A DNA stretch of 35,001 nucleotides from Myxacorys californica WJT36-NPBG1 (GTDB lineage: Bacteria; Cyanobacteriota; Cyanobacteriia; Leptolyngbyales; Leptolyngbyaceae): positions 1 to 35,001 of the forward strand of contig JAHHHO010000057.1 in NCBI GenBank assembly GCA_019359315.1, written 5' to 3'. Under the pieces are notes generated by a model. It made no database searches and had not been told where the DNA came from. It saw nothing but the letters and a program-made list of their open reading frames with translations. Shown in pieces: positions 1 to 35,001 of this stretch. Every line of letters starts with the position of its first letter. Within the stretch, counting starts at the first letter, position 1. The position numbers were made by a program, and so were the translations under genes.

Positions 1-6
1 TGATAG

Positions 7-395
7 AGACGGGAAGTAGGTGCCATTGATTTTGCCGATTTGTGTGGTAACTTATCAGCTTAAATCAGGCTCTGCTTCCCTCCTAGCTTTCGTTTCAACT
101 TCCAGTACTTCTGTCAGTCAAGCAGGTGTATACCGTTTGCCAAGCGGGAAAGTCTCCTGGCAAGTCGCGCCATTTGCACCCTTGTACCACCACGTACAGA
201 ATGGCGTTGAGGACTGCCCACATCTGGACTGCTCGTGGACGACCACCTGCTTTAGCCGCAGGAATCAAAGGTTCAATCAACTCGAATTGAGCTGGGTTCA
301 GGTTGCTGGAGTATGCTTTACTCATGGCTCTTTCGGTGCTGTCTTTATGTATTTACAGCCTATACCGAGAGAGCTTTTTTACCACCTACCCGTCT
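7..395. mobile_element. Deleted IS5-type element with imperfect terminal inverted repeats
   Basis: A short element of about 390 bp that holds only the first part of an IS5-family transposase. The left end reads AGACGGG-aag-TAGGTG (7-22). The right end, read on the minus strand, is AGACGGGTAGGTG (383-395), so the two ends match apart from three extra bases on the left. The element stops 15 bp short of the sigma factor stop codon at 410. I could not find a convincing target duplication, and the exact ends are inferred. Confidence 0.45.
95..325 (-). pseudogene. IS5-family transposase, N-terminal fragment
   Basis: The 76 codons match the N-terminal DUF4096-type region of IS5/IS1031-group transposases: a start MSKAYSSNL, then [16 protein letters not shown], then [18 protein letters not shown]. 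The frame closes soon after VYTCLTD. In another frame just beyond, [16 protein letters not shown] resembles the following transposase region (REAEPSA), so an internal deletion probably removed the piece between. The DDE catalytic core is absent, so the fragment cannot transpose by itself. Confidence 0.75.
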
Positions 396-409
396 TTTCA
401 AACAGCCTC

Positions 410-1672
410 TTAGGACTGAACTTCGCGTAGCCGACGTTCCAGGAAGCGACGCTCACTGTCATTCGTGACCAGCTCCAGCGCACGGGCATAGCTCTGGGCG
501 GCAGCTTCCGAGACTCCAACGCGTCGCAGCAAATCGGCACGGGCGGCATGGAACAGGTGATAGCCGTTGAGTTCGGTGGTGAGCGCATCCATGAGTCCGA
601 TCGCCGCTTCAGGTTCACCGACCATCGCGATCGCGACCGCCCGGTTCAATAACACAATCGGTGAAGGCTGTAGTCGTTCCAGCACATCATAGAGCCGAAC
701 GATTTGCGCCCAGTCCGTTTCTTCAGCCCGTGCCGCCTGACAATGCAGTGCCGCGATCGCCGCTTGAAGCGCAAACGAACCTGTCCTGCCGCGCAGTGCC
801 TCCTCAACGAGCGGCAGCGCTTCAGCAATTTGCTGATGATTCCAACGGCGGCGATCCTGATCTTCGAGCAGGACGAGATCGCCAGCCTCATCCAAACGAG
901 CATCGCGCCGCGAGTCGTGCAGCAACATCAGTGCAATTAGCGCCGTCACTTCTGAGGGCGGTTGCGGTGCCATCAACGTTCGCACGAGGCGACCGAGCCG
1001 GATCGCTTCCGCACAAAGATCGGCTCTGACCATTGCCTCACCCCGGGTTGCCGCATAGCCTTCGTTAAAAATGAGATAGATCACGGTCAGCACCGCTTCC
1101 ACGCGCCCAGGCAGATCGGTTGTGTCTGGCACTGTGTAGGGAATGCCCGCGTCCCGAATCTTACGCTTGGCACGCACGAGCCGTTGTGCCATCGTCGCTG
1201 TAGGTACGAGAAACGCTCGTGCGATTTCATCGGTCTCCAGTCCGCCCAGCAGCCGCAACGTCAAAGCAACCTGAGTCTCGATCGCCAATGCTGGGTGGCA
1301 GCAGGTAAAGATTAGGCGCAGGCGCTCGTCTGGAATTTCATTAGAGTCGTAGATTGGCTCCTCGCTCGACGGAATTAACCCGGATGCAGCGCACCATTCC
1401 AGTTTCTCGCTAAGCCGCGTCCGTCGTCGGAGGCGATCGATCGCTTTATATCGAGCAGTTCGGATGATCCAGGCACGGGGAAGATCAGGCACACCACGGG
1501 TTTTCCACTGATTCGCAGCCGCCGCAAAAGCTTCTTGTGCCGCTTCTTCAGCAATGTCGAAATCTCCTATTAGCCGAATCAGAATGGCGACAATTCGTCC
1601 CCATTCAGCGCAGTATGTAGCAGCGATCGCTTGGGCAACATCCGATTTTGCGTTTGAAGCCATACTTGACAT
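410..1672 (-). CDS. ECF42-type RNA polymerase sigma factor (COG4941)
   Basis: An alternative sigma factor expected to direct RNA polymerase to a small regulon. Residues from about 10 to 80 form sigma region 2 (FDIAEEAAQEAFAAAANQW, then RAWIIRTARYKAIDRLRR). Region 4 follows at about 105-165 (CCHPALAIETQVALTLRLLGG, then TATMAQRLVRAKRKI). A long helical C-terminal extension of more than 200 residues, of the DUF6596 and TPR-like kind, completes 420 residues. That length and extension define the ECF42 group, which has no classical membrane anti-sigma factor. I prefer ATG at 1672; ATG at 1663 is possible and an upstream TTG at 1687 is less likely. It is divergent from the DGPF gene at 1844, the standard ECF42 partner. 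Confidence 0.88.
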   Translation of the reverse strand: MSSMASNAKSDVAQAIAATYCAEWGRIVAILIRLIGDFDIAEEAAQEAFAAAANQWKTRGVPDLPRAWIIRTARYKAIDRLRRRTRLSEKLEWCAASGLIPSSEEPIYDSNEIPDERLRLIFTCCHPALAIETQVALTLRLLGGLETDEIARAFLVPTATMAQRLVRAKRKIRDAGIPYTVPDTTDLPGRVEAVLTVIYLIFNEGYAATRGEAMVRADLCAEAIRLGRLVRTLMAPQPPSEVTALIALMLLHDSRRDARLDEAGDLVLLEDQDRRRWNHQQIAEALPLVEEALRGRTGSFALQAAIAALHCQAARAEETDWAQIVRLYDVLERLQPSPIVLLNRAVAIAMVGEPEAAIGLMDALTTELNGYHLFHAARADLLRRVGVSEAAAQSYARALELVTNDSERRFLERRLREVQS

Positions 1673-1689
1673 AAAAATTTTTGGCAAGG

Positions 1690-1716
1690 TGTCGATTTGA
1701 GCAGTTGCTGTTCGAC
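1690..1716 (+). promoter_or_regulatory. Putative ECF42 promoter, upstream copy
   Basis: TGTCGA (1690-1695), a 17-base spacer, then CGAC (1713-1716). This matches the published ECF42 pattern of TGTCGA near -35 and CGA/TC near -10. It points at the DGPF gene and begins 18 bp upstream of the divergent sigma factor start. Confidence 0.6.
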
Positions 1717-1783
1717 TGACTTACAAAAGAAGCCAAAGGAGGTCAAGTTCGATCGTACCTGATGATAAAAATTTTCTGCGAGG

Positions 1784-1810
1784 TGTCGATTTGAGCAATT
1801 GCCGTTCGAC
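1784..1810 (+). promoter_or_regulatory. Putative ECF42 promoter, gene-proximal copy
   Basis: TGTCGA (1784-1789), 17 bases, then CGAC (1807-1810), followed 34 bp later by the DGPF start codon with GGAGG between. This is the better placed of the two copies to drive the five-gene cluster. Confidence 0.68.
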
Positions 1811-1843
1811 TCACTTGCAAAGGAAAAGAATGGAGGCAACCAA

Positions 1844-2197
1844 ATGAAATATGTGCTGCTGATCTACATGGACGAAAACGCCTTGAGCGACATCGAGCGA
1901 GAACAATGCTATGCGGAATCTGCACAATTTGCACAGCAGATCCACGCGAAGGGACAGTATCTGGCAACCGCCCCGCTCCATTCGGTCGCGACCGCAACCA
2001 GCGTCCGGGTACGAGATGGCAAGCCGTTCCTGACTGACGGACCCTTTGCTGAAACGCGCGAACAATTGGGCGGGTTTTTCCTGATCAATGCTCAGGATCT
2101 AGACGAAGCGATCGCGATCGCGGCCCAACTTCCAGGCGCACGTGTCGGTACAGTCGAAGTCCGTTCCGTGATTGAAGTTGCGGGCTTGCCACAGTAA
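1844..2197 (+). CDS. DGPF/YCII-family protein, ECF42 partner
   Basis: A 117-residue single-domain protein of the YCII-related (PF03795, DGPF) family. It starts MKYVLLIYMDE and contains TDGPFAETREQLGGFFLI at about residues 64-81, the motif that names the family. The biochemical role is unknown; the fold is ferredoxin-like and some relatives may be enzymes. ATG at 1844 is chosen because GGAGG (1832-1836) lies 7 bases upstream and the family start MKYxLLI fits. It is the first gene after the ECF42-type promoters and is divergent from the sigma gene, as in other ECF42 loci, so it is probably the main sigma target. Confidence 0.9.
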   Translation: MKYVLLIYMDENALSDIEREQCYAESAQFAQQIHAKGQYLATAPLHSVATATSVRVRDGKPFLTDGPFAETREQLGGFFLINAQDLDEAIAIAAQLPGARVGTVEVRSVIEVAGLPQ

Positions 2198-2246
2198 TGA
2201 CTGCGCTCAACCTAAATCACATCTGAAACTCAGAGGAAATCCTGCA

Positions 2247-2690
2247 ATGACAACCGCAAACACCATCACATCTAACGAAGCTCAAATTCGCCAACTGATC
2301 GCCGCTCAACAGCGTGCCATTTGCACCAAGAACGTGGAGCAGATCATGTCCCGCTACGCTACCGAGGTGATTATTTTTGATGTCAAACCCCCGTTTCAAA
2401 TTCAAGGAAAAGCGGCTGTCCGCCAAATGTGGGAAGACTGTTTGCCTTACTTCCCAGATGCTTTTGAGATCGACACACGCGACCTCACGATCGCTGTAAA
2501 TGACACCTTAGCAGTTGCCCATTGGCTGTTTCGCCTCACCGGAATGGAAGACCACCCAGCAATCCAAACCTGGATGCGCGTCACGGCTGTCTGCCAGAAA
2601 AATCAAGGCGAATGGCAGATCCTACACGAACACCTCTCGGTTCCATTTGATCCAGAGACCTCTCAAGCGGCATTCACGCTCAACCCATAG
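2247..2690 (+). CDS. SnoaL-like / NTF2-fold protein
   Basis: A protein of 147 residues with the cone-shaped SnoaL/NTF2 fold signature. An N-terminal helix EAQIRQLIAAQQRAICTKNV is followed by RYATEVIIFDV, then the strand-rich half ending EWQILHEHLSVPFDP. Such proteins act as small hydrolases, isomerases or binding modules, and no specific substrate can be read from the sequence. ATG at 2247 has AGAGGA 9 bases upstream; the longer open frame from 2172 would overlap the DGPF gene. The 49 bp gap to the previous gene suggests co-transcription. SnoaL-like domains recur near stress-type ECF sigma genes. Confidence 0.85.
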   Translation: MTTANTITSNEAQIRQLIAAQQRAICTKNVEQIMSRYATEVIIFDVKPPFQIQGKAAVRQMWEDCLPYFPDAFEIDTRDLTIAVNDTLAVAHWLFRLTGMEDHPAIQTWMRVTAVCQKNQGEWQILHEHLSVPFDPETSQAAFTLNP

Positions 2691-2723
2691 TCCAATCCAC
2701 TGACTCAACCCAAGGAACACCCA

Positions 2724-3161
2724 ATGAAACTTAATTCTTATCTCATGTTCAACGGCAACTGCGAGGCAGCGTTCAAGTTCTATGAGCAGTGTCTCGGTGG
2801 CAAAATCGTCATGATGCTCACCCACCGAGATGCGCCCTCGGTAGAACATATACCCGCCGAATGGCATGACAAAATCATGCACGTCTGCCTCGATCTAGAC
2901 GGTTCCTCCGGGGTTGCACAGGGCGCAAGTCGCCTCTTAATGGGGTCTGATAGTCCGCCTGGATATTTTGAAACACCCCAGGGCTTCTGTGTGCAGATCA
3001 GCGTTGACGAGCCAGCCGAGGCAGAACAGATTTTTCACGCCCTAGCAGAAAATGGCAAGGTGAAGATGCCGATTGAGCAAACCTTCTGGTCTGTTCGGTT
3101 TGGGATGCTGGTCGATCAGTTTGGCATCCCGTGGATGGTCAACTGCGAGAAAGCGGCTTGA
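2724..3161 (+). CDS. PhnB-like VOC (glyoxalase-fold) protein
   Basis: The 145 residues match the PhnB-like / 3-demethylubiquinone methyltransferase-like branch of the vicinal oxygen chelate superfamily. [28 protein letters not shown] is the typical first beta-alpha-beta unit, and the protein closes with [15 protein letters not shown]. Family members often bind a metal or a small molecule, but the usual glyoxalase metal ligands are not obvious here, so no reaction is assigned. It lies 33 bp after the SnoaL-like gene with AAGGAA upstream, consistent with one transcript. Confidence 0.9.
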
Positions 3162-3241
3162 TCCTTCATTTCAGAAGACATCCCCAAAGGGGTGCATCAA
3201 ACGCAGAGCAACAAAGCCTGTACAGGGAAGGAAAAATCGAA

Positions 3242-3970
3242 ATGATTAAGAACGAGATCGCGCATCCAAGAATTGCTGCACAAGAGGAGTGGCTCGCCGC
3301 TCGCAAGTCACTCCTCGAACACGAGAAAGAGGCTACTCAACACCGCGATCGCGTGAACGCCGAGCGGCGAAGGCTACCAATGGTCAAACTTGAGAAGGAG
3401 TATACGTTTGAGGGAGCAAATGGCCCTGCCACACTGGCAGATCTGTTCGACGGACGCATTCAGCTCATTGTTTATCACTTCATGTTCGACCCAGAGTGGG
3501 ACAAGGGCTGCACGGGTTGCACAAGTTATGTGGACTCCTTAAGTGACCTGTCAATGCTGAACGATCGCGAAACGACGTTTGTGCTTGTCTCCCGTGCCCC
3601 ACTGCCCAAACTCGAAGCCTACAAATCTCTTAGGGGATGGAGCGTTCCGTGGTACTCCTCTTTCGGGAACGATTTCAATTACGATTTCCACGTCACCTTG
3701 GACGAGAACGTAGCGCCTATCGAGTACAACTATCGGGATAAGGCTGAGATGGAGAGAAGGAACGGCTCTAATTCGATGCAGGGTGAGGGACACGGTTTGA
3801 GCGTCTTCTTCCGCGTTGGCGACGATATTTTCTACACCTACTCGACCTATGCCCGTGGCGTTGAAGGACTCACCAACGCCTACAGCCTCCTCGATGTAAC
3901 ACCATACGGGCGGCAAGAGGCTTTTGAGGACTCGCCTTCGGGCTATCCCCAAAAGCCGACCTACGGATAG
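3242..3970 (+). CDS. DUF899 thioredoxin-like protein
   Basis: This 242-residue protein belongs to the DUF899 family, which has a thioredoxin/AhpC-like fold. After a charged helix ([20 protein letters not shown]) comes [16 protein letters not shown], then [19 protein letters not shown] with a C-x-x-C pair at about residue 90, where thioredoxin-fold redox cysteines sit. A role in redox or peroxide handling is an inference. ATG at 3242 follows GGGAAGGA; the frame is open back to 3131 but that would overlap the VOC gene. It is the fourth gene of the putative ECF42 operon. Confidence 0.88.
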
Positions 3971-4079
3971 GAATTCTGTCAGTTTCTCAAGTTCTCAATG
4001 TGCCCATCACAGAAGAAATGTAATGGGCAACAGCAGGAGATGAAGCGATAACAATCAACAAAAGACAACAGGAGTCAAT

Positions 4080-4562
4080 ATGCAAACCGAATCACAGAAA
4101 GAACACCAGTGGCTACAGAAACTCGTTGGTGAGTGGACCTGCGAAATTGAAGCGATGATGCAACCCGATCAGCCCTCTGAGAAGAGCACAGGAACCGAGA
4201 GTGTGCGATCGATCGGCGGACTCTGGGTTCTGGCTGAAGGGCAGGGCGAGATGCCTGGCTGCGGTCACGCAACAACCTTAATGACGCTTGGCTACGACCC
4301 CCAGAAACAGCGATATGTAGGCACCTGGGTTGGGTCGATGATGACCTATCTCTGGCTGTACGATGGCGAACTGGACGCGGATGAGAAGGTGCTGATGCTC
4401 AATTCCGACGGACCTGCAATGGCTGATGGCGAGAAGATGGCAAAGTACAGGGACATGATCGAGTTCAAGAGCAACGATCATCGAGTGATGACCTCATATG
4501 TGCTGGGTGACGACGGGCAGTGGCGTCACTTCATGACCGCGAACTATCGACGACAGTCATAG
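4080..4562 (+). CDS. DUF1579 family protein
   Basis: A 160-residue soluble protein of the DUF1579 family: HQWLQKLVGEWTCEIEA near the start, GGLWVLAEGQGEMPG in the middle, then LMTLGYDPQKQRYVGTWVG and a C-terminal beta-rich part. The function of the family is unknown. GGAG at 4071-4074 sits 5 bases from the ATG. DUF1579, VOC, DUF899 and DGPF genes are often found together near ECF41/ECF42-type sigma factors, so this is the likely end of the operon even though the gap to DUF899 is 109 bp. Confidence 0.88.
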   Translation: MQTESQKEHQWLQKLVGEWTCEIEAMMQPDQPSEKSTGTESVRSIGGLWVLAEGQGEMPGCGHATTLMTLGYDPQKQRYVGTWVGSMMTYLWLYDGELDADEKVLMLNSDGPAMADGEKMAKYRDMIEFKSNDHRVMTSYVLGDDGQWRHFMTANYRRQS

Positions 4563-4587
4563 AAGCTGAGAGCAAATCGTATATGCA

Positions 4588-4821
4588 GTGGAATTGAATC
4601 ATTCAACCCTTTGTTCTACTGACGTTGTCCTTGATAGAGAGTGGGATCATTCCTTTCGACACAGTTTTGCGACGCATCTGCTGGAGCGTGGATATGACAT
4701 CTGCACAATTCAGAAGTTGCTAGAGCACAAAGACGTAAAGACGACGATTTACAGCCACGTGCTCAACAAAGGCGATCGCGGTGTTCATAGCCCGATCGCC
4801 TGCCTCAGGGTTGACGCTTGA
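4588..4821 (+). pseudogene. Integron-type tyrosine recombinase, C-terminal remnant
   Basis: From about 4648 the translation [18 protein letters not shown], then [29 protein letters not shown] is the C-terminal catalytic half of an IntI-like tyrosine recombinase. It includes the HxxR box and the tyrosine in IYSHVLN. Compared with the usual TTMIYTHVLN one residue is missing before the tyrosine. The N-terminal domain and the first catalytic arginine are absent, and unrelated sequence lies upstream. It is a dead fragment of an integrase that once acted here or was carried in. Confidence 0.75.
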
Positions 4822-5098
4822 GCATTGCACCCAAATGAGCCAGTGAACTTGCCTTTGAACCAATTTGAGAACACGTCTATCCTAAACAACATCAACCCAT
4901 AGCTCAACGCGATCGCCAACGACTTGAAGATTGGCAAGAAGTTGCTAGGCTATCTCTTGCTGCATCGCCTGAGTAGTCATGCCTTTTCAGGAATCATTAT
5001 GCTTAATTTTGCATTTACCTCATTCGATTGACAATATCAATAGAAACGGTAGCGAACCTTGTGCTATCTACAGAACGGGTGCGAAGCAAGAGCCGTGT
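4822..5098. other. Non-coding gap, nothing recognised
   Basis: The 277 bp between the integrase remnant and the secreted protein gene hold only a short open frame at 4979 with no domain and no ribosome binding site. I see no tRNA, repeat or clear promoter. Confidence 0.5.
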
Positions 5099-5905
5099 TC
5101 AAGGGCTTGCTGCTTGACAATACGGCAGCGTCGGTACCGCTTGTTTCACAGCATAGGCAGCTCCAGGCACTAAAATAAACTCACTCGCACCAACCCGACT
5201 GATGGGACTACCCCAATCATAGGTATAACCTAGTCCTGTCCAGGGTTGGAGTGCTGCCCGAATGCTTCTAAAGTACAACGCTTGATAAAAGGACTGATAG
5301 TTTTGAATGCCAGACCCCTCGGTGCGACCAGTTACTTTGGGCGGGACTTCTGCAAAATTGAGCGGGCAGCGTCTCTGTGTAATGTCCGGATTCACGCAGG
5401 GTCGGAAGAGATCTTGGGGACTCACCCAGAGTTCGACAAACCGATCATACTCCCAACTGGGATTCAGACCCAGGTATTGCTTTAAGCGGAGCGTTAAGTC
5501 GGCTTCTGTTGCATTCGGATGCTGTTTCAAGTAGCGTTGGCAGAATTCTTTAACTTGAGGCGCAACTGTGACCCAGAGGAGTTGGTCTTCTTGTTTGGAA
5601 CTCTTCACGTTGGGCTTGAGGTAACGCTCATAGACCTTTTGGCTTTTCCAGGTGACGACTAAGACTTGCGTCTTGGTTGAATTCCAGACTAGCAGAGGAT
5701 TGTCCGGTGTAATTGGAATGAGCGTATCTACATCTTTTTCCGGCTCAACTAGCGCGGCCTCTTGAATGGCCGCGCGATAGGTTGCCTGTAGTGGGTCGGT
5801 TGAGGGTTGAGCAAATCCGGGTAGTAGCAAAACGCCTGGTGTGCATAATGCCGCCAGCACAAAGCCCAACGCCTGGATGCTTTGCTGGGTGGCCCGCTTG
5901 CTCAT
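5099..5905 (-). CDS. Conserved secreted protein of unknown function
   Basis: A protein of 268 residues from the ATG at 5905. Residues 1-34 look like a signal peptide: basic MSKRATQQ, a hydrophobic stretch ALGFVLAALCTPGVLLLPG, then FAQP as a likely cleavage region. The mature part has SWEYDRFVELWVSP, a cysteine-bearing RPCVNPDITQRRCPLNF that may form a disulfide, and PWTGLGYTYDWG followed by GASEFILVPGAAY. I recognise no domain. The frame is open to an ATG at 6034 with GAGG nearby, which would put about 43 extra residues before the signal; this alternative cannot be excluded. Confidence 0.7.
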   Translation of the reverse strand: MSKRATQQSIQALGFVLAALCTPGVLLLPGFAQPSTDPLQATYRAAIQEAALVEPEKDVDTLIPITPDNPLLVWNSTKTQVLVVTWKSQKVYERYLKPNVKSSKQEDQLLWVTVAPQVKEFCQRYLKQHPNATEADLTLRLKQYLGLNPSWEYDRFVELWVSPQDLFRPCVNPDITQRRCPLNFAEVPPKVTGRTEGSGIQNYQSFYQALYFRSIRAALQPWTGLGYTYDWGSPISRVGASEFILVPGAAYAVKQAVPTLPYCQAASP

Positions 5906-6208
5906 GCGCCTAACCAAGGGGCAACCCGGAAAAAAGCGGGCTGTTAGCTGTCGATCGCTGGCTCGTGATCTTGGCGCTTGCTTAGGAGCCTGGGCTGATA
6001 GCTCTTTGCTCTGACTACAGGGCAGAAGTTTCATCAGTTTGTACCTCGCTGCGGCGAGTCTTTAGGCGCTCGCCTCTTCTAAGGATGCCCTACAACATTT
6101 CCGAAAATGATTGTTTTGGGCAATGTTTGAGCCGATAGCTGCTTCATAGTAGGAGTTTCAGTTGTACTACAAACGTTACTCCATGACCCATTTTTGGTAT
6201 CGTGGACT

Positions 6209-7045
6209 CTAAGTTTCATCCTGCTTTGAAAGCTGTTCCTGCAAAAACTCAAGGACACGCTGCAAGACTCGATGGGTTGGATGCCCACTACCACGGTAGC
6301 CAAGCGTTAGGGTCGGGTGAGAATTCTGAGGAATGTGGTAGGGATTCCCAGGTTTAGAGTTAATCTCGATCGTTTCCAGTATCCTCCCACGTCTCCAACA
6401 GAGTTCGGGGCTCTCTTCGATCACATCAGGTGTGTCATCGAATTGTTGCCGCAACGTCTCAAATCGCTTGGATGGGCTGATCTTGTCTTCTGAAAACCGC
6501 AATGCCAGGATTGGAACTCCTTGCTCTGCTCGTTTTTTGGCGGCCTCTAAATCCTGCTGCGAGATCCCCAACGCCGCTTGATGAGAATGGGTAATCCCAA
6601 ACGGCAAGGCGGGCTGACCCACGATCGGGGCCATCACCGACTCGTCCGCCATCAACGACAGAACGAATCCACCAGTGAGGCACATGCCGATCACGCCGAC
6701 TCCCCGATTTCCGCATTCCTCGTGAGCTTTCCGACAGAGTGCGCGTAGCCAAGTGGTGATGGGACTGGACTGATGTTTAGCAAAGCAGTAAAACTCCTGG
6801 CTAATACAAAGTTGCGCCGTGTAAGCCAACGTATTCGGGATGGAGAGCGGTTCGTCTGGCTGGCCAAACAGAAGTGGCAGGTAGACTGTAAACCCTGCAT
6901 CCGCAATCCGTCGCGCTAAGTCAACGCATTCGGGAATCATGCCTGGCAGTTCATGCATGAGGATGACAGCAGGTCCTTCACCTTTGCGATAGACCCGCCG
7001 AGAGGAGCCAGCCTCAGCAAAATCAAACATGACAAAATCATGCAT
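6209..7045 (-). CDS. Dienelactone hydrolase family protein
   Basis: An alpha/beta hydrolase of 278 residues. GVGVIGMCLTGGFVLSLM at about residues 115-132 carries the nucleophile elbow G-x-C-x-G, with cysteine in place of the usual serine, typical of dienelactone hydrolases. LALRFSEDKISP supplies the likely acid, and a histidine in SGHPTHRVLQ near the C-terminus would complete the triad. Known relatives open lactone rings such as dienelactone; the actual substrate here is unknown. GGAGGAG lies about 8 bases before the ATG. It is oriented like the GAF gene upstream and the secreted protein downstream, with gaps of over 100 bp. Confidence 0.88.
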   Translation of the reverse strand: MHDFVMFDFAEAGSSRRVYRKGEGPAVILMHELPGMIPECVDLARRIADAGFTVYLPLLFGQPDEPLSIPNTLAYTAQLCISQEFYCFAKHQSSPITTWLRALCRKAHEECGNRGVGVIGMCLTGGFVLSLMADESVMAPIVGQPALPFGITHSHQAALGISQQDLEAAKKRAEQGVPILALRFSEDKISPSKRFETLRQQFDDTPDVIEESPELCWRRGRILETIEINSKPGNPYHIPQNSHPTLTLGYRGSGHPTHRVLQRVLEFLQEQLSKQDET

Positions 7046-7165
7046 CCGATGAACTCCTCCGGTTAGTGTCTACAGCCCCAGCATAACCGCTGATTCGATT
7101 GGTGATGAACTACTCAGCTCAAGATCGTGGGTGGGTTGTTGCCCCTCAAAGCGGCAACAACTCGC

Positions 7166-7702
7166 TTAAATTGCAACTGCAGCTTGAGTCGCTTCGATCA
7201 GTTGCGGGTCTTCCTTGCGAACCTCAGACATGAAAAAGACAAGAATAGCCTGGCTCGCGCCCATACTTATAGGTAAACCGAAGGCTGCTCTCGCTCCGAA
7301 GGCTTTAGCGATTTGATTCCGTAAGAAATAGGACTTCAACTCAGCAGCAGCATCGACTAACCATTCTGCTTCTTGAGTGACCCAAACCCGACCGGGCAAG
7401 CCTTCACCTGGATGCAAGACAAACTTTTGGCTACAGTTATGAAAATGCTCCCAGTCAATTCTGCGATCGCTGCTTAGATCAATTCGGGTATACCACGCTG
7501 AACTGATTTCTAGCAGTTTACGGTCTGGTGTAGGAGTCCAGGCTTCACCGTACTCCCAAGCGGTTGCTTCACAAACCGCTTGCAGGAGAGCCGTCAGTAC
7601 CGGATCAACCTTAAGTGAGAAAGTGTTGAGTGAGGAAGTGTTCCGGGTAGAAGCAGAGAGGGTGGGTGAACCACCCTCCCGTATTCGCTCTGGCTTAGTC
7701 AT
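7166..7702 (-). CDS. Stand-alone GAF domain protein
   Basis: After about 35 low-complexity N-terminal residues, one GAF domain fills the rest of 178 residues: ATAWEYGEAWTPTPDRKLLEI, then HPGEGLPGRVWVTQEAEWLVD, then YFLRNQIAKAFGARAAFGLPI. This GAF subtype is normally a module in large cyanobacterial sensor kinases and guanylate cyclases. Here no output domain follows, and the domain stops slightly early at EATQAAVAI. It is either a small ligand-binding protein or the relic of a larger sensor. ATG at 7702 is used; an upstream TTG at 7729 is possible. Confidence 0.7.
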   Translation of the reverse strand: MTKPERIREGGSPTLSASTRNTSSLNTFSLKVDPVLTALLQAVCEATAWEYGEAWTPTPDRKLLEISSAWYTRIDLSSDRRIDWEHFHNCSQKFVLHPGEGLPGRVWVTQEAEWLVDAAAELKSYFLRNQIAKAFGARAAFGLPISMGASQAILVFFMSEVRKEDPQLIEATQAAVAI

Positions 7703-8234
7703 GCGATTTTGCGTATCATTGCTAAACAAATGCTTGTCATTAAGGCAAACAATATATTACGGGGCACCTTGCTTACTGTTAAACAACGCACATCTTCGCG
7801 GTTTAACCTGATAAAAGGGTTGAGCCGAGATAGGCTTCCTAGTGAGGTAGAGAGGACTCCTTCCCGTGTTTTGGCGTTTCCCATAGCTTTTTGGCTCAAA
7901 CCAACGTTAAGGCTGTTATTTCATTAGAACGGAAGCTGTGATGCCCTGAGCATTGAGGGCTTGATAAAACTTGAAATTCAAAATCGAATTTAGGAAGCGA
8001 TCGTAAACATGCCTTAAAACTGCGCGGCGTGTTCTAGAAGTCTAATCATGTAAAAGTTCGCCTGGTTTTGGGTGAGAATTGGCGTCTAATTCCTTTATGT
8101 CGCGATCTCTTAATCAATTGGCAGGCTCTTTAATCTCTTCAGGCTCAGACGATTTTGAGTTTGCTGTAAAACTCCCATAAGATGATTGGTGAACCGCGAT
8201 AACTTCAAAATTCCCTATCCTCCAGTGGTGAACT
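7703..8234. other. Gap of 532 bp without a convincing gene
   Basis: Only short frames without domains or ribosome binding sites are present on either strand. It should hold the promoter of the minus-strand GAF gene and of the small acidic protein gene at 8235, but I see no clear -35/-10 pair and no tRNA or long repeat. Confidence 0.5.
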
Positions 8235-8441
8235 ATGAACACAGAGAACGATTCTAGCGATCGTGTTGCTGATATCTTGCAACGCTTCCAAACCCTCATT
8301 GATGAGGATCTCAGTGATGATGAGATCGAAACTCGGCTCAAGACAGATTTCACAGAGGAAGAACAAAAGATTATCAGTGAGACTTTTTTGAGCCTGATTG
8401 AAGCAGGCGAAACCGAGCGCCATTTTCCATTAGATAGCTGA
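8235..8441 (+). CDS. Small acidic protein, unknown
   Basis: A 68-residue, strongly acidic and mostly helical protein (MNTENDSSDRVADILQRFQ, then EDLSDDEIETRLKTDF, then TEEEQKIISETFLSLIEAGE). I recognise no family. The regular amphipathic pattern and rich charged content make it look like a real protein and not a shadow frame, but the ribosome binding site is weak and no neighbour points to a role. Confidence 0.5.
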   Translation: MNTENDSSDRVADILQRFQTLIDEDLSDDEIETRLKTDFTEEEQKIISETFLSLIEAGETERHFPLDS

Positions 8442-8969
8442 GGGGAGGTTCACTATCGAGCCAATTGCGATCAATCAAACAATTGATATTAAGACGATTC
8501 TAATTGAAAAGCTGGACGAGCTGTAAAGCAAATCTGAGTGGTAACACTGTAGATTTAAGGTGGCAACGCTTTGGAACCCTGATAGCTATTAGGCCACAGC
8601 TATCAAGAGCGCTAGCTTGCGCTTACCCCTGTTACCACCAGTTCCACTTCGCTCCTCATCAAGCCATTAAATAATTTTACGATCGTTCGGAGTTTGGCAA
8701 AGCCAAGCGCACTTGATCTGTGCCGTTATCAAGATTGATTTCACTACAACTAAATCACGCAGGATTACCGAGTCGTTCAGATAAAGTTTTCAGCTAAAGT
8801 TTATTCAGCCAACACAGCAGATACTGTTTACTCAAGATGCAGCTTTTTAGATTATTGGAAGTCATAATGTTGATTATCTTGACGCAAAGTTGATCATCTT
8901 GATATTACGTGCTGCAAGAAAGGAATTCATTCCATTGATTAGTAAGTAAAACGCTATGAAAGATAGCTA
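8442..8969. other. Gap of 528 bp holding a branched palindromic element
   Basis: There is no believable gene. The notable content is the nested inverted repeat at 8538-8638, described separately. The rest is AT-rich with no other structure that I can support. Confidence 0.5.
8538..8638. repeat. Nested inverted repeats forming a possible three-way junction
   Basis: The outer arms GTGGTAACA (8538-8546) and TGTTACCAC (8630-8638) are perfectly complementary over 9 bp. Inside are two more stems: TGATAGCT (8580-8587) with AGCTATCA (8598-8605), loop 10, and AGCGC with GCGCT at about 8608-8623. Such nesting fits a structured RNA or a small palindromic mobile element (MITE or REP type). I cannot tell which. 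Confidence 0.5.
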
Positions 8970-9638
8970 TTACTCTACAGCGCAGGCACGAAACACAACA
9001 GAAAGATTATTGGCTGGCATCTCATAAATATTAAGGAGCGAAAGCTCTTGAGCTTGGGCAATGGCGACAACTTCATCCAAATCGTGCACACCCCACTCTG
9101 GATTCTGCATTTGTAGACTTTGCTCAAATGCCTCATTGCTTGGTGCAGTGTGTTGACCATTCTGTTTAAACGGCCCATACAGGTAGAGAATGCCATTTGG
9201 CGGAAGCAGGCGTCTTGCTCCGTCCATTAAGCCAAGGCAAGCAGACCAAGGGGCGATGTGAATCATATTGATATTGACGATCGCGCTGATTGTCTCGCGC
9301 TGAAAGTCAGTTGTCAGCAGTGCTTCTGGCAGTTCGCTCCGCTCAATGCTCCAGACAGAATCGCTGGCATCCAGTGCGATCGCGGGATACAGATTCTCTG
9401 CTGGCTCTAACTCTCGCCACGCCTCGATGCTCTCTCTAGCCACCGGATTAGGGTCGGACGGTAACCATCGGCGAGGAGCCAGTCGCGGGGCGAAGTAAAC
9501 CGCGTGCTGTCCAGTTCCACTGGAGATTTCCAGTACGGTTCCGACTGGGGGCAGGACTTGCAGCAAAATATTTAGAATGGCATCGCGATTGCGATCTGTT
9601 GCTGGTGCATAGTGCCGTTTGTCGGTTGATTTACTCAT
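8970..9638 (-). CDS. DUF938 SAM-dependent methyltransferase-like protein
   Basis: A DUF938-family protein of 222 residues with a Rossmann methyltransferase fold. It starts with KRHYAPATDRNRDAILNILL, followed by the SAM-binding glycine loop VLEISSGTGQHAVYFA at about residues 37-52. NINMIHIAPWSACLGLMDG and LLPPNGILYLYGPFKQNG are family-typical. The methyl acceptor is unknown. I chose ATG at 9638 because MSKSTDKRHY fits the family; the frame opens further upstream with an unrelated hydrophobic stretch. It is divergent from doxX, with an 82 bp shared control region. Confidence 0.85.
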   Translation of the reverse strand: MSKSTDKRHYAPATDRNRDAILNILLQVLPPVGTVLEISSGTGQHAVYFAPRLAPRRWLPSDPNPVARESIEAWRELEPAENLYPAIALDASDSVWSIERSELPEALLTTDFQRETISAIVNINMIHIAPWSACLGLMDGARRLLPPNGILYLYGPFKQNGQHTAPSNEAFEQSLQMQNPEWGVHDLDEVVAIAQAQELSLLNIYEMPANNLSVVFRACAVE

Positions 9639-9648
9639 TAGAGAAGGT

Positions 9649-9676
9649 TTGTGTGCGATTGAGATCGATCTATAAT
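9649..9676 (+). promoter_or_regulatory. Putative sigma-70-type promoter for the DoxX gene
   Basis: TTGTGT (9649-9654), a 16-base spacer, and a perfect TATAAT (9671-9676) lie about 45 bp ahead of the DoxX start. The -10 is strong and the -35 is moderate. Confidence 0.5.
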
Positions 9677-9720
9677 GACGAATTATTGAGAAGAATGTAT
9701 TAATCTTTAGGAGCAAAATT

Positions 9721-10197
9721 GTGACGAGTATTCAACAGCCGCGATCGCCATTCGCAATTCTAAGCCCAAGCTCAACCGACAGCAGTAGATTTCAGATCGT
9801 TTGGCTTGTGGTTCGCGTGGTCGTCGGCTTACTCATGATTCACAACGGATTTAGCAAGCTTGCCGATGTCCAAGGATTTGCCACCAATGTTGTTAAACTG
9901 ATTGGTCTGCCCTATCCCGTTTTCTTTACCTACTGTGCCGCTTACACTGAAATCATCAGTTCCATTTTGCTGGCACTGGGACTGCTCACTCGGCTTAATG
10001 CAGTAGCGTTACTCTTCACAATGTCGATCGCAGTCTATTTTCATCTCAAAGGTGAAGGTTTTCACGTTGCGCCCATTGAGGCGGCTTCTCTATACTCGCT
10101 GATTTATCTTCTGTTTGCTGTTGGGGGAGGTGGCGTTTTTGCGCTTGATTCTGTTCTAGAGAAGTGGCTCACGCGATCGCAGAACACAACTCCATAA
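9721..10197 (+). CDS. DoxX family membrane protein
   Basis: An inner membrane protein of 158 residues with four predicted helices: WLVVRVVVGLLMIHNGFSKL, FFTYCAAYTEIISSILLALG, AVALLFTMSIAVYF and LYSLIYLLFAVGGGGVFALD. The GxxMIxxGxxKL pattern in helix 1 is the DoxX signature. DoxX proteins are linked in other bacteria to thiosulfate or redox stress, but the role here is unknown. Translation starts at GTG 9721, supported by AGGAG at 9709-9713 with a 7-base spacer. It is convergent with the formaldehyde dehydrogenase gene downstream. Confidence 0.88.
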   Translation: MTSIQQPRSPFAILSPSSTDSSRFQIVWLVVRVVVGLLMIHNGFSKLADVQGFATNVVKLIGLPYPVFFTYCAAYTEIISSILLALGLLTRLNAVALLFTMSIAVYFHLKGEGFHVAPIEAASLYSLIYLLFAVGGGGVFALDSVLEKWLTRSQNTTP

Positions 10198-10225
10198 TAA
10201 TCCTCAAAGTAGACTGACGACTTTG

Positions 10226-10255
10226 TTTCTGCACTGAGAGTTTCTGCACTGAGAG
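10226..10255. repeat. Perfect 15-bp tandem duplication
   Basis: TTTCTGCACTGAGAG occurs twice head to tail (10226-10240 and 10241-10255) just after the DoxX gene. It is probably a replication slippage product with no assigned role. Confidence 0.9.
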
Positions 10256-10292
10256 AACGCACTGTAAACAACGAGCAATTAATTCGCTCTGG

Positions 10293-10333
10293 CTGTCCTA
10301 TTCTTAGTCTGTTACTGGCTAGGAGTAGGACAG
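10293..10333. terminator. Long hairpin between convergent genes
   Basis: Bases 10293-10307 can pair with 10319-10333 as a 15-bp stem containing two G-U wobbles (outer 8 bp CTGTCCTA/TAGGACAG perfect) around an 11-base loop. It lies between the ends of doxX and the dehydrogenase gene, where a transcription stop is expected. No T-tract follows on either strand, so intrinsic termination is uncertain. Confidence 0.4.
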
Positions 10334-10356
10334 GATGACAATGCAAGCTCTACGGA

Positions 10357-11475
<1,119 letters not shown>

Positions 11476-11530
11476 CTAAGGGTAGATCGAAATATACAGG
11501 ATTGATCTTAAACGAAACACCATTTAATTT

Positions 11531-12151
11531 TCACTTTCCCTCTTGCACTCGCCAAAGATACCAGCTTGCGATCGTGCGATAGGGTTTCCAAGCTTGACCC
11601 AAAGCTTCAGTTGTTTTTTTATCTGGCAGCTCTGCTAACTCATATACTCGACGAATGCCTGAGCGAACGCCCAAGTCATCGACGGGCAGAACGTCCCAGC
11701 GATGCAGCCGAAAGATTAGCAACATTTGAACCGTCCAACGCCCGATGCCTTTGATGTGTGTTAGCGTTTGAATAATCGTTTCGTCATCTAATAATTCTAA
11801 TTCTGCGATCTCTGGAACATTTACTATCTTTTGCGCTAAATCTCTTAAGTAAGAAATCTTTTGTCGTGAAAGTCCAACCCCTCGTAACGTTTCATCTGGC
11901 GTTGCTAAAAGTGATTCAGGCGAGAAAATTTGATCTGCATAAATCTGTAAAAAGCGAACGTGAATTGCTGTTGCTGATGCGGTCGAAAGCTGTTGATAAA
12001 TAATTGACCTTGACAACGAATAAAATAGGTCGCCAGTATGTTGAGCTTGATCCAAGGTGCAAGCTCCAACCCGATCGATCACTCGCCCTAAGATTGGATC
12101 AGAGGCTTGTAGAGTTTTGAGTGCGATCTCATAATCCATCGCATAATTCAT
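11531..12151 (-). CDS. DNA-3-methyladenine glycosylase II (AlkA-type, HhH-GPD)
   Basis: A base-excision repair glycosylase that removes alkylated purines from DNA. The 206 residues form an HhH-GPD domain: SIIYQQLSTASATAI in the first half, the helix-hairpin-helix LTHIKGIGRWTVQMLLIF at about 131-148, and the catalytic aspartate in LPVDDLGVRSGIRRVY. It lacks the extra N-terminal domain of E. coli AlkA and so resembles the compact archaeal and yeast MAG-type enzymes. The start codon lies 2 bases after the stop of the NAGPA gene upstream, so the two are probably translated from one mRNA. Confidence 0.93.
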   Translation of the reverse strand: MNYAMDYEIALKTLQASDPILGRVIDRVGACTLDQAQHTGDLFYSLSRSIIYQQLSTASATAIHVRFLQIYADQIFSPESLLATPDETLRGVGLSRQKISYLRDLAQKIVNVPEIAELELLDDETIIQTLTHIKGIGRWTVQMLLIFRLHRWDVLPVDDLGVRSGIRRVYELAELPDKKTTEALGQAWKPYRTIASWYLWRVQEGK

Positions 12152-12153
12152 TG

Positions 12154-13080
12154 TTATTTTTTCACCATCAGCACTGATTTTACAGGTCGTTGAATCGGCT
12201 TTCCGTTCTCATTGAGTTTGCCATAAACTAGGCGTCCTCGATAGAGCATTGCAGACGAACTCCCCCCGTCTAAATTCATCGCTTGCTGAACCCCTAACCC
12301 CTTCATAAATTCTGCTAGTTGCGGCAGAGAAAGTCCTGACGCAGTCGGCATTTTCGGTTTTTGAGCAACCATCACCAAAACCACCACTCCGTCTTTAGTA
12401 ATTCCCACTGCGCTTCTAGCATTGGGTTGATTCATCCCGATCGCGTCTCGCCCGGTTGCCGCATCGACAAAGCCTTCTTCTGAAGCGGTCAGCGTGGGTA
12501 GGAGTCGCGGTCCGCCCCCCACTGCATCCACCAACTGGCAATCGGGCGGAATGGCGTCTTGATGGGCGGCAATAGCGTATTGCACCCTCTGCCCACACTG
12601 ATAGCGTCGAAATTCGGTGCGATTAAAAATTTGATTTAAGTAAGGCTGCATCTTTGGATTTTGCGTTAGTCGCTCATTTTCATGAGGATCAGCCACCTGC
12701 TGACCGTCTATCGTGATGTAACTCGTTGACTTTTGATTGACTGGATCGAAGAAGCCAGCATTGAGTATCGCGATCGCATCCGTACGAGCCGCGAATTGAG
12801 CCAAAGAATCCGTGCGTTTCGATAGGCCAACTTGTACAAGATGCCGCATGGCATCTAGGGTCAACGTGTAAACCTCACTTTGCGGCAGTTGATAAATTTG
12901 ATAGTGCAAAGAATTTGTAGGCAAGGCTTTTGGGGATGTTGGGGATGCGATTGGCTCTGCCAAGCTCCGAAGGATCGTCGCTCTAGATAGGACTGGAATC
13001 GAGGGTAGCGTATGACTAATCCACACAATTAGTCCGCTACACCCAAGTATTCCAACTCCAATCTGCCAGATCTTTCTCAC
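12154..13080 (-). CDS. Phosphodiester glycosidase (NAGPA-domain) family protein
   Basis: A protein of 308 residues with an N-terminal membrane anchor or signal (IGVGILGCSGLIVWISHTL) and a periplasmic NAGPA (DUF2233-type) domain. Family signatures are AILNAGFFDP, VDAVGGGPRLL, SAVGITKDGVVVLVM and the closing AMNLDGGSSSAMLYRG. Relatives cleave N-acetylglucosamine-1-phosphodiester bonds or act on cell-wall glycans; the substrate in cyanobacteria is not established. It is first in a two-gene unit with the AlkA-type gene, although the two functions have no evident link. Confidence 0.9.
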   Translation of the reverse strand: MRKIWQIGVGILGCSGLIVWISHTLPSIPVLSRATILRSLAEPIASPTSPKALPTNSLHYQIYQLPQSEVYTLTLDAMRHLVQVGLSKRTDSLAQFAARTDAIAILNAGFFDPVNQKSTSYITIDGQQVADPHENERLTQNPKMQPYLNQIFNRTEFRRYQCGQRVQYAIAAHQDAIPPDCQLVDAVGGGPRLLPTLTASEEGFVDAATGRDAIGMNQPNARSAVGITKDGVVVLVMVAQKPKMPTASGLSLPQLAEFMKGLGVQQAMNLDGGSSSAMLYRGRLVYGKLNENGKPIQRPVKSVLMVKK

Positions 13081-13642
13081 GATGTTTTCCCCAACTCATC
13101 CATCTAAATTTGACAGTAAAAATCTGACAGATTAATAAAGTGTTTTCTAAATAGAGTGTTCTCTAAAACCGTATCATTTTGGTGAAGGGCTAGAAGTAGA
13201 CTCGGTCGAATCCTCGCCATTCTAAACGCTTTAAATGTGTTAAATCTTACAAAACGATCGAGACAAATTAGTGCAGTAATCGTAGAAAAAGCAGTTCAGT
13301 ACTCCATCGGTGTTGCCTACCCTCGATCGCTGGCTATTGATTCTGCTTGAACAATCGAGAGAAGAATAAACATTTTTCGGAAGATTGGACAAATTCTAGA
13401 ATTTGTCTTCAATTCTTGGTTCACCAGAGATTTAATCCTTTAAGTCGTCTCAGAACAACGCGAATCTGTTTAGAGATAGATCCTCTCCGTATTATTTGTC
13501 AAACGCCTTGGAAATTGTCCTGATACATCAGTGAAAACCGTGTATCAGTAGACGAGTCACTGTATTGTCAGCGAATTATTACTGACTTACGGATACAGCC
13601 CCTTGCAGCCCGGTGTAGCGCGTCTCACCTCCCTCAGAGCCT
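13081..13642. other. Gap of 562 bp upstream of the export pseudogene
   Basis: No gene is seen. It separates divergent transcription units (NAGPA gene to the left, export gene to the right) and must hold both promoters. The only structure I can support is the hairpin at 13520-13548. Confidence 0.5.
13520..13548. promoter_or_regulatory. Perfect 8-bp inverted repeat in a leader
   Basis: CTGATACA (13520-13527) and TGTATCAG (13541-13548) flank 13 bases, about 95 bp ahead of the export pseudogene. It could be an operator for a dimeric repressor or an RNA hairpin in the leader. Confidence 0.4.
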
Positions 13643-15188
13643 ATGAAGTTAAAGTTAACACCCACCAAGATCTCACTTCTCGCCATCAGCGCATTTGGGG
13701 CGCTCGTCGCCCAAGAGCTAATTCGCACTGAAGCCCGAACCCCAACGCCGACAGGAGATAAATTTAAGCGTAAACAATCGAACCTAGCTGCCCGCGCTGC
13801 TGCTAATCCAGCCGCGTTAGCTCAGCCAGAATTAGGGGGGCAAGAATTTCTGTCATCGGCAGTGAGAAGCACTCCTCCTCAGCCGCGATCGGTATCCGTG
13901 CCAAAAACGCCTGACTTAAAAGTATCTGATCTAGCGATCGCTGAACTGCCCCCACCGCCCCCGCCACTCGAAGTTAATCTGCCTGCGCCGCCACGGGTAA
14001 AAGAAATCCCCATTCAGATCAAGTCAGTCGGGGTTGATCAACTACCGAGCGACTCGATTGTGGCAGCGTCGCTGAGTTCTGACATACCATCTAAATCAGA
14101 TCCTGCGCCCGCAGAACAGCAATCTGAAACTAAAGTTCAATCTAAAGAAATTCAATTTAAAGAAGCTGAAGCGGAGGCATCAGAAGCGGCATTCACTCCT
14201 GCATCGTCGAAAAATGATCTGGAAGGACATCGTGCCCAACCCGCCATTCAAGCTCTCATACAGCAAGGGATTGTCCAAACCGAGGCCGACGGCAGCTTCC
14301 GCCCAGATGCCTCAGTTACGGATCAGCAGTTTAGCAGCACGTTGAAAAGGGCATCTAGCAACGCCTCGACCCCCATTAGTCAGACCCAACGTCCGAAAGA
14401 CATCGTGACGCAAGCCGATTCCACAACCTTTGTCTACCGTCAACTTCAAAAAGCTGAGGCGGCTAAACCCACATTCGCTGCGCCTGTCGCGGCTCAAACT
14501 AGCACTGCTCCACTACCTCAATTGGTCAGTGCCGATCTGTCAGGACTCAATGCAACGCCAGCCGTCAGTCAGACCATACCGAGTGTTTCACCTAGCCCAG
14601 CGACTCCTGGAGCTCCTGCCATGCCTCCAGCCCAAACCCCGACTGAAGCTTCTCGCTTCCAAGCCGTGCAGGTTGCAGCGGCTGCGAATGTGGATTCCTA
14701 CACGTTAGGAATAGGAGATCGCATCAAAGTAGACGTGTTCAACGTCGAGGAGTACAGCAAAGAGTATCAAGTTTTGGTTAACGGCACGCTGAACCTCTAT
14801 CGAGTCGGCAACTTGTCGGTCACTGGCATGACCCTGAAGCAGGCAGAACGCGCGATCGCAGCCCAGTACGCCCGCGTGCTGAAACGTCCGATGATCAAGG
14901 TTAGTTTACGGCGGCTCGACCACTGAACATCGCGATCACGGGAGAGGTCGGACGTCCGGGTTCTTACGCCCTTGACTTATTCTTATGCCCTTGACTTATA
15001 AAGATGGCAAATTTTCAGCAGTCACGAAACTCATTCAAGCAGCGGGTGGCATAACCCGATCCGCCAACCCCCGCCAAGTGATTGTTCGACGTCCTCAACT
15101 CGGTGGTGTCGATCACGCGATCGCAAACGACGGGGTTTGGGTGAAGAACACGCTAAACGCGCTTAAAGCTGCATTGTCCATCCTATAG
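13643..15188 (+). pseudogene. Wza-type polysaccharide export protein, frameshifted
   Basis: The first frame (13643-14926, 427 codons) has an N-terminal hydrophobic signal (ISLLAISAFGALVA) and a proline-rich linker. A region at about residues 192-235 resembles an S-layer homology motif (AIQALIQQGIVQTEADGSF). A Poly_export domain follows from about residue 350 (YTLGIGDRIKVDVFNVEEY). The frame ends at RRLDH. The SLBB part continues in other frames: NIAITGEVGRPGSYAL right after, then from 14985 TYKDGKFSAVTKLIQAAGG. A 19-bp near-perfect tandem duplication near 14962-14999 and at least two frameshifts separate the parts, and the tail also degrades. Intact relatives export polysaccharide through the outer membrane. 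A truncated N-terminal product might still be made. Confidence 0.8.
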
Positions 15189-15616
15189 CGGATATTTTTG
15201 CCAGTACGCTTGTCCGGTAGTAATGACAGCACTTGGCGAAAAGACCCGACTATTGTGTTAAACACTCCCCGTTCTCTCAACGGTTCTGGCGCTCTTGGCG
15301 CTCTCAGACGTTTTTACAATACCGATATTTTCAGAACCTGAAAAGCAATTCTCCAAAATGAGAATTGCTGAAGAGTTTCAATATTAAATGCGTTTTGATG
15401 CGATGATGCCATGCTACCTATACAGTCAAGAAATCTAGGTAAATCGCCTACAGTATATTCTTCGTAGACATTTAGCTTGTGTGAAGAACGGTCTGTTTTA
15501 GGATCATCCTTGAGTATAATTTCGGTGTGCAATTAAGTGTAGTAGATTTTACACATAGGTGACTTTACCAGGACTGCTCTACCACCATTAATCTCTTCTT
15601 ATAAGGTTTGGTCCTG
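15189..15616. other. Gap of 428 bp, partly decayed export gene
   Basis: The first 100 bp probably continue the decayed SLBB gene. An open frame on the minus strand at 15314-15532 starts only with TTG and has no recognisable domain. The last part is the leader of the PEP-CTERM gene. Confidence 0.45.
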
Positions 15617-16651
15617 ATGACATCAAAGAATACTAGCTCAAAAGGCTTGGGAAAGCTCTTCACCCTCTTCCAAAGCTCCCATGTCCTCTGGGTTCGACGG
15701 GCTAAGATGGTTGCTCAACCATCCATGCCAACGGTTGCTCTTGGTGCTTCGATCGCGTGGTTTGTGCAGGGCTTTGCTGCACCTGTCCTAGCGGCCGATA
15801 TGTCGTTTGGCAATGCTCAGATTCGATTTGGCGAAGATACCACGCTAGAGTCGTCCTTTCTGGAGTCTCATGGGGCTTATCAATCGACGTTTGGTGTGCT
15901 GAACCTAGACACCAACGAGAAAACACCTTTACTGGTTGAATCTAGAGCCGCAGACCAAGCGGGCACGATTTTTCAGCCTTCGAGCAAGATTAGCGATCTT
16001 GAGAGCGCGAACGATTTTAGCGGAACGCCTGGAAATACTGTTTCTCAGTCCTCCGCCAAGTACACATTCAAGGCGAAGACGAACTATGCCTTCTATTTGG
16101 AATCTTCCTATAATGGGCGCTCGGTTGGAACGGTATACTCCAGCGATGTGTTAAACCCTAATCAGGAGCGGCAGGTGCAATTCAGTGACACTGATATGAC
16201 TAGCTTGTGCCAAGGCGGTAGCGTCCTACTCTGGGATGATACAGGGTCTAATTTGGTGCGAGACCGTCAGCAGCAAGACCGTGACTATGATGATTTTGTT
16301 GTGCAGCTTCGCAATACTGCTTGCCCAGTAGGAGGTGGCGAACTGCTGCCCTCTGAACCGCAAGCTACCACTGCCTCTGGAGGAGCCGTGCCTCCTGTAA
16401 GCGGCGGTCAAATTGGCAATGGGCTGTTTTTTGCACTTCCCCTAGTCGGCTTAGCCGCCTTAGCCGCCTTGGATGGAGATGACAACAATTCAAATAAAAG
16501 GAATTCAATGGGAAGCGGTGGAGCTCCCCCTGGAATCATTCCTCAGCCACCTGGTCAGGCTGTTCCTGAGCCGTTTACAATCCTGGGTTCAACCACGGCG
16601 ATTGGGTTGGCGGCTTTAGCTCAACGGCGACGATCCAAGAAACGCAAGTAG
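15617..16651 (+). CDS. PEP-CTERM sorting domain protein
   Basis: An exported protein of 344 residues. A hydrophobic signal ends near FAAPVLAADMSFG (residues about 40-60). The middle has DDTGSNLVRDRQQQDRDYDD followed by FVVQL, resembling the acidic D-rich close of DUF4114 domains in exopolysaccharide-associated proteins. At residues 317-344 the tail is VPEP, a hydrophobic helix and a basic RRRSKKRK end: the PEP-CTERM signal cut by exosortase. A second hydrophobic stretch (LFFALPLVGLAALAAL) lies 60 residues earlier. ATG at 15617 is chosen over TTG at 15608. The adjacent exosortase gene is its likely processing enzyme. Confidence 0.85.
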   Translation: MTSKNTSSKGLGKLFTLFQSSHVLWVRRAKMVAQPSMPTVALGASIAWFVQGFAAPVLAADMSFGNAQIRFGEDTTLESSFLESHGAYQSTFGVLNLDTNEKTPLLVESRAADQAGTIFQPSSKISDLESANDFSGTPGNTVSQSSAKYTFKAKTNYAFYLESSYNGRSVGTVYSSDVLNPNQERQVQFSDTDMTSLCQGGSVLLWDDTGSNLVRDRQQQDRDYDDFVVQLRNTACPVGGGELLPSEPQATTASGGAVPPVSGGQIGNGLFFALPLVGLAALAALDGDDNNSNKRNSMGSGGAPPGIIPQPPGQAVPEPFTILGSTTAIGLAALAQRRRSKKRK

Positions 16652-16749
16652 AGGAGTTCGTTTGCTTGAGCGTTAGAGGTAACTTCTATGCTTGATACTC
16701 AGATTCTTCAGATTTCACTCCTTTCACATACTGCGCTCCGCTCTCAACT

Positions 16750-16791
16750 AAAAATGTCCCCGCCCATTAGTTTGAGAGCGGGGACATTTTT
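16750..16791. terminator. Bidirectional terminator between PEP-CTERM and exosortase genes
   Basis: AAAAATGTCCCCGC (16750-16763) and GCGGGGACATTTTT (16778-16791) form a perfect 14-bp stem with a 14-base loop. A T-run ends it on both strands, so it can stop transcription from either side. The right arm overlaps the exosortase stop codon. A competing pairing exists between CTCTCAACTA (16741-16750) and the loop sequence TAGTTTGAGAG. Confidence 0.9.
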
Positions 16792-17659
16792 AGGAGCCTT
16801 TCTGCTCAGTGGGTTGAGTGTCTATCTGAGCGTCAAATTGTTCTAAACAGAAATAGCACACTCCTCCAAACAGGAGGACAGCGGTCATTGAGAAGAGCTG
16901 CGATCCGTCTCCATGATGCCAGTAGTCAAACGCGTCCATGTTGGCTTGAGCAAACAAAACTGCCATCATCGCCACGCGAATACCGTTGACCAAAAAGGCA
17001 ACTGCGATCGCAGCGATCGGAATTAGCAACACTTGCAGCCAACCCATTGGAAACAACATTGTAAATAAAAATGCAAGGGTTAGTAATTGCACCATAGACT
17101 GAATACCAGAACAACCTGAATAAACATCAACAAATCCAGTGGGCAATATAAGTTTTGTGCCTTCTTGAAGGACAGGAAAGCCAGAATACCACAGAAGATT
17201 TCCTGCTAAGGTTGCTGTAGCGTGAGAAATATCAAATAACCCCATCACTGCTGTAGACGAAATCATTAGAAAACTCAGAATCAGTAGCTCCCGCCAATAG
17301 GATTTGAGTTCTGAAAGCCCAAATCCAATTAATGCTAATCCCAACCCCGAGATGATTGGAAAAAAACGTAAAACGACATCATAATTAGTTATTAAAGTAC
17401 TTCGATATAGCACCCAAAAAATGCAAGTGAGACCAACGCCCTTAGCAATGACTGTAGACTTAAGGTTGATACGATTGGCGCAGTGACGCTTAAGAGAATG
17501 ACGCTTTCGCCACATCATAAACCAAAGGGCTGCATAGCAGAGCGCGTAGGGCTCCAAGGCTACGAATTGTCCCGTATTCCACACCAGTTGGAGTTGAAGT
17601 GTTGTGAGGGTTGCTGCAATTCCAAGCATCAGAAACTGAGTGTAGCGCGAAGAGGTCAT
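16790..17659 (-). CDS. Exosortase, cyanoexosortase type
   Basis: A polytopic membrane protease/transpeptidase of 289 residues that recognises PEP-CTERM tails. About eight hydrophobic segments are visible. The catalytic cysteine is in VDVYSGCSGIQSMVQ (about residue 186), the conserved arginine in NGIRVAMMAVL and the histidine in DYWHHGDGSQLF, in the order typical of exosortases. Length and motif spacing suit cyanoexosortase A, but I cannot separate it surely from type B. The gene is convergent with a PEP-CTERM substrate gene. I see no associated small partner gene next to it. Confidence 0.88.
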   Translation of the reverse strand: MTSSRYTQFLMLGIAATLTTLQLQLVWNTGQFVALEPYALCYAALWFMMWRKRHSLKRHCANRINLKSTVIAKGVGLTCIFWVLYRSTLITNYDVVLRFFPIISGLGLALIGFGLSELKSYWRELLILSFLMISSTAVMGLFDISHATATLAGNLLWYSGFPVLQEGTKLILPTGFVDVYSGCSGIQSMVQLLTLAFLFTMLFPMGWLQVLLIPIAAIAVAFLVNGIRVAMMAVLFAQANMDAFDYWHHGDGSQLFSMTAVLLFGGVCYFCLEQFDAQIDTQPTEQKGS

Positions 17660-17919
17660 GTTATTAAAAGGAATAGGAAGGCATCTGTAAACGAGCCAAT
17701 TGCAGAGCCACTAAGGACGGATATCATTGAGAACGGATATGGGGTATGGAGGAATGCAGCAGAGTAGACGATGGCTCACCACTCAATTTCTCCAATCATT
17801 TTCAGCTTTTCCGGACATTTTTTGTACCTTCTGATTGCAGCTTGCGGCATCGATCGCAGCCCGGTTACTGATGGTATAAGCAAACTGACGCGGCAATTGG
17901 CTCCAAAGGATCACACGCG
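17660..17919. other. Divergent control region, exosortase and cupin genes
   Basis: About 260 bp between two divergent genes. A direct repeat ACGGATAT occurs twice near 17715 and 17732. A TATAAG at about 17875 may serve as -10 for the cupin gene. No gene is present. Confidence 0.4.
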
Positions 17920-18240
17920 ATGAGCAATCTGTTTGACCTACCTGAGCCATCAGCAAACGAAGTATTTGAGCCGCTGATCGAAAACGACCAGATTTTGATT
18001 GAGCGGATTATCTCCAGGGGACAGACGACTCCTGTTGGGGAATGGTATGACCAAGCGCGAGACGAATGGGTTGTGCTGTTGCAAGGAGAGGCGCGGATAG
18101 GCTATGAAGATGGACATGAGGTTTCCCTGCATCCAGGAGATTATCTCTTGATTCCTGCTCACCAAAAGCACCGAGTTGCCTACACAAGTACGGAGCCGCC
18201 TTGCGTTTGGTTAGCCATCCATGCGGCATTTACTCTCTAA
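17920..18240 (+). CDS. Cupin domain protein
   Basis: A small cytosolic protein of 106 residues that is almost entirely one cupin_2 barrel. Motif 1 is represented by QARDEWVVLLQGEARIGYEDG and motif 2 by LHPGDYLLIPAHQKHRV. Motif 1 lacks the usual HxH pair (DEW instead), while HQKHRV supplies histidines in motif 2, so the metal site may be incomplete. No reaction is assigned. Its last 11 bases overlap the end of the convergent hemolysin-family gene. Confidence 0.87.
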   Translation: MSNLFDLPEPSANEVFEPLIENDQILIERIISRGQTTPVGEWYDQARDEWVVLLQGEARIGYEDGHEVSLHPGDYLLIPAHQKHRVAYTSTEPPCVWLAIHAAFTL

Positions 18241-19549
18241 TCTCTTCCTGTCCAGGGGCGACCAGAACTTTATCAACGCGGTTGCCGTCCATATCCATCA
18301 CCTCAAACCGCAGAGAGTTCCATTCAAAAAAATCGGCGGATTTGGGAATGCGACCGAGATACATCACGACAAACCCGCCCAAGGTTTGATAACTGCCTCG
18401 CTCTTCTCCTGGTAATTCTTTTTCTTCAAGGTCGAGTATTTCTTTAAATTGATAGACTGGCAGCATCCCATCGAGGAGCCAAGAGCCGTCTTCGCGCTGC
18501 ACGGCTTGCGGTTCTGCCAGTTCTTCGACGGATGGAATATCGCCAACGATCGCTTGCAACACGTCCGTCAGCGTCACCAATCCTTGAATCACGCCATATT
18601 CATCGACCACAAAAGCAAGCTGCGTTCCAGTTTGCTTAAACAGCTCTAACACCTTCAGCGCACGGGTACTTTCGGGCACGAATACGGGTTGCTGTAAGGA
18701 AGTTGTAAAGTCGATTGGCTGTCCTTCCATGGTTTTGACGAGCAAATCGTAGACGTGCACCACGCCCAGCAAATTATCTAACCCGCCATGACACACTGGG
18801 AATTTGGCGTGAGAGCTTTCCATCATGCATCGACGATTTTCCTCGAACGAGTCTTCTAGATCAAGCCAAACGATTTCTAAGCGCGGCGTCATGAGAGAAC
18901 TAATGCGGCGATCGCCGAGCCGAAACACCCGCTTCATGATGTCTTCTTCCGCCTGCTCGAACATACCTGCTTCTGTGCCTTGTTCGATCATGACGCGGAT
19001 TTCTTCTTCGGTCACCTGCGGCTCATCAGACGGACGGAGGCCTAAAAGTCTGACGACGAGATTGGTGGAGGAACTGAGCATATAGACGATCGGAGCGGCA
19101 GCTTTTGCCATCAGGGTCATCGGAAAGGCGGCCCAAGACGCAATCCGCTCTGGTGAATTGAGGGCGACCCGTTTTGGCACCAATTCTCCAATGATCAACG
19201 TTAGGTAGGTGAGGCTTAGAACGGCAATGCCAAAGGCGAGGGCTTGACTGTAAGGTTTGAGAGTCGGGATGCCTGCAAAGACGGGTTCGAGCCGAGTCGA
19301 GAGCGCTTTCTCACCGAAAGCACCCGATGCAATGCCAATCAAGGTAATGCCAACCTGTACGATCGCCAAGAAATTATTCGGTTCTTCGGCTAATTTCAGT
19401 GCCGCTTGGGCTTTTTTATCGCCTTGGTTAGCAAGCTGCTGCAAGCGGACTTTACGAGCAGACACCACGGCCAACTCAGACGTGACAAATAAACCATTAG
19501 CAAGCGTTAAAAGCAGAATGATCAGTAAGTCGGTGATGAGCGGTTGCAT
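18230..19549 (-). CDS. CNNM/CorC-type membrane protein (hemolysin family)
   Basis: A 439-residue protein with the standard order: DUF21 transmembrane domain (residues 1 to about 195, beginning LLIILLLTLANGLFVTSELAVV), a CBS pair (about 215-335, SSLMTPRLEIVWLDLED to GLVTLTDVLQAIVGD) and a C-terminal CorC_HlyC domain (about 350-430, VQREDGSWLLDGMLPV, then YQTLGGFVVMYLGRIP). Proteins of this family are linked to magnesium or cobalt efflux and ion homeostasis; the hemolysin name is historical. The CBS pair may bind ATP or Mg-ATP. It is convergent with the cupin gene. Confidence 0.95.
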   Translation of the reverse strand: MQPLITDLLIILLLTLANGLFVTSELAVVSARKVRLQQLANQGDKKAQAALKLAEEPNNFLAIVQVGITLIGIASGAFGEKALSTRLEPVFAGIPTLKPYSQALAFGIAVLSLTYLTLIIGELVPKRVALNSPERIASWAAFPMTLMAKAAAPIVYMLSSSTNLVVRLLGLRPSDEPQVTEEEIRVMIEQGTEAGMFEQAEEDIMKRVFRLGDRRISSLMTPRLEIVWLDLEDSFEENRRCMMESSHAKFPVCHGGLDNLLGVVHVYDLLVKTMEGQPIDFTTSLQQPVFVPESTRALKVLELFKQTGTQLAFVVDEYGVIQGLVTLTDVLQAIVGDIPSVEELAEPQAVQREDGSWLLDGMLPVYQFKEILDLEEKELPGEERGSYQTLGGFVVMYLGRIPKSADFFEWNSLRFEVMDMDGNRVDKVLVAPGQEEIRE

Positions 19550-19604
19550 TCCTGATACTGCCTAATTTCTTGGCAAACGTATAACGGACTGTTTTAGTGT
19601 ATCT

Positions 19605-19616
19605 GACCCTAGGGTC
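19605..19616. promoter_or_regulatory. 12-bp perfect palindrome upstream of mfd
   Basis: GACCCTAGGGTC lies between the divergent hemolysin-family and mfd genes. Its perfect dyad symmetry could mark a repressor or restriction site; no known regulator motif is recognised. Confidence 0.3.
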
Positions 19617-19759
19617 CATCATTAGTCCTGAGTGAGGAGTCAAAAAGTTTTATGAGTCCATGCTCATTGAGGAATGACCAACTCTGGAGCAGTGTCTTTA
19701 GAATGTAAAAATAGTTCATATTTGTAGTTCATACTTCGGGTTCCCCCCAGAGGCGTCTG

Positions 19760-22700
19760 ATGGCTTTTTCTTCGATTACTCGTGCGCTCGGTCGGTTGCC
19801 TCTAACGGCTGAGTTGCTTAGCAAGCTGACTGGTCAAGGCTCATTGCACCTGAGCGGCTTGGCTCGGCTACCCAAGGGCTTAGTCGCGTCAACGCTGGCT
19901 CAAACTCATTCACGCCCCCTGCTGATCGTGACCTCAACCTTAGAAGAAGCAGGACGCTGGAGCGCCCAGCTTGACGCGATGGGCTGGCAGACGATGCAGT
20001 TCTACCCGACATCAGAGACATCGCCCTATGAGCCGTTTGACTCGGAAGCGGAGATGACGTGGGGACAGCTTCAGGTGCTGGCGGAGCTAGTTAAGAATAG
20101 AGATGAAGGCGGAGGAACGCCTGACGACAACGCTGGCGCAAGGAGAGATGAAGATGGAACACCTAATGGCGACGCTAACCTAAACAACGCTGACAGAAGA
20201 GATCAAAAAAGCGCTGGCTTATCCCTAGCGATCGTGGCCACCGAACGCGCTCTCCAACCCCACCTTCCCCCCGTGGAAGCCCTTGCGTCTTATTGTCTGC
20301 CGCTTCAGAAGGGACAAGAGCTAGATCTGAATCGGTTGAGTGAAGAAGTAGCGCGGCTGGGCTATGAACGGGTCAATTTGGTTGAAACCGAGGGACAGTG
20401 GAGCCGTCGGGGGGACATTATTGATGTGTTTCCGGTGGCGTCAGAATTGCCGATTCGTCTCGAACTGTTTGGCGATGAGTTGGATCAGATTCGAGAGTTT
20501 GATCCGTCTACTCAACGATCGCTCGATCGCATCGAAAAAATTGTGCTCACGCCGACCAGTTTCTCACCGCTCATTCAAGCCGCTTTAACGGCTGGCGATC
20601 TGGCTCCTTATCTCTCCGCCGAAGAGCAAGAGCGCTTCGAGCAAGAACAACCGCTTGAAGGAATGCGACGGTTCTTAGGATTGGCGTTTCAGCATCCGGC
20701 GTCGCTGTTGGACTATTTGCCAGAAAACACGCTGATCGCGATCGACGAACCGGATATGACGCAGGCACACAGCGATCGCTGGGTCGAACATGTGGAAGAA
20801 CAGTGGCAGGACGTCAGCGCCAAGCATCCATTGCCGAAGATTCATCGCTCGTTCACCGATTCTCTGGTTCAAGTCGAACAGTTTGAGCGGCTTTACTTGT
20901 CTGAACTCGCGGAGGAAAAAAACGGATTGAATCTGGCAAGCCGCCCGGTTCCAGCCATTCCGCATCAGTTTGCTCGATTAGCGGAGACCCTGAGAGGAGA
21001 GCGCGATCGCAACTTTGCAATCTGGCTGGTGTCGGCGCAACCTTCCCGATCAGTGGCGCTGTTGCAAGAACATGACTGCCCGGCGCAGTTTGTGCCGAAT
21101 CCGCGAGATTATCTAGCGATCGATAAACTCCAGATTCAGCATGTGCCCGTTGCCGTCAAATATTCGGGTCTTGCAGAACTTGAAGGCTTTATCCTGCCAA
21201 CGTTTCGGATTGTTGTCATCACCGATAAGGAATTCTTTGGACAGCAAACGCTGGCAACCCCAACCTATGTTCGCAAACGGCGTCGTGCCGCGTCAAAACA
21301 AGTCGATCCTAACAAGCTTCAGCCGGGAGATTATGTCGTTCATAAGAGTCATGGGATTGGGCAATTTATCAAGCTCGAAAGCCTGACGATCAATCAAGAA
21401 ACGCGGGAATACCTGGTTCTAAAGTACGCCGACGGACTGCTGCGGGTCGCTGCCGATCAGTTAGGATCGCTATCTCGATTTCGCGCCGTAGGCGATGCCA
21501 AGCCCGAACTCAATAAAATGTCGAGCAAGGCGTGGGAGAAAACCAAGGGCAAGGTTCGCAAAGCAGTTAAGAAAGTGGCGGTCGATCTGTTGCAGCTTTA
21601 TGCTCAACGCGCTCAGCAGCAAGGCTTTACCTATCCTGTGGATATGCCGTGGCAAGCCGAAATGGAAGACTCGTTTCCCTACCAGCCCACCCCCGATCAG
21701 CTAAAAGCGACGCAAGATGTCAAGCAGGATATGGAAAGCGATCGCCCAATGGATCGCCTTGTTTGCGGCGATGTTGGATTCGGGAAAACGGAAGTGGCAA
21801 TTCGCGCGATTTTCAAAGCCGTTACGGCCGGAAAACAAGTCGCGCTCCTCGCTCCAACCACGATCCTGACGCAGCAACACTATCACACGCTGAAAGAACG
21901 GTTTGCGCCCTACCCGATTCAAGTCGGATTGCTGAACCGATTCCGATCGCCGGAAGAACGCAAAGACATTCAGCGCCGATTGAGTACGGGCGAATTAGAT
22001 ATTGTTGTTGGAACCCATCAACTGCTAGGAAAAGGCGTCGCCTTCAAAGATCTGGGTTTGCTCGTGGTGGACGAAGAACAGCGATTTGGCGTCAATCAAA
22101 AAGAGAAGATTAAATCCCTTAGAACCAAGGTCGATGTGCTAACCCTCAGCGCGACGCCGATTCCGCGAACTCTCTACATGGCCCTATCGGGCGTGAGAGA
22201 AATGAGCTTGATTACCACGCCGCCCCCCTCTCGCCGTCCGATCAAAACGCACTTATCGTCTTACGATCCAGAAATTATGCGATCGGCAATTCGACAAGAA
22301 CTCGATCGCGGCGGACAGGTGTTTTATGTTGTCCCGCGTGTCGAGGGAATCGAAGAGATCTCAGCCCGCTTGCGCGAAATGGTTCCGGGGGCAAGGATTG
22401 CGATCGCGCATGGTCAAATGCCAGAATCAGAACTCGAATCGGTCATGCTGACGTTTGGCGCAGGCGAGGCTGATATTCTCCTCTGCACCACAATTATCGA
22501 ATCGGGGTTAGACATTCCCAGAGTCAATACGATTTTGATCGAAGACTCTCAGAAATTTGGGCTGTCGCAGCTTTACCAACTGCGGGGACGAGTCGGACGG
22601 GCAGGCATCCAGGCGCACGCTTGGCTGTTCTACCCGAAGCAGCATCAACTCTCAGACGCGGCTCGCCAGCGATTGCGAGCCCTTCAAGAATTTACTCAAC

Positions 22701-23332
22701 TCGGTTCTGGCTATCAGCTTGCGGTTCGAGATATGGAAATTCGCGGTGTCGGTAACTTACTCGGCGCAGAACAGTCGGGACAGATGGATGCGATCGGGTT
22801 TGATTTGTATATGGAAATGCTGCAAGACGCGATCAAAGAAATCCGGGGTCAAGAAATTCCGCAAGTGGACGATACACAAATCGATCTGCAACTCACAGCC
22901 TTTATTCCTGCCGATTACATTCCCGATCTTGATCAAAAGATGAGTGCTTACCGTGCCGTTGCCACCGCTCAATCGAAGCAAGAACTGACGCAAATCGCGG
23001 CAGATTGGAACGATCGCTATGGCACGATTCCGGGAGCATCTCAACAACTCTTGCGTGTAATGGAACTTAAACAAGTCGCGAAAAAACTTGGTTTCTCTCG
23101 CATCAAGCCCGAAGGCAAACAGCACGTCATTTTAGAAACGCCAATGGAAGAACCCGCGTGGAACTTGCTGAAAGAAAACTTACCCGAGCATCTGCGATCG
23201 CGCTTCGTCTTCATGCCAGGAAAAGTGACGGTGCGAGGCTTGGGAATGCTGAGCGCCGATCAGCAATTGTCGAATCTGATCGATTGGCTGGGTCGAATGC
23301 AGGGAGCTTTACCGGAACTTGCTTTGGTGTAG
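19760..23332 (+). CDS. mfd: Transcription-repair coupling factor
   Basis: Mfd removes stalled RNA polymerase at DNA lesions and recruits UvrA. The 1190 residues show the full order: UvrB-like N-terminal region, RNA polymerase-interacting CarD-like domain at about 515-600 ([18 protein letters not shown]), helicase motor with Walker [10 protein letters not shown] at about 670 and DEEQ box [10 protein letters not shown] at about 770, motif [17 protein letters not shown], then RGRVGRAG and a C-terminal TRCF domain. Residues about 112-153 are an unusual low-complexity insertion rich in D, G, N and R, with an imperfect internal repeat, in the UvrB-like part. The last 165 bp recur in decayed form at 24983-25145. 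Confidence 0.97.
20093..20218 (+). repeat. In-frame low-complexity insertion in mfd
   Basis: The stretch codes for about 42 hydrophilic residues with a loose internal duplication ([14 protein letters not shown], then [16 protein letters not shown]). At the DNA level AGAGATGAAG and GGAACRCCT are repeated. It sits between ELV and [16 protein letters not shown], which are normally close together in Mfd. Confidence 0.6.
23168..23332 (+). repeat. 3' end of mfd, left copy of a direct repeat
   Basis: The last 165 bp of the intact gene. It matches 24983-25145 with about 23 mismatches and a 2-base gap. It is the functional copy. Confidence 0.9.
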
Positions 23333-23386
23333 GCGACTCGGCAGTCTTGCTAAAATTTGACGTGTTTCTTATTTTTCCTGCGGCTT

Positions 23387-23650
23387 ATGGAAACGACAAA
23401 ATTATCTAGCGACGGTCAAGTCACCATTCCTCAAGTATTGCGTGAGATGCATCAGTGGAAAGTGGGACAGGAATTCGTTGCGATCGATACTGGAGACGGA
23501 GTTCTCCTTAAACCTAAACCGCCATTTGTAGAGACGACTTTAGATACTGTCGCGGGATGTCTCAAACACGATGGAACGCCCGTCAGTTTGAAGGAGATGG
23601 AAGAGGCAATCCGTCGCGGAGTAGAGGAGACATGGCATGATCGCCGTTGA
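23387..23650 (+). CDS. AbrB/MazE-type antitoxin (VapB-like)
   Basis: An 87-residue DNA-binding antitoxin. METTKLSSDGQVTIPQVLREMHQWKVGQEFVAI is the swapped-hairpin AbrB domain. The C-terminal half (SLKEMEEAIRRGVEETW) is the helix expected to wrap and block the toxin. ATG at 23387 is chosen because the family starts METTKLSSxGQ; the frame is open from 23357. It overlaps the PIN toxin gene by 14 bp, a layout that couples translation. It normally represses its own promoter, here in the 54 bp after mfd. Confidence 0.9.
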   Translation: METTKLSSDGQVTIPQVLREMHQWKVGQEFVAIDTGDGVLLKPKPPFVETTLDTVAGCLKHDGTPVSLKEMEEAIRRGVEETWHDRR

Positions 23651-24038
23651 CACAAATATTGTGGTTCGATTACTGACCCAAGACGATGCCCTTCAGTACG
23701 AAAGAAGTTATCAGCTTTTTCAATCTGAGGCTGTTTTCATTCCCAACACAGTCATTCTTGAAACAGAGTGGGTTTTGCGGTTTTCGTACAAGCGCCAGTC
23801 TCATGAGATCCGCACAGCATTCAAAAATCTCTTTGGGCTGCCAAATGTTCACTTAAGCAACGCTAGATTAACTGAGCAGGTCTTGCAATGGCATGAGTGT
23901 GGCTTAGATTTTGCGGATGCTTTTCATCTTGCCCAATGCCAGCTATGTTCTGATTTCTATACGTTTGATGCAAAATTTGTTGATGGAGCGAAAGAACTGT
24001 CATCGTGTAGGGTGCAATATCCTCAAACTCAGGTGTAA
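23637..24038 (+). CDS. PIN-domain RNase toxin (VapC-like)
   Basis: The toxin partner of the upstream antitoxin, a 133-residue PIN-domain ribonuclease. Acidic metal ligands are visible: Asp5 in MIAVDTN, Glu42 in VILETEW, an aspartate in GLDFADAFHLAQ at about residue 94, and one in FYTFDAKF near the end. All are present, so the enzyme looks active. PIN toxins of this kind cut specific RNAs such as tRNAs; the target here is unknown. Confidence 0.93.
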   Translation: MIAVDTNIVVRLLTQDDALQYERSYQLFQSEAVFIPNTVILETEWVLRFSYKRQSHEIRTAFKNLFGLPNVHLSNARLTEQVLQWHECGLDFADAFHLAQCQLCSDFYTFDAKFVDGAKELSSCRVQYPQTQV

Positions 24039-24055
24039 TTTTGGAACTCCGTATT

Positions 24056-24376
24056 ATGAATACTACAAAGCGAGAAAATGAACGTCACCGCCGCAAGCGG
24101 ACGGTGTATCACTTCGCTCCACTCGCACGCTTCGCGGCTCGATTCCGCTCAACAGCACCCTTCGGACGCTGTAGTTTCCGAACGCAGCAAGCTGCGGGGA
24201 ATCGACCCGCAGAGATTGAATCGCTTCTAAGAAAGCTTCCTGATGACTGCTCAATCGAAGATGTGCAATATCATCTCCATGTTTTAGCTAAAGTTCAACA
24301 GGGATTAGAAGCAGCAGACACTCAAGGAACAGTGACTCAAGAAGAAGCGGAAGAGCGCTTGAATAAATTCGTATGA
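24056..24376 (+). CDS. Antitoxin-like small protein with in-frame insertion
   Basis: The C-terminal half (EIESLLRKLPDDCSIEDVQY, then VLAKVQQGLEAADTQG and TQEEAEERLNKFV) resembles short helical antitoxins or toxin-antitoxin accessory proteins of about 65-75 residues. Between MNTTKRE and EIESLL there are about 40 arginine-rich residues without resemblance to a fold. They are encoded by the palindromic element at 24086-24210, so the protein of 106 residues is probably an interrupted but still in-frame gene. No cognate toxin follows. An upstream TTG at 24041 is also possible. Confidence 0.6.
   Translation: MNTTKRENERHRRKRTVYHFAPLARFAARFRSTAPFGRCSFRTQQAAGNRPAEIESLLRKLPDDCSIEDVQYHLHVLAKVQQGLEAADTQGTVTQEEAEERLNKFV
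24086..24210. repeat. Palindromic element with several nested stems
   Basis: A hairpin CACCGCCGC-AA-GCGGaCGGTG spans 24086-24106. A larger structure has outer arms GCGGcTCGATTCC (24134-24146) and GGAATCGAcCCGC (24198-24210), 12 of 13 bp. These enclose TTCGGA/TCCGAA (24161-24166 with 24177-24182) and CGCAGC-AA-GCTGCG (24183-24196). The density of stems is typical of REP- or MITE-type elements. Confidence 0.7.
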
Positions 24377-24385
24377 GGATAAATC

Positions 24386-24487
24386 GTGAGTGAAGTAGAG
24401 AAAGATTATGAATTAAAAGTGCTGAAAATGGTGCTCAATACATATTTAGAACGAAATCGCATCGGCTATGGCGGAGGAAGGGCTTAA
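24386..24487 (+). CDS. Short frame ahead of the carrier-like gene, likely its true start
   Basis: A 33-residue frame begins at GTG 24386 with a good GAGGA (24375-24379) and reads MSEVEKDYELKVLKMVLNTY, then LERNRIGYGGGRA. It overlaps the next frame, which starts at 24468. Omitting one G in the run near 24472-24482 would fuse both into one protein of roughly 190 residues without a break. I therefore think the two frames are one gene with a frameshift, or a translationally coupled pair. Confidence 0.45.
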   Translation: MSEVEKDYELKVLKMVLNTYLERNRIGYGGGRA

Positions 24488-24950
24488 ATCACTTGAGGCT
24501 AATCGCGATCGGACCGTGCGGAATTTAGCTACGAAAATTTACAGCCAGAGCGGGCACAAAGTTGACTTATACAGTATACGAAAGCTAGTTGATTCTAGAA
24601 TTGAAGGCATGAAGCACCAGCTAGCTGCTGATAAAGAACGTAGGGCTGAGGAAGCTCATCAAGATGAAGAACGTAGGGCTGAGGAAGCTCGTCGAAGGGA
24701 TGCAATCAAAGCTTTTGTTCCTGCAAGAGTTCAGAAAATAGTTAGTGAGCAGTTGCAGGTAGATGAGAATAAAGTTAACTTAGACAGCCACTTGGTGAAA
24801 GATCTAGGCATGGATGAAGTAGCTTGGGTTAACCTTTCAATGGAACTAGAAGAAGAGTTTGATATTGAGATACCCGACAAAATAGTGGAGGATGGGTGGA
24901 TCACTATTAAGAACCTCGTGAATCTTATCCAGAAGATACTCTTAGCTTAG
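24468..24950 (+). CDS. Acyl-carrier-like protein with coiled coil, no attachment serine
   Basis: A protein of 160 residues. The N-terminal half is helical and charged, with an 11-residue repeat (KERRAEEAHQD, then EERRAEEARRR) predicted to form a coiled coil. From about residue 80 an acyl carrier fold is visible: VQKIVSEQLQVDENKVNLDS, then HLVKDLGMDEVAWVNL, then ELEEEFDIEIPDK. In active carriers the phosphopantetheine is attached to serine in D-S-L; here the same place reads D116-E117-V118, so it cannot be loaded in the normal way. The start may be false because of the upstream frame. Its role is unknown. Confidence 0.75.
   Translation: MAEEGLKSLEANRDRTVRNLATKIYSQSGHKVDLYSIRKLVDSRIEGMKHQLAADKERRAEEAHQDEERRAEEARRRDAIKAFVPARVQKIVSEQLQVDENKVNLDSHLVKDLGMDEVAWVNLSMELEEEFDIEIPDKIVEDGWITIKNLVNLIQKILLA
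24634..24690 (+). repeat. 24-bp direct repeat in the coiled-coil region
   Basis: The same 24 bases occur at 24634-24657 and 24667-24690, offset 33 bp, giving the 11-residue protein repeat. The near identity suggests recent duplication. Confidence 0.9.
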
Positions 24951-24982
24951 ATTCAGTATTTGTTCGTAATGGGAGCAAGTTT

Positions 24983-25145
24983 CTGAAAGAAAACTTGTCA
25001 GAGCATCTGCGATCGCGCTTCGTCTTCAATCCCGGAAAAGTCACGGTGCGCGGCTTAGGAATGCTGAGCGCTGATTAGCAATTGTCGAACCTAATCGATT
25101 GATTTAGCCGAATGCAGGGAGCCTTGCCTGAACTCGCCTTGGTAG
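24983..25145 (+). repeat. Decayed second copy of the mfd 3' end
   Basis: About 86 percent identical to 23168-23332. In the mfd frame it reads [20 protein letters not shown], then stops at the TAG in GCTGATTAGCAA where mfd has SADQQL, and stops again soon after. It has no start or upstream part of mfd and is not expressed as Mfd. It marks the right edge of the toxin-antitoxin island. Confidence 0.9.
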
Positions 25146-25167
25146 AGTATTGTCAAAGTTAAATAAA

Positions 25168-25742
25168 TCAGAATGTTGGATATAGAAAATCAGCCTGAAA
25201 ATCAGGACGGTACTTCTGAAAATAGGCGCGATCGTTGGGTGTCCACCGCTCTACCCAACTCTCCGTTTCATCAATGTTGTATTCGGTCGTTCCGCGACGT
25301 AATCCGCGCTGTTGTGCCACCTCCAAAGAACAATCCACCCAAATCTTGAATGATAATACGGCAGCAAACTGGGATGCAGCGCACTGATGCCCTCAACGAT
25401 GAGATAATCGATCACTTCTATTTCTCGCCAACCCCCCAGTTTGCCCTGATGCCAATCAAATACTTGATAGCGAATGGGGTTGCCTTGAGTGGCCGGAATC
25501 AGAACTTGGTGTTCTAAGCGATCGCGATCAAACACAGTCCAATCTGACGATCGTACATCTCGCTCTGCAACCCAAAACTCATCCATTGAAACGACTGCAG
25601 CAGCGTGCAATTGCTTCGCTAACCGTCTCGCCAGCGTGCTTTTGCCAGACCCTCCAAATCCTGATATGCCAATTGAGATCAGTTGATTTTGTGGGTTTGG
25701 TAGCCCAAGAATTGCTTCAGTGAGTTGAGCGAATTTAGACAT
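25168..25742 (-). pseudogene. Uridine kinase-like P-loop protein, single frameshift
   Basis: The first frame (25742 to 25251) has a Walker A ISGFGGSGKSTLARRLA at about residues 25-41, VVSMDEFW, FDWHQGKLG and DYLIVEGISALHP: a uridine kinase-like nucleoside kinase. After LLPYYHS the reading becomes nonsense and ends at RRVG. In the next frame the family continues with KIWVDCSLEVAQQRGLRR, then YNIDETESWVERWTPNDRAY and ends at TGA 25168. Adding one T near 25348-25352 would restore a protein of about 190 residues. It is either a recent mutation or a sequencing error. Confidence 0.8.
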
Positions 25743-26417
25743 GCAGTTCGAGTTGCCAGGATTTTACATTGTTTCTTCATTTCCACTATTTTTGACGAGA
25801 ACGGCAAGAGCAGTTAGCACTAGCTGGTGGGTAGTTGGAAATGGTGAGATAGCGATCGCAGTGCCGCTATCGTTCTTAATTGATGCAAAGTTTTGTAATG
25901 AAAACAAACGGATTCAGTTGTGATGCTCTTTTTATCAGAATGGCATCAAATTTAAGTGAAAGTGAGTAGCTTTATGTATTAAAAATCACCTCTAATGTAA
26001 AGTATAGGCTTTAGTATAGGCTTTGTGTTTTGCGCCTGAGCAGATGTTACAAAAACTGGACATGGCGTAAATGGTCGGTATAAAAAATTGAGTGTGCTTT
26101 TGTAATAGAATTGCGGTTTTTACATGTATCATTTGTGGCAACTTTAAAAATCCAGTGTCACCGTTGAGTCCTTCAAAATGCCCTTTCTTTAACCGCTTTG
26201 AAATCGTCCAAGTTAGAAAACGTTAATTTTTCGGCTGATTTTTTAGTGCCATAAAGCACACATAACCTACGACTGCTAGCACCAAGCTTGTTATTTGGAG
26301 TAGTAGACAGTACTCTATTTATGACTTAGGTGTTGACCGCATTTAACTGCGGACTACTAGATAAAGAAATTGTGCATTTAGGTTCATCTCTCTACAACTC
26401 GGCTAACATGGTGCAGA

Positions 26418-26453
26418 TTGATCACCCAGGTTACACTTCCATACTGGGATCAA
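26418..26453 (+). promoter_or_regulatory. Bulged hairpin in the taxis operon leader
   Basis: TTGAT and CCCAG (26418-26429, separated by CA) pair with CTGGG and ATCAA (26444-26453). An alternative pairing AGGTT/AACCT overlaps it, so two mutually exclusive folds are possible. Confidence 0.3.
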
Positions 26454-26553
26454 CCTTCGTGCCTATTCAGTCTTGATTGAGGAGGTCTTTTCATAAAGCG
26501 ATTACGAACGTTTTACCATCGACTAGCGGCTCCCTCCGCCTCACCTAATTTCG

Positions 26554-26590
26554 TAAGAGAAAGCTGTTTTATAACAAGACTTTTCTCTTA
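26554..26590 (+). promoter_or_regulatory. Inverted repeat about 240 bp ahead of pixG
   Basis: TAAGAGAAA (26554-26562) pairs with TTTCTCTTA (26582-26590), with a smaller TGTT/AACA stem inside the loop. It may be an attenuator, processing site or terminator of an upstream leader RNA. Confidence 0.4.
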
Positions 26591-26832
26591 TAAAAGGTCA
26601 TTTGTTAAAGAGGTCAGTTTTTGTGTCGTCGCACGAAAATTGTGTTTCTGTTTATCAAGCTTTTATTAAGTTGATTTTGTTTTTCTTATTGCTGTTAGTC
26701 TGCAAGAGGCTTTGCTTTCTAAGACATTCCTGTTAATCCTCCGCTAAAAATGCAGTTGCAGTAAGCTTCTATTTCTTATATGGAGATTACTTGCATTAGG
26801 TTTCAAGAGTTTCTCAATCGATACCGGTTTTT

Positions 26833-27828
26833 ATGGTTAGTCATCGACCGTTTCAACGACTCCAACCCCTGAGTTTGTTAGCTCAACTCATCAGCCGTCA
26901 GATCGACGGATGTTTGCAAGTCATCAGTGGCTCAACCTCATGGTTGCTCTACCTCGATCGCGGTAAGCTCGTCTACGCGACGAACTCGATCGCCCCGTTT
27001 GATCGACTCCAGCACCATCTGATGGGGTTAGGCGACCAAGCCCCTGCCCTGAGCAAGCTCGACTATGCTCAGCTGCGGCGGCAATTCGATCAGCCTGCCT
27101 CCCTCTCTGCCAGTAGCGTGGATTATCAAGCGATTCGTTGGTTAGTTGAGCAGCAGTATCTGACGATGTCTCAGGCGGTGAGTCTGATTGATGCGATCGC
27201 AAAAGAGGTGCTGCAATCCTTCTTAGCGGTGACAGAAGGCATGTATGAACTGACCGCAAAAGCCGCAATCTCAAATTATCCCAACTTATGCCAGCTCGAT
27301 TTGCGGCAGATCGTTGAACACTGTCATACCCGTGCCCAACGTTCAACGCCAACCGAACCACGCTCTGCTGTCTCTCGCCCAAGTGCCACGATTCCTCGTG
27401 CGTCTGCTCCAGACAAAACCGAAGAACCGTCCACCCCGTCAGACAAACCTCGGCATACGATCGCCTGCATTGATGACAGCCCGACCATCTTGCAAGCCAT
27501 CAGCAGTTTTCTCCACGACTCCAGCGTTTCTGTCGTGATGATCAACGACCCAGTGAAAGCACTGATGCAGATCATGCGGACAAAACCAGATCTCATTCTA
27601 CTCGACGTCGGGATGCCAAACCTCGATGGATATGAGCTATGTTCATTGCTGCGGCGGCATCCTAGCTTCAAGCAGACTCCCATCGTGATGGTGACCGGCC
27701 ACACCGGATTTATCGATCGTGCGAAAGCAAGACTAGTGGGTGCATCAGGCTACTTAACCAAACCCTTTACCCAGCCAGAATTGGTCAATACCGTATTTAA
27801 GTTTTTGGGGGTCAAAAATGAACGCTGA
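26833..27828 (+). CDS. pixG: PATAN-domain response regulator, PixG/PilG type
   Basis: A 331-residue response regulator with an N-terminal PATAN (DUF4388-like) region, residues 1 to about 155 (PLSLLAQLISRQIDGCLQVI, then LLYLDRGKLVYATNS), a proline/serine-rich linker, and a C-terminal receiver from about 205. The receiver has the acidic pair ACIDDS, phospho-acceptor Asp258 in LLLDVGMPNLDG, and the conserved lysine in YLTKPF. In Synechocystis the PATAN regulators act with the CheA-like kinase PixL and interact with the pilus extension motor. First gene of the operon. Confidence 0.88.
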   Translation: MVSHRPFQRLQPLSLLAQLISRQIDGCLQVISGSTSWLLYLDRGKLVYATNSIAPFDRLQHHLMGLGDQAPALSKLDYAQLRRQFDQPASLSASSVDYQAIRWLVEQQYLTMSQAVSLIDAIAKEVLQSFLAVTEGMYELTAKAAISNYPNLCQLDLRQIVEHCHTRAQRSTPTEPRSAVSRPSATIPRASAPDKTEEPSTPSDKPRHTIACIDDSPTILQAISSFLHDSSVSVVMINDPVKALMQIMRTKPDLILLDVGMPNLDGYELCSLLRRHPSFKQTPIVMVTGHTGFIDRAKARLVGASGYLTKPFTQPELVNTVFKFLGVKNER

Positions 27829-27899
27829 CTTAATGCTGTACTCCCTTGACCGCGGTCTGATCCAGGCTATTTCACCCTTCGCTAAACGCATTCAAAATC

Positions 27900-28277
27900 A
27901 TGAGCTTAACCTTGATGGGAACCGTGTTAGTCGTCGAAGACACTCCTTCGGAGATGGAGTTACTGAGCCATTACCTGCGGGAAGGAGGCTATAGCGTCAT
28001 CGGTGCCGTCAGCGCCAAAGAAGCACTTAATAAAGCCGTTGAACTAAAGCCCGATGTGATTGTAACGGACGTCGTCATGCCCGGGATGAGCGGGTTTGAG
28101 CTATGTCGCAACCTCAAGAAAAATCCTGAAACGCAGCAAGTCCCCATAATTATCTGTACGTCTAAAGGGCAAGAAATTGACCGATTGTGGGGAATGCGCC
28201 AAGGCGCAGATGCCTACATCACGAAGCCTTTTACCCGTGAGAAACTGATCCGCACGGTTCAATCGGTGGGGGGTTGA
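27900..28277 (+). CDS. pixH: Single-domain response regulator, PixH/PilH type
   Basis: This CheY-like receiver of 125 residues has the acidic pair in VLVVEDTPSEMELL, the phospho-acceptor Asp57 in VIVTDVVMPGMSGFEL, threonine in ICTSKG and lysine in AYITKPFTREKL. It has no output domain, so it works by protein contact or as a phosphate sink for the kinase. The gap after pixG is 71 bp; ATG at 27900 is used, with ATG at 27915 as alternative. Order and type match pixH/pilH of cyanobacterial taxis operons. Confidence 0.93.
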   Translation: MSLTLMGTVLVVEDTPSEMELLSHYLREGGYSVIGAVSAKEALNKAVELKPDVIVTDVVMPGMSGFELCRNLKKNPETQQVPIIICTSKGQEIDRLWGMRQGADAYITKPFTREKLIRTVQSVGG

Positions 28278-28278
28278 G

Positions 28279-28785
28279 GTGGTCAATCCGTCAGCACTGA
28301 GCTTAACGCCCGCCCGCACTCGAACCCATCAAGGTGAACCGTATCTCAAGTTTCAAGTCACTGAAGGGGTTCAGGCAGGACTGATCATGAAACAGGTGCA
28401 GGAAGTTTTGGTCTTGCCCACGCCCCAACTCACTCCGATTCCGAATTTGCCTGTCGGCGTTCTCGGACTGATGCATCGCCGCAGTCGAGTGCTGTGGGTC
28501 GTCGATCTGGCGCTGTTGCTAGGGGTCGGCGTCCTTGACTATAGCCCCCAGCAGTATGACATTGTGATTGTTCGCACGGGGGGAGCCGCGATCGCGCTTG
28601 CCATTCGTCAAGTCGGAGGCATTGCTGGAGTACAGCCAACGCACGTTCAACCGCTTCCCAGTCACGCTGCAAAGGGTCTCATTCCCTATTCCAGGGGCTG
28701 TATTCTGCAACCGCAAGAAATTGTGTTTTTACTCGATGGAGAAGCTATTTTACAGGCTCCAATTTTACAAGGGAACGGGTATTGA
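28279..28785 (+). CDS. pixI: CheW-like adaptor, PixI/PilI type
   Basis: A CheW-domain adaptor of 168 residues that should bridge the receptor and the kinase. YLKFQVTEGVQAGLIMKQVQ and EVLVLPTPQLTPIPNLPVGV match the first CheW half; GLMHRRSRVLWVVDLALLLG is the central motif, and IVFLLDGEAIL closes the domain. GTG at 28279 begins 1 base after the pixH stop codon, which supports translational coupling. Confidence 0.92.
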   Translation: MVNPSALSLTPARTRTHQGEPYLKFQVTEGVQAGLIMKQVQEVLVLPTPQLTPIPNLPVGVLGLMHRRSRVLWVVDLALLLGVGVLDYSPQQYDIVIVRTGGAAIALAIRQVGGIAGVQPTHVQPLPSHAAKGLIPYSRGCILQPQEIVFLLDGEAILQAPILQGNGY

Positions 28786-28859
28786 CGATGTGATGGTTCT
28801 GTTCTTTCGCGTTGTTCATCAGCATTGGTCATCAGGCTAAACGCATCTCTGCTTTCTGA

Positions 28860-31697
28860 ATGCTTCTTACCGCCGTATCACTTCATCATCCTATGGTCGA
28901 TCAACTTGACGCTGCCAAAAATGGCCATGCTCCTGTCTCTGTCCAATCTGCTGATTCCGCTGCAGCTGTCGAAGCGGTTCCGGCTGAAGCAGGTAAAGCC
29001 AGCCCGTCTCAGATCACGGTTCTCCAGCGCGTCAAACGGTTAGGATTTCGCGCTAAGGCAACGGCACTGGCAATTGCGATCGCGACGTTGCCCGTATTGG
29101 GAATTGGGACGATCGCGTATAAATTAGCCAATCGCTCAATCACCAATCAAATTAGAGAAAACGAAGAACGGTTAGCTCAGACGCTGAGCCAGAAGTTGGC
29201 GTCTTTTATGGCAGAACGAAATGGCGATATGCAGATTCTGTCGAGTCAGCCAGTTTTAACCACTACCGCCGTGCGGAATGCGACCTCATCTGAAGAAAGG
29301 AGAGCCGTTCTAGAACGCTTTGTTGAGGCGTATCGAGTGTACGACAGTATTGCGATTTTTGATCTCAATGGCAGTGCCACGCTGCAAAGCGATCAGCAAT
29401 CCATTTCTAAACAGTCTGACCAAGATTACTTTAGAGCTGCTCTAGAGTCAGATAAAGTCCTGATTAGCCGTCCGGTCAGAGCCAATTCAAACGAACCGTA
29501 TGTGATCTACCTGACTGCTCCAATTAAAGAATCGGGCAATGGGAAAAAGATTGCGATCGCTCGTGCTATTCTGCCGGTTCGCAGCTTGACCGATCAGTTG
29601 CGCGACTACCGCACGGGAGGCGCAGAATTTAGCGTCCTTGATGCGGGCAATCAAATTTTCTTGTCGTCTCAAGACAGCCTAATTGGACGGTCTGCGGGAG
29701 AGGCATATAACCAGTTTTCGGACATGCAATCTCGTCGGGAAACTAATACCCGCGTGATTGAGCAAGACTCGCAAACCAGTAAAGTTCATTTGTTTGCAAG
29801 TTATGCTCCGTGGGTGGGCGGCGAGAACGTTCCCGATCTCGGCTGGGGGACAATTTTAGGAACGCCAACAGACCTCGCCTTCGCTCCGCAGCGACAGTTG
29901 TTTTGGACTTTTACCCTGGGAACGGGAGCCGTTGCGGTGCTGACCGGGCTGTTAGCAGCTTGGCTAGCCAATCGCGCCACTCGACCGATTTTGGCTGCTA
30001 CGAACGCGGTGCAAGATCTGGGAGCCGGAAAGCTCGATACGCGGCTGACGGTGAAGGGAGACGATGAACTGGCGATGTTGGGCAACAACATTAATGTGAT
30101 GGCCGAGCAGTTGCAGGCATTGTTGCAAAACCAAGCGCAAAGCGTCCAGCGATCGCAGTTTCTCAGCGAAGTCGTGGTTAAAATTCGGCGATCGCTGACC
30201 TTTATGAACATTCTGCAAACGGGCGTCGATGAGGTCCGCAGTTTTCTCAAGAGCGATCGCGTTGTAGTGTACAGATTCAATCCCGACTACCTGAGCGGCA
30301 CGATTGAAGCAGAATCGATAGCTCCTGGCTGGACCAAAGGGTTAGGCAAAATCATCGACGATCCGCTGGAGCTAGGAGCTATCGATCACTATCGAGAGGG
30401 GCGAATTTGGGCAGTGGAAGATGTGCACAACGCAAAGTTGAGTCAGCGTCACTGCGAGATTCTAGAGGGCTTGCAGGTTCAGGCTCATATTGTCGCTCCG
30501 ATTCTACAAGACAAAGAAGTCATCGGGCTGCTGTGCGCTCATCAGTGTTCGTCTACGCGGCACTGGACTCTTGAAGAAACCGAATTGATTGGGCAAATTG
30601 CGATTCAAATGGGCTATGCCCTTGATCAAGCGGACTTGCTCACCCAATCCCAAACCGCTCGCCAAGTTGCTGAGCAGCTATCGGACGACCAACGGCAGCA
30701 AAAAGAAGCGCTGCAAATGCAGTTGCTCCAACTGTTAGGAGAAGTCGAAGGGGCAGTAGAAGGCGATTTGACCGTTCGTGCAGATGTCACTGCCAATGAG
30801 ATCGGCACAGTTGCCGATTTCTTTAACTCGATCGTGGAGAGCTTGAGACAGATTGTGACTCAAGTGAAATCGGCAGCAGTTCAGGTGAACGATGCTCTCG
30901 GCAATGATGAGCAATCGGTGCGCCAACTGTCAGAAGATGCGATGCAGCAAGCCGAAGCAACGAACCGGACGCTGAATTCGGTGCAGCAGATGGTGCAGTC
31001 GATTCAAGCTGTATCGTCGAGTGCGCGGCAGGCGGCTGATGTGGCAAAATCGGCATTCTCCACGGCAGAAGCAGGCGGCGTGGCAATGGAGCTAACGGTG
31101 CAAAATATTCTGGGGCTACGAGAAACGATCGGGGAAACGGCGAAGAAAGTGAAGCGCCTAGGTGAATCGTCGCAGCAAATCTCGAAAGTGGTCTCGCTGA
31201 TCAATCAAATTGCGGTGCAGACCAATCTTCTGTCGATCAACGCTGGAATCGAAGCTGCACGAGCGGGCGAAGACAGCCAAGGCTTTGCAGTGGTCGCAGA
31301 AGAAGTGGGAGAACTCGCGGCCCGATCGGCCGCCGCTACCCGCGATATCGAACAGATTGTGGCCACGATTCAGCGCGAAACCTCGGAGGTGGTAGAAGCA
31401 ATGGAGCAGGGCACCACGCAAGTTGTGGAGGGAACGCGCTTGGTCGATAATGCCAAACTCAGCTTAGAGAAAATTCTCACGGTGTCTCAGCAGATCGACC
31501 AATTAGTCGGATCGATCTCACAGGCAACTGTGTCTCAAGTTGAGACATCACAGGCTGTAACCTCGTTAATGCAGAACATTGTACGCTCGTCGGGACGCAC
31601 CTCTGAATCGACATTACAAGTTTCCGAATCGATTCGCCAAACCGTCGCGATCGCACAGGAGCTTCAAAACTCGGTCGGCACATTCAAGGTGAGCTAA
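28860..31697 (+). CDS. pixJ: Methyl-accepting taxis receptor, PixJ/PilJ type
   Basis: A membrane receptor of up to 945 residues: cytoplasmic tail, TM1 at about 66-88, a dCache-like periplasmic domain ([20 protein letters not shown]), TM2 at about 349-370, HAMP ([20 protein letters not shown]), a phytochrome/CBCR-lineage GAF at about 440-595, a second HAMP and the signalling domain with hairpin tip [20 protein letters not shown]. In bilin-binding PixJ the GAF has a cysteine in the pattern S-x-C-H; here the same place is S-Q-R530-H531-C532, and the DPCF-type second cysteine is D501-P-L503-E. It may therefore not carry a covalent bilin. Start 28860 is uncertain; ATG at 28893 is an alternative. 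Confidence 0.92.
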
Positions 31698-31829
31698 TTT
31701 CCCTGACATGCCTTCATCCGCAACTCTTTTTTGAGCAGGACGCAAGACCGCCGCTTCTCGTCAGATGAGGTGGAATGAGGGCAAACGCCAGATCTTCGGA
31801 CTATCCCAGCCATTACCTTAACCATCACA

Positions 31830-34800
31830 ATGTCACAGGACAAAGAGCTTGAAATTCGTCGCCAATTTCTAGATGAAGCCCAGGAGTATCTAGACACCTT
31901 AGACGGAACGATTTTAGGACTTGCCGACCATCATGTGGACGCTCAGAAAATCAATGCAGCGCTGCGGGCAGCTCACTCGATCAAAGGCGGGGCAGGCATG
32001 ATGGGATTTGAGGTATTAAGTGCGCTGGCGCATCGTCTCGAAGATTTTCTGAAAGTCCTGAAGGTCGATAAATCCATTGCACCGACCTTTCATCTCGAAA
32101 ATCTGCTGCTCTCGGCACTCACAGGGTTACGTCAGGTGATCGATTGCGATCGCCAGTTTCTCGCTCATCCTCGCGCTCACCGTCCTGCGATCGATTCAAC
32201 CTGGCTAGCTGCCGAAGTGACGCCTATTTTCGATCAATTGCACGAACAATTGGGCGATCCTCAAGATGAAAATGCTGGCTCCATTCTCTCGCCCGAAGAC
32301 GGACAAGAAATTATTCCGCTCCTATTTGAAACGGAAGTCGAAGGCTGTTTGCAACGGTTAGAAGCGGTGGTTGCAACGCCAACGCAACCCTGTTTGCGAG
32401 AAGAACTTGCAATTCTAGCACAAGAATTAGGGGGATTAGGAGAAATGCTGCAACTGTCAGCATTTACTCAGTTGTGTGAATCGGTAACGCAACGCTTAGA
32501 AGCAGAAATTGAAGACATTAGCGCCTTTGCAAGTCAAGCACTGCAAGCTTGGCGATATGCGCAGGTTAAGGTGCTGTCAGGGCAGTACCATCAAATTCCG
32601 ACCGATGTGGATGTAGTAGAGTTCGATATCAATTCGCTCCTAGAGCCGCTACCCGACTACTTTGGCGAGTCGGACCCTCATTTTGTGACCGACGACATCG
32701 GGCTGAACGGAGAAATCGACGCAACAGACATTGCCTTAGACATTGCCTTTCCCGATTCTGCTACCCTCGATTCAATCTTTTCATCGGTTGAAGAAAAGGG
32801 CGATTGGTACACTGACATTCTAGCGGCTGAAGCCGTGGCGGTCAGCGATGATGGCTACACCGACTATCAGCCCACGTCTGAAGCACTGCCATTTTTTGGC
32901 GAATCGCAAGTTTCAGATTTTAAGATTTTAGACGCGAATGCGTCCGAAGTTGAAGAGGATCAAGATATTACGGTTCGCGTCCCGGCGCGGCAACTGAATC
33001 TGTTGAATGATCTCTTTGGTGAACTCACGATTGATCGCAACGGCATTGATTTATATCTCAAACGTCTGAGAACCTTAGCGCAGAGTTTGCGCGATCGCAT
33101 TCAAACCCTCGATGCCGTCAACGCTAAACTGCGGACTGCCTATGACAAAATCTCGATTTCTGGACTCAGCCAGCGCGTCGCAGTAGACGAAGCGAGTTCA
33201 AGCTTGGTGGTGCGAAATGCCTATTCGCGATCGGGATTTGATCTGCTCGAACTCGATCAATACACCGATCTCAATTTACAGTCTCAGCAAGTGATGGAAA
33301 CCATCGTTCAGTTGCAGGAAGTTGCAGAAGACATCGAACTGAGCCTGGATGATAGTGAACAAGCGTATCGGGGCTTGACAAAAACCGCAAAGCAAATGCA
33401 AACCGGATTGACGCAACTAAGAATGCGTCCGCTCTCAGATGTGGTTGATCGCTTTCCCCGCGCGGTTCGAGAGTGGTCATTACAGTATGGTAAACAGGTC
33501 AAGCTCAATATCATCGGCGGCGGAACGCTCATCGATCGCAACATTCTCGAAACGCTAAACGATCCGCTCATGCATTTGCTGCGCAACGCGTTTGATCATG
33601 GAATCGAAACGCCAGAAGTTCGGCAATCCCAAGGCAAATCGCTAGAAGGCGTAATCGAAATCGAGGCAGTTCAGCAGGCCAATCGCACTGTGATCACCAT
33701 TCGAGATGATGGCGAAGGAATTCCGATTGATCGGATTCGCGATCGCGCGGAGCAAATGGGGCTTGATCCGGTTCTTCTGAAAACAGCAGGTGAAGCAGAT
33801 CTACTCTCGCTGATTTTTGAGCCAGGATTTAGCACCCGAGAGCAGGTCAGCTCGATGTCTGGGCGCGGCGTCGGGATGGATGTTGTCCGTAGCAACCTCA
33901 AACAGATTCGTGGGGAGATCACCGTCAACACAGAGGCAGGGCAGGGCACAACGTTTACGCTATCGGTTCCGTTTACGCTATCCACGGTGCGCGTGCTGTT
34001 GGTTGAAAGTGGAGGCATGTTGCTCGCGTTCCCGAGCGATGTCGTGACTGAAATGTTTTTACTTAAACCAGAAGACCTGATCAACACAGGCAGCAACGAG
34101 GTGATCAACTGGCAAGGCAAAGTGGTGCAAGTGGTGCGATTGCAGAAGTGGCTGCACTTTAACTGTCCGCGATCGCCCCACGGTTACGAGACGCCGCCCA
34201 GCATTTCGGCGGCCAGCATAATGCTGATTGATCAAGGCGATCAACTCTATGGCATTCCCATCGATCGCTGTTGGGGTGAACAAGAAGCCACCAATCGCCG
34301 CATCGAAGGGACGTTGGCATTGCCGTCCGGCTTTAGTGGCTGCACCATTTTAGGCAATGGTCGCGTCGTGCCGCTAGTGAACGCTGCCGAGCTTCTGCGC
34401 TGGATTACAAGCTGCGAAAGGTCTGAGGACGATCCGCTTGTATCTTATCGCTCGACTGGAGCGCACCGACTGAGTCTCCCTCCTAGTTCGATTCCGACCG
34501 TTCTAGTGGTAGACGATTCGATTAATGTTCGTCGGTTCTTGGCGTTAACCTTAGAGCGAGCCGGATATCGGGTTGAGCAAGCGAAAGACGGGCAAGACGC
34601 GCTAGAGCGATTGGAAGAGGGCTTAGCTGTTCAAGCGGTGGTCTGTGATATTGAGATGCCGCGACTAGATGGATTCGGATTTTTGGCAAAAGCGAAAGTG
34701 AATCCGTCGTTTACTCAGGTTCCAATTGTGATGCTCACGTCCCGGACGGGAGACAAACACCGCAAATTAGCAGAAAGCTTAGGAGCAACGGCTTATTTCT

Positions 34801-34859
34801 CAAAACCGTACAATGAGCAAGAATTACTGCAAACGCTAGAAAAAACAGTTAGCGTGTGA
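31830..34859 (+). CDS. pixL: CheA-like hybrid histidine kinase, PixL/PilL type
   Basis: A 1009-residue cytosolic hybrid kinase. An N-terminal Hpt domain carries phospho-acceptor His49 in LRAAHSIKGGAGMMGF. A second helical region at about 165-260 looks like an Hpt without histidine. A long acidic linker leads to the dimerisation helices, a HATPase domain (LMHLLRNAFDHGIETPEV as N-box, DDGEGIP, SGRGVGMDVV), a CheW-like domain (VRVLLVESGGMLLAFPSDVV) and a C-terminal receiver with Asp940 in VVCDIEMPRLDG. It should phosphorylate PixG, PixH and its own receiver to steer twitching motility. It ends the operon. Confidence 0.96.
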   Translation: MSQDKELEIRRQFLDEAQEYLDTLDGTILGLADHHVDAQKINAALRAAHSIKGGAGMMGFEVLSALAHRLEDFLKVLKVDKSIAPTFHLENLLLSALTGLRQVIDCDRQFLAHPRAHRPAIDSTWLAAEVTPIFDQLHEQLGDPQDENAGSILSPEDGQEIIPLLFETEVEGCLQRLEAVVATPTQPCLREELAILAQELGGLGEMLQLSAFTQLCESVTQRLEAEIEDISAFASQALQAWRYAQVKVLSGQYHQIPTDVDVVEFDINSLLEPLPDYFGESDPHFVTDDIGLNGEIDATDIALDIAFPDSATLDSIFSSVEEKGDWYTDILAAEAVAVSDDGYTDYQPTSEALPFFGESQVSDFKILDANASEVEEDQDITVRVPARQLNLLNDLFGELTIDRNGIDLYLKRLRTLAQSLRDRIQTLDAVNAKLRTAYDKISISGLSQRVAVDEASSSLVVRNAYSRSGFDLLELDQYTDLNLQSQQVMETIVQLQEVAEDIELSLDDSEQAYRGLTKTAKQMQTGLTQLRMRPLSDVVDRFPRAVREWSLQYGKQVKLNIIGGGTLIDRNILETLNDPLMHLLRNAFDHGIETPEVRQSQGKSLEGVIEIEAVQQANRTVITIRDDGEGIPIDRIRDRAEQMGLDPVLLKTAGEADLLSLIFEPGFSTREQVSSMSGRGVGMDVVRSNLKQIRGEITVNTEAGQGTTFTLSVPFTLSTVRVLLVESGGMLLAFPSDVVTEMFLLKPEDLINTGSNEVINWQGKVVQVVRLQKWLHFNCPRSPHGYETPPSISAASIMLIDQGDQLYGIPIDRCWGEQEATNRRIEGTLALPSGFSGCTILGNGRVVPLVNAAELLRWITSCERSEDDPLVSYRSTGAHRLSLPPSSIPTVLVVDDSINVRRFLALTLERAGYRVEQAKDGQDALERLEEGLAVQAVVCDIEMPRLDGFGFLAKAKVNPSFTQVPIVMLTSRTGDKHRKLAESLGATAYFSKPYNEQELLQTLEKTVSV

Positions 34860-35001
34860 TTTTACTTTGTTCTGTAATAGACTTAATCGGCAATAGCTTA
34901 ATCTAGAAGACATATAGTTATTCTCGCTCGAAAGCTGAACCGCCTGCCATGTTGAGCTACAGCAGTGTCAGAAATAAACCTCATGTCCTCCAGAGTTTGA
35001 C

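Follow-up and report, generated by a model that had tools for sequence, protein, structure and literature searches.

Tandem predicted ECF42-type promoters between a sigma factor gene and a YCII-related operon in Myxacorys californica and related cyanobacteria

Why should one operon be preceded by two copies of what looks like the same promoter? The question is raised by a 35,001-nucleotide stretch of DNA from Myxacorys californica WJT36-NPBG1 (the window), in which the gene for an ECF42-type sigma factor and an operon headed by a YCII-related (DGPF) gene diverge, with both copies of the sequence TGTCGA-N17-CGAC lying in the gap between them. The sequence is of a familiar kind: the ECF42 sigma factors of Streptomyces venezuelae (Sven_0747 and others) reportedly use a promoter motif made up of TGTCGA and CG[AT]C. 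These proteins and the sigma factor of the window have a C-terminal extension in common, although they come from different phyla; according to a review, the extension in ECF42 proteins comprises about 200 residues and is TPR-rich, and protein contacts made through it have been proposed as the means of activation (PMC8999054). Another member of the group, ECF-10 of Pseudomonas putida, has been tied to antibiotic and oxidative stress (PMC8999054, PMC6180224).

The locus and its repeated element

The sigma factor gene occupies positions 410..1672 on the minus strand, and either the ATG at 1672 or that at 1663 would presumably be its start. Its product matches Sigma70_r2 (34.1 bits) and Sigma70_r4_2 (34.8 bits), both above the Pfam cut-off, and the long C-terminal extension is present as a DUF6596 match (124 bits) at residues 195–297 of the 425-residue open reading frame. 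No TPR family matched this protein at E values up to 0.001; the extension itself is seen, the repeats are not. In a search of NCBIfam, the best 25 of 31 matches were to general sigma factor models, all under cut-off. A sigma-70-like sequence on the minus strand (1789-1762) is a candidate promoter for the sigma factor gene, but as a lone match where 0.5 would be expected by chance it is too weak to be claimed as one.

Adjoining the sigma factor gene, as is a trait of the ECF42 group, the YCII-related gene (1844..2197, plus strand; PF03795, 76.9 bits) is the first of five plus-strand genes, a detoxification-like set that probably forms one operon, the others encoding a SnoaL-like protein (2247..2690; PF13474), a VOC or glyoxalase-like protein (2724..3161; PF00903, PF06983), a DUF899 protein (3242..3970; PF05988) and a DUF1579 protein (4080..4562; PF07617). 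This arrangement agrees with the initial annotation, in which both sites were taken to be aimed at the DGPF gene beside an ECF42-type sigma factor gene. Further downstream, at 4603-4818 (plus strand), an open stretch resembles the C-terminus of a tyrosine recombinase, which we take to be integron-integrase-like, its translation containing HKDVKTT; at about 60-330 (minus strand) lies what is presumably a fragment like the N-terminus of an IS5-type transposase, its frame broken downstream. These pieces suggest that mobile DNA flanks the operon on both sides.

The two sites are exact plus-strand matches, as first annotated, at 1690-1716 and 1784-1810, and their starts are 94 bp apart. The distal predicted promoter consists of a −35 element TGTCGA (1690-1695), 17 nucleotides and a −10 element CGAC (1713-1716); the same elements of the proximal one lie at 1784-1789 and 1807-1810. 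When the window was shuffled, the mean number of matches was 0.08 and none of 100 shuffles held two. Across the whole genome, on both strands, the plain motif has 10 matches and its reversed control also 10, so that the weight is carried by the position, pairing and conservation of the sites and not by rarity of the plain motif. The extended form TGTCGATYT-N12-TTCGAC has the window pair as its sole matches in the 5.97-Mb genome, and its reversed control has none.

Each site is held within one unit of an imperfect direct repeat (1671-1742 versus 1765-1836, plus strand; 72 nt, 83% identity, spacing 94), the limits and parts of which follow from alignment of the repeats and leaders. The distal unit contains an A/T tract, the promoter, a leader and a Shine-Dalgarno-like GGAGG; the proximal unit likewise contains an A/T tract, the promoter and a leader, within which GGAGG at 1832-1836 is the Shine-Dalgarno sequence, and 33 bases lie between its −10 element and the YCII start codon. 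Between the units, at 1750..1758 (plus strand), is the conserved block CGATCGTAC, identified by alignment (consensus CRATYGTAC). The identical 17-base spacers, together with the occurrence of the site in a distant phylum, had been offered as a sign that sigma factor and site have stayed together. Because the two sites are the arms of a single 94-bp tandem duplication, their equal spacers are not independent evidence; the association of sigma factor and site has its support instead in the comparisons between loci and between genomes that follow.

Conservation of the site and of its doubling

For comparison we sampled the DNA around PF20239 hits together with 80 named loci from many phyla (80 of the 587 relatives found), removing two loci (L098 and L110, duplicates of L090 and L029) before counting. 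Spacers of N8 to N26 were scanned in the 300 bp upstream of YCII, with the motif halves reversed as a control; loci whose YCII match did not extend to the start do not enter the denominators (5 of 44 cyanobacterial loci and 16 of 77 others). Among the matches listed, the N17 form stands before YCII in 34 of the 39 remaining cyanobacterial ECF42 loci, the window uncounted, for a total of 57 sites; any other spacer is found in at most 3 of the 39, and the reversed control gave none at N17. This was the search by which the initial annotation proposed that its reading could be refuted, and the motif came through it. In the other phyla, again among the matches listed, 18 of 61 loci have the N17 form and 5 of 61 the N16 form. 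An exact N17 site within 300 bp is thus missing from 43 of the 61 YCII loci of other phyla and from 5 of the 39 cyanobacterial ones (among the matches listed), and the motif is therefore not universal for ECF42; loci of other phyla that lack an exact copy may have a variant of it or a different site. Judging from these sequences, the N17 site is probably real and strong in cyanobacteria, and there is a high probability that the window sites are promoters. The distance from the proximal copy to the YCII start is likewise confined, at 24-25 or 34 in 22 of 23 loci and 46 in one, on a scale where the window is 34; this count, like that of site symmetry below, uses the sites of 23 of 24 divergent loci, L086 being too far from YCII. 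A second cyanobacterial ECF42 subgroup (L037-L040, L091, L093, L095, L096) has a single TGTCGAAAT-N14-CGTC before YCII and a co-oriented sigma factor gene.

The layout can also be compared with that of RpoE10, an ECF42 member of Sinorhizobium meliloti for which three promoter sequences have been given, two of which precede operons whose expression rose when RpoE10 was overexpressed (PMC6180224). Counting the spacers in those sequences, we find TGTCGG-N17-CGTC in all three. The two systems are therefore alike in a TGTCG[AG]-N17-CG[AT]C layout, and also in a YCII-related neighbour, in glyoxalase-like genes among the targets, in a C-terminal extension and in belonging to a group with members that have no identifiable anti-sigma factor nearby (PMC6180224). 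They differ in that Sinorhizobium has TGTCGG and CGTC in place of TGTCGA and CGAC, one site is given per operon, and YCII and sigma factor genes are predicted to form one operon; furthermore, in Sinorhizobium the site preceding YCII overlaps with the putative start of this gene, which showed no response when the sigma factor was overexpressed (PMC6180224). A survey of literature on ECF42, DGPF, tandem promoters and cyanobacteria, with most subscription papers outside its scope, returned no title on tandem ECF42 promoters. Hence, within the portion of the literature covered, ECF42 promoters are a known kind of element and their conserved tandem array is a new architecture.

How far does the association of site and sigma factor extend? 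PF20239, the extension of this type of sigma factor, was found in 14 of 386 genomes of a sample of the phylum and in 24 of 42 genomes sampled from the window's order. Of these 24 genomes with PF20239, 20 also have the extended motif, versus 1 of the 18 without PF20239 (Fisher p 7e-7, which is too small a value since relatedness is ignored). The four PF20239 genomes without the extended motif are G288, with a broken locus, and G416, G418 and G419, in which the ECF42 proteins all belong to a different subgroup, with TGTCGAAAT...CGTC at such sites as were found; in the sole positive genome without PF20239 (G407), the match lies inside a 1261-residue open reading frame. Across 15 genomes of the order the extended motif occurs in tandem at 19 places, each upstream of a YCII-type operon. 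At the broken locus of G288 (L041), which belongs to the window's own genus, the end of the SnoaL-like gene is joined directly to the middle portion of the sigma factor gene at about 7878-8608, the promoters and YCII are gone, and the PF20239 match carries a stop.

The doubling follows the sigma factor phylogeny. In a quick tree of 60 of 121 sequences (all 44 cyanobacterial ones and 16 others picked by hand, the broken L041 omitted), the sigma factors of the 24 divergent cyanobacterial loci, that of the window among them, group in a single clade (SH-aLRT 99), and they are 78-87% identical to the window's sigma factor. At least two recognisable copies are present in all 24, if up to two departures from the extended form are allowed. 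Three copies with an intact core are found in L029, L032 and L090, and L089 has three of which one is decayed. The core of the distal copy is changed in L086, L087 and L089, and one copy of L030 is a remnant, from which it follows that the distal copy is at times dispensable. Copies are spaced 81-96 bp apart and once 173; these spacings were also considered for helical phasing, and no special period appears at 10.5. The array has been opened in two loci: in L031 a 4.8-kb insertion separates the two copies, leaving one at each gene, and in L086 genes for DUF1428, GST, RibD-like and 3-dmu-9_3-mt proteins sit between the copies and YCII. A leader open reading frame running from the distal unit was considered and dropped, being inconsistent across loci when inspected by eye.

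Outside this clade we find single sites. Seven non-cyanobacterial divergent loci (L099, L100, L101, L120, L213, L215, L233) carry a single copy in the gap adjoining the sigma factor gene, the −10 element reading CGAT in L213 and L215. In L214, for which the search turned up no YCII, a −35-like half is all that is present. None of the 33 co-oriented loci with sites has two before one gene (34 sites; one locus has sites before two genes). The record containing L101 is titled Bordetella parapertussis and is metagenome-assembled; its sigma factor clusters with acidobacterial and cyanobacterial ones, and the label may be wrong.

What the two copies may do

The tandem copies are thus a lineage trait, and their retention in many species makes it probable both that the start signal is real and that having it repeated is of use. 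The reading that we favor, and which we consider quite likely on the comparative evidence, is that both sites are promoters for the ECF42 holoenzyme that act on the same operon, the distal one by read-through, and that they add to its output. RNA polymerase with the neighboring ECF42-type sigma factor would recognise both sites and read rightwards into the YCII-SnoaL-VOC-DUF899-DUF1579 genes. The proximal copy would give a transcript with a short leader and its own Shine-Dalgarno sequence before YCII, and the distal copy, derived from an old tandem duplication, would give a second transcript, longer by about 94 nt, which reads across the proximal promoter into the same operon and adds to its output while the sigma factor is active. 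Recognition by this sigma factor, the start points and additivity are what we infer from this arrangement; the initial suggestion that two copies may strengthen or tune the output is plausible.

Does the distal copy matter at all? The duplication might be a neutral relic, with the proximal copy alone of consequence, and consistent with this the core of the YCII-nearest copy is unchanged across 23 loci (0 of 230 positions off the commonest base, versus 83 of 276 in the inner spacer) while the distal copy has decayed in a few. The sigma-nearest copy, however, also has a conserved core, with 3 of 240 positions off in 24 loci versus 70 of 288 in its inner spacer, although in both comparisons the contrast is somewhat inflated in that copies were recognised partly through the core (of L086 the first 420 bases were used, and this locus does not enter the proximal count). 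Moreover, in those 22 of the 24 loci where two copies match exactly, each copy retains a spacer specific to its position (1 of 2000 label swaps gave a value as high), which also speaks against a relic, as do the at least two copies kept in every locus of a clade whose sigma factors share 78-87% identity with that of the window. The copies of one genome are slightly more alike than expected in the same 22 loci (83 of 5000 shuffled pairings as high), and re-duplication or conversion may therefore occur, a point in the relic's favor. Taken together, the position-specific spacers and the likeness within genomes suggest that the array goes back to an old duplication modified by a degree of conversion or re-duplication, and we regard a neutral relic as improbable.

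The sites may instead serve both genes of the divergent pair: the sigma-nearest copy would drive the sigma factor gene leftwards, or both ways, and the operon-nearest copy the operon, giving positive autoregulation despite the divergence. We examined this idea through site orientation and by adding two more phyla, with sets of loci centred on G426 and G427. The element is nearly symmetric, with arms GTCGA-N16-TCGAC, a T preceding CGAC in 46 of 47 divergent cyanobacterial sites (23 loci) versus 21 of 34 sites of co-oriented loci; the sites of two non-cyanobacterial divergent loci, L100 and L120, are perfectly symmetric; and the insertion in L031 left one copy at each gene. However, none of the 47 divergent cyanobacterial sites is perfectly symmetric, and since a T follows CGAC in 45 of them the leftward −35 element reads AGTCGA, and not TGTCGA, in the window and in most others. 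Perfect symmetry is also seen in co-oriented loci (TGTCGA-N16-TCGACA before YCII in L250 and L252, from a Planctomycetes-centred set), so that symmetry is not tied to divergence, and for this reason a bidirectional promoter is kept as a rival only. In addition, no Shine-Dalgarno-like sequence was seen by eye before the sigma factor start, and the sigma-70-like match noted above might drive that gene instead, albeit with the chance expectation given there. Leftward use is hence an unlikely reading. Near-symmetric arms in a tandem layout would also suit a dimeric regulator, with the repeats being repressor or activator operators and no promoters at all; the fixed 17-nt spacer, the near-fixed distance between proximal copy and start codon given above, the matching layout of the Sinorhizobium ECF42 promoters and the co-occurrence of sites with the sigma factor gene make this very unlikely.

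The block between the copies deserves separate consideration. CRATYGTAC is present in the inter-copy stretch of 20 of 23 intergenic regions scanned, including the window and skipping L031, and inspection by eye revealed no counterpart between the first unit and the sigma factor gene. The core reads CGATCG or CAATTG depending on the locus, both symmetric, and CAATCG once (L081), such that all but one of the block-bearing loci have a symmetric core. The block may be the site of a second regulator. The cyanobacterial LexA box is a GWAC-N4-GTWC palindrome, and by eye one interspace in each of L029, L030, L089 and L090 fits it, reading GWAC-N4-GTAC beside a TATAAT-like sequence; these are the three-unit loci L029 and L090, together with L089 (one unit decayed) and L030 (one a remnant). 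The window's inter-copy block, by eye, does not fit the pattern. Counted per strand over whole genomes against a reversed control, the pattern occurs 17/21 times in G000, 14/23 in G060, 23/9 in G410, 16/22 in G412 and 8/10 in G027, and a LexA box at the block is not claimed since enrichment over the control is seen in one genome of five, G410. One can imagine, finally, an array built as an integrator and not as a spare, in which distal promoter, CRATYGTAC block and proximal promoter are one module, a second regulator acts between the promoters, the distal one feeds back on the sigma factor gene, and the module duplicates in units mostly of 81-96 bp and stays with operon copies served in trans; we hold this to be speculative and rather doubtful.

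Sites away from the sigma gene and their use

Returning to the two sites as promoters of the ECF42 holoenzyme, it is informative to consider sites found apart from an intact sigma factor gene. Three further copies of the YCII-type operon (L206, L207 at 6385-7482, L208) keep the tandem pair or triple with no intact sigma factor gene found beside them: in L206 and L207 there are stubs only, and in L208 no remains were found beside the operon. Each of the three genomes has an ECF42 gene elsewhere, and these sequences suggest that the tandem array can work in trans. The first YCII gene of L206 is apparently broken, and a second YCII-type gene comes after it. In L207 an Ada-type DNA-repair regulator lies immediately beyond the sigma stub. 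A single extended site also stands before a glutathione S-transferase gene, remote from the sigma factor gene, in L209 (3020, minus strand) and L210 (7148, plus strand), at 39-57 nt from the start depending on the start codon chosen; the family assignment was searched in L210. The remote glutathione S-transferase gene is a likely further member of the ECF42 regulon.

ECF42 sigma factors are widespread, and little is known of their signals and regulons. A tandem module that is fixed and searchable could act as a predictor of the regulon of cyanobacterial ECF42 proteins, of which the remote glutathione S-transferase genes are an example. Likewise, the promoters with one, two and three copies provide a natural series in which the effects of promoter duplication may be studied in an ECF circuit for which no anti-sigma factor is known.
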